NCBI RefSeq assembly: GCF_018885265.1
Contig: NZ_CP076538.1
Span: 1,090,001-1,154,000 of the forward strand
Source of the DNA: Amycolatopsis aidingensis
GTDB lineage: Bacteria; Actinomycetota; Actinomycetes; Mycobacteriales; Pseudonocardiaceae
Length of the DNA: 64,000 nt
Direction: 5' to 3'
Shown: positions 1-64,000 of the stretch, piece by piece
Numbering within the stretch: position 1 is the stretch's first letter
How the letters are laid out: each line of letters starts with the position of its first letter
Notes under the pieces: generated by a model
Seen by the model: the letters and a program-made list of their open reading frames with translations, nothing else
Told to the model about the DNA's origin: nothing
Database searches by the model: none
Made by a program: the position numbers and the translations under genes

Positions 1-2937
<2,937 letters not shown>

Positions 2938-3000
2938 CAAAGGTGTTACGCATCCGCTCTACGGTTCTGAAACACCACACTTGTGTGTGTTTCGGAGAGT

Positions 3001-3117
3001 TTCGGTGGTTATAGCGGTGGGGAAACGCCCGGTCCCATTCCGAACCCGGAAGCTAAGCCCACCAGCGCCGATGGTACTGCACTCGAAGGGGTGTGGGAGA
3101 GTAGGACACCGCCGAAC
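3001..3117 (+). rRNA. rrf: 5S ribosomal RNA
   Basis: About 117 nt following the 23S gene after a spacer of about 60 nt. It shows the canonical 5S core (GGTCCCATTCCGAACCCGG and GGTACTGCACTCG). The 5' TTCGGTGGTTATAGC and the 3' end ACACCGCCGAA form the closing helix I. Co-transcribed with the upstream rRNA genes. End points are accurate to one or two bases. Confidence 0.95.
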
Positions 3118-3126
3118 ATACTTCAG

Positions 3127-3173
3127 CCGGAGCCCCGGTCGAGGAGAAATCCTCCTGGGGCTCCGGTTTTTTT
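3127..3173 (+). terminator. Rho-independent terminator of the rRNA operon
   Basis: A perfect 10-bp stem, CCGGAGCCCC (3127-3136) pairing with GGGGCTCCGG (3157-3166), followed directly by seven T residues. It closes the rRNA operon and also lies at the 3' side of the convergent Lrp-family gene. Confidence 0.93.
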
Positions 3174-3198
3174 ATGCCCGAACCAGGCCGGTATCGGG

Positions 3199-3645
3199 TC
3201 AGGGCCGGCGGCGGGTGATCGTTCCCTGCCGCAGTGGCGAGGAGAACACCAGGGAGGTCGTGGTCTCCCCGTAGCGCTGGGCGCGTTCCACGAACTGCTC
3301 GAGCTCGCCGGTGGAGGAGCACACCACCCGCAGGATCCAGCACTCGTCGCCGGTGACATGGTCCGCGCTGACCACCTCGGGAAGCGGGATAATCGTCGCG
3401 CGGAACCGCGGACCGTCCAGACTGCGCACCCGGACCCGGACGATCGCCTCGATCGGCAGGCCGAGCTTGCCCCGGTCGATCTGGGCGGAGTATCCGGTGA
3501 TGACGCCCCGTTCCTCCAGCCTGCGCACCCGCTCGGTCACCGCGGGCGCGGACAGGGAAACCCGCTTGCCCAGCTCGGTGAACGTCATCCGGCCGTTCGC
3601 CTGCAACAGCTCCAGGAGCTTCCAGTCCACGTCGTCGAGGTCCAC
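3199..3645 (-). CDS. Lrp/AsnC family transcriptional regulator
   Basis: 148-aa protein with the two-domain Lrp layout. An N-terminal winged HTH is visible (LDDVDWKLLELLQANGR, then FTELGKRVSLSAPAVTERVRRLEERGVI), followed by an alpha/beta RAM ligand-binding domain that binds amino acids in this family. The GTG start at 3645 was chosen because it gives the normal family length of about 150 aa and the classic VDLDDVD opening; the in-frame extension further upstream does not look like protein. It is divergent from the rhodanese gene across a 105-bp gap, so it probably controls itself and that gene. The effector cannot be read from the sequence. Confidence 0.9.
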   Translation of the reverse strand: MDLDDVDWKLLELLQANGRMTFTELGKRVSLSAPAVTERVRRLEERGVITGYSAQIDRGKLGLPIEAIVRVRVRSLDGPRFRATIIPLPEVVSADHVTGDECWILRVVCSSTGELEQFVERAQRYGETTTSLVFSSPLRQGTITRRRP

Positions 3646-3750
3646 CTGCGGGCTCCCACATCGCGTCGTGCCGTGACATTCCAGGCTAGCGCGTCGAAAC
3701 ACCTGGATTGGCCCATGTTCGCCGAGATCGTGCCGATCCATGATCACTCC

Positions 3751-4212
3751 ATGGCTTCCACAACTTCCATGGCTTCCGCGCCCCGGCACTCCCGAGTACT
3801 GACCCATCCGGCCGCGGCACCGGCCACCGCCGCCGCGTTCTTCGCCGCCGAACTCGCTTTCGAGACCGATCCGGACGACCTGGCCCGCGACCTCGCGGAC
3901 GGCAACCAGCGCGGTTACCTGGTGGTGGAGACCCGGTCGCCGGAGGCTTTCGCGGCGGCCAGGATCCCCGGTGCGATCAACCTGCCCTACCGCGAGCTGA
4001 CCGCGGAGAACACTGCCCATCTTGACCGGAACACGGTCTACGTCTGCTACTGCGAAAGCTCCCAGTGCAACGCCGCCACCAAGGGGGCGTTGCGGCTGGC
4101 CGAGCTGGGTTTCCTGGTGAAGCGCCTGTCCGGCGGTATCACCGCCTGGCGGGCGGGTGGCTATCCGCTGGACGGCGACCCCGCGAAGGTCACCGCCTCC
4201 TGCGCCTGCTGA
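3751..4212 (+). CDS. rhodanese-like domain protein
   Basis: About 153 aa, a single rhodanese domain for sulfur transfer or persulfide handling. Visible are the ETRSPEAFAAARIPGAINLPY segment (split here as DxR-like ETRSPE and IPGAINLP), the active-site region VYVCYCESSQCNAA with the likely nucleophilic cysteine, and the closing GGITAWRAGGYPL motif. The active loop is Ser/Gln/Asn-rich rather than the usual Arg-rich form, so the substrate may be atypical. ATG at 3751 is preferred; ATG at 3715 or 3769 are alternatives. Divergent from the Lrp-type regulator, which is its likely controller. Confidence 0.82.
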   Translation: MASTTSMASAPRHSRVLTHPAAAPATAAAFFAAELAFETDPDDLARDLADGNQRGYLVVETRSPEAFAAARIPGAINLPYRELTAENTAHLDRNTVYVCYCESSQCNAATKGALRLAELGFLVKRLSGGITAWRAGGYPLDGDPAKVTASCAC

Positions 4213-4276
4213 CCCGCTGGGCAGCGGCGGCATGGTCGCGCCGGCGGACCGTGCGGAGGGTCGTACCCTGGCGGGT

Positions 4277-5029
4277 GTGAGCACCCCACGACTGCTGATC
4301 ATTCAGCCGGACCAGGACGACCCACCCGGCCCGCTGGGCGACTGGTTCTCCAGGGCCGGAGCCGAGCTGGACGTGCGCAGGCCGCCGGTGGACGAGCTGC
4401 CGGAGGGTCTGGAGGCATACCACGGCGTGGTGTGCCTCGGCGGCGAGATGGGCGCGGAGGACGACGCCGAGCATCCCTGGCTCGCCGAGATCCGCAGGCT
4501 GCTCGCCTTCGCCAGCGGCAACGGGCTGCCGACCCTCGGCATCTGCCTCGGCTCGCAGCTGCTGGCCGTCGCCTGCGGCGGCATCGTCGGCCGGGGCAAG
4601 AGCGGGCCTGAGGTCGGCCCGGCGCTGGTCTCCAAACGGGATGTGGCCTGGACCGACCCGTTGTTCGCCGAGCTCCCGCTGATGCAGGACGTGCTGCAGT
4701 TCCACCGGGACGTCATCGAACAACTGCCGCCCTCGGCCGAGCTGCTCGCCTCCGCCCCGCTGTACCCGAACCAGGCCTACCGCATCGGCCGCTGCACCTA
4801 CGGGATGCAGTTCCACATCGAGACCACGCCCGAGGTGGTCCGGCGCTGGCTGGCCGGGACCCCGGACGCGGCCGAGTACGCTCCGGCGGACGCGTTCGAG
4901 ACCGAGCGGCTGGAGCGGCTGCACGCCGACCTCGCCGACACCTGGGCCCCCTTCGCCCGGCGGTTCGTCCAGCTGGCCGAGGGAACGCTGGAGCCTGCCG
5001 GGCACCGGCACCCGCTGCCACTGGCCTGA
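4277..5029 (+). CDS. type 1 glutamine amidotransferase (class I GATase-like)
   Basis: 250 aa. A class I GATase fold with nucleophile elbow GICLGSQLLA (Cys at about residue 92) and the catalytic His-Glu pair in MQFHIETTPE. The early VVCLGGEMGAEDD matches stand-alone GATases of the GuaA-like/YfeJ class rather than a subunit of a named synthase. GTG at 4277 gives VSTPRLLII, a natural first beta strand. It lies 43 bp upstream of glnE on the same strand, so it may be co-transcribed and linked to glutamine metabolism; the acceptor substrate is unknown. Confidence 0.85.
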   Translation: MSTPRLLIIQPDQDDPPGPLGDWFSRAGAELDVRRPPVDELPEGLEAYHGVVCLGGEMGAEDDAEHPWLAEIRRLLAFASGNGLPTLGICLGSQLLAVACGGIVGRGKSGPEVGPALVSKRDVAWTDPLFAELPLMQDVLQFHRDVIEQLPPSAELLASAPLYPNQAYRIGRCTYGMQFHIETTPEVVRRWLAGTPDAAEYAPADAFETERLERLHADLADTWAPFARRFVQLAEGTLEPAGHRHPLPLA

Positions 5030-5072
5030 ACCGGACCCGGCTGCCCGGATCCGCGCGGCCCGAGAACCCATA

Positions 5073-8054
5073 GTGAGTGCGATGGCAGACCGAGCACGGC
5101 AGACCGCGTCCACCGCGCGTTTCGGCTTCACCGATGACCGGGCGGCCGAGGAGCTGCGGGCCGCGGGCTGGTGGGACGCGGCCGGGCCGGTCGCCGGTAC
5201 CGAGCCACTGCTCACCGCCCTTTCCCGCACGCCGGACCCGGATCTCGCCCTGCGCGGCCTGGAACGCCTGCGGGAAGCCGATCCGGATGCCTGGCCGGAG
5301 CTGGACGAGGCCTTGCGCGGTAACGCCCGCCTGCGCGGCCAGCTGCTGGCCGTGCTCGGCTCGTCAAGCGCGCTGGCCGACTTCCTGGTCAGCGAGCCGG
5401 ACCAGTGGCGAAGGCTCGCCGGGCCGGGCCCCACGCCGCCCACCGGGTACGTCGCCGTGCTGCTGGCGGCCGTGCGGGCCGAGGAGGGCACGCTCACCCA
5501 GGCCGAAGCCCAGCAGGCGCTGCGAGTGGCCTACCGCGGCCTGCTGACCGAGATCGCCGCCGCCGACCTCGGGCACCTGGTCGAGGATGAGCTCCCCGAG
5601 CTGCCGTACGCCGAGGTCACCGGCAGGCTCACCGCGCTCGCCGAGGCCGCGCTCGCCGCCGGGCTCGCCGTCGCCGAGCAGGAGGTCGGCAGCGCGGGGG
5701 ACGCCGCGCTCGCGGTGATCGCGATGGGCAAGTGCGGCGGGCGGGAGCTGAACTATGTCAGCGATGTGGACGTCATCTTCGTCGGCGACGGCGACCAGCG
5801 GGTCGCCACCCGGCTGGCGAGCACCATGCTGCGCGTGGTCGGCAAGTCCTGTTTCGAGGTGGATGCCGCGCTACGGCCCGAGGGCAAGGCAGGCGCGCTG
5901 GTGCGCACCCTGGAAGGGCACGAGACGTACTACAAGAAATGGGCTCGTACCTGGGAGTTCCAGGCGCTGCTCAAGGCCCGCCCAGTGGCCGGGGACCACG
6001 CCCTTGGCGGGCGGTATGTCGAGCTGGTGGCGCCGATGGTCTGGGCGGCGGCCGAGCGGGAGAACTTCGTGGCCGACGTGCAGCGGATGCGGCGCAGGGT
6101 GGAGCGCCATGTGCCGGCCGAGATCGTCGACCGTGAACTGAAGCTTGGCCGGGGCGGGCTGCGCGATGTGGAGTTCGCCGTGCAACTGCTGCAACTGGTG
6201 CACGGGCGCGCCGACCCGGAGCTGCGTTCGCCGTCCACCATGGAGGCGCTGGACGCCCTCGGCACCGGTGGTTACGTCGGCCGCGCCGACGCCGCCGAGC
6301 TCGAGGAGTCCTACGAGTTCCTGCGCACGGTCGAACATCGGCTACAGCTGCGCAGGCTGCGCCGCACCCACCTGTTCCCTGACGACTCCGAGACCGGCGA
6401 GCTGCGCAGGCTGGCCAGGGCCTGCGGGGTGCGCTCGGCGCGTGGCAAGCCTGCGGGCGAGGTGCTGCTCGCCGAGTTCCGCAGGCACGCCCAGCGTATC
6501 CGGAAGCTGCACGAGAAGCTGTTCTACCGTCCGCTGCTGGAGTCGGTGGCGAAGGTGCCGACCGAGGCGTTGCGGCTGACCACCAAGCAGGCCGCCAGCA
6601 GGCTGTCCGCGCTAGGCTACGCCGCCCCGGACGGTGCGCTGCAGCACATCGGTGCCCTCACCGCCGGGGTCTCCAGGCGAGCCGCGATTCAGCAGGCTCT
6701 GCTGCCGGTTCTGCTCGACCTGCTGGCCGACACCCCGGACCCGGATGGCGGGCTGCTGGCGTACCGGAGGGTGTCCGAGGCACTGGCCGAGACCCCCTGG
6801 TACCTGCGGGTGCTGCGGGACACCTCCGCCGTGGTGGAACGGCTGGCCGTGCTGCTTGGCACCTCCCGCCTGGTCCCGGACCTGCTGGTGCGCGCGCCCG
6901 AGGTGCTGCAACTGCTCGGCGACCCGGAGAAGCTCGCGCACCGCTCCACCGACGACGTCGCCCGTTCGCTGCGGGCTGCGGCCCGCAGGCAGCCAGGGCT
7001 CGGCGCGGCCGTGCGCACCGCGCGTTCCCTGCGCAGGCACGAGATGCTGCGGGTGGCCTGCGCCGACCTGCTCGGCCTGCTCGAGGTCCCGGATGTGTGC
7101 GCCGCGCTGTCCTCGGTGTGGAGTGCGGTGCTGCAAAGCGCACTCGCCGCCGCGATCCGCAAGCGCGTGGCCGAGGTCGGCGCCGAGCCCGCGCGGATCG
7201 CCGTGATCGGGATGGGCAGGCTGGGCGGCGCCGAGCTCAGCTACACCTCGGACGCCGACGTGCTGTTCGTCTGCGAGCCGCTCGGCGAGGTGACCGACGC
7301 GGAGGCGGTGCGGTTCGCCTCCTCGGTCGCCGAGACGGTGCGGCAGGCGCTGGGCGCGCCGAGCCAGGACCCGGCCCTGCAGGTGGATGCCGACCTGCGG
7401 CCGGAAGGGCGTAACGGGCCGCTGGTGCGCACCCTGGACTCCTACGGTGCCTACTACACCCGCTGGGCCGAGGTGTGGGAGGCGCAGGCGCTGCTGCGGG
7501 CCCGGTTCGTGGCGGGGGACGCGGGGCTCGGGGAGCGGTTCACCGAGCTGATCGACCCCATCCGCTACCCGGCGGGCGGGCTGGACGCCGCGCAGGTACG
7601 CGAGGTGCGCCGGATCAAGGCACGGGTGGACACCGAGCGCATGCCCAAGGGCGCCGACCGGACCACCCACACCAAGCTGGGCCGGGGCGGGCTGGCCGAT
7701 GTGGAGTGGACCGCCCAGCTGTGGCAGCTGCGGCACGCACACGAGGTTCCCGAGCTGCGCACCACCTCCACCCCCGAGGCGCTGCGCGCCCTGGAACGGG
7801 CCGGGCTCGCCGAGGCGGCGGATACGGACTCGCTGATCGAGGCCTGGACGCTCGCGACGAAGGCACGGAACGCGGCGATGCTGGTCCGCGGTAAGGCCGT
7901 GGACCAGCTGCCCTCCTCTGGGCGGGAACTCACCGCGGTGGCGAGTGTCTTCGGTTACTCGGTGGAGGACGACCCCGGCGAGTTCGTCGACTACTACCGC
8001 CGCACCACCCGCCGGGCACATGCCGTGGTCGAACGGCTCTTCTTCGAGGGCTGA
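5073..8054 (+). CDS. glnE: bifunctional glutamine synthetase adenylyltransferase/deadenylase GlnE
   Basis: 993 aa, the usual size for actinobacterial GlnE. It adds or removes AMP on a tyrosine of glutamine synthetase. Two nucleotidyltransferase domains are evident, each with the G-G-ELxYxSDxDxxF signature: AMGKCGGRELNYVSDVDVIF near residue 215 (adenylyl-removing half) and GMGRLGGAELSYTSDADVLF near residue 711 (adenylylating half). Each is followed by the conserved LGRGGLxDVE motif. GTG at 5073 is used; ATG at 5082 is an alternative. The target enzyme, glnA, is encoded 0.7 kb downstream with its modifiable Tyr intact. Confidence 0.97.
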   Translation: MSAMADRARQTASTARFGFTDDRAAEELRAAGWWDAAGPVAGTEPLLTALSRTPDPDLALRGLERLREADPDAWPELDEALRGNARLRGQLLAVLGSSSALADFLVSEPDQWRRLAGPGPTPPTGYVAVLLAAVRAEEGTLTQAEAQQALRVAYRGLLTEIAAADLGHLVEDELPELPYAEVTGRLTALAEAALAAGLAVAEQEVGSAGDAALAVIAMGKCGGRELNYVSDVDVIFVGDGDQRVATRLASTMLRVVGKSCFEVDAALRPEGKAGALVRTLEGHETYYKKWARTWEFQALLKARPVAGDHALGGRYVELVAPMVWAAAERENFVADVQRMRRRVERHVPAEIVDRELKLGRGGLRDVEFAVQLLQLVHGRADPELRSPSTMEALDALGTGGYVGRADAAELEESYEFLRTVEHRLQLRRLRRTHLFPDDSETGELRRLARACGVRSARGKPAGEVLLAEFRRHAQRIRKLHEKLFYRPLLESVAKVPTEALRLTTKQAASRLSALGYAAPDGALQHIGALTAGVSRRAAIQQALLPVLLDLLADTPDPDGGLLAYRRVSEALAETPWYLRVLRDTSAVVERLAVLLGTSRLVPDLLVRAPEVLQLLGDPEKLAHRSTDDVARSLRAAARRQPGLGAAVRTARSLRRHEMLRVACADLLGLLEVPDVCAALSSVWSAVLQSALAAAIRKRVAEVGAEPARIAVIGMGRLGGAELSYTSDADVLFVCEPLGEVTDAEAVRFASSVAETVRQALGAPSQDPALQVDADLRPEGRNGPLVRTLDSYGAYYTRWAEVWEAQALLRARFVAGDAGLGERFTELIDPIRYPAGGLDAAQVREVRRIKARVDTERMPKGADRTTHTKLGRGGLADVEWTAQLWQLRHAHEVPELRTTSTPEALRALERAGLAEAADTDSLIEAWTLATKARNAAMLVRGKAVDQLPSSGRELTAVASVFGYSVEDDPGEFVDYYRRTTRRAHAVVERLFFEG

Positions 8055-8063
8055 GGCCAGGGC

Positions 8064-8549
8064 TCAGCGCAGCCGGACCACCACGGTTCCGGTCAGCCGA
8101 TCGTGCCAACCACGCGCGTCCACATTGCGCACCGCGGCCGGGATGATCAGGAAGGTGAGCGCGGCGCGCACCAGCGCGCGCCACAGGCCGACGAAGGTGG
8201 CCCCGTCCAGCCTGCCGACCCGGATACCGCAGACCGCCATGCCAGGGGTGAACCCGAACAGGGCCACCGGGGTGCAGGTCAGCACCGCCCACATCCCGAC
8301 GGCGAGCAGGTTGAAGTCCTGCATGACGGCCGGGTCGTCCAGTACGGGCCGCCGGAACAGGGCGGTGATCAGCGAGGCGAGGACCAGGTCGAGCAGCAGC
8401 GCGAGCAGGCGACGGCCGCCGCCCGCGGCGGAGCCCACCCCGTCCTCGGGCAGGCCGAGGTGCTCGCCCGGCCAGCGCGGCGGCTCGGTGTCGCTCGCCT
8501 GGCGGGCGCCGGCCGGTGCGGAGAGCCACTCTCCGGTCCATCTCGCCAC
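8064..8549 (-). CDS. RDD family membrane protein
   Basis: 161 aa. A hydrophilic N-terminus of about 45 residues (WTGEWLSAP) precedes three hydrophobic helices (RRLLALLLDLVLASLITALF; LLAVGMWAVLTCTPVALFGF; ALVRAALTFLIIPA) with the RDD-like GMAVCGIRVGRLDG and WHDRLTGTVVV tail. The function of RDD proteins is poorly defined. The GTG start at 8549 gives the natural beginning. It converges on glnE with a 9-bp gap and is divergent from glnA; an RDD gene beside glnA1 is, as I recall, also present in mycobacteria. Confidence 0.85.
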   Translation of the reverse strand: MARWTGEWLSAPAGARQASDTEPPRWPGEHLGLPEDGVGSAAGGGRRLLALLLDLVLASLITALFRRPVLDDPAVMQDFNLLAVGMWAVLTCTPVALFGFTPGMAVCGIRVGRLDGATFVGLWRALVRAALTFLIIPAAVRNVDARGWHDRLTGTVVVRLR

Positions 8550-8617
8550 CCATCCAGGGTATGCCGCTGGCGTTCGGGCTGTCCGCCCTGGTCGACTATC
8601 CGGTATCCGCCTATCCG

Positions 8618-8655
8618 TTAACACCGGCGAAACACTCGGGTGACGGTCGGGCAAC
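8618..8655 (+). promoter_or_regulatory. GlnR-type box upstream of glnA
   Basis: Four 5-mers separated by exactly 6 bp each: TTAAC (8618), GAAAC (8629), GTGAC (8640), GCAAC (8651). This matches the known actinobacterial GlnR consensus GTnAC-n6-GAAAC-n6-GTnAC-n6-GAAAC with two mismatches. It lies 103 bp upstream of the glnA start. GlnR is the global nitrogen regulator in Streptomyces and Amycolatopsis, so nitrogen-dependent control of glnA is expected. Confidence 0.8.
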
Positions 8656-8757
8656 ACCGCGCTCTTAGCGTGAACCAAAGAGACTAACGCGCGATCCGGC
8701 ATCGAGGTTGGCCGGCTACTCGCCGACCAACTCGCCGAGCTGAAGGAGTTACCGAGG

Positions 8758-10182
8758 GTGTCCACTACTCCAGACGATATCCAGCGTCTCATCGCGGATG
8801 AGGACGTGCAATTCGTCGACGTCAGGTTCTGTGACCTTCCGGGCGTCATGCAGCACTTCACCGTCCCTGCGAAGGCCTTCGACAACGACGCCTTCGACGA
8901 GGGGCTGGCCTTCGACGGTTCGTCGGTGCGGGGCTTCCAGTCCATCCACGAATCGGACATGCTGCTGCTGCCGGACGCCGAGACCGCGCGGATCGACCCG
9001 TTCCGCAAGCAGAAGACACTGTCGCTGAACTTCTTCGTGCACGACCCGTTCACCCGCGAGCCCTACAGCAGGGACCCGCGCAACATCGCGCGCAAGGCCG
9101 AGCAGTACATCACCGAGTCCGGTATCGCCGACACGGCGTTCTTCGGGCCGGAGGCGGAGTTCTACATCTTCGACTCGGTGCGGTTCGACTCCGCGGAGAA
9201 CGGCTCCTTCCACGAGATCGACTCGGTCGAGGGCTGGTGGAACACCGGCACCGACGAGGAGGGCGGCAACCGCGGCTACAAGACCAAGTACAAGGGCGGC
9301 TACTTCCCGGTGCCTCCGGTTGACCACTTCGCCGACCTGCGTGACGAGATCGTGCAGAAGCTGACCGGCTCCGGCTTCAGCATCGAGCGGGCGCACCACG
9401 AGGTGGGCACCGCTGGCCAGGCGGAGATCAACTACAAGTTCAACACCCTGCTGCACGCCGCGGACGACCTGCAGCTGTTCAAGTACATCGTGAAGAACAC
9501 GGCGTGGGAGGCAGGCAAGACGGCCACGTTCATGCCCAAGCCGCTGTTCGGAGACAACGGCTCCGGGATGCACTGCCACCAGTCGCTGTGGAAGGACGGT
9601 GCGCCGCTGTTCCACGACGAGTCCGGCTACGCGGGGCTGTCCGACACCGCGCGGCACTACATCGGCGGTCTGCTCAAGCACGCCCCGAGCCTGCTCGCCT
9701 TCACCAACCCGACGGTGAACTCCTACCACCGGCTCGTGCCCGGGTTCGAGGCTCCGGTCAGCCTGGTGTACTCGCAGCGCAACCGCTCGGCCTGCGTGCG
9801 GATCCCGATCACCGGCAACAACCCGAAGGCCAAGCGCGCCGAGTTCCGCTGCCCGGACTCCTCGGGTAACCCGTACCTCGCCTTCGCCGCGATGACCATG
9901 GCCGGCCTGGACGGCATCAAGAACAAGATCGAGCCGCCGGACCCGATCGACAAGGACCTCTACGAGCTGCCGCCGGAGGAGGCCAAGGACGTCAAGCTGG
10001 TGCCGGGCGACCTCGGCTCCGTGCTGGACAGCCTGGAGGCCGACCACGAGTTCCTGCTCGAGGGCGGGGTGTTCACGCCCGACGTGATCGAGACCTGGAT
10101 CGCCTTCAAGCGGGAGAACGAGATCGACCCGCTGCGGCTGCGCCCGCACCCCTACGAGTTCGCGCTCTACTACGACGTGTGA
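8758..10182 (+). CDS. glnA: glutamine synthetase, type I (GlnA1-like)
   Basis: 474 aa. Makes glutamine from glutamate, ammonia and ATP as a cytosolic dodecamer. Clear motifs are [11 protein letters not shown] (residues 50-60, the Asp-50-type loop), [41 protein letters not shown] and the adenylylation loop [14 protein letters not shown]. Tyr402 is the expected AMP-acceptor, marking the GSI-beta class that GlnE modifies. The GTG start at 8758 has an AAGGAG ribosome site 9-10 nt upstream. Preceded by a GlnR-type box, so control is both transcriptional (GlnR) and post-translational (GlnE). A hairpin terminator follows. Confidence 0.97.
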
Positions 10183-10209
10183 TCCGATATCGGTCCTGAC
10201 CTGGCAGTT

Positions 10210-10251
10210 AACGGCCGGTTCCGCCACTCGCGCGGGACCGGCCGTTCCTTT
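10210..10251 (+). terminator. terminator after glnA
   Basis: Stem AACGGCCGG (10210-10218) pairs with CCGGCCGTT (10238-10246), with flanking bases extending it apart from one bulged T, followed by CCTTT. It sits 28 bp past the glnA stop. Confidence 0.7.
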
Positions 10252-10371
10252 GCGATGCGTGGCAATTACCCGGTCGGATGACCCCCACCGACCATATGCG
10301 GCACGTTCGGAGAAAAACACCGCCGCGAATTGATCTTACTATCCTTGCAGCGCCTTGATGAGGAGCGGCAC

Positions 10372-11718
10372 ATGGATGGACGACTACCCGCGCAAGAGGC
10401 TTGGTCCGGCGAAGAACCCGCGGACGCCGATGTGTCCCTGGGATCCTTTGCGAAACGAACTGCCCATCTGGGACACGATCGCCCGCTGCGCGCGCCTTCG
10501 CCGCTCTCCTCGGTGACAGTGGACGTCGCCATCCCGGTCTTCAACGAGGAGCGGGCGTTACCTGGTTGCGTCGCGGTGCTGCACGACTTTCTCACCCGAT
10601 GGTTGCCGTTCGAATGGGTCATCACCATTGTGGACAACGCCAGCATCGACGGCACGCGCCTGGTCGCGAAGAGGCTTGCCAGACAGTGGTCCGGGGTCCG
10701 CGTCATTTGCCTGGAGCAACAGGGCAAGGGGAACGCGGTGCGGGCCGCATGGTCGGACAGCCAGGCGGCGGTGGTCGCCTATATGGATGTCGACCTGTCC
10801 ACCGGCTTGGACGCGCTGGTTCCGTTGGTGTCCTCCCTGGCCGCAGGCCATTCGGATATCGCCATCGGCTCGCGGCTGGCCCCGGGGGCGCGCACGGTTC
10901 GTGGCGCCAAGCGCGAGCTGATCTCCCGCGGCTACAACGCGCTCCTCCGGCTGACCCACGGAGCCCGGTTCCGGGACGCGCAATGTGGGTTCAAGGCTGC
11001 CCGCGCCGAGGTGATCCGGCCGCTGCTGCACCGGGTCGAGGACGACACCTGGTTCTTCGACACTGAACTGCTCCTGCTGGCCGAGCACAACGGCCTGCGT
11101 GTGTTCGAGGTTCCGGTGGACTGGGTGGAGGACGTGGACAGCAGGGTCCACGTCACCGGCACGGCCGCGACGAATGTGCGCGGCCTGGTCCGGGTCGCGC
11201 GGGCCAGGCTGTCCGGGGCCGCGGATGTCGCCGGACTGCCGCCGCGGCCCGAGCTCAGGCCGACCCATCCTGACGGCGTCCCGGCGGCTCGGGACACCTC
11301 GCGCCTGCGCCACCTGATGTTGTTCTGTGTGGTCGGACTCGTGGCCACGGTGCTGACGCTGACCCTGTACACCGTCTTCCGAACCTGGTGGCCGCCGCTG
11401 GTCGCGAACCTGCTCGCGGTGACCCTGAGCACCCTGTTCAACACGGAGGCCAACCGGCGGCTCACCTTCCGCGACCGGTCCCGGCCCCTGGCGCTGGTGC
11501 ACGCGCAGGCCTTCGTGGTGTTCGGCCTGTACTGCGGGTTCACCTCCGGCGCGCTGCTCGTGTTGCATGCCGTGGCCGACCGCCCACCCAGGTGGGCCGA
11601 ACTCGTCGTGCTGCTTGCCGCGTCCGCTGTCGGTACCCTCGGGCGATTTGTCCTGCTGACCACCTGGGTCTTCCCGGCCCGGCCACGCCTCATCGCCCAG
11701 CAACGCAAGGAACGTTGA
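10372..11718 (+). CDS. GT2 glycosyltransferase fused to GtrA-like membrane domain
   Basis: 448 aa. Residues about 55-260 are a DPM1-like GT2 domain (VAIPVFNEERALP, VDNASIDGT, EQQGKGNAVRAAW, acidic motif YMDVDLS, later QCGFKAAR). The region from about residue 315 is a four-helix GtrA domain (MLFCVVGLVATVLTLTLY through GTLGRFVLLTTWVF). Such fusions are thought to make and flip polyprenyl-phosphate sugars. ATG at 10372 is chosen for its AGGAG 8 nt upstream; the in-frame extension to 10330 lacks support. It is followed after 1 bp by a GT87-type transferase, so the two probably act in one extracytoplasmic glycosylation route. Confidence 0.85.
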   Translation: MDGRLPAQEAWSGEEPADADVSLGSFAKRTAHLGHDRPLRAPSPLSSVTVDVAIPVFNEERALPGCVAVLHDFLTRWLPFEWVITIVDNASIDGTRLVAKRLARQWSGVRVICLEQQGKGNAVRAAWSDSQAAVVAYMDVDLSTGLDALVPLVSSLAAGHSDIAIGSRLAPGARTVRGAKRELISRGYNALLRLTHGARFRDAQCGFKAARAEVIRPLLHRVEDDTWFFDTELLLLAEHNGLRVFEVPVDWVEDVDSRVHVTGTAATNVRGLVRVARARLSGAADVAGLPPRPELRPTHPDGVPAARDTSRLRHLMLFCVVGLVATVLTLTLYTVFRTWWPPLVANLLAVTLSTLFNTEANRRLTFRDRSRPLALVHAQAFVVFGLYCGFTSGALLVLHAVADRPPRWAELVVLLAASAVGTLGRFVLLTTWVFPARPRLIAQQRKER

Positions 11719-11719
11719 C

Positions 11720-12982
11720 ATGACTGCGACCGCTGCCCCCGCACGCCCCGTAACGCCACCGAACCGTCCCTCGGTCCGCATGGTGGTCGCCGCGGTCGCG
11801 GTCGCGGCGGCCGTCACGGCCGTCGTCGTCGCCGGCCTGGCGCTGCGCGACCGGATCTGGATGCTCGAGATCGACTTCAAGGTCTACAACGTGGCCGGCC
11901 TGGCTGTGCTGAACGGCATGTCGCCTTACGAGGCCGCGACCATCGACGGCTTCCTGTTCATCTACCCGCCATTCACCGCGCTGACATTCGTGCCGCTGGG
12001 GTTGATGAGCGTCGATGTCGGGTTCGCCGTCTGGACATTCATCACGGTGCTCGCTCTCGAGGCCGCGGTCTGGATCGCCTTCGGGCTGGTGGCCGTGGAG
12101 TCACCAGCCCGGCGGGCGAAGTTCGTCCTCCTGGCCACGGTGGCCGCACTACCCACGGCTCCGCTGGTGATGCACCTCAGCGTGGGTCAGATCAACGTGC
12201 TGCTCATGCTCCTCCTGCTCGCCGATCTCGCCCGCCGGCCCGGACGCTTCCAGGGCGTCGCCATCGGGCTCGCGGCCGGGCTCAAGCTGCTCCCGCTTCT
12301 CTTCGTCGCCTACTTCCTGATCACCCGCCGGATTCGCGCCGCGATGGTGTCCTTGGCGACCTTCGCGGCCACGGTGGTCGTCGGCTTTCTCGTGATGCCG
12401 GGCCCGTCCGCCGCATGGTGGTTCGACCTGATGCTGGACACCGGGCGGATGACGCCAGAGGGCGCGGCACCATTCAACCAATCGATGCGCGGCGTGTTAG
12501 GACAGTTGCCCGGGTTGCTGCACACCACGTGGTTCTGGCTGACGCTCGCGATCCCGGTCGGCGTGGCCGGGCTGGTGATCTCGGCATGGGCCAGCCGGCG
12601 GGGTATGGAAGCGGCCGGCGTCTTTGCCTGCGCGGTGACCGGGCTGTTGGTCTCTCCGGTCTCCTGGCCGGATCATTGGGTATGGGCGGTTCCTGGTCTC
12701 GCGCTCTGGCTGTGGTGGGCCCGGCATCGACGGAGCACGGCGAACGTGTGGGGGGTGGCGCTGGTGTGGCTGGTGCTGGCCGCCTGCGGCACGCTGATAT
12801 TCCTGATCGTGGTCAACGTGCCGGTGCTGTCCGCCGCAAGCACCCTGGTGCCCGGCAGCCTGACGACGTTGGTGGCGCTCAGCGGCATGACGTTGCTGAT
12901 CGGCCTCGGCTATCTCGGCACGCTTGCCGCCATACTGTGGCGTAAGGAACGTCAGTCCCCGGCTGCGAGCGTGCCGTCCTGA
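11720..12982 (+). CDS. GT87 (DUF2029) family integral-membrane glycosyltransferase
   Basis: 420 aa, very hydrophobic, with about 10-11 membrane helices. The early loop EIDFKVYNVAGLAVLNGMSPYE carries the acidic residue expected in GT-C enzymes, and IYPPFTAL is typical of GT87 polyprenyl-phosphate-dependent mannosyl/arabinosyl-type transferases. The ATG starts 1 bp after the stop of the GT2-GtrA gene, indicating translational coupling and a shared function, with the GT2 making the lipid-linked sugar that this enzyme would use outside the membrane. The acceptor is unknown. Confidence 0.85.
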   Translation: MTATAAPARPVTPPNRPSVRMVVAAVAVAAAVTAVVVAGLALRDRIWMLEIDFKVYNVAGLAVLNGMSPYEAATIDGFLFIYPPFTALTFVPLGLMSVDVGFAVWTFITVLALEAAVWIAFGLVAVESPARRAKFVLLATVAALPTAPLVMHLSVGQINVLLMLLLLADLARRPGRFQGVAIGLAAGLKLLPLLFVAYFLITRRIRAAMVSLATFAATVVVGFLVMPGPSAAWWFDLMLDTGRMTPEGAAPFNQSMRGVLGQLPGLLHTTWFWLTLAIPVGVAGLVISAWASRRGMEAAGVFACAVTGLLVSPVSWPDHWVWAVPGLALWLWWARHRRSTANVWGVALVWLVLAACGTLIFLIVVNVPVLSAASTLVPGSLTTLVALSGMTLLIGLGYLGTLAAILWRKERQSPAASVPS

Positions 12983-13014
12983 GCCCGGGCCTCGGGCGGC
13001 CCTCCGGCGCGAAG

Positions 13015-13452
13015 CTACGCCGCGGACCCGCCCAGGAGCGCCAGGTCCATGCCCGCCTGCTCGCACACGCCCCGAGGGTCGGCGACCAGTTTCCGCCGTT
13101 CCAGGTCCATCAGCCCGAGCGTGCAGCTGATTTCCGCGGAGAGGGTGCCGTCGGCCTTGTAGATGTCGGAGTTCATCACGAAGGTCTTGCCGGACCCGAA
13201 CTTGGTCTCGCAGGTCACGTCGATCACGTCACCCGCGCGCAGTTCCTTGCGGAAGCTGATGTGCGATTCCAGCAGCACCGCGGCCACGCCCCGGTCCCGC
13301 AGACCCCCGTTGAGCCCGCCCGCCTTCTCGATCAGCTCGAGCCTGGCGACCTCGGCATAGGAGTGGTACACGGCGTGGTTCACATGGCCCAGGGTGTCCA
13401 GCTCGTAGTGCCGCACCTTCAGCTGCACCCGGAAAGGTTCGCGCTCGGTCAC
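13015..13452 (-). CDS. acyl-CoA thioesterase (4HBT/hotdog fold)
   Basis: 145 aa. The motif [22 protein letters not shown] matches the active-site region of 4-hydroxybenzoyl-CoA-type thioesterases (D-x-x-GHVNN-like, with the Asp/His surroundings intact). The rest follows the hotdog fold through [15 protein letters not shown]. The GTG start at 13452 gives [19 protein letters not shown]. It lies 53 bp downstream of the DUF4191 gene on the same strand and may be in the same transcript. The substrate cannot be inferred. Confidence 0.87.
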
Positions 13453-13505
13453 GACCTCACTGTAAGCGCCCGCCCCGACAATACGGCGCGAACGTGATCG
13501 ATCAG

Positions 13506-14234
13506 CTAGCGGCGGCGGATGGTCCGCTGCATGTTGCGCATCTTGGCGCCCTGCGGCATCGGGCCCTTCGGCGTGGCGGCGCCGCGGTTGCCCAGCGCGG
13601 CCAGCTTGGCCTCCAGCGCGTCCACCTGCTTCGGCTTCAGGTTGCGGGGCAGCTTCATCAGGTGGCTCTGCAGCTTGCGCAGCGGGACCTGGCCCTCCTC
13701 GTGCCCGATCTGCACGTCGTAGATCGGCGTCTCGCCGACCAGCCGGGACACCCGCTTCTTCTCCTGCGCGAGCAGCCCCTTCACCCGGTGCGGGGCGCCC
13801 TCGGCGACCAGGACCACGCCGGGGCCGCCGAGCACCCGGTGCACCGCGTCCAGCTGGGTGGTGGCGGCCACCGTCTGCGTCACCCGCCAGCGGCCGCGCA
13901 GGTTGTCCAGGGCCCAGGCGGCCGCCCCCGGCTGGCCGTCGGCCTTGGCGTACACGGTCTTCTGCACCCGGCGACCGAAGATGATCACGGCGGCGAGCAG
14001 GCCGAGCATGATGCCGATCGGCAGCAGTGCCCACTGGATGCCGAGCAGGTAGCCGATGCCGAACACGACGCCGGTCACCACCAGGACCGCACCCACCATC
14101 CAGGGGATGAGGGCCTTGTCCTCCTTGCGCTGCATCTTGAACGCCTGGAAGATCTGCCCGCGCTTGGCCTTCTTCTCCGCGCGCTTGGCCTGCTTGGCCG
14201 CCTTGGCAGCTTCCTTGTCCTGCTTACCCGCCAT
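13506..14234 (-). CDS. DUF4191 membrane protein
   Basis: 242 aa. A Lys/Ala/Glu-rich N-terminus ([15 protein letters not shown]) is followed by two membrane helices (residues about 45-90: [21 protein letters not shown] and [18 protein letters not shown]) and a cytosolic domain with [11 protein letters not shown] and [21 protein letters not shown]. These match the actinobacterial DUF4191 family of unknown role. The ATG start is at 14234. It is divergent from uvrD2 across 66 bp. The C-terminus is basic ([11 protein letters not shown]). Confidence 0.85.
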
Positions 14235-14300
14235 GTGTCCCAGGATACGGCCGGGTGGGCAGGCGTGGGTGCGTCGGCCCCCTCTGCGAGGATGCGGGCC

Positions 14301-16391
14301 GTGGGTAGCGCGCCATCCTCGAAGCCGGGCTCTGGTCTGCTGGACGGGCTCGATCCCGAGCAGCGGGCGGCCGCGTGTGCCCCGCGCGGGCCGGTCTGCG
14401 TGCTCGCAGGCGCCGGTACCGGCAAGACCAGGACGATCACCCACCGGATAGCCCACCTCGTCCGCTCCGGCCATGTGGCCGCCGGGCAGGTGCTCGCGGT
14501 CACCTTCACCGCGAGGGCGGCGGGAGAGATGCGGACCCGGCTGCGTGCGCTGGGGGTGGAGGGCGCACAGGCGAGGACCTTCCACGCGGCGGCCATGCGC
14601 CAGCTGCGCTACTTCTGGCCCCGGGTGGTCGGCGACCAGCAGTGGGACCTGCTCGACGGCAAGCTGCGGATGGTGGGCCAGGCGGCCAACCGGGTCGGCG
14701 CGAGCACCGAGGCCGAGGTGCTGCGCGATCTCGCCAGCGAGATCGAGTGGGCCAAGGCCTCGCTGGTCGGCCCGGACGACTACGCGGCGGTGGCGCTGCG
14801 TGCGCAACGGGACATCCCGGAGCCCGCGGCCAAGGTCGCCGAGGTCTACCGCGCCTACGAGGAGCTGAAGAACGGCGCCCGGCTGCTCGACTTCGACGAT
14901 CTGCTGCTGCACACCACCGCTGCCCTGGAGGAACACAGCGCGGTGGCCGAGGAGTTCCGCGACCGCTACCGCTGCTTCGTGGTGGACGAGTACCAGGACG
15001 TCACCCCGCTGCAGCAGCGGCTGCTGGACGCCTGGCTGGGCGGCAGGGACGACCTGACCGTGGTGGGGGACGCGAACCAGACGATCTACTCCTTCGGCGG
15101 CGCCTCGCCCCGGCAGCTGCTGGAGTTCACCAGACGCTTCCCGGAGGCCACCGTGGTGCGGCTGGAACGGGACTACCGGTCCACTCCGCAGGTGGTCGAG
15201 CTGGCGAACACGGTGATCGGCGCGGCGCGGGACCGGCCGGCGGGGTCCAGGCTCCGGCTGACCGGGCAGCGCCCGGACGGCCCGCCGCCGCGGTTCGCCG
15301 AGTACGAGGACGAGCCCGCCGAGGCCGCGGCCACCGCGCAGCGGATCCGGGAACTGCTCGACGACGGCGTACCGGCCAGCGAGATCGCCATCCTGTACCG
15401 GGTCAACGCCCAGTCGGAGGCCTACGAGCAGGCGTTGTCCGATCTGGACATCCCGTACCTGGTCCGGGGCGGGGAACGGTTCTTCGACCGGCGTGAGGTG
15501 CGCCAGGCGATGGCCGCGCTGCGCACCGCCGCCGCAAGAGACGGGGACCGCCGCGGCGATCTCGCCACCCTCGTGCGAGCCCTGCTGCACCCGGTCGGGC
15601 TGACCGAGCAGCCACCCTCGGGCGGGGCGGCCAAGGAACGCTGGGACGCGCTGCTGGCGCTGGTCGAGCTCGCCGAGGAGCTGGAGAACACCGTCGAGGC
15701 CCCCGAGCTGGCGCGGTACGTCGCCGAGCTGGAGCAGCGGGCCGCCGCGCAGCACCCACCTACCGTCGAGGGGGTCACCCTCGCCTCGCTGCACGCAGCC
15801 AAGGGCCTGGAGTGGGACGCGGTATTCCTGGTCGGCCTGGCCGAGGGCACCCTGCCGATCCAGCACGCGGACGGCGACAGTGGCGCCATCGAGGAGGAAC
15901 GCAGGCTGTTCTACGTGGGGATCACCCGCGCCAGGCAGTGGCTGGAGCTGTCCTGGGCGCTGGCCCGCGGCTCCGGTGGGCGCAGGCAGCGCAGGCGCAG
16001 CCGGTTCCTCTACGGGCTGCTGCCGGAACACCACCCCGCCGCGCGAGCCGGGCGCGGGCAGCCCAAGCCCGCCGCAAGGCAGACCAGCTGCCGGGTGTGC
16101 GGGTGCACGCTGACCGCGACCATGGAGGTCAAGCTCGGCCGGTGCACCGGCTGCCCCTCGGATGTGGACGAGGACCTGCTGGCCCGGCTCAAGGCCTGGC
16201 GCGTGGAGCGGGCGCGGGACCTGAAGGTGCCCCCGTTCGTCGTGTTCACCGACGCCACCCTGGTGGCGATCGCCGAGCAGCGCCCGGCCGACGACGGCGC
16301 GCTGGTGTCCATCTCCGGGATCGGGGCCAGCAAACTCGAGCGGTTCGGTGCCGAGGTGCTCGCCGTGGTGCACGGCTCCGGCCGCGGGTAG
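14301..16391 (+). CDS. uvrD2: ATP-dependent DNA helicase UvrD2 (SF1, HRDC)
   Basis: 696 aa, close to the mycobacterial UvrD2 length of about 700. Motifs in order: Walker [16 protein letters not shown] (near residue 35), motif [47 protein letters not shown] and [12 protein letters not shown]. After the motor comes the tetracysteine element CRVCGC plus CTGC, then a C-terminal HRDC domain; this combination identifies UvrD2 rather than UvrD1/PcrA. The GTG start at 14301 has GAGG 9 nt upstream; ATG at 14292 is possible. Its neighbour whiB7 is also conserved in mycobacteria. It unwinds DNA in repair and replication. Confidence 0.93.
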
Positions 16392-16459
16392 CCGTCCCCG
16401 GTTCGTCCGGCAAAGCCCCTGATCAGAGCCTGTCTTCGGCGGATCGTGGAGATTTCTGG

Positions 16460-16497
16460 AAAATCAGTTGCACCGGTGTGCCCAGGAGCAATAGCCT
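16460..16497 (+). promoter_or_regulatory. WhiB7-type autoregulatory promoter (predicted)
   Basis: AAAAT (16460-16464) lies three bases upstream of a -35 element TTGCAC (16468-16473), followed after 18 bp by a weak -10 TAGCCT (16492-16497). WhiB7-dependent promoters in mycobacteria are known to carry an AT-rich block just upstream of the -35 that the WhiB7 AT-hook contacts. The start would be near 16504, giving whiB7 a leader of about 475 nt. Confidence 0.6.
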
Positions 16498-16585
16498 GCA
16501 GGTACTGGGTGGAGCGCCCACGTTTGTCCGGCCGGTGGGGACGCGGCCGACGGCGTCGGCTGAGCTGAGAGAGGAGGTGTCAGGA

Positions 16586-16843
16586 ATGAAGAGCTACGAC
16601 TACTGCAGCTTCCCTGGCGCCTCCCTGCGCCGTGCCGCCATGCCGGCCGTGCTCGCGGGCCAGGGGATCAATGTGTCCTGGGCCGGCCCGGTCATCCAGC
16701 AGATCATGCCCGTCGCTCGCGCGCGTGCCGAGTTCGGCCTGCTCGCTGAGGCCGAGCACGCCGCCATCCGTCCGGTGACCTTTGACCTGCTGACCGACAA
16801 GCCGGTCAGTGTTCCGTCGTCTGAACATGAGCGAAGTCCCTGA
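16586..16843 (+). CDS. 85-aa ORF in the whiB7 leader, candidate regulatory uORF
   Basis: Begins MKSYDYCSFPGASLRRAAM and ends with SSEHERSP. No recognised domain. The ribosome site GAGAGGAGG about 10-16 nt upstream of ATG 16586 is strong. It lies between the WhiB7-like promoter and the hairpin preceding whiB7. Its stop TGA (16841-16843) sits inside a 6-bp hairpin, CCTGAC (16839-16844) with GTCAGG (16851-16856), so a terminating ribosome would disrupt it. It may be a true small protein, a sensing uORF for whiB7, or both. Translation is likely; the role is inference. Confidence 0.65.
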   Translation: MKSYDYCSFPGASLRRAAMPAVLAGQGINVSWAGPVIQQIMPVARARAEFGLLAEAEHAAIRPVTFDLLTDKPVSVPSSEHERSP

Positions 16844-16866
16844 CAGCTCCGTCAGGAGAACAGGCT

Positions 16867-16908
16867 CACGAAGGCCGCGGAACCGTTACCGGATCCGCGG
16901 CCTTCGTG
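16867..16908 (+). terminator. GC-rich hairpin before whiB7 (candidate attenuator)
   Basis: A perfect 15-bp stem, CACGAAGGCCGCGGA (16867-16881) with its complement at 16894-16908 and a 12-nt loop. No T-run follows, so it could be an actinobacterial terminator without a U-tract or an attenuator. It lies 23 bp past the 85-aa ORF and 70 bp before whiB7. Confidence 0.65.
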
Positions 16909-16978
16909 CTGTTCGGGCCAGGTTTTGGCCCGGGCCGCCGCAGTAACACCAAACCGCCACAACACACAAGGAGAACGG

Positions 16979-17350
16979 ATGTCATCGGCCCTCGCCTTCG
17001 CAGCAGGGAAGGCGTTACCCGACGAACTCGTCGACCCTGGCGTCGGCGACCTGCTCGATGCGGTCGCCGCGCCGGACCGGGAACTGCCCTGCCGTGCGGG
17101 CGACGCGGACCTGTGGTTCGCCGAAGCCCCCGCGGACCTCGAGCGGGCCAAGCGACTGTGCGCCGACTGCCCGGTGCGGGATGCCTGCCTGGCAGGTGCG
17201 CTGGCCCGCCGCGAGCCGTGGGGCGTCTGGGGCGGGGAGATCTTCGAGCGCGGTGCCGTCGTGGCGCGCAAGCGTCCGCGGGGCCGTCCGCGCAAGAACC
17301 CCGTCGCCGAGCAGGACACAGCAAACGGACAACGGAGCGCCGCAGCATGA
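16979..17350 (+). CDS. whiB7: WhiB7-type redox-sensitive transcription factor with AT-hook
   Basis: 123 aa. The four [4Fe-4S] ligand cysteines are C38, C61, C64 and C70 (C-x22-C-x2-C-x5-C), followed by the family turn GVWGG (82-86) and a C-terminal AT-hook RGRPRK (101-106), which is specific to the WhiB7/WblC subfamily. WhiB7 binds the primary sigma factor and turns on intrinsic antibiotic-resistance genes. ATG 16979 has AAGGAG 8 nt upstream. Position next to uvrD2 matches mycobacteria. The leader carries an autoregulatory-type promoter, an ORF and a hairpin. Its last codons overlap the start of the next gene (ATGA). Confidence 0.94.
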   Translation: MSSALAFAAGKALPDELVDPGVGDLLDAVAAPDRELPCRAGDADLWFAEAPADLERAKRLCADCPVRDACLAGALARREPWGVWGGEIFERGAVVARKRPRGRPRKNPVAEQDTANGQRSAAA

Positions 17351-17595
17351 ACCAGATCATCGTGACGCCCCGGCGCCCGATTCGCACCGACCGTAATCAG
17401 CCGTTCGGCACGCCGACAGCCGCGCCGAACATGTTCAAGGAGATTCCGCAGATGTTGCTGTACGAAGAGCTGGCAAGAGCTCGAATACGGGATGTCGAAG
17501 CGGCCGTCCGCGGCCACCGGGTACCGCCTTCGCGGCGGTTCGCAGGCCGGTGGTTCCGGGCGGCCCGCGGGAGGGCCAGATCCCGCCGTTCCTGA
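17347..17595 (+). CDS. small basic protein translationally coupled to whiB7
   Basis: 82 aa, very basic, especially the Arg-rich C-terminus (GRWFRAARGRARSRRS). The central MLLYEELARARIRDVEA resembles a small actinobacterial family of short proteins with that helix; no function is known to me. The ATG at 17347 overlaps the whiB7 stop as ATGA, so it is translated with WhiB7 and would be induced with it. Basic charge suggests RNA, DNA or ribosome contact, but this is inference only. A strong terminator follows. Confidence 0.7.
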   Translation: MNQIIVTPRRPIRTDRNQPFGTPTAAPNMFKEIPQMLLYEELARARIRDVEAAVRGHRVPPSRRFAGRWFRAARGRARSRRS

Positions 17596-17616
17596 GACTG
17601 TTCCTGACTGGCGCTG

Positions 17617-17659
17617 ATGCGGAGTGGGCGGTATCTCGCGCCCACTCCGCATCATCCTT
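17617..17659 (+). terminator. terminator of the whiB7 transcript
   Basis: A perfect 14-bp stem, ATGCGGAGTGGGCG (17617-17630) with its complement at 17639-17652, an 8-nt loop and then CATCCTTT. It starts 21 bp after the stop of the 82-aa gene. Confidence 0.82.
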
Positions 17660-17802
17660 TCGTGGCGCCGTCCAGGGACCTGCCCGCCAGGCGAGCCCTC
17701 GCCGCGCCCGGGCAACCGCTCCGCCCTGCCTCTGGGCCCTCCCCCCTCCCGCCCCCTCCGTTGTGGAAAACCGATCGGCGTGGCCCGGCGCTCGATGCTT
17801 AG

Positions 17803-18681
17803 ATGCCGTTCGTGTCAGCACATACTCATGACGACCTGGACTGGGCGGCGGAGCTGCCCCGGATGCGTCGGTTGGACGCACTCGAGAAAGACAGCCTGCG
17901 CGCGGTGGCCGACCGGCTGGTCGTGGACCTGCCGCCCGGCGGCACGGTGGTGGACGTCGGCTCCGGCTCGGGAGGCATGAGTGCCGCCCTCGCCGGTGCG
18001 CTCGCCGCGGGCCAGGGCGGGCGCATCATCCTGCTGGACGCCGTGGACGAACTCCTCGAGGCCGCCGGCAACGCCGCGGCAGAAGCAGGACCGGGCATCT
18101 CGATCGACACCGTCGTCGCCGATGCCGGCACGGCCCCGATACGCGAGCTGGTGCCGGCCGCCGACCTGATCTGGGCCTCGGCCGTCGTGCATCATCTCCC
18201 CGATCAGCAGGCCGCCATCGACCGGCTGGCAGCGGCCCTGCGCTCCGGTGGCCACCTCGCCCTCGCCGAGGGCGGCCTCGACCAGCGACTGCTGCCCTGG
18301 GACCTGGGCGTGGGCAAGCCGGGACTGGAAGGCAGGCTGCATGCCGCGCGGGAAGCGTGGTTCCTCGAACTCCGGACCTCGATGCCGGACGCCGTCCGGA
18401 TGCCGTACGGCTGGTCCACCGCGCTCAGCAACGCCGGGCTGGTCGAGGTCACCTCCTTCACCTACCTGGTGGACCATCCGGCACCCGCCACGGGCCCGGT
18501 ACTGGACTACGCGCTCGAACGGCTCGCCTGGCTCGCCGAGATCACCGACGACCGGCTCGAGCAGGAGGACCGCGACGCGCTGCGCCTGCTACTCGATCCC
18601 CAGGCACCGGAGTACCTGGGCGCCCGGACCGATGTCTTCCTGAAGTACGCCCGGACCGTGCACTACGGTCGGCTGCCATGA
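17803..18681 (+). CDS. class I SAM-dependent methyltransferase
   Basis: 292 aa. Rossmann-type methyltransferase with motif I TVVDVGSGSGGMSAALAG (residues about 47-64), an acidic strand end IILLDAVDELLEAA, the motif IV-like DLIWASAVVHHLPDQQAA and a LRSGGHLALAEGG segment. This is the UbiE/Methyltransf_11 type acting on a small molecule or unknown acceptor; rRNA methylation is possible but no rRNA-methylase signature is seen. ATG 17803 lies 143 bp downstream of the whiB7 terminator, so it is probably transcribed on its own. No WhiB7-type box was found close to its start. Confidence 0.85.
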   Translation: MPFVSAHTHDDLDWAAELPRMRRLDALEKDSLRAVADRLVVDLPPGGTVVDVGSGSGGMSAALAGALAAGQGGRIILLDAVDELLEAAGNAAAEAGPGISIDTVVADAGTAPIRELVPAADLIWASAVVHHLPDQQAAIDRLAAALRSGGHLALAEGGLDQRLLPWDLGVGKPGLEGRLHAAREAWFLELRTSMPDAVRMPYGWSTALSNAGLVEVTSFTYLVDHPAPATGPVLDYALERLAWLAEITDDRLEQEDRDALRLLLDPQAPEYLGARTDVFLKYARTVHYGRLP

Positions 18682-18695
18682 CCGGCGGGAACGAA

Positions 18696-18864
18696 CCGGG
18701 CCGATGAGCGGCGAGGTGACGCCGAGCGAGCATCGTAGGTCCGGCCCGCGGGCCGGGGAGCGCAGCGAGAAGGAAACCGGGCCGATGAGCGGCGAGGTGA
18801 CGCCGAGCGAGCATCGTAGGTCCGGCCCGCGGGCCGGGGAGCGCAGCGAGAAGGAACCGAGCCA
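18696..18864 (+). repeat. tandem duplicated 81/80-bp palindrome-containing element
   Basis: Two nearly identical copies (about 18696-18776 and 18777-18856), each starting around ACCGGGCCGATGAGC, containing the perfect 16-bp palindrome CCGGCCCGCGGGCCGG and ending in GAGCGCAGCGAGAAGGAA. The start of a third copy (ACCGAGCCAATGAGC) merges into the next gene's ribosome site and ATG. The ATGs are 81 and then 80 bp apart, so the units are not one reading frame. It fills the gap between the methyltransferase and the 66-aa gene. Confidence 0.9.
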
Positions 18865-19065
18865 ATGAGCACGAGCGGTGCCAGGGACGAGGACGCGCCC
18901 GCGGCCTGCTTTCGCTGCGGGGCACGGCGCGACCCGGCGGATCCCGGCCAGCGGCTGGCCTGGGTTGCCGACTTCGACCAGGGCACCAAGCGCTGGCTGT
19001 GCCCGTCCTGCGCCCGGCAGCACGTTCGCGATATCGAAGGGAAGCTGCCCGGCGAGTACTGGTGA
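18865..19065 (+). CDS. small zinc-ribbon-like protein
   Basis: 66 aa with two CxxC knuckles (CFRCGAR at about residue 16 and CPSCARQH at about residue 51), suggesting one bound zinc. Also conserved-looking is WVADFDQGTKRWLCPSC and the C-terminal IEGKLPGEYW. Family unnamed as far as I can tell. The ribosome site AAGGAA is supplied by the end of the preceding tandem repeat, 9-13 nt upstream of ATG 18865. Probably co-transcribed with the methyltransferase through the repeat. Confidence 0.72.
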   Translation: MSTSGARDEDAPAACFRCGARRDPADPGQRLAWVADFDQGTKRWLCPSCARQHVRDIEGKLPGEYW

Positions 19066-19134
19066 GCGGGCGCCGGCCGGGCCGGGGGCGCGCTCGATGG
19101 TCACCCTGACTGCTGCGGGTTGACACAGGGGGCG

Positions 19135-20073
19135 TCATGCCGCTACCGCCCGCACCGACTGCACGGCAGGCCGGGGCCTGCGTGCCGCGTTGCGGAAAGC
19201 GCGGACCAGCTGCTTGCGCACTTCCCCTGGCTCGGCATGCAGCTGGTCGGCCGTAGTGCGTACCAGCACCACCCCGGCCGCGGTCAGCGCGAGATGATGC
19301 AGCCGGCCGGTGCCGTCCCGCGGCGGGCCGAGTTGCCAGGCCATCCCCACCTCGTCCCACCACGCGTCGGCCGTGCCGATCGGCCTGCCGCGCAGATCAC
19401 AGACGGTCACGCCCCAGGAAGGCGCGGGCATCGGCAGCTCGGCCACCAGCCGCCTGGCCGGCGCGTACCGCGCCGCCTCCCGCATCGGCCCGAGCTCGCG
19501 CAGGGCGAGCCGGACCGCGGCGGTACCGCGCTGACTACCCCGGTCCAGCTCCGCGTGCAACTGCTCAGCCGAGCACAGGCCCTGGCGCAGCGGCAACGCC
19601 AGCAGCTTGCCCAGCCGCTCCGGATCACCCTCCCTGCGCGCCGCGTCCAGCACCGCCCGCTCCGGCGGGGCGAACGGCAGACCGTCGATCCATACCGGGT
19701 CGGGCGGCCGCGCGGTGCGTTCCAGCAGGAACCACTCCGGTGCCGACCTCCGCCGGTATCTCGGCACCAGGACATGCACCAGGCGCGGTGGAGGCAGCTC
19801 CACCCCGTGCGCGTCGAGTGCATCGCACCCGGTCAGCACGGCGTCCGCGCCGAACTGGCCGATCGCGGCGCGCAGCAACTGCAGGCGGGTCGGAGAACCG
19901 GTGCCGAGCAGGACCACCGAGGAGGTCAGCCGCCGCCACTGGCCGCCGGGACGGCAGCGGGTGGCGATGACCCGGTCGGATATCCCGGCCGCGTGTAGCT
20001 GTGCTTTGGTGACCACCCCGTCGGTGGCCCCGGTACGTGGCGCGGTCATCGCCGCGCGGATTGCGTGGGTCAT
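19135..20073 (-). CDS. AbiEi/DUF559-like protein of unknown role
   Basis: 312 aa. The N-terminus (GVVTKAQLHAAGISDRVIATRCRPGGQWRRL) is the winged-helix segment shared with AbiEi-type antitoxins, followed by an endonuclease-like fold region (AVLTGCDALDAHGVELPPPRLVHVLVP, then GRPIGTADAWWDEVGMAWQ and VVLVRTTADQLH). Such single genes are common and multi-copy in actinobacteria. No partner AbiEii nucleotidyltransferase toxin is adjacent, so a toxin-antitoxin role is not supported here. The ATG at 20073 was chosen; ATG 20049 is possible. Ends convergent with the zinc-ribbon gene. Confidence 0.75.
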   Translation of the reverse strand: MTHAIRAAMTAPRTGATDGVVTKAQLHAAGISDRVIATRCRPGGQWRRLTSSVVLLGTGSPTRLQLLRAAIGQFGADAVLTGCDALDAHGVELPPPRLVHVLVPRYRRRSAPEWFLLERTARPPDPVWIDGLPFAPPERAVLDAARREGDPERLGKLLALPLRQGLCSAEQLHAELDRGSQRGTAAVRLALRELGPMREAARYAPARRLVAELPMPAPSWGVTVCDLRGRPIGTADAWWDEVGMAWQLGPPRDGTGRLHHLALTAAGVVLVRTTADQLHAEPGEVRKQLVRAFRNAARRPRPAVQSVRAVAA

Positions 20074-20215
20074 GCCTCGAGCCTGCAGGGCGGGGTGTGC
20101 CCGGCGCAGGAAAATCCTGCGGCTGTGGACAACTCGGGGCGTCAACGGGCGATAACCGACCTTCGCCGCCGACCTGTGGACAACTCGGGAGGTCCGCGGC
20201 GGACCTCCCGACGGC

Positions 20216-21568
20216 TTACGCGGGCTCCGCGAGGAAGCCAGGTTGCCAGCGCTCCACGATGGCGCGCAGCTCCAGCTCCGCGTCCAGCTGGCAGAGGATG
20301 CCCACCGCACCGGCGGTGACCCGGTGGATCAGCAACCAGCTCGGCGGCAGGTTCAACGAGCGCCCGGTGCGGAAGTCCTGGCCGCGGGTGTCGCCCATCC
20401 GGCCTGCCTGCTGCTGCGCCCACTGCCTGCTGAAGTGGAACCGCTCCTGGGTCAGCGGTGCCACCAGCGGAGCGAGATAGGCGTAGACATCCTCGGCGTC
20501 CAGCTCGGTGCCCGGCCGCACGAACCCCTCCGCGCGCAGGGCGTCCAGCAGCTCCGCCGAGCGGCCCTCCAGCGCGAGCCGCATGATCACCCCGAAGGTC
20601 GGCGGGGCGCCCTCCGGCAGCCGGGCCACCGCGCCGAAGTCGATCACACACAGCCTGCCGTCCGGTAGCAGCATGAAGTTGCCCGGATGCGGATCGGAGT
20701 GCAGCAGGTGCGCCCGCGCGGGGGAGGAGTAGTGGAACTCGGCCAGCAGCCTGCCCGCCTCGTTACGCTGCTGCCTGGACCCGTCCTGGATGATCCGGGC
20801 GAACGGGGTGCCGGTCACCCACTCGGTCACCACGACCTTCGGCGCGCTGGCCACCACCCTGGGCACCAGCATCTGCTCATCCCCGGCGAACGCCTTGGCG
20901 AAGGCACGCTGATTGTCCGCCTCCACCCGGTAGTCCAGCTCCTCGTCCATCCGGGCTGCCAGCTCGGCCAGCAGCGGCTTCACCTCGGTACCCGGCACCA
21001 GCGTCTGGAACAGCCTGGCGAAACGCTGCAACTGCCGCAGGTCACTGCGCAGCGCCTCGTCCGCGCCCGGGTACTGCACCTTGACCGCGACCTCGCGGCC
21101 GTCATGCCACACCGCGCGGTGCACCTGGCCGATGCTGGCCGCCGCGGCCGGCTCGTCCTCGAACTCGGCGAACCGCTCGGACCACCGGCGCCCCAGCTGC
21201 TCGGCCAGCACCCGATGGGTCTGCCGCGCGGGCATCGGCGGGGCGGCGGACTGCAGCTTGGTCAGCGCCTCCCGGTACGGAGCGGCCATCTCCTCCGGCA
21301 CCGCAGCCTCGAAGACGCTCAGCGCCTGCCCGAACTTCATCGCGCCGCCCTTGAGCGTGCCGAGCACCTCGAACAGCTGCTCGGCCGCGCGGGCCGACAT
21401 GGCGGCGTTGACCTCCTTGGCGTCCTGCCCGCTCAGCCGCCTGCCCCAGCCGCCGACCGCCCGCCCCGCCATGCCCAACGGCAGGCTGGCGAGTCTCGCC
21501 GTGCGCGCCGCGGCTCGGCGCGGGATCCCGGTGGCACGGTCTTCGGTCGAGTCGCGGAAGTCGGTCAC
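20216..21568 (-). CDS. ABC1/UbiB atypical kinase family protein
   Basis: 450 aa. ABC1 family features are the KxGQ-type motif GGAMKFGQALSVFE, the A-rich loop PAAAASIGQVHRA, the invariant Lys in VAVKVQYPGADEAL, and the ATP/Mg motifs HLLHSDPHPGNFML and VIDFGAVARLP. Members phosphorylate or hydrolyse ATP to aid lipid/quinone metabolism. GTG at 21568 is the start. It lies downstream of the ThiF-like gene on the same strand (59-bp gap). The same pair next to whiB7 occurs in mycobacteria (Rv3196-Rv3197 by recollection), hinting at a shared, undefined role. Confidence 0.9.
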   Translation of the reverse strand: MTDFRDSTEDRATGIPRRAAARTARLASLPLGMAGRAVGGWGRRLSGQDAKEVNAAMSARAAEQLFEVLGTLKGGAMKFGQALSVFEAAVPEEMAAPYREALTKLQSAAPPMPARQTHRVLAEQLGRRWSERFAEFEDEPAAAASIGQVHRAVWHDGREVAVKVQYPGADEALRSDLRQLQRFARLFQTLVPGTEVKPLLAELAARMDEELDYRVEADNQRAFAKAFAGDEQMLVPRVVASAPKVVVTEWVTGTPFARIIQDGSRQQRNEAGRLLAEFHYSSPARAHLLHSDPHPGNFMLLPDGRLCVIDFGAVARLPEGAPPTFGVIMRLALEGRSAELLDALRAEGFVRPGTELDAEDVYAYLAPLVAPLTQERFHFSRQWAQQQAGRMGDTRGQDFRTGRSLNLPPSWLLIHRVTAGAVGILCQLDAELELRAIVERWQPGFLAEPA

Positions 21569-21627
21569 GCCTGCGATTCTGCCTTGCCGATCAGGCCTTG
21601 CGCAGCCGTTCGCGGACGTAAGACGGA

Positions 21628-22629
21628 CTACCGCACCGGCGGTATCACCCGCGGTGGTTTCGCCCCGCACCAGCAATCCGGGTGCGGCAGCCAGCAGCGG
21701 TGGGCGACCGTGCCCGCATCGGCGTCGATCTCCAGCGTCGCGTTCCACACCGGAGGAGGCTCATCGGTGTGACGTAACGCACGCAGCACCTGGGTGCAGG
21801 CCAGCGCCGCGGTGGCGTGCACCGTGCTCAGCTCCGCGGGCTGGGTACGACCCGCGAGCTGGCTTGCCACCCGGGGCCAGGACGGATCCCGCGCCGTGCG
21901 GTGCAGATCGGCGCAGCGCAGACAGCTGCTGCGGCCGGGATACACCAGCGGCCCGATGATCCCGGTGCCCTCCCGGACCCGCACCGGCAGATGCGGAAGG
22001 CCGTCCGCGACCAGTTCCCGGACCACCTCGGGCGCGGGTACCACGGCATCGGTCAGCAGCACCAGATCCGGCTGCCGCGGGCGGGTCAACCGGGTCGTCT
22101 GGGTCCGCACGTTGGCCCTGCGCACCGCCTGCAGGATGACCCGCCTGCGGGGCAACCCGATATCGGCCTCGGCGTAGCCGGAGCCCAGCTCGTCCCCGCC
22201 GACGATGCCGCCTGCCCGCACGTCCAGATGGCCGACACCGGCCGCGGCCAGCAGCGTGGCCAGCGACACCGCCAGCCTGCCGCCACCGTGCAGCGCCAGG
22301 GCACAGTGCTCCGGCGAAGGTCCCTGGCCCGCCGCCATGGCGTCCTCGAGCAGGCCGCGCTCGGCCAGCCCGGTCAGCAACGCCCGCAGGTGCTCGGCAT
22401 CCTCGTCCGGGGCCAGGTCCAGCAGGGTGCGCGTGCTGGCCGAGCCGTCCAGCCCGCGGAGTATCTCGATCACCGGCTGCGGCAGCCCGGATGCGACCAC
22501 GGCATGCCGCGGATCGAGCCCGATCTGCACCTCGCCCGCGCCGCGCTCCAGCACCTCGAGCCCGGGCCGCAACCGCGGCCGCGCCGGCAATGTCCGATCG
22601 AATGTCACGTCGGGTAACTGTTCGGTCAT
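21628..22629 (-). CDS. ThiF/cyclodehydratase-like protein (TOMM leader-binding type), orphan
   Basis: 333 aa. A winged-helix-like N-terminus (PRLRPGLEVLERGAGEVQIGLDP, then TLLDLAPDEDAEHLRALLTGLAERGLLED) resembles the RiPP-recognition part of TOMM partner proteins. It is followed by a degenerate E1/ThiF-like Rossmann domain (LALHGGGRLAVSLATLLAAAGVGHLDV). CLRC and CWCG could form a structural zinc site. No precursor peptide, YcaO or dehydrogenase is nearby, so thiazole/oxazole peptide biosynthesis is not supported. Conserved beside the ABC1 kinase in related genomes. Confidence 0.78.
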   Translation of the reverse strand: MTEQLPDVTFDRTLPARPRLRPGLEVLERGAGEVQIGLDPRHAVVASGLPQPVIEILRGLDGSASTRTLLDLAPDEDAEHLRALLTGLAERGLLEDAMAAGQGPSPEHCALALHGGGRLAVSLATLLAAAGVGHLDVRAGGIVGGDELGSGYAEADIGLPRRRVILQAVRRANVRTQTTRLTRPRQPDLVLLTDAVVPAPEVVRELVADGLPHLPVRVREGTGIIGPLVYPGRSSCLRCADLHRTARDPSWPRVASQLAGRTQPAELSTVHATAALACTQVLRALRHTDEPPPVWNATLEIDADAGTVAHRCWLPHPDCWCGAKPPRVIPPVR

Positions 22630-22770
22630 GCCTCTCAGCGTGCGACCGGACCGCTAACCGCTCGCTAAGAACACCCCGCTTTATCCACAGCGCCAAGGGT
22701 TCTGTGGACAACTGAAGGATGTGGCGGAGAAACCATCCGCGTTGTCGGTCGCTGCCCTTACGGTGGACGG

Positions 22771-23379
22771 GTGGCCGAAGCACGGGTGCCCTCGCTGAGG
22801 AACCGGGGCAAGAAGAACTCGCAGCCGCGAACTCCGCAGCCAGAGATCCCACAACAGAAAATCGAGGTGCGGCGCAGTGCACGCCGGCACCGCACCGTGA
22901 CCGCCTACCGGGATGGGGACACGCTCGTCGTGCTCATCCCGGCGAAGATGACCAGGAAGGAGGAGGAGCACTGGGTCGCCGAGATGCAACGCAAGTTGCA
23001 GCGCACCGAGACCAAGCGAGCCTCGCCCGCTCGCGCGTCCGACGAGGCACTGCTGCTGCGCTGCGCCGAGCTGTCCGCGCGGTACCTCGACAACACCGTG
23101 ACTCCCGCCAGCGTTCGCTGGGTCCGCCCGATGCGGACCCGCTGGGCCTCCTGCACGCCGGTCGACCGGACGATCCGGGTGAGCGAGCGACTACGCGACG
23201 TACCGTCGTGGGTCCTCGACTACGTGCTCGTGCACGAGCTCGCCCACCTGCGGGTCGCCGGACACGACGCCGAGTTCTGGCGCCTGGTCCGGAAGTACCC
23301 GCGTACCGAACGGGCGATCGGATACCTCGAAGGCCTCTCGGCAGCCGCAGGCTGGGGCCTGACCGACACGGATGACTGA
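22771..23379 (+). CDS. YgjP/M48-like metallopeptidase domain protein
   Basis: 202 aa. The zinc motif HELAH with downstream His in VHELAHLRVAGHDAEFW and the preceding RWASC and DYVLVHE match the YgjP (DUF45) group. The N-terminus is basic (RNRGKKNSQPR, RRSARRHRTVTAY). The GTG start at 22771 is directly used; the upstream sequence lacks a longer plausible frame. Divergent from the ThiF-like gene, convergent with the DUF2342 gene, with a palindromic repeat in the gap. Cytosolic, substrate unknown. Confidence 0.87.
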   Translation: MAEARVPSLRNRGKKNSQPRTPQPEIPQQKIEVRRSARRHRTVTAYRDGDTLVVLIPAKMTRKEEEHWVAEMQRKLQRTETKRASPARASDEALLLRCAELSARYLDNTVTPASVRWVRPMRTRWASCTPVDRTIRVSERLRDVPSWVLDYVLVHELAHLRVAGHDAEFWRLVRKYPRTERAIGYLEGLSAAAGWGLTDTDD

Positions 23380-23391
23380 CCCTGCCGGAAC

Positions 23392-23445
23392 GCCCTGAAC
23401 GGACACCGCCGAGACGTTCGACGTCCCGGTCGGCACGTTCAGGGC
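23392..23445. repeat. intergenic palindromic repeat, likely bidirectional terminator
   Basis: Inverted arms GCCCTGAACG (23392-23401) and CGTTCAGGGC (23436-23445), with an inner GACGT-TCG-ACGTC palindrome (23413-23425). It sits exactly in the 82-bp gap between two convergent genes. The same family of element recurs at 43999-44077. Confidence 0.8.
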
Positions 23446-23461
23446 AGCCCCGCCGGGCTGG

Positions 23462-24856
23462 TCAGTCCTTGCCTTGCTGGTCCTCCTCGCCCGGGTGCTC
23501 CCGGTCCTCCTCCTGGGCATCAGCCTGCTCGGCCTGCTCGGCGCGCTGGGTCCGTTCCAGCTCCGCGATCGGATCCAGGTCGTCAAGGCCGTCCCCGCCG
23601 CGGCCTGCCCGCTCGGCGAACTCGGCCGGATCGTCAAGGTCATCGGCGTTGGGCAGCAGATCGGGATGCGACCACAGCCGGTCCCGCTGCTCGACCCCGT
23701 GCTGATCGCCGACCTGCTGCCACAGCGAGGCCGCCGCCCGCATCCGCCGCGGGCGCAGCTCCAAGCCCACCAGGGTGGCGAAGGTCTGCTCCGCGGGACC
23801 GCCGGTGGCCCGCCTGCGGCGCAGGGTCTCGCGCAGCGCCTCCGCGCCCGGCAACCGGGTGCCAACGGCCTCCGCGACGACCACGTCGACCCAGCCCTCG
23901 ACCAGCGCGAGCAGGGTCTCCAGGCGGGCCAGCGCCGCCTGCTGCTCCGGGGTGGTCTGCGGTTCCAGCAGGCCGGAGGACATCGCGTTCTCGATACTGG
24001 CCGGATTGCTCGGGTCGACCTGGCTGGCCAGCTGCTCCAGTGCCGTGGTGTCCACCGTGATCCCGCTGGCGAACTCCTCCACCGTGGCCAGCAGCCGTTG
24101 CCGCAGCCACGGCACATGCGCGAACAGGCGCTGGTGCGCGGCCTCCCTGGCCGCGATGAACACCAGTACCTCGCTGCTGGGGCGCTCGAGGCCCTCGGTG
24201 AACTTCTCGATGTTCGCGGGAAGCAGAGCCGAGGTCGCGTCCGGTCCGAGCGGCAGGCCGACCTCGGTGGAGGTCAGCACGTCGGTGGCCAGCTCGGCCA
24301 GCGCGTTACCCAGCTGGGAGCCGAAGGCCATCCCGCCCATCTGCCCCACCATGGACAGCAACGGGCCCGCGGCCTGCTTGGCCTCATCGGGCAGCGCCTG
24401 CACCCAGGCGCCGGACATCTGCTTCGCGACCGGATCGCACAGCCGCTGCCAGGTGGGCAGGGTCTGCTCCACCCAGTCCCGTGCGGACCAGGCGACGGTG
24501 GTCCGTGCGCCCGCGGGCAGGATCGTCACCGCGTCCAGCCACAGCTCCGCCAGATGCGCCGCGTCGTGCACCGCGGACTCACCGGACTGCTTGCCGGAGG
24601 TGAAGCCGATCGTGCCGCCGCCGGACTCGCCGATCCGCTGCATCGCGATCTGCTTCGCCAGGTCGTAGTTCACCGGCCCGGTCGAGCTGCCCGCCTGGCT
24701 GAGCATCTGGCCGAGCTGGCTGAGCATCTGGCCGAGCTGGTTGAACGCGTCGGCACCCGCGCCGGGCTGCTGCTGACCGCCGCCGGAGTCCGAGGGCTCG
24801 TTCTCACCGCGCTTGTCGGGATCCGGCAGTCCGAAGCCGAACGGGGGATTGCTCAT
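23462..24856 (-). CDS. DUF2342 zinc-dependent metalloprotease-like protein
   Basis: 464 aa. Matches the actinobacterial DUF2342 family (F420-linked/zincin-like hydrolase annotation), represented in M. tuberculosis by Rv3195 as I recall. Visible are the long helical body with FIAAREAAHQRLFAHVPWLRQRL (zincin-like helix, E-AAH) and the LVEGWVDVVVAEA segment. The N-terminus is Gly/Gln-rich with an in-frame internal duplication LGQMLSQLGQMLSQ. The C-terminus is strongly acidic (QADAQEEDREHPGEEDQQGKD). ATG at 24856. Peptidase activity is not demonstrated for this family to my knowledge. Confidence 0.85.
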   Translation of the reverse strand: MSNPPFGFGLPDPDKRGENEPSDSGGGQQQPGAGADAFNQLGQMLSQLGQMLSQAGSSTGPVNYDLAKQIAMQRIGESGGGTIGFTSGKQSGESAVHDAAHLAELWLDAVTILPAGARTTVAWSARDWVEQTLPTWQRLCDPVAKQMSGAWVQALPDEAKQAAGPLLSMVGQMGGMAFGSQLGNALAELATDVLTSTEVGLPLGPDATSALLPANIEKFTEGLERPSSEVLVFIAAREAAHQRLFAHVPWLRQRLLATVEEFASGITVDTTALEQLASQVDPSNPASIENAMSSGLLEPQTTPEQQAALARLETLLALVEGWVDVVVAEAVGTRLPGAEALRETLRRRRATGGPAEQTFATLVGLELRPRRMRAAASLWQQVGDQHGVEQRDRLWSHPDLLPNADDLDDPAEFAERAGRGGDGLDDLDPIAELERTQRAEQAEQADAQEEDREHPGEEDQQGKD

Positions 24857-24960
24857 AACATCACCGTACGCGGATAGCTCGAGGGTGCGATGGATCAGCC
24901 GGGTGGCGACCGCCGAGCCTGCACCGCCAACCGACTACCACCACCGTACGCTGTCACCCT

Positions 24961-26094
24961 GTGAGTGAGTCGCGGGATGAAGCCGGGGAGCCCGGCAAGG
25001 CGAGCACACCGCCGGGCGCGTTGCCACCGCCCCCGGACGGCGCCGGGGACGCCAGCGCGTTCCGGCTGAGCAGGCGCGGATGGACACTGCTGCTCAGCGG
25101 CGTGCTGTTCGCCGTCTTCGGCTTGCTGGGCGCGTTCGTCCGGGTGCCCTACGTCGCGCTGGGCCCCGGGCCGACCTACGACACGCTCGGCAAGGTGGAC
25201 GGCACCCAGGTGGTGCGGATCGAGGGGCACCAGAGCTATCCGACCTCCGGCCAGCTGCGGATGACCACCGTCTCCCTGGACGACGAGGTGACCCTCTTCG
25301 GCGCACTCGGGCTCTGGGTGAGCGGCCGGTTCGCCCTCGCCCCACGGGAGGAGTACTTCGAACCGGGGGAGAGCGACGCCGAGGTGAAGAAGGAGAACGT
25401 CAAGCAGTTCCAGGACTCGCAGAGCAACGCCGAGGTGGCCGCCCTGCGCAGGCTGGGATACCCGGTGCAGGTGCTCGCCAAGGAGGTCGTCGCGGGCAGC
25501 CCGGCCGACCACGTGCTCTCCGCTGGCGACCGGCTGCTCGTGGTCAACGGCAAGGAGATCACCAAGGAGGACGACGTCCGGGCCGCCCTGGCCGACACCG
25601 AACCCGGCCAGACGATCTCGCTGACCTTCCAGCACGACGGCAGGCCGGAGCGCACCGAGACGCTCACCCTGGCCGAGCATCCCGACCCGGAACGCTCCGA
25701 GGGCTTCATCGGGTTGCAGCCGATCGACCGCGCCGACGTCCCGTTCGAGGTCGACATCAGCCTGCAGGACGTCGGCGGGCCCTCGGCCGGGCTGATGTTC
25801 GCGCTGGCCATCATGGACCGGATGACCCCGGGCGACCTGGTCGCCGGCGAACGGATCGCGGGCACCGGCGAAATCACCGAGAAGGGGCGGGTTGACCCGA
25901 TCGGGGGTATTTCCTTCAAGGTGGTCGCGGCGCACGAGGCGGGCGCCACGACCTTCCTGGTTCCGCAGGCCAACTGCGCCGAGGCCGCCGCGGCGGCGCC
26001 CGATGGCCTGCGCCTGGTCAAGGTGACCGACCTGGACAGCGCCCTCGACGCGCTGGAAGGACTCAAGGCGGGCGAGCCGGTGCCGTCCTGCTGA
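24961..26094 (+). CDS. membrane-anchored PDZ/Lon-like (S16) serine protease
   Basis: 377 aa. A cytosolic N-tail of about 40 residues, one membrane helix (TLLLSGVLFAVFGLLGAFVRVPYVAL, residues about 42-67), a PDZ domain (about 165-250, VLSAGDRLLVVNGKEIT) and a C-terminal Lon-type protease domain. The Ser-Lys dyad is visible as VGGPSAGLMFAL (Ser) and GGISFKVVAAHEAGA (Lys). This is the YlbL/Rv3194c type. GTG 24961 is the start. Divergent from DUF2342 with a 104-bp gap. Likely degrades or processes extracytoplasmic proteins. Confidence 0.92.
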   Translation: MSESRDEAGEPGKASTPPGALPPPPDGAGDASAFRLSRRGWTLLLSGVLFAVFGLLGAFVRVPYVALGPGPTYDTLGKVDGTQVVRIEGHQSYPTSGQLRMTTVSLDDEVTLFGALGLWVSGRFALAPREEYFEPGESDAEVKKENVKQFQDSQSNAEVAALRRLGYPVQVLAKEVVAGSPADHVLSAGDRLLVVNGKEITKEDDVRAALADTEPGQTISLTFQHDGRPERTETLTLAEHPDPERSEGFIGLQPIDRADVPFEVDISLQDVGGPSAGLMFALAIMDRMTPGDLVAGERIAGTGEITEKGRVDPIGGISFKVVAAHEAGATTFLVPQANCAEAAAAAPDGLRLVKVTDLDSALDALEGLKAGEPVPSC

Positions 26095-26105
26095 GCTGGC
26101 TTCGC

Positions 26106-26513
26106 TCAGTCGAGTACCGCGGTGGCCTCGACCTCGACCAGATGCTCGGGTACGTCCAATGCCGCCACACCCAGCAGCGTGCCCGGCGGCACCGGGGTGG
26201 TCCCCAGTCGCGCCGCCGCCCGCTCGATCCCGGCCAGCAATAGGGGCATCTTGTCCGGGGTCCAGTCGACGACATAAAGGGTCAGTTTCGCCACGTCCGC
26301 GAAGGAGCCACCGGCCCCGGCCAGTGCGGTGCCGATGTTCAGGTAGCACTGCTCGACCTGGGCGGCGAGGTCGCCCGCACCGACCGTGGTCCCCGCCGAA
26401 TCCCATGCGACCTGCCCCGCGACGAAGACCAGCCTCGACCCGGTCGCGATCGACACCTGACGGTAGGCATCGACCTCCGGCAGCCCGTCGGGGTTCACCA
26501 GGGTGACGGCCAT
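26106..26513 (-). CDS. RidA family (YjgF/YER057c/UK114) protein
   Basis: 135 aa. A typical RidA-fold sequence (YRQVSIATGSRLVFVAGQVAWD, DLAAQVEQCYLNIGTALAGAGGSFADVAKLTLYVVD, LLGVAALDVPEHLVEVEATAVL). RidA members deaminate reactive imines or enamines; the catalytic Arg position appears as TPVPPGTLLGVAAL rather than the standard R-x-x-v motif, so it may belong to a non-canonical Rid subgroup. ATG 26513 has GGAGG 5 nt upstream. Divergent from an HxlR regulator with a palindrome between, which is its likely controller. Confidence 0.9.
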   Translation of the reverse strand: MAVTLVNPDGLPEVDAYRQVSIATGSRLVFVAGQVAWDSAGTTVGAGDLAAQVEQCYLNIGTALAGAGGSFADVAKLTLYVVDWTPDKMPLLLAGIERAAARLGTTPVPPGTLLGVAALDVPEHLVEVEATAVLD

Positions 26514-26538
26514 GTTTACCTCCAGCGGCTGTGCTCTC

Positions 26539-26554
26539 TTGTGGTTACCCACAA
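26539..26554. promoter_or_regulatory. palindrome in the ridA/HxlR divergent gap
   Basis: TTGTGG-TTAC-CCACAA (26539-26554), a perfect 6-bp inverted repeat with a 4-bp spacer, located 26 bp from the RidA start and 60 bp from the HxlR start. Probable HxlR-family operator. Confidence 0.5.
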
Positions 26555-26613
26555 ACCGTAGGAGAGTGGCCGGTGACGTGGAAGAACGCACTTTTCAGTG
26601 ACTGGGGAACCCG

Positions 26614-27069
26614 ATGGTGACCAAGCAGTTCCAGGGCCCGCCCGAGCAGGCGGACCTCACCCGCGCGGACTCGCTCGCGCGGGAGATCTTCTCCGACATC
26701 GCCAACAAATGGGCGCTGCTGATCATCGAAGCGCTGGGTCAGCGCACCCTGCGCTTCGGCGAGCTGCGCACGGAGGTCGAGGGAATCAGCCACAAGATGC
26801 TCACCCAGAACCTGCGCATGCTGGAACGCAACGGCCTGGCGGAGCGGACCGTGCACCCCACCGTGCCGCCGCGGGTGGAGTACACCCTCACCGAGGCGGG
26901 CCGGGCCCTGCGCGCGACCGTGGCGGGCATGTGCGAATGGACCCAGCGCCACCTCGGCGCGATCGAGGACTCCCGCCGCCGTTTCGACGGCCGAGGGCGG
27001 GCGCTCACGGGGCCAGCGTGGCCTCCAGCGCCGCCAGCAGGTTCGGCGCCAGCTCGGGGTTCTCGATGA
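26614..27069 (+). CDS. HxlR family winged-helix regulator
   Basis: 151 aa. The HxlR signature is clear: IFSDIANKWALLIIEAL, RTLRFGELRTEVEGISHKMLTQNLRMLERNGLAERTVHPTVPPRVEYTLTEAGRAL. The DNA-binding part ends near residue 125. The remaining Pro/Gly/Arg tail (GPAWPPAPPAGSAPARGSR) overlaps the 3' end of the convergent PPA1309 gene by 65 bp and may be a read-through of little function. Divergent from RidA, its probable target. Confidence 0.88.
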   Translation: MVTKQFQGPPEQADLTRADSLAREIFSDIANKWALLIIEALGQRTLRFGELRTEVEGISHKMLTQNLRMLERNGLAERTVHPTVPPRVEYTLTEAGRALRATVAGMCEWTQRHLGAIEDSRRRFDGRGRALTGPAWPPAPPAGSAPARGSR

Positions 27070-27586
27070 TCTCGTCCACCGGGGTGGGCTCCGCGCCGTC
27101 CTCGCCACCTTCGGTGCCGATCCCGCGCAGCCGCATCACACAGGCCCTGCTGCCGTCCCGCAGCACCGCGGCGACCAGGCGGGCCTCGGTCCGGCGTGGG
27201 TGATCGGCCGCGGCCCGCCGCAGCCGCTGCGCGTCCTCGTCCACCTCGGCCTCCACCAGGTCCGGCTCGGCGTCCGGCGGCAGCACGATGATCTCCTGCG
27301 CGAGCGCGCAGCCATCCACCGTGTCCGGCCAGGCGATCCGGGCGAGCGCGTCCCCGAGGTCACCATCCGGTAACGCTTCCTGGGCGACCGGGGTCAGTGG
27401 GGACCCGGCGTCCAGCTGGCCCGCAAGGTCGGGCTGCTGCCGCAGCAACGCCGCGGTGGGGACGAGCGCGAACAACTGGGGCGACTGATCCCAGCCCGCG
27501 GCCGCAACGAACTCCTCGACTTCGCGGGCCACGACGGCCACACTCGGGTTCGGCGCCGTGTTCTCGCTGTGCTCGCTCTCTGCCAT
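27005..27586 (-). CDS. PPA1309 family protein
   Basis: 193 aa, acidic. Matches an actinobacterial family of unknown function by its AAGWDQSPQLFALVPTAALLRQQPDL and DALARIAWPDTVDGCALAQEIIVLPP segments. No catalytic motif or membrane helix. ATG 27586 is preceded by a long gap to the UPF0182 promoter region, with which it is divergent. It sits next to UPF0182 in other actinobacteria as well (recollection). Confidence 0.82.
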   Translation of the reverse strand: MAESEHSENTAPNPSVAVVAREVEEFVAAAGWDQSPQLFALVPTAALLRQQPDLAGQLDAGSPLTPVAQEALPDGDLGDALARIAWPDTVDGCALAQEIIVLPPDAEPDLVEAEVDEDAQRLRRAAADHPRRTEARLVAAVLRDGSRACVMRLRGIGTEGGEDGAEPTPVDEIIENPELAPNLLAALEATLAP

Positions 27587-27741
27587 GGCGTCATGGTCGC
27601 AGGGGCGCCGGCGGGTGCGGTAAGCGCCCGGTTTGGGCGGTTTCGGGAACCCGGAAGGCTATCCGTAGAGTTGGAAAGTCAAGGGGACGCTCGCCCTGCC
27701 TGCGCCCCGGAAACAAGATCGCGACAACAGGAGCGTGTGCA

Positions 27742-30723
27742 GTGGCCACTCGGCCCCCTGTGAACCTGCCCAAGCTGTCCAGGCGCAGCAAGGTGCTGCT
27801 GATCATCGCCGGCATCGTCGTGCTCGGCCTGCTGGTCGGTGCGCGACTGCTGGACACCTACGTCGAATGGCTGTGGTTCGGCGAGGTCGGCTTCCGCGGC
27901 GTGTTCACCACCGTCGTCATCACCAGAATCGTGCTGTTCTTCCTGGTCGGGCTGCTCGTCGGCGGCCTACTGGCGGTGAGCCTCATGATCGCCTACCGGA
28001 CCAGACCGGTGTTCGTACCGGTCTCCGGGGCCGACGATCCGCTCGCCAGGTACCGCACCACGGTGACCGGCCGGATCCGGCTGTTCGGCATCGGGATCCC
28101 GGTGCTGGCGGGGCTGATCGCGGGGGCGAGCGGGCAGGCCGACTGGCAGCGGGTGCAGCTGTTCCTGAACGGGACCAGCTTCGGCCAGGCCGATCCCGAG
28201 TACGGGATCGACGTCGGCTTCTACGCCTTCAGCCTGCCGTTCTGGAACTGGATGCTCGGCTGGCTGTTCGTGGCGGTCGTGGTCGCCTTCCTCGGCGCGC
28301 TGGGCGCGCACTACCTGTTCGGTGGCATCCGGCTGGCAGGCAAGGGCGGCCAGATCGCCGGTTCGGCCAGGGTGCAGCTCTCGGTGATCCTCGGGATCTT
28401 TGTCCTGCTCAAGGGCGCGGAGTACTTCCTCGACCGGTACAACCTGATGTTGTCCGACCGCAGTGACCAGCCCGCGTTCATCGGCGCCACCTACACCGAC
28501 CTGAACGCCGTGCTGCCCGCGAAGTGGATCCTGCTCTGCATCTGCCTCTTCGTCGCGATCGCCTTCTTCGTCGGTGCCTTCCTGCGCAACATCCAGCTGC
28601 CCGCGATCGCGCTGGTGTTGCTGATCCTGTCCGGGATCCTGGTCGGCTGGGCCTGGCCCGCCGTGCTCGAGCAGTTCTCGGTGAAGCCGAACGCGCTGGA
28701 GAAGGAGTCCGAGTCGATCCAGCGCAACATGAACGCCACCAGATATGCCTATGACCTGGAGGACGTGAACTACCAGCAGTACTCCGGACAGTCCGAGGCC
28801 ACGCCCGCGGAAGTGCGCTCCGAGACCGGCACCATCTCCAACATCCGGCTGCTCGATCCCGGCGTGCTGGAGCCGACCTTCACCCAGCGGGTCGGCAGGG
28901 AGAACTTCTACGGCTTCTCCGAGAAGCTGGACATCGACCGGTACGTCGGCGAGGACGGCAAGCTGCAGGACTACATCGTCGCCGCCAAGGAGATCAAGAC
29001 CAGCGGACTGGCGGAGAACCAGCGCAGCTGGATCAACCGGCACCTGCGCTACACCCACGGCAACGGCTTCGTGGCCGCCCCGGCGAACAAGATCGACCGT
29101 GCGCTGGAGGACGCCGACAGCGAGGGCGGCTACCCGCTCGCCGGGACCAGCGACACCGGTAACCCCACCGGGGCGCACGGCATCAAGGTGGACGAGCCGC
29201 GCATCTACTACGGCGAACTGTCCACCGACTACGCCATCGTCGGCGGTACCGAAGGCCAGGCGCCAGGGGAGTACGACACCGCCAACGAGAGCGGCTACCT
29301 CTACACGGGCACCGGTGGCGTGCCGATCGACAACCTGTTCAACCGGCTGGTCTTCGCCGCCTACGAGGGTGAGCGCAACATCCTGTTCTCCGACGCGATC
29401 AGCGACGGCGCGCAGATCATGTACAAGCGCGACCCGCGAGACCGCGTCCGGGACATCGCGCCCTGGCTGACCGTGGACGGCGACCCCTACCCGGCGGTGA
29501 TCGACGGCCGGATCAAGTGGATCGTCGACGGGTACACCACGCTCAACAACTACCCGTACTCCCAGCAGACCGAGCTGGACGACGCCACGCAGGACTCGCT
29601 GTCCGGGGTGCCCCAGCAGCAGGCCACCACGGTCAACTACATCCGCAACTCGGTGAAGGCCACGGTCGACGCCTTCGACGGCACCGTGAACCTGTACGCG
29701 ACGGACGACAACGAGCCGGTGCTCGAGGCCTGGCGCAACGTCTTCCCCGGCGTGGTCAAGCCATCCTCGGAGATCTCGCCGGAACTGCGTAAGCACTTCC
29801 GGTACCCGGAGGACATCTTCAAGATCCAGCGGGACCTGCTGACCAGGTACCACGTGCAGAGCCCGACCGAGTTCTTCAGCACGGAGACCTTCTGGGACGT
29901 CCCTGCCGACCCGACCCAGGAGGGCTTCGATCCGAACGCGGTGGGAGACGCGGCGAACCAGCCCGCCTACTACCTGCTCGCCGAGGCACCGGGCCAGGAG
30001 CAGGCGACCTTCCAGATCACCAGCTCACTGACACCGCTGAAGAGGCAGTACCTCGCGGCCTGGATGTCGGTCTCCTCCGATCCGGAGACCTACGGGGAGA
30101 TCACCGTGCTCCGGTTACCGACCGGCGGGGATGCCAGTACCCAGGTCGAGGGGCCGGTACAGGTACAGAACCGGTTCCAGAGTGACCCGCGGGTCGCCCA
30201 GGAACGGACGCTGCTGAACAACCCGAGTATCAACGTCATCTACGGCAACCAGCTGACCCTGCCGGTGGCCGGTGGGTTCCTGTTCGTGGAGCCCATCTAC
30301 ATCCAGCAGAAGAACCAGAACAGCTACCCGCAGCTGGCCAGGGTGCTGGTGTACTACGACGGGCGGGTCGGCTTCGACACCACCCTGCGTGCGTCCCTGA
30401 ACCAGGTGTTCGGTGAGGGCGCGGGTGACGTCGCCGCCGGGCCGGTCGAGGGCGGCGACGGGACCGACGAGGACCAGCAGTCGCCCAGCCCGACGAACCC
30501 GCCACCGACCGACCAGCAGGGCACCCCGCCGCCGGGCGACGGTGGCACCGGCAACGCCGAGCTGGACAAGGCCCAGGCGGACGCGCTGGCGGCATGGCAG
30601 AAGTACAAGGAGGCCCAGCGCAACGGCGACTACGCGGCGCAGGGCGAGGCCCTCGCCGCGCTGGATGACGCCATGAAGAGGGCCGAGCAGGCCAGGAACG
30701 GCGGTAACCAGCCCGGTGGCTGA
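27742..30723 (+). CDS. UPF0182 family large membrane protein
   Basis: 993 aa, the normal size for UPF0182 (Rv3193c type). Seven hydrophobic helices fill about residues 20-320 (starting LLIIAGIVVLGLLVGARLL). The rest is a large extracytoplasmic domain with YVEWLWFGEVGF, RYAYDLEDVNYQQY and GGTEGQAPGEYD-type conserved patches. The C-terminus is a Pro/Gly/Asp linker and an Ala/Lys/Glu helix ending GGNQPGG. GTG 27742 has AGGAG 8 nt upstream. The function of this widespread family is unknown. Confidence 0.93.
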   Translation: MATRPPVNLPKLSRRSKVLLIIAGIVVLGLLVGARLLDTYVEWLWFGEVGFRGVFTTVVITRIVLFFLVGLLVGGLLAVSLMIAYRTRPVFVPVSGADDPLARYRTTVTGRIRLFGIGIPVLAGLIAGASGQADWQRVQLFLNGTSFGQADPEYGIDVGFYAFSLPFWNWMLGWLFVAVVVAFLGALGAHYLFGGIRLAGKGGQIAGSARVQLSVILGIFVLLKGAEYFLDRYNLMLSDRSDQPAFIGATYTDLNAVLPAKWILLCICLFVAIAFFVGAFLRNIQLPAIALVLLILSGILVGWAWPAVLEQFSVKPNALEKESESIQRNMNATRYAYDLEDVNYQQYSGQSEATPAEVRSETGTISNIRLLDPGVLEPTFTQRVGRENFYGFSEKLDIDRYVGEDGKLQDYIVAAKEIKTSGLAENQRSWINRHLRYTHGNGFVAAPANKIDRALEDADSEGGYPLAGTSDTGNPTGAHGIKVDEPRIYYGELSTDYAIVGGTEGQAPGEYDTANESGYLYTGTGGVPIDNLFNRLVFAAYEGERNILFSDAISDGAQIMYKRDPRDRVRDIAPWLTVDGDPYPAVIDGRIKWIVDGYTTLNNYPYSQQTELDDATQDSLSGVPQQQATTVNYIRNSVKATVDAFDGTVNLYATDDNEPVLEAWRNVFPGVVKPSSEISPELRKHFRYPEDIFKIQRDLLTRYHVQSPTEFFSTETFWDVPADPTQEGFDPNAVGDAANQPAYYLLAEAPGQEQATFQITSSLTPLKRQYLAAWMSVSSDPETYGEITVLRLPTGGDASTQVEGPVQVQNRFQSDPRVAQERTLLNNPSINVIYGNQLTLPVAGGFLFVEPIYIQQKNQNSYPQLARVLVYYDGRVGFDTTLRASLNQVFGEGAGDVAAGPVEGGDGTDEDQQSPSPTNPPPTDQQGTPPPGDGGTGNAELDKAQADALAAWQKYKEAQRNGDYAAQGEALAALDDAMKRAEQARNGGNQPGG

Positions 30724-30752
30724 GGTACCGTAAGCCCGAAGTGACCCCCACT

Positions 30753-30782
30753 TTGCGGCCCGGTTTCCCGGAGGCGTAGAGT
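30753..30782 (+). promoter_or_regulatory. promoter of the first initiator tRNA
   Basis: -35 TTGCGG (30753-30758) and -10 TAGAGT (30777-30782) with an 18-bp spacer, 14 bp before the tRNA. The second tRNA has an identical -10 TAGAGT at 31060-31065, also 13 bp before its gene. Confidence 0.55.
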
Positions 30783-30796
30783 GGGGGTCACAACGA

Positions 30797-30873
30797 CGCG
30801 GGGTGGAGCAGTTCGGTAGCTCGCTGGGCTCATAACCCAGAGGTCGCAGGTTCAAATCCTGTCCCCGCTACCA
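30797..30873 (+). tRNA. tRNA-fMet (CAU), copy 1
   Basis: 77 nt with encoded CCA. The anticodon stem has the three G:C pairs (GGG CTCATAA CCC) and the acceptor begins C1 opposite U72, both initiator hallmarks. Anticodon CAT. It lies 73 bp past the UPF0182 stop. Confidence 0.96.
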
Positions 30874-30880
30874 CAGCGAA

Positions 30881-30913
30881 ACGGCCCGATCCGCAGCACG
30901 CGGGTCGGGCCGT
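30881..30913 (+). terminator. hairpin after initiator tRNA copy 1
   Basis: ACGGCCCGA (30881-30889) pairs with TCGGGCCGT (30905-30913), extended by CCGC/GCGG inside. It starts 8 bp past the tRNA 3' end. Confidence 0.7.
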
Positions 30914-31078
30914 CTGCCGCCAGGGGTCCGGCCGGATCCGGGTGGCGCGGGCCCCTTTGTGTGCCTATGTCGACAAAGCGACTCGCCAGCGGCTTGATCT
31001 ACAGTGGACCTGGTCGGCCGGACCGGGGGGGTGCCCGAAGGCGCCGGAACCGGACAGGGTAGAGTTGTCCTATAACGA

Positions 31079-31155
31079 CGCGGGGTGGAGCAGTTCGGTA
31101 GCTCGCTGGGCTCATAACCCAGAGGTCGCAGGTTCAAATCCTGTCCCCGCTACCA
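31079..31155 (+). tRNA. tRNA-fMet (CAU), copy 2
   Basis: 77 nt, identical in sequence to the copy at 30797-30873 including CCA. It has the same initiator features and carries the same 5-nt ACGAC stretch region before the gene (AACGACGCGGGG). A separate promoter and terminator show it is an independent unit, not a tandem transcript. Confidence 0.96.
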
Positions 31156-31157
31156 CT

Positions 31158-31200
31158 GCGAAATGGCCCGTGCACATGCAGCGTGCACGGGCCATTTCGC
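31158..31200 (+). terminator. hairpin after initiator tRNA copy 2
   Basis: A perfect 18-bp stem, GCGAAATGGCCCGTGCAC (31158-31175) with its complement at 31183-31200 and a 7-nt loop. It begins 2 bp after the encoded CCA. Confidence 0.82.
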
Positions 31201-31303
31201 GTTCCTGGCCCCTGGGGTTCGGCCGCATCGGCTCTGCCAGTTGGGGGACATGAGGGGGCCAGATTGCCCCGGAACGCCGACTGGTTTAGGCCATCTGGCG
31301 TGA

Positions 31304-31336
31304 TCCACAGTGGACGGATATGGTGACCACTGTGGA
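31304..31336. promoter_or_regulatory. inverted repeat upstream of the PadR gene
   Basis: TCCACAGTGGAC (31304-31315) and GACCACTGTGGA (31325-31336) form an inverted repeat with one mismatch, 31 bp upstream of the PadR start. Likely its own operator. Confidence 0.5.
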
Positions 31337-31367
31337 CAGATAGACGAAAACGTGGCACGGTAAGGGG

Positions 31368-31868
31368 GTGTCCGATTTGAATGCAACCGCCGCAGCTCTG
31401 CTTGGCCTGCTCCACGACGGCCCCGCCACCGGTGGGCAGCTCGTCGCCGAAGCCGAGGAACGCTTTGGCACGTTCTTCAGCGTCACCAGGAGCCAGGTCT
31501 ACCGGGAGCTTCCAGCTCTGGCCAAGGAAGGCCTCGTCCGCCTTGGTAAGCAGGGGCCGCGCTCGAGCCAGCAATATGTCATCACCGCCGCCGGTAAGCG
31601 GGCCTTCAAGTCCTGGCTGACCTCGGAGTCGGGGCCGGACCATCTGCGCAGCCCGCTGATCCTGCGCCTGGTCCATTCCGGTTCGCTGACCGCCAAGCAG
31701 CGCGCCAACCTGTTGGACTCCGCGCGGGAGACCTACAGCCAGGAGCTGGACGACGCCAAGGCCGCGGCCAAGGCCGCGCCGGATCCCTACGCCAAGGCGA
31801 TCGCCGAGTTCGGCCAGGCCCACGCCAAGGCCGCACTGAAGCTGCTGGACACCGTTGCCGCGAACTGA
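31368..31868 (+). CDS. PadR family transcriptional regulator
   Basis: 166 aa. N-terminal winged helix of the PadR type (LLGLLHDGPATGGQLVAEAEERFGTFFSVTRSQVYRELPALAKEGLVRL, then QQYVITAAGKRAF) and a C-terminal helical dimerisation region rich in Ala/Lys (LDDAKAAAKAAPDPYAKAI). GTG 31368 directly follows AAGGGG. No target gene is adjacent other than prfB downstream, from which it is separated by a strong hairpin. An inverted repeat lies just upstream. Confidence 0.88.
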   Translation: MSDLNATAAALLGLLHDGPATGGQLVAEAEERFGTFFSVTRSQVYRELPALAKEGLVRLGKQGPRSSQQYVITAAGKRAFKSWLTSESGPDHLRSPLILRLVHSGSLTAKQRANLLDSARETYSQELDDAKAAAKAAPDPYAKAIAEFGQAHAKAALKLLDTVAAN

Positions 31869-31880
31869 CGACAGCCATCG

Positions 31881-31920
31881 CCCTGGCGGCCTGCGGCCGG
31901 TGTGCCGCAGGCCGCCAGGG
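31881..31920 (+). terminator. hairpin between the PadR gene and prfB
   Basis: A 17-bp stem, CCCTGGCGGCCTGCGGC (31881-31897) with its complement at 31904-31920 and a 6-nt loop. No T-run. It begins 12 bp after the PadR stop and ends 23 bp before prfB. Confidence 0.75.
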
Positions 31921-31943
31921 AGGTTGCCGTAACCTTGTCTGGT

Positions 31944-33053
31944 GTGAGTGCTGAGTTCGAAACAGACCTGAAGGACCTCGCTGCCAAGCTGGCCCAGGTC
32001 GAGTCGGTGATGGACCTGGATGCGCTGCGCGCGCAGGTCGCCGACCTGGAACAGCAGGCTGCGGACCCGAGCCTCTGGGACGACCCCGAGTCAGCACAGA
32101 AGGTGACCAGCCAGCTCTCGCACCGGCAGGCCGAGCTGCGCAGGGTGACCGAGCTGCGCCAGCGGCTCGACGACCTCGGCGTGCTGCACGAGCTGGCCAA
32201 GGCCGAGGGCGACTCCGCGAGCCTGACCGAGGCCGACACCGAGCTGGCCGAGCTGACCAGGGAGATCGATGCGCTCGAGGTGCGCACGCTGCTGTCCGGG
32301 GAGTACGACGCGCGTAACGCCGTGGTGACCATCCGGTCCGAGGCCGGCGGCGTGGACGCCGCCGACTGGGCCGAGATGCTGCTGCGGATGTACCTGCGCT
32401 GGGCCGAGCGGCACGGCTACCCGACCGATGTGTACGACATCTCCTACGCCGAGGAGGCCGGCATCCGCTCGGCCACCTTCCGGGTGGTCGCGCCGTACGT
32501 CTACGGCACGTTGTCGGTCGAGCAGGGGACGCACCGGCTGGTGCGGATCTCGCCATTCGACAACCAGGGCCGGCGGCAGACCTCCTTCGCGCACGTCGAG
32601 GTCATGCCCGAGGTGGAGGAGGTCGACCACATCGACATCCCGGAGAAGGACATCCGGGTCGATGTGTACCGATCGTCAGGGCCTGGTGGACAGAGCGTGA
32701 ACACCACCGACTCGGCCGTGCGGTTGACCCACATCCCCACCGGGGTGGTGGTGTCCTGCCAGAACGAGAAGTCCCAGCTGCAGAACAAGGTCGCCGCCAT
32801 GAAGGTGCTGCAGGCCAAGCTGCTGCAGCGGAAGAAGGAAGAGGAACGCGCCGAGCTGGACGCCCTGCGCGACGTCGGGTCCAGCTGGGGCAACCAGATG
32901 CGGTCCTACGTGCTGCACCCGTACCAGATGGTCAAGGACGTGCGCACCGAGTTCGAGGTGGGCAACCCTTCCGCGGTGCTGGAGGGCGATATCGACGGCT
33001 TCCTCGACGCGGGCATCCGCTGGCGGAAGCAGCGCGGCGACAACGCAGCGTAA
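31944..33053 (+). CDS. prfB: peptide chain release factor 2
   Basis: 369 aa. RF2 that terminates at UGA and UAA. The SPF stop-codon motif is in [17 protein letters not shown], and the catalytic GGQ is in [17 protein letters not shown]. The gene is read in a single frame, without the in-frame UGA and +1 frameshift of E. coli prfB. GTG 31944 gives the standard VSAEFETDL start. First gene of a conserved prfB-ftsE-ftsX-smpB order. Confidence 0.97.
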
Positions 33054-33137
33054 CCACGCCGTAGCGCAATCGTCGCTGGTAGCCCCTGCCAGGAGGCAAC
33101 CAGGGCTTAACGGTGGCCATGAGTAGGATGGCGCATC

Positions 33138-33827
33138 GTGATCCGGCTCGACAGTGTTTCCAAGGTCTACAAGACCTCGACCCGTCCGGCGCTGGACGGC
33201 GTCTCCGTCGATGTGGACAAGGGTGAGTTCGTCTTCCTGATCGGACCTTCGGGGTCCGGCAAGTCGACCTTCCTCCGCCTGCTGCTGCGCGAGGAGGTGC
33301 CGAGCAAGGGCCGGGTGTACGTGTCCAACTTCGACGTGGCGAAGATGGCCCGGCGCAGGATCCCCCGGCTGCGCCAGACCATCGGCTGCGTCTTCCAGGA
33401 CTTCCGGCTGCTGACCAACAAGACGGTCTCGGAGAACGTCGCGTTCGCGCTCGAGGTGATCGGCAAGCCGAAGCACACCATCACCAAGGTCGTGCCCGAG
33501 GTGCTCGAGCTGGTCGGGCTGGACGGCAAGGCCGACCGGATGCCGCACGAGCTCTCCGGTGGCGAGCAGCAGCGGGTGGCGATCGCGCGGGCCTTCGTGA
33601 ACCGGCCGCTGGTGCTGCTGGCCGACGAGCCGACCGGGAACCTGGACCCGGACACCAGCCAGGACATCATGCTGCTGCTGGAGCGGATCAACCGCACCGG
33701 AACCACGGTGGTGATGGCCACGCACGACCACTCGATCGTCGACTCGATGCGTCGCAGGGTCGTCGAGTTGCAGCTCGGCAAGGTGATCCGGGACGACAAA
33801 CGCGGCGTGTACGGCGTGGGTCGCTGA
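33138..33827 (+). CDS. ftsE: cell division ATP-binding protein FtsE
   Basis: 229 aa, normal length. ABC ATPase with Walker [11 protein letters not shown] (about residue 37), Q-loop VFQDFRLL, signature [14 protein letters not shown], Walker [13 protein letters not shown] and the switch His in [10 protein letters not shown]. It pairs with FtsX to drive a periplasmic peptidoglycan hydrolase rather than solute transport. GTG start at 33138. FtsX follows after 67 bp. Confidence 0.97.
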
Positions 33828-33894
33828 CCCGCGCGCCGTACCCTCGGCACACCCCCACCCCGACAAGCCCCGACCCCAAGGGAAACGGCCCCCG

Positions 33895-34794
33895 ATGCGC
33901 GCCAGCTTCGTGTTCAGCGAGGTCATCACCGGTCTCCGCCGGAACCTGACGATGACCATCGCGATGATCCTCACCACCGCGGTCTCGCTAGCCATGCTGG
34001 GCGGTGGCCTGCTGATCGTCCGCACCATCGACAAGATGAAGGTGAACTACCTCGACGACGTCGAGGTCACGGTCTTCCTCACCGAGGACATCAGCGCGAA
34101 CGACCCGGCCTGCGCCAAGGAGCCATGCTCGACCCTGCGCCAGCAGCTGGAGGACAACGAGGCCGTCGAGTCGGTGGTTTTCGAGAACCGGCAGGACGCC
34201 TTCGAGCGGTTCAAGCGGATCTTCGAAGGGCAGCCGGAGCTGGTCGAGCTGGCCCGCCCGGAGTCGCTACCCGCGTCCTTGCAGGTCAAACTGTTCAACC
34301 CGGAACGAAGTGAGCTCATCGTCCAGGAGTTCAGCGGTCAGGCCGGAGTGGACAAGGTCAGTGACCAGAACAAGTTCCTGGAACGGTTCTTCAACCTGCT
34401 CAACGGCGGCAGAGACCTGACACTGGTGATCGCGCTGGTGCTGGCCGCCGCGGCCCTGCTGCTGATCGCGAACACCATCCAGCTGTCCGCCTTCACCAGA
34501 CGCACCGAGGTCGGCATCATGCGGCTGGTCGGCGCGACCAGGTGGTACACCCAGTTACCCTTCCTGCTGGAGGCCGTGGTCGCGGGCGTGATCGGTGCCG
34601 TACTCGCGGTGGGGCTGCTGATCGGCGGGAAGTTCCTCTTCCTCGACCGGATCTTCGGCGCCACCGGCGGGACGATTCCGGAGATCCAGGTGTTCGACGT
34701 GCTGTTCCCGGTCGCTCCGGTGCTACTCGGAGTGTCCATATTGATCTCGGCCATCACCGGATACATCACGTTGCGCCTGTACGTCCGGCATTAA
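33895..34794 (+). CDS. ftsX: cell division membrane protein FtsX
   Basis: 299 aa. Four membrane helices: one near residues 20-45, then a large extracellular loop (about 45-170, with paired Cys in [11 protein letters not shown]), then three in the C-terminal half ([59 protein letters not shown]). The extracellular loop activates a cell-wall hydrolase. FtsE partner upstream. Confidence 0.96.
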
Positions 34795-34834
34795 GGACCT
34801 GCATACCCCGGCAACGAACACGTAGAGTCGTCAT

Positions 34835-35317
34835 ATGCCCAAGGAACAAGGCCGCAAGGTGATCGTGTCGAACCGCAGGGCGCGGCACGACTACTCGATC
34901 CTGGACACCTACGAAGCCGGCCTCGTACTCGTGGGCACCGAGGTGAAGAGCCTGCGTGCGGGCAGGGCCTCGCTGGCCGACGCGTTCGCCACCGTGGACG
35001 ACGGCGAGGTCTGGCTGCGCGGGGTGCACATCCAGGAGTACGAGCACGGCACCTGGACCAACCACGAGGCGCGCCGCAAGCGCAAGCTGCTGCTGCACCG
35101 CGGCGAGATCGAGAAACTGATCGGCAAGACCAAGGAGACCGGGCTGTCCCTGGTCCCGCTGTCGATGTACTTCAAGGACGGCAAGGTCAAGGTGGAGCTG
35201 GCCCTGGCAAGGGGCCGCAAGGCACACGACAAGCGGCAGGCCATCGCCAAGCGGGACGCCGAACGGGAGATGGCCAAGGCGATGGGCCGCGCGGTCAAGG
35301 GCAAGTACCGCGGTTGA
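34835..35317 (+). CDS. smpB: SsrA-binding protein SmpB
   Basis: 160 aa. tmRNA partner in trans-translation. Typical are [60 protein letters not shown] and the basic C-terminal tail ([22 protein letters not shown]) that enters the ribosomal mRNA channel. Its stop overlaps a TTG start of the next gene. The RNA partner ssrA is on the same strand 6.2 kb downstream. Confidence 0.97.
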
Positions 35318-36178
35318 CCGGTCCCGAGTCCGACGCCGAGGTCGCGTCCTGGGTCCGCTCGCTCGGCCTGGACGGCTTGGTGGACATCCACGTGCACTTC
35401 CTGCCCGAGCGGATGCTGCACAAGGTCTGGGCGTACTTCGACCGGGCCGAGGAGCACTACGGGATGCGCTGGCTGGTGCACTACCGGCTGCCCGAGGCGG
35501 ACCGGCTCGCCGCGCTGCGCGCCCTCGGGCCGATCCGATTCGCCCCGCTGGCCTACCCGCACAAACCCGGGATGGCGCGCTGGCTCAACGAGTGGGTCGC
35601 CGGGTTCGCCGCGCGCACCCCGGAGGCCGTGCCAACGGCCACCCTGTATCCGGAGCGCGGGGTGTCCGGCTACCTGGAAGCGGCCCTGCGGGCCGGTGCC
35701 CGCTGCGTGAAGGCCCACGTGCAGGTCGGCGACTACGACCCGCGAGCGGAGCTGCTGGCCGAGGCCGGGGTGCCGGTGGTGGTGCATGCCGGGCACGGCC
35801 CGCTGCGTGGCGCCTACACCGGCCTGGACGTGTTCGAGCAGGTCCTCGCCCGCCATCCGCGCCTGGTGACGGTGCTCGCGCATGCCGGACTACGCCGGGG
35901 CCGTGGACCTGGTGTCCAGGTACCCGAACGTGTACCTGGACACCACCATGGTGGGCGTGCCGTTCAGCGAGCACCGGTGGCCGCTGCCCGCGGACTGGGC
36001 CGGGTCACTGGCGCGGATCGCGGATCGGGTGGTGCTGGGCACCGATTTCCCGAACATTCCCTACCCCTACGCCACCCAGCTGCGGGCGATCGCGGGCTGG
36101 GCCGCCGACGCCCGCCTCGGGGAACCGTTCCTGCGGGCCGTCCTGCACGACACCCCCGCCAGCCTGCTCACCCGCTGA
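35314..36178 (+). pseudogene. amidohydrolase family gene interrupted by a frameshift
   Basis: Starting at TTG 35314 (overlapping the smpB stop), the protein reads as an amidohydrolase: metal motif LVDIHVHFLPERML, VVVHAGHGPLRG and VTVLAHAG. Near 35885 the frame changes. The continuation is in another frame from 35882 (MPDYAGAVDLVSRYPNVYLDT, VVLGTDFPNIPYPY and SLLTR stop at 36178). The expected joint LAHAG-MPDYAG suggests about eight bases are missing between GCGCA and TGCCGGAC, although a one-base insertion fits the frame change too. Either a real pseudogene or a sequencing error. The N-terminal frame alone would give 292 aa with a spurious tail. Confidence 0.75.
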
Positions 36179-37438
36179 CCCCATCCGGGTGAGCAGGAAG
36201 GCGGTGAGGACCAGGGCCACCCAGGGCAGCGGGCTGTCCGCGAGGGTGCCGCCTTCGGGGGTGGTGAATCCGCCTGCGGCCAGGCCGAGCAGGCCGGTCG
36301 CGCCCAGCAGCGCCGCGCAGGCCAGCTGCCAGACCGGCGCCTGCCGGGCTGGCCGGGGCAGCGGCATGCCCTCGAACCGCCCGAACACCCGCAGCAGCCT
36401 GCCCAGCACGGCGGCGGCCGCGCCGACCCACAGCGGGAGCATGGCCAGCCACAGCGGCGTGCCCGGCTCCGGGGTGGCGTAGCCGAGGCCGAGCACGGCG
36501 ACCCCGGCCACGGCCACCAGCGCGGGCATATGCCACAGGTAGATGCTCATGAACCGCGGCCCGAGCCAGCGCAGCGCCGCGCCCGCGACCGGGGTGGCCG
36601 CCAGCCGGTTCAGTTCCGGGCGCACCGCCAGCAGCAGGCCGACCTGCCCGATGGCGAGGCTGACCAGCAGCGCGCTCGGCGGGCTCATGTTGGACACCGG
36701 AGCCCCCGGCATGCCGATCATGCTCGCCGGGTACGGACCGAAGGCCACCAGCAGCGCGGTGACGCCGAAACCGGCCACGGACAACCCGGCCGCCGCCCGG
36801 CGACCGAACTCGCCGAGCCGCCCATCGGCGTAGTGGAAGCCGAGCTGGTGCACCGCGAGCCAGACGAACAGCGCGTTGGCATAGCCGATCAGCGGGGTGT
36901 CACCGAATCGGGCGATATCGACCAGCACCGCGGCCGCGGCAAGCGCCGCCGGTACGGCCAGGCCCCAGCGCTGGTGCGCCCGCGCCAGCAGCGGGGTCAG
37001 CAGCACGGTCGGCAGGTAGACGGCGAGGAACCAGAGCAACTGCGCCGCGATCGCACCGGCCACCTCCACCGGCTGCTCCGGCACCCCGGCACCGCGCAGC
37101 AGCGGCGGCACCGCAAGCCAGACGGCCAGCAGCGGCAGTACCGGCAGCAGCAGACGCTGCACCCGCGCGCCGAGCCAGTCCCGCACCGCGGGCGCCCTGC
37201 GCAGGGACAGCAGGTTCGCCGCGCCGCCAGCGAAGAAGACCAACGGCATGACCTGCGACAACCAGGTCACCAGCCACCAGCCCGGGGTGGCGAGGGCGTT
37301 GCCGGTGGCGAGGTGGCCGTCCTGGTAGCCGAGCACCGGCATGATCCAGTGCTGGCCGACCACCGCCACGATCGCCCCGGCCCGGACGACATCGAGGAAG
37401 GAGTCCCTCCGAACAGGGCTTTTCTGGCTGGAACGCAT
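36005..37438 (-). CDS. membrane acyltransferase (AT3/OafA-like family)
   Basis: 477 aa with about ten membrane helices. Acyltransferase-3 features include FLDVVRAGAIVAVVGQHW (residues about 14-31) and MSIYLWHMPAL. These enzymes O-acylate sugars or lipids. The last 57 codons (from SAGEQAGG) overlap the 3' end of the amidohydrolase gene by 174 bp and are only the antisense of it, so the normal stop has apparently been lost and the mature C-terminus should be near LLTRMG. ATG at 37438. Confidence 0.82.
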   Translation of the reverse strand: MRSSQKSPVRRDSFLDVVRAGAIVAVVGQHWIMPVLGYQDGHLATGNALATPGWWLVTWLSQVMPLVFFAGGAANLLSLRRAPAVRDWLGARVQRLLLPVLPLLAVWLAVPPLLRGAGVPEQPVEVAGAIAAQLLWFLAVYLPTVLLTPLLARAHQRWGLAVPAALAAAAVLVDIARFGDTPLIGYANALFVWLAVHQLGFHYADGRLGEFGRRAAAGLSVAGFGVTALLVAFGPYPASMIGMPGAPVSNMSPPSALLVSLAIGQVGLLLAVRPELNRLAATPVAGAALRWLGPRFMSIYLWHMPALVAVAGVAVLGLGYATPEPGTPLWLAMLPLWVGAAAAVLGRLLRVFGRFEGMPLPRPARQAPVWQLACAALLGATGLLGLAAGGFTTPEGGTLADSPLPWVALVLTAFLLTRMGSAGEQAGGGVVQDGPQERFPEAGVGGPARDRPQLGGVGVGNVREIGAQHHPIRDPRQ

Positions 37439-37532
37439 GCCCCAAAGCCTGGCCGGAACGGGCGGCTGGAACAGCCCGGCTGGCAGGTGTCTTCGGCCTC
37501 GGGTGCACCGGCCCGCCGCGGTGGGGGTGTCC

Positions 37533-37751
37533 CTACTGCTCCGGGACCTCTCCCGGCGCGGGCAGCCCGCACAGCCGGTACTCCCAGCCCGCCTCGGCGG
37601 TGTACCCGAGCTGGTAGTGCGTCTCGATCTTCGGGCCGTCGTGCAGGTGGACGTGCCGCATCACGCTGCCGGACACCGGCTCGGTATCGCCGAGCTCCTG
37701 CACCCGGCCGTCCAGCGGTCCGCCGAAGAAGCGGACGATCGCCTCCGTCAT
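37533..37751 (-). CDS. small hypothetical protein
   Basis: 72 aa: MTEAIVRFFGGPLDGRVQEL and HVHLHDGPKIETHYQLGY. The GGPLDGR stretch is typical of a family of short actinobacterial/phage proteins of unknown function. ATG 37751 has GAGGAGAGG 4-12 nt upstream. Same strand as the acyltransferase (94-bp gap). No domain recognised. Confidence 0.68.
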   Translation of the reverse strand: MTEAIVRFFGGPLDGRVQELGDTEPVSGSVMRHVHLHDGPKIETHYQLGYTAEAGWEYRLCGLPAPGEVPEQ

Positions 37752-37886
37752 CGGCCTCTCCTCACCCTGTGTCGCGGCGTTGGCCCATGGTAGGTGAGCC
37801 CACCTGGCCGCGTCGGCCCTCAGACGGGTGATCCGCCCGTGGCCAGGTTGGTCCGAACGGCGGTCGCGTGCCCAGCCGGGATCCAG

Positions 37887-38342
37887 TCACCACAATGGAC
37901 GCAACGGCACCGCGTGCCCGTCCGCGGTGTGCTCGGTGAGCGCCGTGAGATCGGCCCGCAGCTGCGCCAGCCGCGGCGCGCCGATCCGCTGCTCCCACTC
38001 CCGTTCGATCTCCTGCCAGAGCTCGAGTACCCGCCCGATACACGCCCAGCCGCGGGTGGTCAGGCTGACCAGCCTGCTGCGCCGGTCGGTGGGATGCGGG
38101 CCACGGGTGACGTAGCCGTTGCGCACCAGTTCGTCCACCAGTTGCACCGCGGCCTGCTTGGTTACGCCGAGGTGCTCGGCCAGCTCCACCGCGGTCGCAC
38201 CGTCGCGAAAGGACAGAAACTGGAAGACGAAGCCGTGCGCGGGGCGGACGTCCGCGAATCCCTCCGTGGCCAGTCGCGTGTGCACCCGGTCCATCACCGC
38301 GCGGAACGCGACCGCGAGCTGGACCGGCAGCTCACCCACCAT
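37887..38342 (-). CDS. MarR family regulator
   Basis: 151 aa. Standard MarR winged helix: FVFQFLSFRDGATAVELAEHLGVTKQAAVQLVDELVRNGYVTRGPHPTDRRSRLVSLTTRGW. ATG 38342. Divergent from a cupin gene across 95 bp containing an inverted and a direct repeat, so it probably represses both genes. Ligand unknown. Confidence 0.9.
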   Translation of the reverse strand: MVGELPVQLAVAFRAVMDRVHTRLATEGFADVRPAHGFVFQFLSFRDGATAVELAEHLGVTKQAAVQLVDELVRNGYVTRGPHPTDRRSRLVSLTTRGWACIGRVLELWQEIEREWEQRIGAPRLAQLRADLTALTEHTADGHAVPLRPLW

Positions 38343-38361
38343 CGCACCTCCCAGGGCAACT

Positions 38362-38430
38362 GGTAAAGCAGGTTGACTACTTGGGCAAGCAGCTTTACCT
38401 TATAACTCGTAAACTTACTTGACTACTTGG
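38362..38430. promoter_or_regulatory. paired repeats in the MarR/cupin divergent gap
   Basis: An inverted repeat GGTAAAGC (38362-38369) / GCTTTACC (38392-38399), and a 12-bp perfect direct repeat TTGACTACTTGG at 38373-38384 and 38419-38430. The second copy overlaps the cupin ribosome site GGAGG, so binding there would block translation initiation or elongation start. Confidence 0.55.
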
Positions 38431-38437
38431 AGGATAG

Positions 38438-38809
38438 ATGACGCTGGCGCGCTGGGCCGAGGCCCCGAGGTTCGACAACGCGGGATTCGTCTTCCACCCG
38501 CAGGCCGTGCCCAGTCGCGGCTCGGCCGAGCTGGCGGTGTGGGCGCTGGAGGCCACCCCTGGCGCGCGCAGCGAGCGGCACACCGTGGACCGGGAGGAGG
38601 TCTTCGTGCTGCACGAGGGCCGGCTGGTCGCCGAGGTCGGCGCCGCCGAGCACGAGTTCACCCCGGGGGACGCGCTGATCGTGCCACCGGACACGCCGCT
38701 GTGCCTGCACAATCCCGGTGCGCGGTCCGCCAGGCTGACCGTGTGCACGTCCAGGGGCATCCGCGGCGTTGTGCACGGGCGCACCATCGACCCGCCCTGG
38801 GCGCAGTAG
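38438..38809 (+). CDS. cupin domain protein
   Basis: 123 aa. Single cupin barrel: ERHTVDREEVFVLHEGRLVAEVG (motif 1) and FTPGDALIVPPDTPLCLHNPG (motif 2). The first motif has H-x6-E (SERHTVDREEV) so a metal site is plausible. ATG 38438 has GGAGG 8 nt upstream. Divergently paired with MarR. Substrate unknown. Confidence 0.87.
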   Translation: MTLARWAEAPRFDNAGFVFHPQAVPSRGSAELAVWALEATPGARSERHTVDREEVFVLHEGRLVAEVGAAEHEFTPGDALIVPPDTPLCLHNPGARSARLTVCTSRGIRGVVHGRTIDPPWAQ

Positions 38810-38825
38810 TCCCGGTGACCACGGG

Positions 38826-39470
38826 TCAGGACCGGTTCAGGTAGGTGAGCACCGCGCGTACCCGCCGGTGTTCATCGAGGCTCGACTCGAGGTTGAGCTT
38901 GGCGAAGATGTTGCCGATGTGTTTCTCGACCGCGCCGTGCGACACCACCAGGGTGTTCGCGATGGCGGTGTTGGACAGTCCCTGCGCCATCAGCCGGAGC
39001 ACCTCGGTCTCCCGTGCGGTGAGCGCGTCCAGCGGGTTCTTCCGGCCGCGTGCCATGAGCTGCGCGATCACATCGGGGTCGATGGCGGTGCCGCCTGCGG
39101 CCACGCGGCGTACCGCGTCCAGGAAGTCCGTGACATCGGCGACTCGCTCCTTCAGCAGGTACCCCACGCCGCCCGCTCCCACGGACAGCAGCTCCACCGC
39201 GTAGGTCTCCTCGACGTACTGGGAAAGCACCAGCACCGGCAGCCCGGGCAGCACCTCCCTGGCCCGCAACGCGGCACGCAGGCCCTCGTCGGTGAACGTT
39301 GGCGGCATCCGGACGTCCACGATGGCCAGTTCGGGCCGGTGCTGCTGCACGGCCTCGATCAGGTCCTCGCCGTTGTCCACGGCAGCGACCGTCTCGATCT
39401 GCTCGTCGGCAAGGAGGCGTTGCACACCCGCGCGCAACAGGACGGCGTCTTCGGCAAGGACGACACGCAT
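38826..39470 (-). CDS. NarL/LuxR-type response regulator
   Basis: 214 aa. A receiver domain with phospho-acceptor Asp52 (ELAIVDVRMPP), an acidic pair at E7/D8 and a conserved Lys in YLLKERV, then a LuxR HTH (DALTARETEVLRLMAQGLSNTAIANTLVVSHGAVEKHIGNIFAKLNL). ATG 39470. Lies 28 bp after the histidine kinase on the same strand, forming sensor-kinase-regulator. Confidence 0.93.
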   Translation of the reverse strand: MRVVLAEDAVLLRAGVQRLLADEQIETVAAVDNGEDLIEAVQQHRPELAIVDVRMPPTFTDEGLRAALRAREVLPGLPVLVLSQYVEETYAVELLSVGAGGVGYLLKERVADVTDFLDAVRRVAAGGTAIDPDVIAQLMARGRKNPLDALTARETEVLRLMAQGLSNTAIANTLVVSHGAVEKHIGNIFAKLNLESSLDEHRRVRAVLTYLNRS

Positions 39471-39498
39471 GTGAGGCTCTCCAGGGAGTGCAGGCAGC

Positions 39499-40668
39499 TC
39501 ACCAGGAACACGGCAGATCCGCGCGGATCACGGTGGGGCCCCCGGGTGGGCTGACAACGGTGATAACGCCGTCAATCGTGGCAGCACGGTCGGCGAGGCC
39601 CGCGAGGCCTCCCTCGGGCCGCATCTCGGCACCCCCGTGGCCGTTGTCGGTCACCTCGACGATCACCGTCTCCTCGGTGCGCCACACCTTGACCGCGGCC
39701 TCGGTGGCGCCGGCGTGCTTGGCGATGTTGGTCAGCGTCTCGCCGACGATGAAGTACGCCGTGCTCTCCACCGCGGCCGGCGGGCGCTGCTGCACGTCCA
39801 CGTTCACCTCGACCGGGATCGGCGACTTGGCGGCCTGGGCGGACAGCGCCGCGTCAAGGCCACGGTCGCCGAGCACCGCGGGGTAGATACCGCGGGCGAG
39901 GTCGCGCAGCTCGGATACGGCGAGTTTGGCGTCGGAGTGCGCCTCGTCGATGAGCTCTCGCAGCGCCTCCGGGTCCTGCTCCAGCTTCGACTTCGCCCTG
40001 CCGAGGCTCATCGCCACCGACACCAGCCGCTGCTGCGCACCGTCGTGCAGGTCGCGTTCGATCCGCCTGCGTTCGGCCTCGGCCGCGTCCACCCCGCGTG
40101 CCCTGGACGCCTGCAGCCGCTGCGCCCGCGCCGCCAGCCGTTGCGTGCGCGGCGGGCCGAGCAGGGCCTCGGCGAGCTGCGCGTGCAACCAGCCCAGCCA
40201 GGGGGCGACCCAGATCGCGAACGGCACCAGGATCACCGACATCAGGCCCAGCGCGAACTCCAGCACGCCCAGCGGGAACACCAGCATCAGGTAGCCGAAG
40301 TCCCGCCAGGTGACCGAGTCGGCGAGCCGGAGCCGCCAGCGGTCCAGCCAGCTGCCATCGACCCGCAGCTTCTCCACCTCGCCGGTGGGCGCCCCGAGCA
40401 TGCTGCGCGCCCAGCCGCGTTCCAGGTCACCGAACCAGCGCACCAGTGCGGTGGTGCCCAGCAGGATCGGGATGCCGATCCAGATCACCACGGTGCTGAT
40501 GCCGACGGCCGCCCCCACCACGATCAGCACGAACTGGAGCAGGCGCAGCGGGAAGCTGACGACCATGAAAGTGATCGTCCGGACCGCCCCCGGCAGTGGC
40601 CGGTCGGGCACCTCCTGCTCCGCGTCCATGGTCTCGTTCCTGCTCAGCCGATCGGTACCGGCCATCAT
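39499..40668 (-). CDS. sensor histidine kinase (HisKA_3) with membrane sensor domain
   Basis: 389 aa. An N-terminal four-helix 'putative sensor' domain with VTWRDFGYLMLVFPLGVLEFALGLMSVILVPFAIW, then a HisKA_3 dimerisation helix (AEAERRRIERDLHDGAQQRLVSVAMSLGRAKSKL, His as phospho-site) and a HATPase (ESTAYFIVGETLTNIAKHAGATEAAVKV, VTDNGHGG, GGLAGLADRAATIDG). ATG 40668 overlaps the upstream gene's stop as ATGA; ATG 40629 is an alternative start with a more distant AGGA site. Its partner regulator follows. Confidence 0.9.
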   Translation of the reverse strand: MMAGTDRLSRNETMDAEQEVPDRPLPGAVRTITFMVVSFPLRLLQFVLIVVGAAVGISTVVIWIGIPILLGTTALVRWFGDLERGWARSMLGAPTGEVEKLRVDGSWLDRWRLRLADSVTWRDFGYLMLVFPLGVLEFALGLMSVILVPFAIWVAPWLGWLHAQLAEALLGPPRTQRLAARAQRLQASRARGVDAAEAERRRIERDLHDGAQQRLVSVAMSLGRAKSKLEQDPEALRELIDEAHSDAKLAVSELRDLARGIYPAVLGDRGLDAALSAQAAKSPIPVEVNVDVQQRPPAAVESTAYFIVGETLTNIAKHAGATEAAVKVWRTEETVIVEVTDNGHGGAEMRPEGGLAGLADRAATIDGVITVVSPPGGPTVIRADLPCSW

Positions 40669-41369
40669 CCTGCCATCATGCTGAGCGGGCGGTCCTGCGG
40701 AAAAGACGCATCGAGCTCCGCACTGCGGTCCGGGCTCGGCCCGAGCAGGACGCGGGCGAAGGAGGCGTGGGCGCGTCCCATCGACCGGGTGACGACGATG
40801 GACATGGCGATGAACAGCACGCCGAGCGCGGCCCATGGCAGGGCGGACAGCGTGGAGTCCACGGTGATCCAGCGCAGGTCGAAGGAAGGGAAGTAGTAGG
40901 CCCCCTCGGGCAGGAACCGGTAGTAGACGGGCAGCCCCGCGAACGCGAGGCTGACCGACCAGAAGGCCACCATCAGCACGAACTCGATCAGGCCGAGCGG
41001 GAACAGCAGGACGAAGTAGCCCAGGTCGCGCCAGGTGGCCTGGTCCCGCAGCCGGGCTCGCCACCGGAGCCGCTGGCTGCCCTCCGGCAGTGGCCGGTAG
41101 GGCAACGGGATGTAGGTGTCCAGCAGGGCGTACACCCGTGCGCGCTCCACCCGCGCGCCGCCCCGGCACAGCAGCACCCCCAGCGCCAGGACCGGGATGC
41201 CGACCCAGATGATCGCGGTGCCCACCCCGACCGAGGACAGGGTGACCAGTGTGACGAAACAGAGGATGCCCAGCGGCATGTTCATCAGCAGGTAGGCCAG
41301 TGAACCGCCGAAGGGCGGCCGCTGGTGGGTGCCGTCGTTCCCGATGGGGGCCCTGGGTGCGGTGGTCAT
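40665..41369 (-). CDS. stand-alone membrane sensor domain protein, paralogue of the adjacent kinase sensor
   Basis: 234 aa, four helices (AYLLMNMPLGILCFVTLVTLSSVGVG, AIIWVGIPVLALGVLLC, then LGYFVLLFPLGLIEFVLMVAFW, and WAALGVLFIAMSIVVTRSM). The ATWRDLGYFVLLFPLGLIEFVL patch matches TWRDFGYLMLVFPLGVLEFAL in the neighbouring kinase, and both end in a cytosolic LLGP-containing segment. No catalytic domain. First gene of the operon; ATGA overlap with the kinase. Probably modulates the kinase by heteromer formation (inference). Confidence 0.85.
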   Translation of the reverse strand: MTTAPRAPIGNDGTHQRPPFGGSLAYLLMNMPLGILCFVTLVTLSSVGVGTAIIWVGIPVLALGVLLCRGGARVERARVYALLDTYIPLPYRPLPEGSQRLRWRARLRDQATWRDLGYFVLLFPLGLIEFVLMVAFWSVSLAFAGLPVYYRFLPEGAYYFPSFDLRWITVDSTLSALPWAALGVLFIAMSIVVTRSMGRAHASFARVLLGPSPDRSAELDASFPQDRPLSMMAG

Positions 41370-41530
41370 GACCTGGTCCTTCCTCTCTGGCTGGCGGGAA
41401 CCAGAATGACCTGGTCAACGGGGTGGTCACCATGGTGCGAGCGGGTATCTCCCGGGTGGGGACAGCCCTACCCCGGCCGGGAATTACCGGCTTGCCGCGC
41501 GCGTTATGCTGGGTGAGTTGACCACGACAA

Positions 41531-41902
41531 GGGGGTGAACGGTTTCGACTCTGGACGTTGAGTCAGGGGAAGCGTGCCGGTGCAGGCGAGAGACCACCGA
41601 AAGCGTCATCGCATTAAAATAAGCGCCAAGACGAACAGTCAGCGCGACTTCGCCCTCGCCGCCTGAGCGAGTGCGAGTCTGTCGGCCCGGGTAAGCCTCC
41701 GACCCGGTTTGTCGGCATCAGCTAGGAGGCTCACCGCCGGTCCCGGCCACGGGGACCGGTTGGGACAGCAACAGTGGCTGGGCCCGTCACACCGGCTTGT
41801 TCGCGTGACCGGTGGGGCCGAGTAGAGGCACAGCGAACTGCGCACGGAGAAGCCCTGTCGAGGCGACAGAGGACCCGGGTTCGATTCCCGGCACCTCCAC
41901 CT
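41531..41902 (+). ncRNA. ssrA: tmRNA (transfer-messenger RNA)
   Basis: About 370 nt. The 5' GGGGGTGAACGGTTTCGAC and 3' GGGTTCGATTCCCGGCACCTCCA form the alanyl acceptor and T arm. The terminal CCA is not fully encoded (ACCT). The reading frame 41625-41666 gives the proteolysis tag AKTNSQRDFALAA, ending with a TGA stop. Works with SmpB (34835) to rescue stalled ribosomes. Confidence 0.95.
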
Positions 41903-41994
41903 TGGGGTTGTTATCAGAACCCTGGCCCCTGGATGCCCTTGAGCGGAAGGGCGACGCCATCGCGGCTGGTCCCGGTCCTTGAGGTCAGGGTTGG

Positions 41995-42618
41995 CTAGAG
42001 CGAGGCAGGGCAAGCCACGTATGCACCGGCGCGTGCCGCCGCGACGGCGGCCTCGGCCGCGCGGTCCGCGTCGGCCTCGTCGGGGAGGTCGGCACTGGTC
42101 AGCAGCCGGTAGTACAGCGGAGCGGACACGGCGCGGATGACCTCGCGCGGGTCGGTGCCTGCCGGCACCTCGCCTCGGTCGATGGCCTGCCGTACGCAGG
42201 GGGCCCACTCGCTGATCCGGATCTCGTAGAACCGGTGCAAAGCCTGTGCGGTCTTGCGGTCGCAGGTCGCGGCCGCGATCACGGCCTTGAACAGCGCCCC
42301 CTGCCGCGAGTCGGACAGGGTGCGCTGCACCAGCCGGGCGTTGGCCTTCAGGTCGCCGAGCAGGCAACCCGTTTCGGTGCGCGGCGAGGACTGTTCCGCC
42401 ATGTCCGCAAGCAGGTCCGCGACCACGCTGGTCACCGTTCCCCAGCGGCGGTAGACCGTCGTTTTGCCGACCTCCGCGCGTCGTGCGACGTCCGCGAGGT
42501 CCAGGTGCGCGAAACCAACCTCCACGAGCGCGTCCGCCGCGGCACGCAGTACCGCGGCGCGTACTCGTGCCGTGCGACCTCCTGGTCGCGTGGTACCTGG
42601 TGCCACGTCCTGCATCAT
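41995..42618 (-). CDS. TetR family regulator
   Basis: 207 aa. N-terminal TetR HTH (RAAVLRAAADALVEVGFAHLDLADVARRAEVGKTTVYRRWGT) and a C-terminal ligand domain (TetR_C_16-like: RQGALFKAVIAAATCDRKTAQALHRFYEIRISEW). ATG 42618 or the adjacent ATG 42615. Divergent from the aldo-keto reductase across 82 bp with an interrupted palindrome. Confidence 0.9.
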   Translation of the reverse strand: MMQDVAPGTTRPGGRTARVRAAVLRAAADALVEVGFAHLDLADVARRAEVGKTTVYRRWGTVTSVVADLLADMAEQSSPRTETGCLLGDLKANARLVQRTLSDSRQGALFKAVIAAATCDRKTAQALHRFYEIRISEWAPCVRQAIDRGEVPAGTDPREVIRAVSAPLYYRLLTSADLPDEADADRAAEAAVAAARAGAYVACPASL

Positions 42619-42666
42619 AACGGGTCTCCAGTTCCCTTAGCTCCCCTTGCATGCCACCGTCCGAGC

Positions 42667-42688
42667 TAACGGAACTATAGAACCATTA
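42667..42688. promoter_or_regulatory. palindromic candidate operator for the TetR/aldo-keto reductase gap
   Basis: Nested symmetry: TAACGG (42667-42672), central CTATAG (42675-42680), CCATTA (42683-42688), one mismatch in the outer arms. Located 13 bp before the reductase ATG. Confidence 0.45.
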
Positions 42689-42700
42689 GTGAGGTGTTCG

Positions 42701-43736
42701 ATGGAGTTCAGACACTTGGGCGCATCCGGGCTGCAGGTCCCCGCCCCTGAGCCTCGGCGCAGGGACCTTCGCCGGCCGGGGCCCGCTTTTCGGTGCCTGG
42801 GGAAACACGGATGCCGACGAAGCACGTCGCCTTGTCGACATCTGCCTGGACGCCGGTGTCACCATGTTCGACACCGCCGACGTCTACTCCGCGGGCGCGT
42901 CGGAGGAGGTGCTGGGGGAAGCGGTCAAGGGGCGCCGGGACCAGGTGATCCTGTCCACCAAGGCCGGCTTGCCGATGGGGGACGGACCCGGCGATGCGGG
43001 CTCTTCCCGTGCGCGCCTGATCAATGCGTGTAACGACGCGCTGCGGCGACTCGGAACCGACTACCTCGATCTGTTCCAGCTGCATGCGTTCGATGCCGCT
43101 ACGCCGATCGGGGAGGTGCTGTCCACGCTCGACGATCTCGTGCGGGCAGGCAAGATCCGCTACGTCGGTGTCTCCAACTTCGCCGGCTGGCAGTTGATGA
43201 AGTCCCTCGGGATCGCCGAGCGGCACGGTTTCCCGCGCTACGTCGCCCATCAGGTCTACTACTCGCTGGTCGGCCGTGACTACGAGTGGGAGCTGATGCC
43301 ACTCGGACTCGACCAGGGCGTCGGCGCGCTGGTCTGGAGCCCGCTCGGCTGGGGGCGACTCACCGGCAAGGTACGGCGTGGTCAACCCCTCCCGCCGGGC
43401 AGTCGTCTGCATCAGACCGCCGACTACGGCCCGCCGGTGGACGACGAACACCTCTTCCGTGTGGTCGACGTCCTCGACGAGATCGCCGAGGAGACCGGCA
43501 AGAGCATCCCGCAGATCGCGATCAACTGGCTGCTGCGACGACCGACGGTCGCATCGGTCATCATCGGTGCCCGGAACGAGGCGCAACTCCGCCAGAACCT
43601 CGGCGCCACCGGCTGGGAACTGAGCGCCGATCAGGCCGCGAGGCTCGACGCCGTCAGCACCAGAACCGCGCCCTATCCGTACTTTCCCTACCGGCGCCAG
43701 GAAGGTTTTGCGCGGCTGAACCCGTCCCCGGTGTGA
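42701..43736 (+). pseudogene. aldo/keto reductase with a one-base frameshift near the 5' end
   Basis: From ATG 42701 the frame reads MEFRHLGASGLQVPAP and then leaves the family. In the other frame from about 42748 the family sequence resumes as LSLGAGTFAGRGPLFGAW and ADEARRLVDICLDAGVTMFDTADVYSAGASEEVLG through to SPV stop at 43736. One extra C in the CCCC run at 42744-42747 explains it exactly. Catalytic residues are otherwise intact (DTADVYS Tyr, STKAG Lys, QLHAF His). The ORF from 42864 alone would lack the N-terminal 50 residues. A pseudogene or a homopolymer error. Confidence 0.85.
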
Positions 43737-43746
43737 CGTCCGGCGG

Positions 43747-43890
43747 TCACAGGTGCTCCGCCGCCTTCCTGCGGTGGCCGAGCCACGCGGTGAGGGATTC
43801 GTGCAGGGCGGCCCGCATGCCGTCGCGGTCGGCGAGCACCGGGTCCCCGTTCCATGACTCTCCAGTGTGGACATGAACTGAGAAGATCAT
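43747..43890 (-). CDS. 47-aa hypothetical protein
   Basis: A short frame beginning MIFSVHVHTGESWNGDPVLA and ending in GHRRKAAEHL. ATG 43890 has GGAAAGG 7-13 nt upstream. It converges on the aldo-keto reductase (10-bp gap). The composition fits a genuine small protein, but no relatives are known to me, so it could be chance. Confidence 0.4.
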   Translation of the reverse strand: MIFSVHVHTGESWNGDPVLADRDGMRAALHESLTAWLGHRRKAAEHL

Positions 43891-43998
43891 TCGCAACCTT
43901 TCCGGTACCGGAGCGGCGGGCTCCGGGTGTCTCCGGACACGGTCGCGCGACCTCGGCGCCCTTCGCGTCGGCAGCAGCCACCTAGTGCCGCATCAAGT

Positions 43999-44077
43999 CC
44001 TGAACGTGGCTTTCGAGACGTCAGACGTCTCGGATGTGCCGTTCGCGACGGTGAGCGTCCGGAAAGCCACGTTCAGG
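43999..44077. repeat. intergenic palindromic repeat element (long IR)
   Basis: Perfect 16-bp arms, CCTGAACGTGGCTTTC (43999-44014) and GAAAGCCACGTTCAGG (44062-44077), with an inner palindromic core around GAGACGTCAGACGTCTC (44015-44031). It lies 24 bp beyond the 3' end of the LuxR-type gene. Same family as 23392-23445 (shared CCTGAACG...CGTTCAGG arms and a GACGT core). Probable bidirectional terminator. The remainder of this roughly 365-bp gap holds the 47-aa frame and nothing else recognised. Confidence 0.85.
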
Positions 44078-44101
44078 GCACTCGCTGCGGGAGGGGTTGC
44101 G

Positions 44102-46792
44102 TCAGCCGAGGTCGGGGATGTCCTTGAGCTGCCTGCGGGAGGTGATGCCGAGCTTGCGGAAGATGTTGCGCAGGTGGGCATCTATGGTGCGCGGGCTGAG
44201 GAACAGGTGCCCGGCGACCTCCTTCGAGGTCGCACCGGCGGCGACCTGGCGCGCGATATGCATTTCCTGCATGGTCAGGCGCTCGTAGGTGTGCTCGGAG
44301 CGGCTGCGGGCCACCTCCCCGGTCGCGCGCAGCTCGTCCGCGGCCCGCTGGGCGAACGCCTCGAGCCCGATCTCCGACAGCTGCTCGTGTGCGGTGCGCA
44401 GGTGCTCGCGGGCGTCGCGACGGCGGCCTGCGCGGCGTAGCCACTCCCCGTACCGCAGGTGTGCCCGCGCGAGATCCGGTGCCATCCGGCTGCCCGCCAG
44501 CCGCTCGATGGCCTCCCGGTAGTCGGCTTCCCGGCCGCCGACCAGCGCCCGCGCGCCGGCCGCGACGCCGAGGGCGTAGTCGGTTCCCGCGGGTTCGGTG
44601 CGCTCGAGCAGGGACTCCAGTGCCGACTCCGCGGTGGCCAGCTCGCCGCACCGGACCGCGGCCTCCACCAGCTCGGGCAGCCCGATACCGGTGACGTAGA
44701 GGTCGTTGCCTGCCACGGCCCTGGTGGCCGCCGCCAGCGCGTCCTGGTACTCGGCGAGGCCGTTGTGCAGCAGGGCCGCTGCCCAGTGCACGTTCGCGTT
44801 CGAATGACCGCTGCCCCGGCCTGCCACCCCGGCGAACAGGTCGAACGCCTCCTGGCGGCGGCCACGCATCGCCGCAAGGTGCAGTCTGGAGTACAGCTGT
44901 GGCGCGTCGCCGAGGGCGTCGGCGATCGCCTCCTCCTCGGCGATCGCGGCCATCGCCTGCCCGAAGTCGCCGGTGAACACCGCGCCGATGGCCACCTGCG
45001 ACAGGCCGAGCCGGATGGTCATCGGGGATCCGGTGTCCCGGCCGGTCCGCATCAGCCAGTCGACGATCGTGGCGTGCAGGTCGAGGTCCCACAGCTCGCC
45101 CGCGAGCACCGTGGCCAGCGCCGGCGCGCTGGTCCAGCCCGCGCCGCCGCCGGTGAGCACCCGCCGCAGCGCAGGCACGCCGGCCTGGTGACCCTCGGTG
45201 GTCAACACGATCAGTGCGTCGAGCAGATCCGGTGGTTCCGCCGCCTGCGGGGCCGAGCGGGCCGCCGCCAGTACCCGGTCCAGCACCCCGACGGCCCGCC
45301 CGACGAGCAGCCCCATCTCCAGCGCCGCCACGAAGTACTCGCGCGACCGTCGCGGATCACTGGTGCCGAGCCGTTGCGCCGCCCGCAGGATGAGTTCCGG
45401 CCCCCTGGTGACCCCGTCCGCGCCTTCGGCGAAGGCGATCTGCCCGCGCAGCAGGTCCACGGATGCGTGCTGGAGCTGCTCGAGTGTCTCGGTGTCGATG
45501 CTGGCCAGCAGGTCCGCCGCCGCTTCCGGCTCACCGGCTTCGAGCGTGGCCCGCGCGGCCGCCAGGGTGCGCTCGGTCTGCTTGCCGGGGTCGAGCGACA
45601 GCGCGGCCGCACGTTCGAGGAAAGCGGCGGCCGCCGCCACACCGCCACGTGCCTGCGCACGCGAGGCGGATGACTCCAGCTCCGCCGCGACCTGCTCATC
45701 CGGCCCGGTGGTGGCCTGGGCGTGGTGCCAGGCCCGCCGGTCCGGTGCGGCAACCGGGTCGGTGGCCTCGGCCAGTGCCCGATGCGCCGCGTGCCGCCGC
45801 TCCGGCGCGGCCGCGCGGTAGGTGGCCGAGCGGGCCAGCGGGTGGCAGAACCGGACGCGGGTGTCCAACCGCACCAGTCCGGAGGACTCGGCGGCGGCGC
45901 TGGCGGCGGAAACGTCGATGTCCAGCCGCTGTGCGGCCGTCCACAGTAGCCCCGGGTCACCGGTGGGATCAGCGCTGGCGAGAGTCAGCAGCAGCCGCGC
46001 GTCCTGGGGCAGTTCCGCCGTCCTGGCCTGGAAGCTGCGCTCGATCCGGCTCGCGACCGGCGACGGCGTGGGCAGCGCGAAGCCACCCGCCTTCGGCAAC
46101 TCGATCAGGGCCAGCGGGTTTCCGCGTGCCTCGGCGAGCACGCGATCACGCACCCGCTCGTCGAGCGTCAGGGTCTTCTCCTCGGCGAGCAACGCGCGCG
46201 CATGCGCCTCGCTCAGGCCGCCGACCGTCAGGCCGGGCAGTTCGTCCAGCCCACCGGCGGCATCGGAGTCGCGGGCCGCGAACACCATCGCGATCGGCTC
46301 CGCCGCGATCCGTCGCGCCACGAAGGTCAGCGCCCGCGCCGAGGCGGCGTCCATCCAGTGCGCGTCGTCGACAAGGCACAACAGCGGGCCTTCCGCGGTC
46401 GCGGTCGCCAGCAGCTCGAGCACGGCGAGGCCGACCCGGAACGGGTCCGGCGCGCCGTCGGCCAGTCCGAACGCGACCAGCAAAGAGTCGCGGTAGGGGT
46501 CGGAAAGGGCGTCGAGATGTCCCAGTACCGGTACGCACAGCTGGTGCAGCGCGGCGAACGCCAGCTCGCCCTCGAACTCCGACCCGGAAGCCCGGATGAG
46601 CTGGAACCGCTCCGGCGCCGCCCGCTCGGCGTGGTCCAGCAGCGCGCTCTTGCCGATGCCCGGTTCGCCGCGCAGGACGAGCACGCCACCGGCGCCCCGT
46701 TCCGCGCCGCCGACGAGGGCGACGAGGCTGGCGATCTCGTCGTGCCTGCCGACGAGCGGGCGGGAGAACGCCGAGGACATGGTGCGAACCAT
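44102..46792 (-). CDS. large ATP-binding LuxR (LAL) family regulator
   Basis: About 896 aa. An N-terminal STAND ATPase domain (LVGRHDEIASLVALV, Walker A LRGEPGIGKSALLDH, Walker B LLCLVDDAHWMD), a long TPR-like helical middle, and a C-terminal LuxR HTH (LTMQEMHIARQVAAGATSKEVAGHLFLSPRTIDAHLRNIFRKLGIT). LAL proteins often sit beside secondary-metabolite or catabolic gene sets. ATG 46792 is used, 46780 is possible; neither has a clear ribosome site. Divergent from the MFS-NmrA-Dabb-MFS operon, its likely target. Confidence 0.87.
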   Translation of the reverse strand: MVRTMSSAFSRPLVGRHDEIASLVALVGGAERGAGGVLVLRGEPGIGKSALLDHAERAAPERFQLIRASGSEFEGELAFAALHQLCVPVLGHLDALSDPYRDSLLVAFGLADGAPDPFRVGLAVLELLATATAEGPLLCLVDDAHWMDAASARALTFVARRIAAEPIAMVFAARDSDAAGGLDELPGLTVGGLSEAHARALLAEEKTLTLDERVRDRVLAEARGNPLALIELPKAGGFALPTPSPVASRIERSFQARTAELPQDARLLLTLASADPTGDPGLLWTAAQRLDIDVSAASAAAESSGLVRLDTRVRFCHPLARSATYRAAAPERRHAAHRALAEATDPVAAPDRRAWHHAQATTGPDEQVAAELESSASRAQARGGVAAAAAFLERAAALSLDPGKQTERTLAAARATLEAGEPEAAADLLASIDTETLEQLQHASVDLLRGQIAFAEGADGVTRGPELILRAAQRLGTSDPRRSREYFVAALEMGLLVGRAVGVLDRVLAAARSAPQAAEPPDLLDALIVLTTEGHQAGVPALRRVLTGGGAGWTSAPALATVLAGELWDLDLHATIVDWLMRTGRDTGSPMTIRLGLSQVAIGAVFTGDFGQAMAAIAEEEAIADALGDAPQLYSRLHLAAMRGRRQEAFDLFAGVAGRGSGHSNANVHWAAALLHNGLAEYQDALAAATRAVAGNDLYVTGIGLPELVEAAVRCGELATAESALESLLERTEPAGTDYALGVAAGARALVGGREADYREAIERLAGSRMAPDLARAHLRYGEWLRRAGRRRDAREHLRTAHEQLSEIGLEAFAQRAADELRATGEVARSRSEHTYERLTMQEMHIARQVAAGATSKEVAGHLFLSPRTIDAHLRNIFRKLGITSRRQLKDIPDLG

Positions 46793-46961
46793 AGGGGAGG
46801 TCCCGGCACCTCGGCACACCGCCCACGCCCGGTGCCCGCGGAACCTAGGTGATTGTCACCGACGCGAGTGGGGGCATGCGCACGCGATTGTCGTGGTGTG
46901 ACGCGGCCCCTCGTCACTCCCGGAGCGGGCCGGCAAGCCATCCACCGAGAAGGACGGCACC

Positions 46962-48380
46962 ATGAGTAACGAAACCGCGCCCACCGCGGTGCTCGACCGC
47001 CCGCAGGCACCACGCGGGCTGGCGATGGGCGGCCTGGCGGCCGCCATGTTCCTGGTCATTCTAGACAGCGCGATGGTCAACCTCGCCGGGTCGACCATCC
47101 GCGAGGGCCTCGGCATCTCGGCCGCCGAGCTCACGGTCGTGGTGGACAGCTATCTGGTGGCCTTCGCGGGCCTGCTGCTGCTCGGCGGCAGGCTCGCCGA
47201 CGTGCTCGGCGGCCGGAAGGTCTTCCTGGCCGGCATGGCCGGCTACCTCGCGGCATCGGTCTGCTGCGCGCTGGCGACCAGCGGCGGGATGTTGATCGCC
47301 GGGCGGATCGCGCAGGGAATCGGGGCCGCGGTTGTGCTACCGGCCGCGCTCTCGCTCGTGCTCGCCCTCTACCGGTCGCCTGCGGAACGCTCCCGTGCGA
47401 TGGGCATCTGGGGCGCCGTCTCGGGTGCGGGCAGCCTGGTCGGCGTCTTCCTCGGTGGAACGCTGACCGAGATGCTGGGCTGGCAGTCGGTGTTCCTGAC
47501 TCCGGTGCCGTTCGGCGTCATCGGGGCGGTCATCGTGTGGCGCTCGGCGCCGCGGGCCCCTGGCAGGCCCGGCCGGTTCGACGCGCTCGGCGCCGCCATC
47601 ATCACCCTGGGGGTCTCCGCGCTCGCGCTCGGCATGGTCTCCGCAGCCGAGGCAGGCTGGGGCGCGCCCGGCACGCTCACCGGCCTCGCGATCAGCCTGG
47701 CGGGCCTGGCCGCGTTCGTGCTCGTCGAGCGCCGGTCCGCACACCCCCTGGTCCCGCTGGGTGTCTTCCGGAGGCGGCCGGTGGTCACCGCGAACGTGGT
47801 GGTTTTCCTGATCGGCGGTTCGCTGACCGGTCTCTTCTTCTTCCTGCCCCAGTACCAGCAGGAGGTGCTCGGGATGAGCCCGCTGGAGGCAGGGATGGCG
47901 CAGATCCCGATCGCCACCATGATCATCGTAGGCGCCGGTCTCGCGCCGCTGCTGGCCAAGCGCATGGGGCTGGCCCACGCGCTGCCGGCCGGCCTCCTGG
48001 TGCTGCTCACCGGCTTCCTGTGGCTGACCTGGGATCCGACGACGAGCGGCTTCTCGCTCAGCCTGCTCGGCGCGTTCCTGCTGATCGGCACCGGCCTCGG
48101 ACTCGGCCTCGTGAACGCCACCGCGATGGGCGTGCGGGAGAGCGCGGACGGGGAGTCCGGCCTGCTCAGCGGGTTGATCAACGCGGCACAGCAGCTGGGT
48201 GGCGCGGTCGGTCTCGCCGCACTCGCCGGCATCGCCATCGGCGCCGCGGGGACGCATGGGGACATCGACTTCACCACCGCGTTCCTCGGCGAGGCCGCGC
48301 TCATCCTCATCGCACTCGCACTGGCGCTCTTCCGTACCACCAGGACCGAGCCCGTCCCGTCCGCCGTCGGCGCGCGCTGA
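46962..48380 (+). CDS. MFS efflux transporter (DHA2-like)
   Basis: 472 aa, about 14 helices. The MFS loop motif LLLGGRLADVLGGRK (residues about 74-88) and the early FLVILDSAMVNLAGSTIREGL resemble DHA2-type drug exporters. ATG 46962 with AAGGA upstream. First gene of a four-gene operon. The gap upstream has a small palindrome GGTGA-TTG-TCACC (46848-46860) that may bind the LAL regulator. Substrate unknown. Confidence 0.87.
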   Translation: MSNETAPTAVLDRPQAPRGLAMGGLAAAMFLVILDSAMVNLAGSTIREGLGISAAELTVVVDSYLVAFAGLLLLGGRLADVLGGRKVFLAGMAGYLAASVCCALATSGGMLIAGRIAQGIGAAVVLPAALSLVLALYRSPAERSRAMGIWGAVSGAGSLVGVFLGGTLTEMLGWQSVFLTPVPFGVIGAVIVWRSAPRAPGRPGRFDALGAAIITLGVSALALGMVSAAEAGWGAPGTLTGLAISLAGLAAFVLVERRSAHPLVPLGVFRRRPVVTANVVVFLIGGSLTGLFFFLPQYQQEVLGMSPLEAGMAQIPIATMIIVGAGLAPLLAKRMGLAHALPAGLLVLLTGFLWLTWDPTTSGFSLSLLGAFLLIGTGLGLGLVNATAMGVRESADGESGLLSGLINAAQQLGGAVGLAALAGIAIGAAGTHGDIDFTTAFLGEAALILIALALALFRTTRTEPVPSAVGAR

Positions 48381-48408
48381 CTCACTGCCAAGAAAGGAAA
48401 CACCAACC

Positions 48409-49263
48409 ATGAACACCTCCACCGTGCTCGTGACCGGCGCGACCGGGACCGTCGGCTCCGCACTGGTCCCGGCCCTGCAAGCCCGTGGGGTCACCGTCCG
48501 CGCGATTACCCGCAATCCGCATCGTCCCGTCCCCGGCGCCGAGACCGTCGGTGCCGACCTGCGGGATCCGGAGTCGGTGGCCGCCGCGCTGAAGGGAGTC
48601 GACGCGGTCTTCCTCAACAGCCCCTCGGCCGAGGACGCCGCCGAGCTCCAGATCCGGTTCGCCGACCTCGCCCGCGAAGCCGGGGTGCGCCGGCTGGTGC
48701 TGCTCTCGCAGTACGCGGCCCGCGCGGGCTCACCGGTGCGGTTCCTGCGCTGGCACGCCGAGGTCGAAGCCCACGTCCGGGGACTCGGCATCGACCACAC
48801 CGTGCTGCGCCCCAACCTCTACCTGCAGGCGCTGCTCGGTTTCGCAGTCAGCATCGCGCAGGGCTGGTTCGCAGCCCCGATCGGGGGCGCCGCGGTCAGT
48901 GCCATCGACACCAGGGATATCGCCGCGGCCGCCGCGGCCGTGCTGACCAGCGCGGGGCACACCGGCCACAGCTACTCGCTGACCGGGCCGCGCGCGGTGA
49001 CCCATGAGCAGATCGCCGAGGCGCTCGGCACCGCCACCGGGCGGGACATCACCTTCCACGAGGCCTCCGCCGAGCAGTTCACCGCCGCACTGAACGGCGT
49101 CCTGCCGACCTGGCAGCTCGAGGGCCTCGTCGAGGACTACGCCCACTACGCAAGGGGCGAGGCCGCCGAGGTGTCCACCTCGGTCGCCGACCTCACCGGG
49201 CAGCCGGCACGTGACGTGACCGAGTTCGCCCGCGACTACGCCGCCGCGTTCACCGCGGCGTGA
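48409..49263 (+). CDS. NmrA-like NAD(P)-binding protein
   Basis: 284 aa. A Rossmann GxxGxxG motif in VLVTGATGTVGSALVPAL and a SDR-like body (ADLRDPESVAAALKGVDAVFLN, LRPNLYLQALL), typical of the NmrA/atypical SDR group that binds NAD(P) and often acts as redox sensor or quinone reductase. ATG 48409, AAAGGA site 8 nt upstream, 28 bp after the MFS gene. A paralogue at 60343 is likewise paired with a transporter. Confidence 0.88.
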   Translation: MNTSTVLVTGATGTVGSALVPALQARGVTVRAITRNPHRPVPGAETVGADLRDPESVAAALKGVDAVFLNSPSAEDAAELQIRFADLAREAGVRRLVLLSQYAARAGSPVRFLRWHAEVEAHVRGLGIDHTVLRPNLYLQALLGFAVSIAQGWFAAPIGGAAVSAIDTRDIAAAAAAVLTSAGHTGHSYSLTGPRAVTHEQIAEALGTATGRDITFHEASAEQFTAALNGVLPTWQLEGLVEDYAHYARGEAAEVSTSVADLTGQPARDVTEFARDYAAAFTAA

Positions 49264-49298
49264 AAACCAGAACCGATTCCAACAGGAAGGACCGTTCG

Positions 49299-49715
49299 AT
49301 GATTTACCACGGCATTCGCATCACCCTGAAGCCCGGCGTCCCGGAGGAGGACCGGGAGGCCGCGCTGGAGAGCCTGCGCAACCAGGGCCGCGTCATCCCG
49401 TCCGTCACCTCGTTCGTCGTCGGACCCGACTTCGGCGGGGAGTACGAGTACGGCGCCGTCTTCGTGATCGAGGACATCGCGGGCTACGAGGAGTACATGA
49501 ACCACCCGGCGCACCTGCACACCGACCGGATCGGGTTGCCACTGGTCGAGAAGTTCGTGTCGTTCGACATCACCGACGACCCGGACCCGGAGATGGGCAC
49601 GCGGATCGCCGAGATCCACCGCCGCCGGTTCGAGGCCATACCGGACATCGCCGGGCTCGTCGCCGGTCTCGACGAGTACACCGGCAGCGCCGCGCCTGGC
49701 AAGCACGCGAACTGA
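49299..49715 (+). CDS. Dabb (stress-responsive A/B barrel) domain protein
   Basis: 138 aa. A ferredoxin-like dimeric A/B barrel: MIYHGIRITLKPGVPEEDRE, GPDFGGEYEYGAVFVIEDIAGYEEYMNHPAHLH. The HPAHL stretch is the usual conserved signature. Third gene of the operon, 35 bp after the NmrA gene. Small-molecule degrading or binding role, unknown substrate. Confidence 0.87.
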   Translation: MIYHGIRITLKPGVPEEDREAALESLRNQGRVIPSVTSFVVGPDFGGEYEYGAVFVIEDIAGYEEYMNHPAHLHTDRIGLPLVEKFVSFDITDDPDPEMGTRIAEIHRRRFEAIPDIAGLVAGLDEYTGSAAPGKHAN

Positions 49716-49737
49716 ACACCACGACGAAGTGATCGGG

Positions 49738-50916
49738 ATGGCCATGACGACGCACACCGACCGCGCGGTACCTTCCGTCCTCGCCCGCGGCACGATCCTG
49801 GCCGCCGCCACCTTGACGATCATGGCGCCGGCCGTCGTCGCCCCCAGCCTCCCGAGGATGCAGCAGGTCTTCGCCGCCGAGCCGGCGGCGTCCCTGCTGG
49901 TCCGGCTCGCGATGACGATCACCTCACTGATGATCGCCATCAGCGCCCCGGTGTCCGGCCTGGTCGCCGACCGGGCCGGGCGCCGCCCGCTGCTGGTGTC
50001 CTGCCTCCTGCTGTACGCGGTCAGCGGCACCGCGGGGTACTTCGTGGCGGACCTCTACCTGTTGCTGGCGACCAGGGCACTGCTCGGCATCGCCATCGGC
50101 GGGGTCATGACGGCGGTCAGCACGACGATCACCGACTGGTTCGATGGGCAACGGCGGGCGTCCTTCCTCGGGCTACAGCAGGCCTTCGCGAGCCTCGGCG
50201 GGGTGGTGTTCCTGCCGCTGGCCGGGGCGCTCGCCACCATCGACTGGCGGGTGCCGTTCTGGCTCTACAGCCTGGCGGCCGGGGTCGCGTTGTCGGCGAT
50301 CCTCGCCGTGCGGGACCGGCCACGGGAGGCGGCCGGGGTCGCCGCAGATCGTGGTCGAGTGGCGAGCGCTCCCGTGCTCGGGATCTACGCCCTGGCCCTT
50401 GGCGCGACGATGGTGTTCTACCTGGCGCCGACTCAGGTGCCGTTCCTGCTGGCGGGCCTCGGCACCGGCCCGGGCACCGTGGGTGTCGTCATCGCGGGGA
50501 GCACGCTCACCAGCACCCTCGGCGCGCTCGGTTTCCCCGCGCTGCGCAAGCGCCTGCGCAGCCCCGCGATCACCACGATCAGCATCGCGCTGCTCGGCGC
50601 GGGCTGGCTGCTGGTCGGCGGCACCGGCACGGTTTCCGGTGCCGCGGCGGGGTTGCTGGTCGGCGGTGCCGGCGTCGGACTCGCCGTCCCCAACCTCACC
50701 CTGCGCCTGTCCGAGCTCGCCCCGCCGGCCCGACGTGGCCGTGTCCTCAGTGGACTCGTCGCCGGGATCTTCCTCGGCCAGTTCCTCTCGCCGCTGGCCG
50801 CCCAACCCCTGGTCCAGGCCGTCGGTGTCGGCGGAACCTTCACCTGGGCCGGGATCGCCATGGTCGTCGGCGCGGCCATCGCCGTCGCCGGAACGCGGAC
50901 CTCGCGGGGGGACTGA
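49738..50916 (+). CDS. MFS transporter
   Basis: About 392 aa, 12 helices. Early ILAAATLTIMAPAVVAPSLPRMQQVF, MFS loop VSGLVADRAGRRPLLVSC, and ATG 49738 (GTG 49729 and ATG 49744 are alternatives). Closest in style to small-molecule/Bcr-CflA-like exporters. Last gene of the LAL-facing operon, 22 bp after the Dabb gene. The convergent giant regulator ends 38 bp away. Confidence 0.85.
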   Translation: MAMTTHTDRAVPSVLARGTILAAATLTIMAPAVVAPSLPRMQQVFAAEPAASLLVRLAMTITSLMIAISAPVSGLVADRAGRRPLLVSCLLLYAVSGTAGYFVADLYLLLATRALLGIAIGGVMTAVSTTITDWFDGQRRASFLGLQQAFASLGGVVFLPLAGALATIDWRVPFWLYSLAAGVALSAILAVRDRPREAAGVAADRGRVASAPVLGIYALALGATMVFYLAPTQVPFLLAGLGTGPGTVGVVIAGSTLTSTLGALGFPALRKRLRSPAITTISIALLGAGWLLVGGTGTVSGAAAGLLVGGAGVGLAVPNLTLRLSELAPPARRGRVLSGLVAGIFLGQFLSPLAAQPLVQAVGVGGTFTWAGIAMVVGAAIAVAGTRTSRGD

Positions 50917-50954
50917 CCGCTCTCAGCTTGACCTTGACAGAGTCAGGCTCAGGT

Positions 50955-53900
50955 TCACCGCGGCCGGGAGAAACACCCACGACCGGTGACCAGCTCGTCC
51001 GGGTCGCGCTGCGCGCCGGCGGCGAAGGCGTCCGCGAAGGGCTGCTCGCCGAGCGCGGCCCGGAGGCGCGCGCCGATTCGGTCGACGTCGCCGCGTTCGG
51101 CAGGCGGCAAGGGCGCCCCGACGCCACGGCGGGCCGCGTCCGCCGCGCCGAGCAAGCCCGCGGCACGCTCGTGCTCCCCGAGCAACGACCACGCGCCTGC
51201 CAGGCCCTCCAGCGCCAGCGCCACCGCGCGCGGCCCGCCGCCGGAGGCCGTGGCCGTGCGGTAGGACGATTCGTGCAGTTGCCGCGCGCGCTCGCCCTCC
51301 CCGCGCAGCTCGGCGATGAAACCCAGTTCGGCCAGCGGGGTCAGGGCCGCGAAACCATGCGCATCACGATCGTCCAGCCACGGCGACAGCAGCCGTTCCG
51401 CGGTGTCCAGGTCGTCGCGACGGCGGGCGGTGAGCGCGAGCCCGAACTCGGCGAACGCGGCCAGGATGGTGTTTCCCTGCTCGACGGCCAGTCGCCGGGC
51501 GCGCTCGTGCTGCGCCTGCGCGGTATCGAGGTCACCGGCCAGCATGATGATCATGCCAAGACCAGCCAGCCTGCCCGCGATCTCCGGCCGCAGCTCGAGG
51601 TCCTCGGCGATGCGCAGTCCCTGCGCGTGGTGCCGGGTCGCTTCCCGGTAGTCCCCCGCCACCTCCGCGACCCTCGCGAGGGTGTCCAGCGCCTGGAGCA
51701 GGCCCCACCGGTCACCCAGGTCGGTGAAGAGGTCAGCGGCGCGCCGGGCGTCGCGCCCCGCTCCCGTCAGGTCGTCGCGCAGAGCCGCGTAGCCTGCCCG
51801 GACGGCAAGCGCGGCGGCGCAGCCCCACTCGTCACCGGTTTTGCGGAAGGTGCGCAAGGCGGTGCCGAGCCATTCGGACGCGATCCGGATGTCCCCGAAA
51901 CCCCAATGCGTGAACGCGAGGAACCACCGGGCTCGCGCCGATTCGTTGCTGCCAGGCGCGAATCCGGCCAGCAGGTCCGCGTCGTCTTCGGACCTGACGT
52001 CCCCGCGAGACCACCGGGCGAATCCGGTGCGCCAGACCCGCACCGAGGCACGCAGCCGCGGGTCCCCGCCGGGCTCGGCGAGCATCACATCGGCCGCGGT
52101 GATCGCCTCGTCCGGCCTTCCGCGCAGGAACCAGAACCAGGCCAGCGCGTCCACCAGGCGCAAGCCCTCGTCCGTCTGCTCGGCGTTGCACATCGCGGCG
52201 GTCAGGTTCGCCGACTCGGCATCCAGCCGTTCCAGCCACGCACGCTGTTCCCGCCCGCGCAGCTGGGGTGCGGCGACCTCAGCCAGCTCCAGGTAGTACG
52301 CGAGATGCCGCCGCCGCACGGAGTGCAGCTCGCCGGCTTCGGCGAGCCGCTCGTGCGCATACGCCGCGACCGAGTCCAGCATCCGGTAGCGCCCGTTCGC
52401 CGTGCGGGTCACCAGCGACCGGTCGACCAGCCGGGACAAGGAGTCCAGCACCCCGGCCCGATCCACCACGGGCCCGCCCGCGCAGATCTCCTCGGCCGCG
52501 TCCAGCGTGCAGCCGCCGCTGCACACCGAAAGCCGCCGCAGCACCGCCTGCTCCGCGCCGGTGAGCAGGGCCCAGCTCCAGTCGATCACGGCACGCAGGG
52601 TCCGCTGCCGCTGCGGTGCGTCCCGGCGGCGTCCGGACAGCACCGCGAACCGGTCGTCCAGCCGTTCCGCCAGCCCGCGCAGCCCCAGCCCGCGGACCCG
52701 CGCCGCGGCCAGCTCCAGCGCCAGCGGGATGTGGTCCAGCCGCGCGCAGATCGCGCTCACCTCGGCGGTGGCCCGTTCGTCCAGGGTGAATTCGGGGTCG
52801 GCCGCGGCGGCCCGCTCGGTGAACAGCCGGACCGCTTCGGCCTCCGGCAGGGGTTCCACCGCGTGCAGGACCTCGCCACCCACCTCCAGCGGCTCCCTGC
52901 TGGTGGCCAGCACCCGCAGCTCCGGCGCCGCGGCCAGCAAGCGAATCACCAGCTCCGCCACCGCCCCCGCCACATGCTCGCAGTTGTCCAGCACCAGCAG
53001 ACCTCGAACGCAGCGTGCGGCGGCGGCGAGCCGGTCGGCCGGATCGGTGTCCCGGCCCGAGGTGTGGCCCGCGCTGGCCGCGGCCTGCGCGCCGAAGGCC
53101 TGGCCGACCCGCTCGACGACCGCGGCCACCGCCGCGGCGCCGGTGTCCGCTGCGGTCGAAGGGAGGGGGTCCAGCTCGACGAAGCGGACTCCCTCGGGCA
53201 ACTGCCCGTCCAGCTCGTGCGCCACCGCCAGCGCCAGCCGGGTCTTGCCGACCCCGCCGATGCCGACCAGGGTGACCAGCCGGGCCCGCTCCAGCAGCTC
53301 CCGCACGCGCCGGGCGTCCGTGTCCCGCCCCACCAGCTCGGTCAACGACGCGGGCAACGGCCGCCGGACACCGTGCCGCGGCTCGCCGGGCCGCAACTCC
53401 GGGCTGTGGCGCAGCACGGCGCGGTGCAACTCGGCGAGTTCCGGGCTGGGGTCGGCCCCCAGCTCGTCCCGCAGGCGGGTGCGCAGCTCCTCGAACACGG
53501 CCAGCGCCTCGCTCGACCGTCCCGCGAGGTACAGGGCCCGGATCTGGGCCGCGCGCAGCCGCTCCCGCAGCGGATGCGCGCCCGCCACCTCCTCCAGCTC
53601 ACCGGCGACCAGCGTGTGCTCGCCCAGTTCCAGCAGCGCCTCGGCGCGCTCCTCCTGCACGGTCAGCCACTGATCCCGCAGGCGCGTGATCACCGGTTGC
53701 GCCGCGGGCGAGTCCGCGATGTCGGCGAACGCGGGCCCACGCCACAGTGCCAGCGCGTCGTCCAGCAGCGCGGCCTTCGCCTTGGGGTCGCCTTCGGCCC
53801 TTGCCCGTTCCAGTAGTGCGGCGAACCGGCCGGAGTCCAGTGCGGTGTCCGGTACCCGCAGCCGATACCCCGGGGGTTCGGCGACCACCAGGTCCCTGCC

Positions 53901-54140
53901 GCCCGGCTCGGCCTCGGCGAGCACGCGGCGCAGCTGGGACACCTTCGCCTGCAGGGACGCCTTCGGGTCCGCAGGTATCCGCTCGCCCCACAGCCGGTCG
54001 ATCAGCCGGTCCACCGACACCGGCTCGCCGACGTGCAGCAGCAGGTGCGCGAGCAACAGCCGGACCTTCAGCTCGGGCACCCGCACCGGTTCACCCCGGT
54101 CGGTGCGCAGCCGCACCGAGCCCAGCACCGCAAACCGCAC
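50955..54140 (-). CDS. AfsR/SARP-type regulator with NB-ARC and TPR-like domains
   Basis: 1061 aa. N-terminal OmpR-type winged helix (VRFAVLGSVRLR to LVVAEPPGYRLRV), bacterial activation domain BTAD (DSGRFAALLERARAEG, ADIADSPAAQPVITRLR, ALAVFEELRTRLRDELGADPSPELAELH), an ATPase with LVGRDTDARRVREL, Walker A LVGIGGVGKTRLALA and Walker B RGLLVLDNCEHVA, then helical TPR-like repeats. This is the DnrI/AfsR-like layout controlling secondary metabolism. GTG 54140. Divergent from an FMN reductase with an 11-bp-period direct repeat between. Confidence 0.9.
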   Translation of the reverse strand: MRFAVLGSVRLRTDRGEPVRVPELKVRLLLAHLLLHVGEPVSVDRLIDRLWGERIPADPKASLQAKVSQLRRVLAEAEPGGRDLVVAEPPGYRLRVPDTALDSGRFAALLERARAEGDPKAKAALLDDALALWRGPAFADIADSPAAQPVITRLRDQWLTVQEERAEALLELGEHTLVAGELEEVAGAHPLRERLRAAQIRALYLAGRSSEALAVFEELRTRLRDELGADPSPELAELHRAVLRHSPELRPGEPRHGVRRPLPASLTELVGRDTDARRVRELLERARLVTLVGIGGVGKTRLALAVAHELDGQLPEGVRFVELDPLPSTAADTGAAAVAAVVERVGQAFGAQAAASAGHTSGRDTDPADRLAAAARCVRGLLVLDNCEHVAGAVAELVIRLLAAAPELRVLATSREPLEVGGEVLHAVEPLPEAEAVRLFTERAAAADPEFTLDERATAEVSAICARLDHIPLALELAAARVRGLGLRGLAERLDDRFAVLSGRRRDAPQRQRTLRAVIDWSWALLTGAEQAVLRRLSVCSGGCTLDAAEEICAGGPVVDRAGVLDSLSRLVDRSLVTRTANGRYRMLDSVAAYAHERLAEAGELHSVRRRHLAYYLELAEVAAPQLRGREQRAWLERLDAESANLTAAMCNAEQTDEGLRLVDALAWFWFLRGRPDEAITAADVMLAEPGGDPRLRASVRVWRTGFARWSRGDVRSEDDADLLAGFAPGSNESARARWFLAFTHWGFGDIRIASEWLGTALRTFRKTGDEWGCAAALAVRAGYAALRDDLTGAGRDARRAADLFTDLGDRWGLLQALDTLARVAEVAGDYREATRHHAQGLRIAEDLELRPEIAGRLAGLGMIIMLAGDLDTAQAQHERARRLAVEQGNTILAAFAEFGLALTARRRDDLDTAERLLSPWLDDRDAHGFAALTPLAELGFIAELRGEGERARQLHESSYRTATASGGGPRAVALALEGLAGAWSLLGEHERAAGLLGAADAARRGVGAPLPPAERGDVDRIGARLRAALGEQPFADAFAAGAQRDPDELVTGRGCFSRPR

Positions 54141-54190
54141 CTTCCCGACGTTACCGGAGACCACGCCGGCGACCCCGGACCGTAAGCCCT

Positions 54191-54219
54191 CCGAAGTGAA
54201 CCCGAACCGGATCCGAACC
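54191..54219 (+). promoter_or_regulatory. SARP-type heptamer direct repeats
   Basis: CCGAAGT (54191), CCGAACC (54202) and CCGAACC (54213), each exactly 11 bp apart, as is usual for SARP operators. They lie 52-80 bp before the FMN reductase ATG. Probable operator for the adjacent AfsR-like regulator. Confidence 0.55.
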
Positions 54220-54270
54220 CCGGCCCCGGAGTCTGGCCAGCACGTATCCGGGCAACCCGAGGAGGAGAGC

Positions 54271-54867
54271 ATGACCGAGGAACAGCTGCGGCTCGTGGTG
54301 ATCATCGGCAGCACGCGGGCCGGCCGGTTCTGTCCCACTGCCGCGGAGTGGTTCGCCGGGCAGGCCCGCGCTCGTACGGACCTGAAGGTCGACATGATCG
54401 ACCTTGCCGAGGCGTGGCTGCCGGACGTACTTCCTGCCGACGACGCCACCGAGGTGCCCAGCCAGGTCCGGGACTTGTCCCCGTGGCTGGCCAAGGCCGA
54501 TGCGTTCGTCGTCGTCACCCCTGAGTACAACCACAGCTTCCCCGCTTCGCTGAAGAACGCGATCGACTGGTTCTACGCGGAGTGGCAGGCCAAACCGGTC
54601 GGCTACGTCAGCTACGGCGGGATCGCGGGCGGGCTGCGCGCGGTCGAGCATCTGCGCCAGGTGTTCAACGAGTTGCATGCCGTGTCGGTGCGGACCAGCG
54701 TGACCTTCCCGAACTATCCGGACTGCTTCGGCGACGACGGCACGCCGGTCGATACCGAGCTGTACGAGAAGTCCGCGCGGGGCATGCTCGACGAACTGTC
54801 CTGGTGGGGCGACGCGCTGCGCAGGCAGCGGGAGCGGCGCCCGTTCCGGGCGGGGGCGGCGGAATGA
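54271..54867 (+). CDS. NADPH-dependent FMN reductase family protein
   Basis: 198 aa, flavodoxin-like fold. Signature LVVIIGSTRAGRFCPTAAEWF (FMN-phosphate loop GSTRxGR) and VTPEYNHSFPASLKNAIDWFY (isoalloxazine contact) match the ArsH/SsuE/YdeQ-like group that reduces flavins, quinones or nitro compounds. ATG 54271 has GGAGGAGAG 4-12 nt upstream. Overlaps the following MFS gene by ATGA. Confidence 0.9.
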   Translation: MTEEQLRLVVIIGSTRAGRFCPTAAEWFAGQARARTDLKVDMIDLAEAWLPDVLPADDATEVPSQVRDLSPWLAKADAFVVVTPEYNHSFPASLKNAIDWFYAEWQAKPVGYVSYGGIAGGLRAVEHLRQVFNELHAVSVRTSVTFPNYPDCFGDDGTPVDTELYEKSARGMLDELSWWGDALRRQRERRPFRAGAAE

Positions 54868-56399
54868 GCGCCGGCACGGAGGAGACCACCGACGAGAACG
54901 CCGCACCCCTCGCCGGGAGGCGCGAGTGGTGCGGCCTCGCGTTGCTCGCCCTGCCGTTGCTTGTGCTCGCACTGGACGTCAGCGTGCTGTACCTGGCCGC
55001 GCCCCAGCTCACCGCCGACCTGGCACCGAGCGCCACCCAGCAGCTGTGGATCCTGGACATCTACGGGTTCCTGATCGCCGGGTTCCTGCTCACCATGGGG
55101 TCGCTCGGGGACCGCATCGGACGGCGCAGGCTGCTGCTGGTCGGCGGGGCGGCGTTCGCCGCGGCCTCGGTGCTGGCCGCGTTCGCCTCGACCGCGGAGC
55201 TGCTGATCGCCGCCCGCGCGGTGCTCGGCGTCGCCGGGGCCACGTTGATGCCGTCCACGCTCGCCTTGATCAGCACCATGTTCCGGAACGCGCGGCAGCG
55301 CTCGTTCGCGATCGCGATCTGGATGACCACCTTCTCCGCCGGGGTCGCGGCCGGGCCGGTCATCGGCGGGCTGGTGCTGGAGCACTTCTGGTGGGGCGCG
55401 GTGTTCCTGCTGGGCGTGCCGGTGATGCTGCTGCTGATCGCGCTCGGGCCGGTGCTGCTGCCCGAGCACCGGGAACCCGGCGCCAGGAGCCGGATCGACC
55501 TGATCAGCGTGGCGCTGTCGCTTGCGACCATGCTGCCGCTGGTGTACGGGGTCAAGGAGACCATCGCACACGGCGCGGGGACGGTGCCCGCGCTGGCGGC
55601 CCTTGCCGGGATCGGCTTCGGATGGGTGTTCGTCCGCAGGCAGCGAAGGATGCCTGATCCGCTGCTGGACGTCACGCTGTTCGTCCGCTGGAGGTTCGTC
55701 TCCGCCGTCTCGCTGATGCTGCTCGGCACGGTCGCGGTGAACGGGCTGTTCTTCCTGGTGCCGCAGTACCTGCAGCTGGTCCGGGGCGAGTCCGCCCTGC
55801 ACGCGGGGTTGCTGATGGTGCCGATCGCCGTGGTGTCGGTGATCGCATCGCTGCTCGCGCCCCGGCTGGGCCGGCGGTTCGGCGCGCGCGGGTTCCTCGC
55901 CGGAGTCGGGCTGATCGCGCTGGTCAGCTGCCTGCTGGTGGCCACGACCGACCTTGGCACCGGCCTGCCGGTCGTGCTCGCGCTGGTCTCGATCGCGGTG
56001 TTCGGCGTCGCGCCGGTGGGCGTGCTGAGCACCGACCTGGTGGTCGGATCCGTGCCACCGGCACGGGCAGGCTCCGCGGCCGCGGTGTCGGAGACCGCGG
56101 GCGAGCTGGGTGTCGCGGTGGGCGTGGCCGTCGCGGGCAGTGTGGTCACCGCCGTGTACGGCGCCAGCCTGGCCGGTGCGCTACCGGATGGCATCCCTGC
56201 GCACGCGGCCACCGCCGCAGGCGAGGGAGTCGCCGCGGCGAGGTCCGCCGCGCAAAGCCTCCCGCCGGAGCAGGCAGGGCAACTGGTCGACGTTGCCCGT
56301 GCCGCCTTCGCCGACGCGTTCGCCGCCACCGGCCTGTTCAGCGCCGCAGTGCTGGCCGTCATCGTGACGCTGGCGCTGACCGGCCCCCGCGATCGATGA
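54864..56399 (+). CDS. MFS drug exporter (DHA2, 14-helix)
   Basis: 511 aa. DHA2/QacA-type features: LALDVSVLYLAAPQLTADL, LTMGSLGDRIGRRRLLLVGG and APVGVLSTDLVVGSVPPARAG. The ATG overlaps the FMN reductase stop (ATGA), so the two are co-expressed and perhaps both controlled by the AfsR-like regulator. A reductase-exporter pair suits detoxification or export of a quinone-like compound (inference). Confidence 0.88.
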   Translation: MSAGTEETTDENAAPLAGRREWCGLALLALPLLVLALDVSVLYLAAPQLTADLAPSATQQLWILDIYGFLIAGFLLTMGSLGDRIGRRRLLLVGGAAFAAASVLAAFASTAELLIAARAVLGVAGATLMPSTLALISTMFRNARQRSFAIAIWMTTFSAGVAAGPVIGGLVLEHFWWGAVFLLGVPVMLLLIALGPVLLPEHREPGARSRIDLISVALSLATMLPLVYGVKETIAHGAGTVPALAALAGIGFGWVFVRRQRRMPDPLLDVTLFVRWRFVSAVSLMLLGTVAVNGLFFLVPQYLQLVRGESALHAGLLMVPIAVVSVIASLLAPRLGRRFGARGFLAGVGLIALVSCLLVATTDLGTGLPVVLALVSIAVFGVAPVGVLSTDLVVGSVPPARAGSAAAVSETAGELGVAVGVAVAGSVVTAVYGASLAGALPDGIPAHAATAAGEGVAAARSAAQSLPPEQAGQLVDVARAAFADAFAATGLFSAAVLAVIVTLALTGPRDR

Positions 56400-56450
56400 G
56401 CCGGGCCGTGGTGGTCGGGCGGAGTGGAGCGCTACCGTCCGACCGCCCCG

Positions 56451-57815
56451 TTATCGTCGCGCCCCGAGGTGTGGCGTCGGCCAGTTCCGGTGGTGCGGGT
56501 CGATGGTGAAGGTGTGGGTGTGCCGCCAGCCGCCGTCGCTTGTGGGTGCGGCGCCGGTCAGATGTTCGTGGTCGTCGGGAAGGTTGTGGTGCACGTGGGG
56601 CAGGGCCTCGGGGTCGTGGCGGGGCCACAGCAGCCAGGCGGCAAGGGTGCCGGTGACGGTGAGCGCGGCGAGGGTGAGCCACCCGCCGGTGAACCCGGTC
56701 GCGGTGACCACCCAGCCCGCAACGGGGTAGCTGAGTAGCCAGCAGGCGTGGGACAGGGAGAACTGCGCGGCGAAGATCGCCGGACGATCGGCCTCGCGGG
56801 TGGAGCGGCGTAGTACCCGGCCGATCGGGGTCAGCACCAGTCCCGCTCCGGCTCCGAGCACTGCCCACACCCCGAGTGCGACCGGCCACCGCCACCCGCC
56901 CCCATCCGCTGTGGACAGTCCGATCGCGGCGAACACGCCACCGGACAGCGCAAGCGCGCCAGTAACCATCACCGCCCGCTCCGCCACCACGTCCAGGATT
57001 CGGGGCAGGGTCAGGGCAACCACGATCGTGCCCGCACCGTTCGCGGCCAGCAGCACCGCGACGTCGGCATCGCCGAGCCCGAGTGCGTCGTGCACGTAGT
57101 TCACCGTGTTGACCATGACCACCGCACCCGCACCGGCCACCGCCAGATCCAGCGCCAGCACCCCGCGCAGCCGCGGCGTGGCCAGGAAGATCCGGGTGCC
57201 CGCCGCGATCCGCTCCCACAACCCGGTGCGCGCGCTCGGGCGTGCGTGCGGAATCCGCGAGGTCACCACCAGCACCGCCGACGCAAGGAACCCGACGGTG
57301 GTACCGCTGAACAGCCAGTGGAAGCTCACCACACTCAGGACCGCCGCCGCCAGCACCGGGCTGAGCAGTGTTTCCATGCTCGAGGCGAGCTGTGAGATCG
57401 ACAGGGCGCGGGTGTAGTCCCGCTCGCCGGGCAGAATGTCCGGCAGTACCGCCTGGAACGTCGGGGTGAACGCCGCCGACGCCGACTGCAACACCAGGAT
57501 CAGCACGTAGATCTGCCAGACCTCGGTCACGAACGGCAGCGCCAGCACCACCATGGCCCGCGCCAGATCCAGCGTCACCAGGAACAGGCGGCGCGGCACC
57601 CGGTCGGCGAACGCGCCCGCGATCGGCGCGATCGTCACGTACGCGACCATCTTGATCGCCAGCGCGGTGCCAAGCACCACCCCCGCCCGCGCTCCGGCCA
57701 GCTCGTACGCGAGCAGCCCGAGCGCCACGGTGGCCAGCCCGGTACCGAACAGGGCGACCACCTGTGCGGCGAACAGGTGCCGGTAGTCCCGGTTACCGAA
57801 CAACGACGATTCCAC
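56451..57815 (-). CDS. MFS exporter with a His-rich C-terminus, probably metal efflux
   Basis: 454 aa, 12 helices (residues about 12-400). The tail from about residue 400 is unusually rich in histidine (RHDPEALPHVHHNLPDDHEH, then WRHTHTFTIDPHHRN), 11 or more His in 50 residues, as in Ni/Co/Zn handling proteins. Divergent from an ArsR/SmtB regulator whose helix-5 metal site is intact, so efflux of a divalent metal is likely. Start ATG 57815. Stops 51 bp from the convergent MFS gene. Confidence 0.85.
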   Translation of the reverse strand: MESSLFGNRDYRHLFAAQVVALFGTGLATVALGLLAYELAGARAGVVLGTALAIKMVAYVTIAPIAGAFADRVPRRLFLVTLDLARAMVVLALPFVTEVWQIYVLILVLQSASAAFTPTFQAVLPDILPGERDYTRALSISQLASSMETLLSPVLAAAVLSVVSFHWLFSGTTVGFLASAVLVVTSRIPHARPSARTGLWERIAAGTRIFLATPRLRGVLALDLAVAGAGAVVMVNTVNYVHDALGLGDADVAVLLAANGAGTIVVALTLPRILDVVAERAVMVTGALALSGGVFAAIGLSTADGGGWRWPVALGVWAVLGAGAGLVLTPIGRVLRRSTREADRPAIFAAQFSLSHACWLLSYPVAGWVVTATGFTGGWLTLAALTVTGTLAAWLLWPRHDPEALPHVHHNLPDDHEHLTGAAPTSDGGWRHTHTFTIDPHHRNWPTPHLGARR

Positions 57816-57871
57816 CGCGCGCCTCCCGCTGCTTCGTTCGACCGGCCTGGCCTCCGCACCATAGCAGAACG

Positions 57872-57889
57872 ATTGAAGAGCTCTTCAAT
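57872..57889. promoter_or_regulatory. perfect palindrome, ArsR/SmtB operator
   Basis: ATTGAAGAGCTCTTCAAT (57872-57889), 18 bp of perfect symmetry in the 99-bp gap between the MFS exporter and its ArsR regulator. Matches the TTGAA-n-TTCAA style of SmtB-family operators. Confidence 0.8.
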
Positions 57890-57914
57890 TATTTGCTGGG
57901 CTAGACTGGCCGCC

Positions 57915-58316
57915 ATGGGTCATGAACCGCCAGGGCACCCGCCTGCCCGGCTGAACGCGGAGGACGCCGCGACGGTGGCCGCGACCCTGCAGGCACTGGC
58001 CACCCCGAGCCGCCTGCTCATCCTCACCCGGCTCCGGGAAAGCCCCTGCCCGGTCAACGAACTCGCCGACGCGGTGGGCATGGAGACCTCCGCGGTCTCC
58101 CACCAGCTGCGCCTGCTACGCAACCTCGGCCTGGTCACCGGCGCCCGGCACGGCCGCAGCATCGTCTACAGCCTCTACGACAGCCACGTCGCCATGTTGC
58201 TCGACGAGGCCGTCTACCACATCGAACATCTCCGCCTCGGCCTGAGTGAGGGCCCGATCAGTCGTGCACACCAGCTCCCGGTGGGCACACCGCACAGCGG
58301 CAGCCATGGTCCATAG
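57915..58316 (+). CDS. ArsR/SmtB family metal-sensing repressor (NmtR/CzrA-like)
   Basis: 133 aa. Winged helix (LQALATPSRLLILTRLRESPCPVNELADAVGMETSAVSHQLRLLRNLGLV). The alpha-5 metal site D-x-H-x10-H-x2-H is complete (D89, H91, H102, H105), the hallmark of SmtB/CzrA/NmtR zinc, cobalt or nickel sensors. Extra His in the C-tail (AHQLPVGTPHSGSHGP) resembles NmtR. It would release its operator when metal rises and de-repress the exporter. ATG 57915. Confidence 0.9.
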   Translation: MGHEPPGHPPARLNAEDAATVAATLQALATPSRLLILTRLRESPCPVNELADAVGMETSAVSHQLRLLRNLGLVTGARHGRSIVYSLYDSHVAMLLDEAVYHIEHLRLGLSEGPISRAHQLPVGTPHSGSHGP

Positions 58317-58345
58317 GGGCCGAGAACAGCCTTCTTGAACAGTGC

Positions 58346-58792
58346 CTAAGTCAGCCTGCTGATGACCGCGCGCAGCGCCCGGCCGACCGCGCGCAGGTCC
58401 CCTGGCTCGATCACGTCCACGAAGTGCTCCCGCACCGTACGCAGGTTGTCCGGCGCGGCGCGGCGCAATGTCCGGTATCCGTCCTCGGTGAGCAGGGCGA
58501 GGACGCCGCGCCGGTCGTCGGCTGTCGGCTCGCGCCGGACCAGGCCGCGCTTCTCCAGTCCGGCGATCCGGTGGGAAAGCCGGCTGCGCGAGTAGTACGC
58601 CACGGCAGCCAGTTCGGCCATCCGCATCGACTGCCCGTCCGCCTCGGACAACCGGACCAGGAGCTCGTACTCGGCCAGGGTCAGTCCGTGCTGCTCCTGG
58701 AGGTTCCGGTCGAGCAGGTCGATGAACCGGATCGATCCCTCGATGAACGCCCGCCAGTCGCGTTGCTGTTCCGCGTCAAGCCATTCGGTCAC
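58346..58792 (-). CDS. MarR family regulator
   Basis: 148 aa. MarR winged helix: GLTLAEYELLVRLSEADGQSMRMAELAAVAYYSRSRLSHRIAGLEKRGLVRREPTADDRRGVLALLTEDG. GTG 58792 is preferred because the longer version (TTG 58822) would run through the inverted repeat at 58808-58855. No convincing ribosome site upstream. Divergent from the cupin gene and separated by that perfect inverted repeat. Confidence 0.88.
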   Translation of the reverse strand: MTEWLDAEQQRDWRAFIEGSIRFIDLLDRNLQEQHGLTLAEYELLVRLSEADGQSMRMAELAAVAYYSRSRLSHRIAGLEKRGLVRREPTADDRRGVLALLTEDGYRTLRRAAPDNLRTVREHFVDVIEPGDLRAVGRALRAVISRLT

Positions 58793-58807
58793 CCGGTGAC
58801 CATAGCA

Positions 58808-58855
58808 AGTTGACACCTTCAACTACCGGGCATAGCTTGGTTGAAGGTGTCAACT
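58808..58855. promoter_or_regulatory. 16-bp perfect inverted repeat, MarR operator
   Basis: AGTTGACACCTTCAAC (58808-58823) and GTTGAAGGTGTCAACT (58840-58855), a 16-bp perfect inverted repeat with a 16-bp spacer (two sites one helical phase apart). Sits between the MarR and cupin starts and overlaps both promoters. Confidence 0.75.
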
Positions 58856-58870
58856 AGATGGGAGATGGGT

Positions 58871-59353
58871 ATGACGGCCAACGGTGCCCGGGTGGTGCAG
58901 GCGGCAGAGGTGGAGACCATCGAGCGGCCCGCACTGTGGCTGCTGGCCGACAGCAGTCACACCGGCGGGCTGCTCGGCGCGAACCGGCTCCACCTCCAGG
59001 CCGGGGAGCCCGGTACGAAACCGCACTACCACGAGCGGTCCGCGGAGGCGTTCTACGTGCTCGACGGCGCACTGCGGATGCTGGTCGGCGCCGAGCTGGT
59101 CACCGTGGACCGGGGTGGCTACGTGGTGGTCCCGGCAGGCATGCGGCATGCCTTCGCCGCCGCACCTGGCACCTCCGCCGATGTCCTCATCACGCTGGTG
59201 CCGGGGGTCGAGCGGTTCGGCTACTTCCGGCTGCTGCCGGAGATCCTGCGCGGGAACCTGCCGGAGGAGGAGGTCGCGCGGGTGCACGAACGGTACGACG
59301 TGCACTTCGTGGACAGCCCGGAATGGGATACAGACCGAAACTCTCAACATTGA
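58871..59353 (+). CDS. cupin domain protein
   Basis: 160 aa. Cupin motif 1 PHYHERSAEAFYVLDGALRMLVG (HxH-x4-E metal site, YHERSAEAFY) and motif 2 GYVVVPAGMRHAFAAAPG. A C-terminal helix extends the barrel. ATG 58871 with GGAGATGGGT upstream; ATG 58865 is possible. Divergent from its MarR regulator. Likely a quinol or aromatic-handling dioxygenase-like protein, not assignable further. Confidence 0.87.
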   Translation: MTANGARVVQAAEVETIERPALWLLADSSHTGGLLGANRLHLQAGEPGTKPHYHERSAEAFYVLDGALRMLVGAELVTVDRGGYVVVPAGMRHAFAAAPGTSADVLITLVPGVERFGYFRLLPEILRGNLPEEEVARVHERYDVHFVDSPEWDTDRNSQH

Positions 59354-59417
59354 ACTGTTTGACGTAGTGCTGCCAGTGTCGCTAGTCTCTCAACGTTAAA
59401 TATTTCAACGTTGAGAG
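59344..59417 (+). promoter_or_regulatory. repeats upstream of the EamA gene
   Basis: A 22-bp site at 59344-59365 (starts TCAACATTGAACTGTT) and an inverted repeat CTCTCAACGTT (59387-59397) / AACGTTGAGAG (59407-59417). The 22-bp site recurs, inverted and with 4 mismatches, at 61220-61241 upstream of the MarR gene. Confidence 0.6.
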
Positions 59418-59425
59418 GAGGGGTG

Positions 59426-60346
59426 GTGCGCCGAGCCCACGCGGTCCCCGGCCCCACCGTCCCGGCGAACCCGGCGCGGGTCTGGGGGTTCACCGGCCTC
59501 ACCGCGGCGGCGCCGGTGAGCTGGGGGACGACGTATCTGGTGACCACGGAGTTCCTGCCCCCGGGGATTCCGCTGCTTTCCGGCGTGCTCCGGGTGCTTC
59601 CGGCAGGCCTGCTCCTGCTACTGATCGCCAGGAGGCTGCCCGCCGGTGACTGGTGGTGGCGCTGCGCCGTGCTGGGGATGCTGAACATCGGGGCGTTCAA
59701 CACCCTGCTGTTCGTCGCCGCCTACCGGTTGCCGGGCGGTGTCGCGGCCACCCTGATCGCGGTGCAACCGCTCCTGGTCGCCGGTCTGGCGTTCGCCCTG
59801 CTCGGGGAGCGCCCCACCCGCTGGCGGCTGGGCTGGGGCGTCGCCGGGGTGGTCGGCGTCGGCCTGATCGTGCTGCGCGGGACGATCACCTTTGATCTGG
59901 TCGGGATTCTTGCCGGTCTTGCCGCAGCCGCTTCGATGTCGGCCGGGGTGGTGCTGACCAAGCGCTGGGGGCGCCCGCCGGGGACCGGGACGCTCGCCTT
60001 CACCGGCTGGCAGCTCACCGCGAGCGGGCTGCTGCTCCTGCCGGTGGCACTCCTGGTCGAAGGGCTGCCACCGATGCCGGACGCCGCCGCACTCGGCGGC
60101 TATGCCTGGCTGGCCATCATCGGCACGGCGGTCGCCTATGTGCTGTGGTTCCAGGGCCTCGGCAGGCTCCCGGTCACGGCGGTGTCCTTCCTGCCCCTGC
60201 TGTCCCCGGCCGTGGCGGCGGCACTGGGCTGGCTGGTACTTGGCCAGGCCCTCACCCCGATCCAGGGCGCCGGTTTCGCGCTCGCCCTGCTGTCCATCGC
60301 GGCCGCACAGCTCCCACCCCCGTTCGCGGAGAAAGGAAAGGCATGA
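59426..60346 (+). CDS. EamA (DMT superfamily) transporter
   Basis: 306 aa, about 10 helices with two EamA repeats (VSWGTTYLVTTEFLPPGIPLLSGVLRVLPAGLLLLLIA and the later WLAIIGTAVAYVLWFQGLGRLPVTAVSFLPLLSPAVAAALGWLVLG). RhtA/YdcZ-like metabolite exporter. GTG 59426 (or 59423) immediately follows GAGAGGAGG. ATGA overlap with the NmrA gene. Its regulator is probably MarR at 61251. Confidence 0.87.
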   Translation: MRRAHAVPGPTVPANPARVWGFTGLTAAAPVSWGTTYLVTTEFLPPGIPLLSGVLRVLPAGLLLLLIARRLPAGDWWWRCAVLGMLNIGAFNTLLFVAAYRLPGGVAATLIAVQPLLVAGLAFALLGERPTRWRLGWGVAGVVGVGLIVLRGTITFDLVGILAGLAAAASMSAGVVLTKRWGRPPGTGTLAFTGWQLTASGLLLLPVALLVEGLPPMPDAAALGGYAWLAIIGTAVAYVLWFQGLGRLPVTAVSFLPLLSPAVAAALGWLVLGQALTPIQGAGFALALLSIAAAQLPPPFAEKGKA

Positions 60347-61212
60347 ATCGCAGGTTGCTGCTCACCGGAGCCACCGGAACCGTCTCCGGTGCGCTGATCG
60401 ACGCGCTCGAACACTCCGGCCTGCGGCTGCGGGCACTGGTCAGGGACGAATCGAAGGCGCCACCGCTGCGGGAACGTGGCGTCGACGTCGTGCTCGGGGA
60501 TCTCGGCGATCCGCGCTCGCTGCCGCGGGCCTTCGCGGGGGTGCAGGACCTGTGGCTGCTGACCCCGAACGACCCCCGGGCGCCCGAGCACAGCATGAAC
60601 GCCGTCTGGGCCGCTCGTCAGGCGGGCGTCGAGCGGGTGGTGCGGCTGTCCGCGGTGCGTGCGGCAGCCGACGCCCCGACGCGCAGCGGGCGGTTGCACG
60701 CACTGTCCGACCACGAACTGCAGCGGTCCGGACTGAGCTGGACGATCCTGCGGCCGCACTGGTTCATGCAGAACCTGCTCAACGAGGCCGGCGATATCGC
60801 GGCCGAGGGCGCGTTCCGGCTCAGCATGGGGGAGGGCCGCCTCGGCATGATCGACACACGGGATATCGCCGAACTCGCCGCGCGGGTGCTCACCGACGGC
60901 CCCGAGCTCCACCACGGCAGGATCTACACCCCCACCGGCCCGCACCCGATCTCCTTCACGGAGGTCGCGCGGCTGCTGGGCGAGGTGCTGGAAAGGCCGG
61001 TCCGCTATGTCCCGACCGCGGCGGAGGACAAGGAGCGGCGCCTGCTCGGCTTCGGGGTGCCGAACTGGATCGCCGGGATGCTGACCGAGTACGCACAGGC
61101 CTACGCGTCCGGTTGGGGAGACTTCACCACCACCGATTTCCTGGACGTCACGGGCCGCGACCCGCGCAGCTTCGCGGAGTTCGCCCGCGATCACGCGGAC
61201 GCCTTCTGCTGA
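60343..61212 (+). CDS. NmrA-like NAD(P)-binding protein, paralogue of 48409
   Basis: 289 aa. LLLTGATGTVSGALIDAL Rossmann motif, SDR-type body (LGDLGDPRSLPRAFAGVQDLWLLT, LRPHWFMQNLL, GRIYTPTGPHPISFTEVA). The ATG overlaps the EamA stop (ATGA). Like 48409, it is paired with a transporter. Cofactor-binding redox role likely, substrate unknown. Confidence 0.87.
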   Translation: MNRRLLLTGATGTVSGALIDALEHSGLRLRALVRDESKAPPLRERGVDVVLGDLGDPRSLPRAFAGVQDLWLLTPNDPRAPEHSMNAVWAARQAGVERVVRLSAVRAAADAPTRSGRLHALSDHELQRSGLSWTILRPHWFMQNLLNEAGDIAAEGAFRLSMGEGRLGMIDTRDIAELAARVLTDGPELHHGRIYTPTGPHPISFTEVARLLGEVLERPVRYVPTAAEDKERRLLGFGVPNWIAGMLTEYAQAYASGWGDFTTTDFLDVTGRDPRSFAEFARDHADAFC

Positions 61213-61219
61213 TACCTTG

Positions 61220-61241
61220 ACGTCGAACAGTTGAGCGTTGA
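61220..61241 (+). promoter_or_regulatory. second copy of the EamA/MarR site
   Basis: The inverted relative (18 of 22 bases) of 59344-59365, containing two GTTGAG hexamers 7 bp apart (61230 and 61237), 10 bp before the MarR GTG. Probably an autoregulatory operator. Confidence 0.6.
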
Positions 61242-61250
61242 GGAGTCGAA

Positions 61251-61736
61251 GTGGACCAGCTCGACCGGGTGCTGGCGCAGTGGCACGCCGCAAGGCCCGA
61301 CCTCGATCCCGCCCCGATGGGCATCGTGGGCCGTATTCAGCGGGCCTCCCGGTTGCTGGAACGGGGACTGTCCGCCTACTTCGCCGAGTACGGCTTGCAG
61401 CTGTGGGAGTTCGACATCCTGGCCACCTTGCGCAGGGCCGGGCGGATGACCGCGGGCACCCTGGTGGAGGCCTCGATGGTCACCTCCGGCGCGATCACCA
61501 ACCGGATCGACCGCCTGGTCGCAAGGGAACTGGTGACCAGGGAGGTCGATCCGGGCAGCAGGCGCAGGGTGGTGATCGACCTCAGCGTCCGCGGCCGCGA
61601 GCTGGTGGACGACATCCTCCTCGGGCACGTGGACAACGAGAACCGCCTGCTGGCGGCGCTGAATCCGGAGGAGCGGGAACAGCTCGCCCGGCTGCTGCGC
61701 ACGCTGCTCATCGGCCTCGGCGACGAGCCGGAGTAG
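61251..61736 (+). CDS. MarR family regulator
   Basis: 161 aa. LWEFDILATLRRAGRMTAGTLVEASMVTSGAITNRIDRLVARELVTREVDPGSRRRVVIDLSVRG is a classic MarR wing. GTG 61251 with GAGGAG upstream. Third gene of the EamA-NmrA-MarR unit but with its own operator. Converges on the RibD-like gene (16-bp gap). Confidence 0.9.
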   Translation: MDQLDRVLAQWHAARPDLDPAPMGIVGRIQRASRLLERGLSAYFAEYGLQLWEFDILATLRRAGRMTAGTLVEASMVTSGAITNRIDRLVARELVTREVDPGSRRRVVIDLSVRGRELVDDILLGHVDNENRLLAALNPEEREQLARLLRTLLIGLGDEPE

Positions 61737-61752
61737 CGCGCGCAGCGGCCGC

Positions 61753-62352
61753 TCAGCGTGCGCGGTCGTAGACCATGGCGATTTCGCCCAGCTCGCCGGT
61801 TTCCTGTTGGATGAGTGTCCATTTGGTACCCGGCAGGCCGTCATCGAACAGCCGCCGCCCGCCCCCGGCGATCTCGGGGCAGACCATCAGGTACAGCCGG
61901 TCGAGCAGGTCCGCCGCCAGCAGTGCCCTGATGACGCTCGCGCTGTTGTTGACAAGAATGTCGCCGGTGCCGGTGGCCTTGAGCTCGGCGGCGACCTCGG
62001 CGGTTGGGGCGTTCAGCACGCGGGTGCGCTCCCACGGCGCTTCGGCCAAAGTGGACGAAAGGACCACCTTTTCGGTGTCCACCAACCACTTCGCGTATCC
62101 GCGATCCCGCGGATCGGCGTTCTCGTCCGCGGCGACCGAAGGCCAGAAGCCCAGGAACCCCTCGGCGTTGCGGCGGCCGAGCAGCGCCGTCGTAGCGGTC
62201 TGCCAGATGCGGTCGAGGTGCCGCCTGCCGACCTCGGTGGTCGCGTAGGGCACGATCGCGCTCAGATCGCCGGGCCCGCCTGGGCCGTGGTAGCGCCCGT
62301 CGAGGGTGAGGCTGATGTTCGCGGTCACCCTGCGGTCGGTGGAGGTGGTCAT
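61753..62352 (-). CDS. RibD/dihydrofolate reductase-like protein
   Basis: 199 aa, single reductase domain: TANISLTLDGRYHGPGGPGD, KWLVDTEKVVLSSTLAEAPWERTRVLN, DILVNNSASVIRALLAADLLDRLYLMVCPEIAGGGRRLF. Stand-alone relatives reduce small metabolites; no folate or riboflavin genes are near. ATG 62352 with AAGGAAG upstream, overlapping the regulator stop (ATGA). Confidence 0.88.
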   Translation of the reverse strand: MTTSTDRRVTANISLTLDGRYHGPGGPGDLSAIVPYATTEVGRRHLDRIWQTATTALLGRRNAEGFLGFWPSVAADENADPRDRGYAKWLVDTEKVVLSSTLAEAPWERTRVLNAPTAEVAAELKATGTGDILVNNSASVIRALLAADLLDRLYLMVCPEIAGGGRRLFDDGLPGTKWTLIQQETGELGEIAMVYDRAR

Positions 62353-63164
62353 GATCGATCTTCCTTTCCGTTGGCCGCGCCGACGGTGTCGGCGAGGTTG
62401 TCGAGTACCTGACCCCAGCCGGTTGCGATCCCGGCGATGTAGGGCACGGCATCGACGGTGGTCTCGGCGATGCGCAGCTCCAGCCGTAGCCGGGTGCCGC
62501 CATCGGCCGTGGCGAGCGTCAGGTCGTAGTGGCCGGTGAAGGAGACCGCGCCTGCCCCGTCCAGCACCGAAAGCTCGAACACGAGCCGCTCGGGCTCCCG
62601 TGCGATGTGCACCGCTCCCGCGGAGCGGTACCGTCCCTCGGCATCGCGGTACTCCAGCACGGCACGCCCGCCCGACCGCGGTTCGAGGGCGCAGTCGGTG
62701 ACGGTCAGTGAGGGCGGGGCCCACCAGGACGCCAGCAGCTCCGGATCGACCCAGTGCCGCCAGACATCCTCGCGGGGAGCAGGCAGCAGGCGCTCGAAGG
62801 AGAAGGTGCGCCCGTCCGCCCAGCGGTCCCGGTCCGCGGCCGCGGACTCCGTTTCGATGGCGGCCCGGTACCGCGCGATGACGTCTCGCTCGCCCTGGTG
62901 TGCCTCGGCGGTTTCGACCAGTGTGCGCAGCCGGTCCGCCAGCGATGCCAGCGGCGCCGTCTGGACCGCGTAGACCCGGCGCTGCCCCAGTGGGAAGGCC
63001 GTGACAAGGCCGGCGCGAGCGAGCGTTTGCAGGTGCTTGGTGGTCTGCGGCTGCCGCAGGCCGGTCAGTTCGGCCAGCTCACCGACGGACCGGGGGCGCT
63101 CGGCCAGCAGTTCCACCAGACGCCAGCGTGCGGCGTCTCCCAGGGCTGAGGCGATCCGATCCAT
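62349..63164 (-). CDS. ArsR-type HTH fused to an SRPBCC (AHSA1) ligand domain
   Basis: 271 aa. An N-terminal winged helix (ASALGDAARWRLVELLAERPRSVGELAELTGLRQPQTTKHLQTLARAGLV) joined by a helical linker to an AHSA1/START-like domain (FSFERLLPAPREDVWRHWVDPELLASWWAP, GHYDLTLATADGGTRLRLELRI). Fused regulators like this sense a hydrophobic ligand in the barrel (inference). The promoter places transcription at the ATG itself (see 63172), so the mRNA is probably leaderless. It probably represses itself and the following reductase gene. Confidence 0.87.
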   Translation of the reverse strand: MDRIASALGDAARWRLVELLAERPRSVGELAELTGLRQPQTTKHLQTLARAGLVTAFPLGQRRVYAVQTAPLASLADRLRTLVETAEAHQGERDVIARYRAAIETESAAADRDRWADGRTFSFERLLPAPREDVWRHWVDPELLASWWAPPSLTVTDCALEPRSGGRAVLEYRDAEGRYRSAGAVHIAREPERLVFELSVLDGAGAVSFTGHYDLTLATADGGTRLRLELRIAETTVDAVPYIAGIATGWGQVLDNLADTVGAANGKEDRS

Positions 63165-63171
63165 GAGCCAA

Positions 63172-63201
63172 AGTATTCACTGAACAGAATATTCATGTCA
63201 A
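63172..63201 (-). promoter_or_regulatory. consensus promoter of the ArsR-SRPBCC gene, with repeats
   Basis: On the minus strand, TTGACA (63201-63196) and AATACT (63177-63172) are 18 bp apart. AATACT ends 7 nt before the ATG at 63164, which predicts a leaderless transcript. Between them are two TGAATA repeats (63195 and 63179) 16 bp apart, a likely operator. Confidence 0.7.
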
Positions 63202-63246
63202 GGAATATCTCGGTGACTCCGGTTCCGGGACGCTTAGACTCCGCGC

Positions 63247-64000
63247 ATGACCACGGTGTTGATCATTGGCGCGGGCGATATGGGCGAGCGGGTTGCCGAC
63301 GGGCTGGCCGCCGGTGGCCGGGTACGGCGGCTGTTGCTGGCGGGGCGTTCGGCCGTGGTCGATGCCGCCGCGGCGACCGTTGCCAGTGCCCGCGACTGCC
63401 TGGTCGAGGCGATCCGGCTGGACGCATCCCGGCAGGACGAGGTGGCCGAGCTGCTGAGCAGGGCCCGCCCCGATCTGGTCGTGCACTGCGCCTCGCTGCG
63501 CGGCCCCTGGGCGATGTCCGGCCGTTCCGATCCGGCTGCCCGCGCCATCGCGGCGGCCGGCCTCGGCCTGCGGCTGCCCTACCAGCTGCCGCTCGTGCTT
63601 TCGGTGCTGCGGGCCGCCCGCGACGCGGGCTATCAAGGGCCCGTGGCGAATCTGTCCTTTCCGGACGTGACCGGGCCGGTCCTCGCCCGCCTCGGCCTGG
63701 CGCCCACCATCGGCCTCGGCAACGCCGCCATGATGCAGCTGCGGGTACGTGCGGCCCTCCGCGCCGCGCGGCCGGAGCAGCCCGCGCCGCTGATCCGCGT
63801 GCTCGGGCACCACGCCCAGGTCTTCGACGTCATGCAGGCCAGGCCGCCCGCCGACCCGGACCAGCGTTGCCGGGTCTATCTCGGCGAGGACGGACAGCGC
63901 GACGACACGCTGGCCTACCAGGCGCCCCCGCTCGCTCCAGGGCCGCGCTACAACGTCGTCACCGCGGCCGCGGTCCTTCCCGTACTGGAAGCGTTGCTGC
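63247..64000 (+). CDS. NAD(P)-binding Rossmann protein (saccharopine dehydrogenase-like), 3' end beyond the window
   Basis: The open frame runs off the right edge after 251 codons without a stop. The start MTTVLIIGAGDMGERVADGL has the GxGxxG dinucleotide site. DLVVHCASLRGPW and NLSFPDVTGPVLARLGLAPTIGLGN are typical of saccharopine dehydrogenase-like or homospermidine-type enzymes. Family assignment is moderate; the reaction is unknown. Divergent from the ArsR-SRPBCC regulator with an 82-bp gap. Confidence 0.8.
   Translation, partial: MTTVLIIGAGDMGERVADGLAAGGRVRRLLLAGRSAVVDAAAATVASARDCLVEAIRLDASRQDEVAELLSRARPDLVVHCASLRGPWAMSGRSDPAARAIAAAGLGLRLPYQLPLVLSVLRAARDAGYQGPVANLSFPDVTGPVLARLGLAPTIGLGNAAMMQLRVRAALRAARPEQPAPLIRVLGHHAQVFDVMQARPPADPDQRCRVYLGEDGQRDDTLAYQAPPLAPGPRYNVVTAAAVLPVLEALL

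Follow-up and report, generated by a model that had tools for sequence, protein, structure and literature searches.

The whiB7 gene of Amycolatopsis aidingensis is very probably controlled by a transcription attenuator that is operated by an upstream open reading frame (uORF) in its leader, with the WhiB7 protein feeding back on the promoter. WhiB7 is the governor of intrinsic resistance to ribosome-targeting antibiotics in actinobacteria. The locus is part of the window analyzed here, a stretch of 64,000 nucleotides (positions 1,090,001-1,154,000 of a single-contig genome of 7.66 Mb), and the leader elements and whiB7 are all on its forward strand. The parts of the leader and their pairings could be recognized in the sequence itself and by comparison with relatives. 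Leaders of this kind have already been published for actinobacteria, and the comparison supports the placement of this locus among the whiB7/wblC uORF attenuators. As described in PMC10727445, actinobacterial whiB7 leaders contain a uORF and a rho-independent terminator, and overlapping parts of these two make up an antiterminator. The same switch is described in the corresponding portions of PMC9618640, PMC13393426 and PMC11550727, and all four papers cite Lee, Lee and Roe 2022 (Mol Microbiol 117:179); data on the leader in M. marinum and M. bovis appear in the portion of PMC4128351. The initial annotation of the sequence had given induction of whiB7/wblC through a uORF and a terminator as known, and this literature bears it out.

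The whiB7 gene and its promoter

The regulated gene (16979..17350) encodes a protein of 123 aa that matches the Pfam WhiB family (E 1.5e-15) and has WhiB7 chains as its best solved relatives (E 8.6e-33), identifying it as a whiB7 orthologue. Near the C-terminus it carries the stretch RGRPRKN, which we take to be an AT-hook, and the protein is 73% identical to the WhiB7 of a named Saccharomonospora. NCBIfam returned no family for this product and Rfam, at gathering thresholds, no entry at the leader. Immediately 5' of the leader there is a gene for a UvrD-type helicase with an HRDC domain (14253-16391); in mycobacteria, too, whiB7 is a neighbour of uvrD2. Elsewhere in the window, an 81-bp tandem repeat (18685-18870, 2.3 copies, 94% matches) was seen between a methyltransferase gene (17803-18681) and a 66-aa ORF, and two tRNA-Met(CAT) genes (30797-30873 and 31079-31155) with equal Rfam scores lie about 200 bp apart.

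The WblC promoter consensus given in the text portion of PMC7157823 is GAAAWY, 3 nt, TKGMNN, 16-19 nt and TANNNT, with transcription starting 7-8 bp past the -10 element. The predicted promoter of the window (16459..16497) agrees with it at every position: a GAAAAT box (16459-16464), 3 nt, the -35 element TTGCAC (16468-16473), 18 nt and the -10 element TAGCCT (16492-16497). It was the sole match in the 64 kb of the window, with 0.00 expected (pattern search, 100 shuffles). The GAAAWY box 3 nt before the -35 element marks it as a putative WhiB7-dependent promoter ahead of the leader, and from its fit to the consensus the transcript is predicted to start near 16504-16505, leaving a leader of about 475 nt. 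The likeness of an AAAAT block and TTGCAC to such a promoter, and the same leader length, had both been proposed at the outset and agree with these results. Among the 103 family leaders with an assigned uORF a promoter 5' of it was found in 41 with a strict match and in 98 with a looser one.

The uORF and its conservation

For the comparison we have used a family set of 111 leaders, 27 from the genus of the window (window included) and 84 from other genera. These came from part of 200 family genomes searched, from relatives found in another search and from one named genome; six further leaders were left out before counting, their genomes being already in the set. Nine uORFs were judged misassigned and were excluded from the analyses of the PG motif and its codons, of the helix at the uORF ribosome site, of ribosome-site accessibility and of the codon-region controls; six more, without an anchor, were excluded from the PG-motif codon and hairpin analyses. 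Beyond the family, a search of the class matched 130 of 148 genomes, and 49 leaders were examined, made up of 29 loci (one from a genome already seen) and 20 chosen ones.

The uORF runs for 85 codons from ATG to TGA (16586..16843), preceded by AGGAGGTG, as the initial annotation of an 85-codon ORF with a strong ribosome site had it, and relatives carry a uORF in the same place. That annotation considered the ORF longer than in known whiB7 leaders, a view the family does not sustain. In the family, the median length of the 81 uORFs that have a good ribosome site is 84 codons (range 55-134), with 43 of them below 85, so that the uORF of the window is of ordinary length. Its stop falls 16-35 nt 5' of the hairpin core in the 103 family leaders with an assigned uORF (median 30), and a uORF of 45-160 codons ending 5' of such a hairpin was found in 46 of the 49 class leaders; the other three showed no such arrangement. 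One congener (L023) has a leader that breaks off in the middle of the hairpin with unrelated sequence upstream, either an assembly error or a rearrangement.

Within the genus of the window the uORF is mildly constrained as coding sequence (N/S 0.51 in 68 close pairs, which are not independent), and all seven internal indels found there are multiples of three. About 13 of the 85 residues are Ala by our own count, the basis of a passing idea that the uORF might sense alanine. Conservation does not extend to the middle of the peptide; what stands out is a motif near its beginning, PG with T, Y or H as the next residue, which in the window departs from its usual form (FPGASL). The codons of this motif are skewed, for example to TCC for Ser and GGG for Gly, and this skew pointed to the RNA. 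A stand-alone hairpin encoded by the motif (CCCTGG/CCGGGG) was considered and discarded, being present in some genera and absent in others, including the genus of the window.

Hairpins after the uORF

A small hairpin (16839..16856; CCTGAC at 16839-16844 and GTCAGG at 16851-16856) holds the TGA stop (16841-16843) within its stem, with a possible outer pairing GAGC/GCTC around it (16829-16832 and 16864-16867). Both the hairpin and the value of looking for a conserved stop within it in related leaders were part of the initial annotation, and the comparison agrees: all three stop bases are paired in 80 of 109 leaders and none in eight, and exchanging strands between genera weakens the pairing in 40/40 draws (12.20 for own strands vs 10.28). 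In some lineages the stop is TAG with an altered stem, or lies in the loop. The ribosome site of the uORF of the window is also complementary to part of this hairpin.

The large hairpin, the presumed terminator, follows at 16867..16908. The initial annotation saw it in the right place and gave it 15 bp; it has 18 pairs with one A.A mismatch. The region 16815-16980 folds with -79.4 kcal/mol (z -5.26), and none of 200 shuffles was as stable. A like hairpin is found in 110 of the 111 family leaders, L023 being the exception, as well as in the 46 class leaders with a uORF before it. A strict pattern for its core catches 105/111 family and 6/7 order-level leaders; the seven missed ones, L023 among them, are absent from the counts on antiterminator, stop hairpin, tail and helicase tree.

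The tail of this hairpin, CTGTTCGG (16909..16916), holds three T among its eight bases and lacks a T-run, and a terminator scan of 16380-17060 (5 T in 8 required) found none. The U-rich tract that follows right after the hairpin of a textbook intrinsic terminator is thus missing, and we have filed 16867-16908 as a homologue of the leader hairpin only. The lack of a T-run had been pointed out initially as something peculiar to this leader; the observation stands and the peculiarity does not, since a run of at least four T, at most 16 nt from the core, is present in 62 of 105 family leaders and lacking in 43. In the genus of the window 24 of 26 leaders have the run, the exceptions being the species of the window and one other. 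A tail of CTGTT or CTGTC occurs in 28 of the 105 leaders, from 11 genera, and by this distribution it looks like a kept variant and not like decay. An extension of the stem by GAACAG/CTGTTC in T-poor lineages was tried as well and turned out inconsistent. Past the presumed terminator a further hairpin can be drawn at 16908-16938 (GGGCCAGGTTTTGGCCC core), also without a following T-run; it is not among the two best hairpins of other leaders.

Candidate antiterminator

The uORF contains an alternative partner for the 5' arm of this large hairpin, one that the initial annotation had not named. The stretch GTTCCGTCGTC (16811..16821) forms 10 of 11 possible pairs with GGCCGCGGAAC (16873..16883), which is shared with that arm, so that the candidate antiterminator consists of overlapping uORF and terminator sequence. 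The two strands vary together in 111 leaders (105 of the family and six at order level). Where the arm reads CGGAA, the upstream strand has GTTCCG in 66 of 74 cases and GTCCG in five; where it reads CGGAC, GTCCG is found in 28 of 33 and GTTCCG in two. Two order-level leaders with ACGGAC carry GTCCG, and six leaders have none of the motifs. Strands from the same leader pair better than strands swapped between genera (20/20 draws, 18.82 vs 17.06) and than strands swapped among 18 families (59/60 draws, 20.03 vs 17.84). Against shuffled upstream sequence, p<=0.05 was obtained in 7/18 families. On a tree of the adjacent helicase, the strands changed only three and four times within the family, with no pair opposite, too few changes for significance by independent pairs. 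The family counts therefore repeat few events, and better evidence comes from comparing families with one another.

We have also modeled the folding of the nascent RNA, with the stretches that a ribosome would cover kept from pairing. As long as the large hairpin still lacks its 3' arm, the predicted probability of the antiterminator is 0.96 with no ribosome or with one at the start codon, 0.85 with a ribosome at codon 10 and 0.97 at codon 40; a ribosome that sits on the antiterminator codons lowers it to 0.00 and one at the stop to 0.41. The stop hairpin has a probability of 0.98-1.00 at this stage unless masked, and a ribosome at the stop opens its stem. Once complete, the large hairpin wins in all ribosome cases (1.00), and since it always wins at equilibrium the switch must be kinetic, decided during transcription. 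The initial suggestion that antibiotic stalling on the ORF could change which hairpin forms is strengthened by the co-variation of uORF codons with the terminator arm and by the dependence of the modeled pairing on ribosome position.

A probable helix at the uORF ribosome site

The ribosome-binding site of the uORF, GGAGGTGTCAGG (16573..16584), is complementary in 12 of 12 positions to codons 10-13 of the same uORF, CCTGGCGCCTCC (16613..16624), a feature that had no place in the initial annotation. The pairing scores 30, compared with a mean of 15.0 and a maximum of 28 in 205 control genes drawn from the window and twenty other stretches of this genome (464 kb in all). The form of the partner follows that of the site in 79 family leaders. 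With a GGTGGC site, GGC-YAC-C is found in 16 leaders (14 genera) and a shorter form in one; with GGTGCC or GGTGTC, the shorter form (GGC-AC-C or GGCGCC) in 27 (10 genera) and the longer in one; with GGTGCT, the shorter form in nine, all of one genus. The rest comprises 21 leaders without a recognizable partner, one with both forms and three with another type of site and the shorter form. The helix begins at codons 8-13 in 33/38 groups. Own strands pair better than swapped ones within the family in 40/40 draws (20.41 vs 17.94) and across 17 other families in 59/60 (18.92 vs 16.04); with codons 7-17 alone the own strand is better in 20/20 draws, and with the control codons 27-49 and 40-62 in 1/20 each.

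Other results count against the helix. The core of the ribosome site is as accessible in 32 family genera as in the 205 control genes (0.400 vs 0.401), and in the window its accessibility is 0.026 or 0.31 depending on the six bases counted. The local fold is unremarkable (z -1.39, 17/200 shuffles as stable), and synonymous shuffles gave p<=0.05 in 1/38 genomes (one per group; 0.018 for the window alone), a possible reason being that the strand is already carried by the peptide. On the helicase tree the two strands changed three times each within the family, too few for significance by independent pairs, and Fisher tests by genus (p 2e-5 and 5e-5) leave kinship uncorrected and are not relied on. 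Taken together, the comparisons indicate that the pairing of the ribosome site with codons 10-13 is probably real, and through it the leader could respond to translation initiation besides stalling. The helix goes unmentioned in the text portions, titles and abstract openings examined of papers on whiB7/wblC leaders, and on that basis we do not call it unpublished.

In five leaders of one family the early part of the uORF contains inverted repeats like GACCGATC-NC-TCGGTC; in some of the five the 3' part of these repeats overlaps the pairing partner of the ribosome site.

Proposed mechanism

For termination, switching, induction and autoactivation we draw on the published relatives. When the first ribosome tracks RNA polymerase through the uORF, it would cover the codons at 16811-16821 and open the stop hairpin; with these codons covered, the hairpin at 16867-16908 would form and most transcripts would end there. 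If translation of the uORF is stalled early or is not started, 16811-16821 would pair with the 5' arm of the hairpin before its 3' arm exists. The stop hairpin lies inside this antiterminator structure, between both strands, and would bring them together. Polymerase would then read through and WhiB7 would be made. The helix at the ribosome site would turn initiation at the uORF into a race of ribosome loading against RNA folding, so that whiB7 would be switched on by weak initiation and not only by stalled elongation. According to a 2025 paper, the stalling of ribosomes in the uORF of whiB7 "has not been tested". Ribosome stalling, as opposed to poor initiation, may be regarded as a candidate signal for the switch.

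Alternative explanations

The T-poor tail leaves room for the same uORF switch with another endpoint, in which the hairpin would only pause the polymerase or terminate weakly, with NusG, Rho or mRNA decay as the dominant agent. By the title of Czyz 2014, the mycobacterial RNA polymerase requires a U-tract, with NusG aiding at suboptimal terminators, and the many family leaders without a run of four T fit such a leaky or factor-dependent stop, though nearly all leaders of the genus of the window do have one. We consider it rather unlikely, the hairpin remaining strong and the CTGT[TC] tail that recurs in 11 genera having the appearance of something kept. The missing T-run, which leaves termination unproven, would also suit translation attenuation, with the leader hairpins masking and exposing the whiB7 ribosome site while RNA polymerase is not stopped. 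In a translation attenuator the ribosome site of the regulated gene is hidden in the off state; that of whiB7 is predicted to be accessible (0.52 unpaired, with 73% of the 205 control genes at or below this value), and the distance from the hairpin to whiB7 is highly variable among relatives, all of which makes such a mechanism very unlikely.

In another reading sensing is done by the peptide that the uORF encodes, whose PG motif would be an arrest peptide at which ribosomes stall with certain drugs, with the RNA pairing in this region secondary. The motif is located at about residues 8-14, which is where macrolide-dependent leader peptides arrest, and the mild coding constraint on the peptide agrees with such a role. 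Its codons are, however, skewed and co-vary with the ribosome site, which points to the RNA, and the version in the window deviates from the usual motif, so that we regard a peptide sensor as improbable. Hardly credible is a main whiB7 promoter between the uORF and the gene, which would make the leader irrelevant. The initial annotation had named a promoter directly before whiB7 as what would speak against an attenuator; no sigma-70-like site was found within 16380-17060 and the one WblC-type site of the window precedes the uORF. No point in favor of such a promoter was found, and the conservation of the arrangement in the class leaders argues against it. We thus prefer the uORF-controlled attenuator.

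Comparison with known systems

With the whiB7/wblC attenuators of mycobacteria and Streptomyces, as far as the available portions of the papers describe them, the locus shares the gene, the predicted WhiB7-dependent promoter, the long leader, a translated-looking uORF, the hairpin after it (homologous across the class) and an antiterminator of overlapping uORF and terminator sequence. It differs in its tail without a T-run, the mycobacterial hairpin being described with a T-rich one, and in the helix at the ribosome site, absent from those text portions. The sequence of its uORF is unlike the uORFs of other families except in short RNA-constrained stretches. Attenuators of the ilvB/trp type (M. 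tuberculosis ilvB1, text portion of PMC13236596) have in common with it that the position of the ribosome on a leader ORF selects antiterminator or terminator; they carry regulatory codons for one amino-acid group, no run of which was noticed in this leader, and they are not homologous to the whiB7 leader. The toiL uORF of E. coli topAI-yjhQ, as portrayed in part of PMC12121999, also senses several classes of ribosome-targeting antibiotics, with a different host, gene and RNA structures, and no relatedness is claimed.

Biological meaning

The conserved pairings tell precisely what a reporter construct should disrupt to separate the sensing of stalled elongation from that of slow initiation, and the T-poor lineages lend themselves to probing the need of a U-tract in an actinobacterial attenuator. 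Neither the length of the uORF nor the missing T-run makes this leader special; the part of the whiB7 leader that deserves a second look is the helix at the ribosome site. We propose, tentatively and with somewhat more doubt than confidence, that in many families of the class a second control element exists, a uORF ribosome site folded on the early codons that would make the leader a sensor of initiation rate as well as of stalling. If true, sensing of the initiation rate would explain the induction of whiB7 by unrelated drug classes and by starvation alike.
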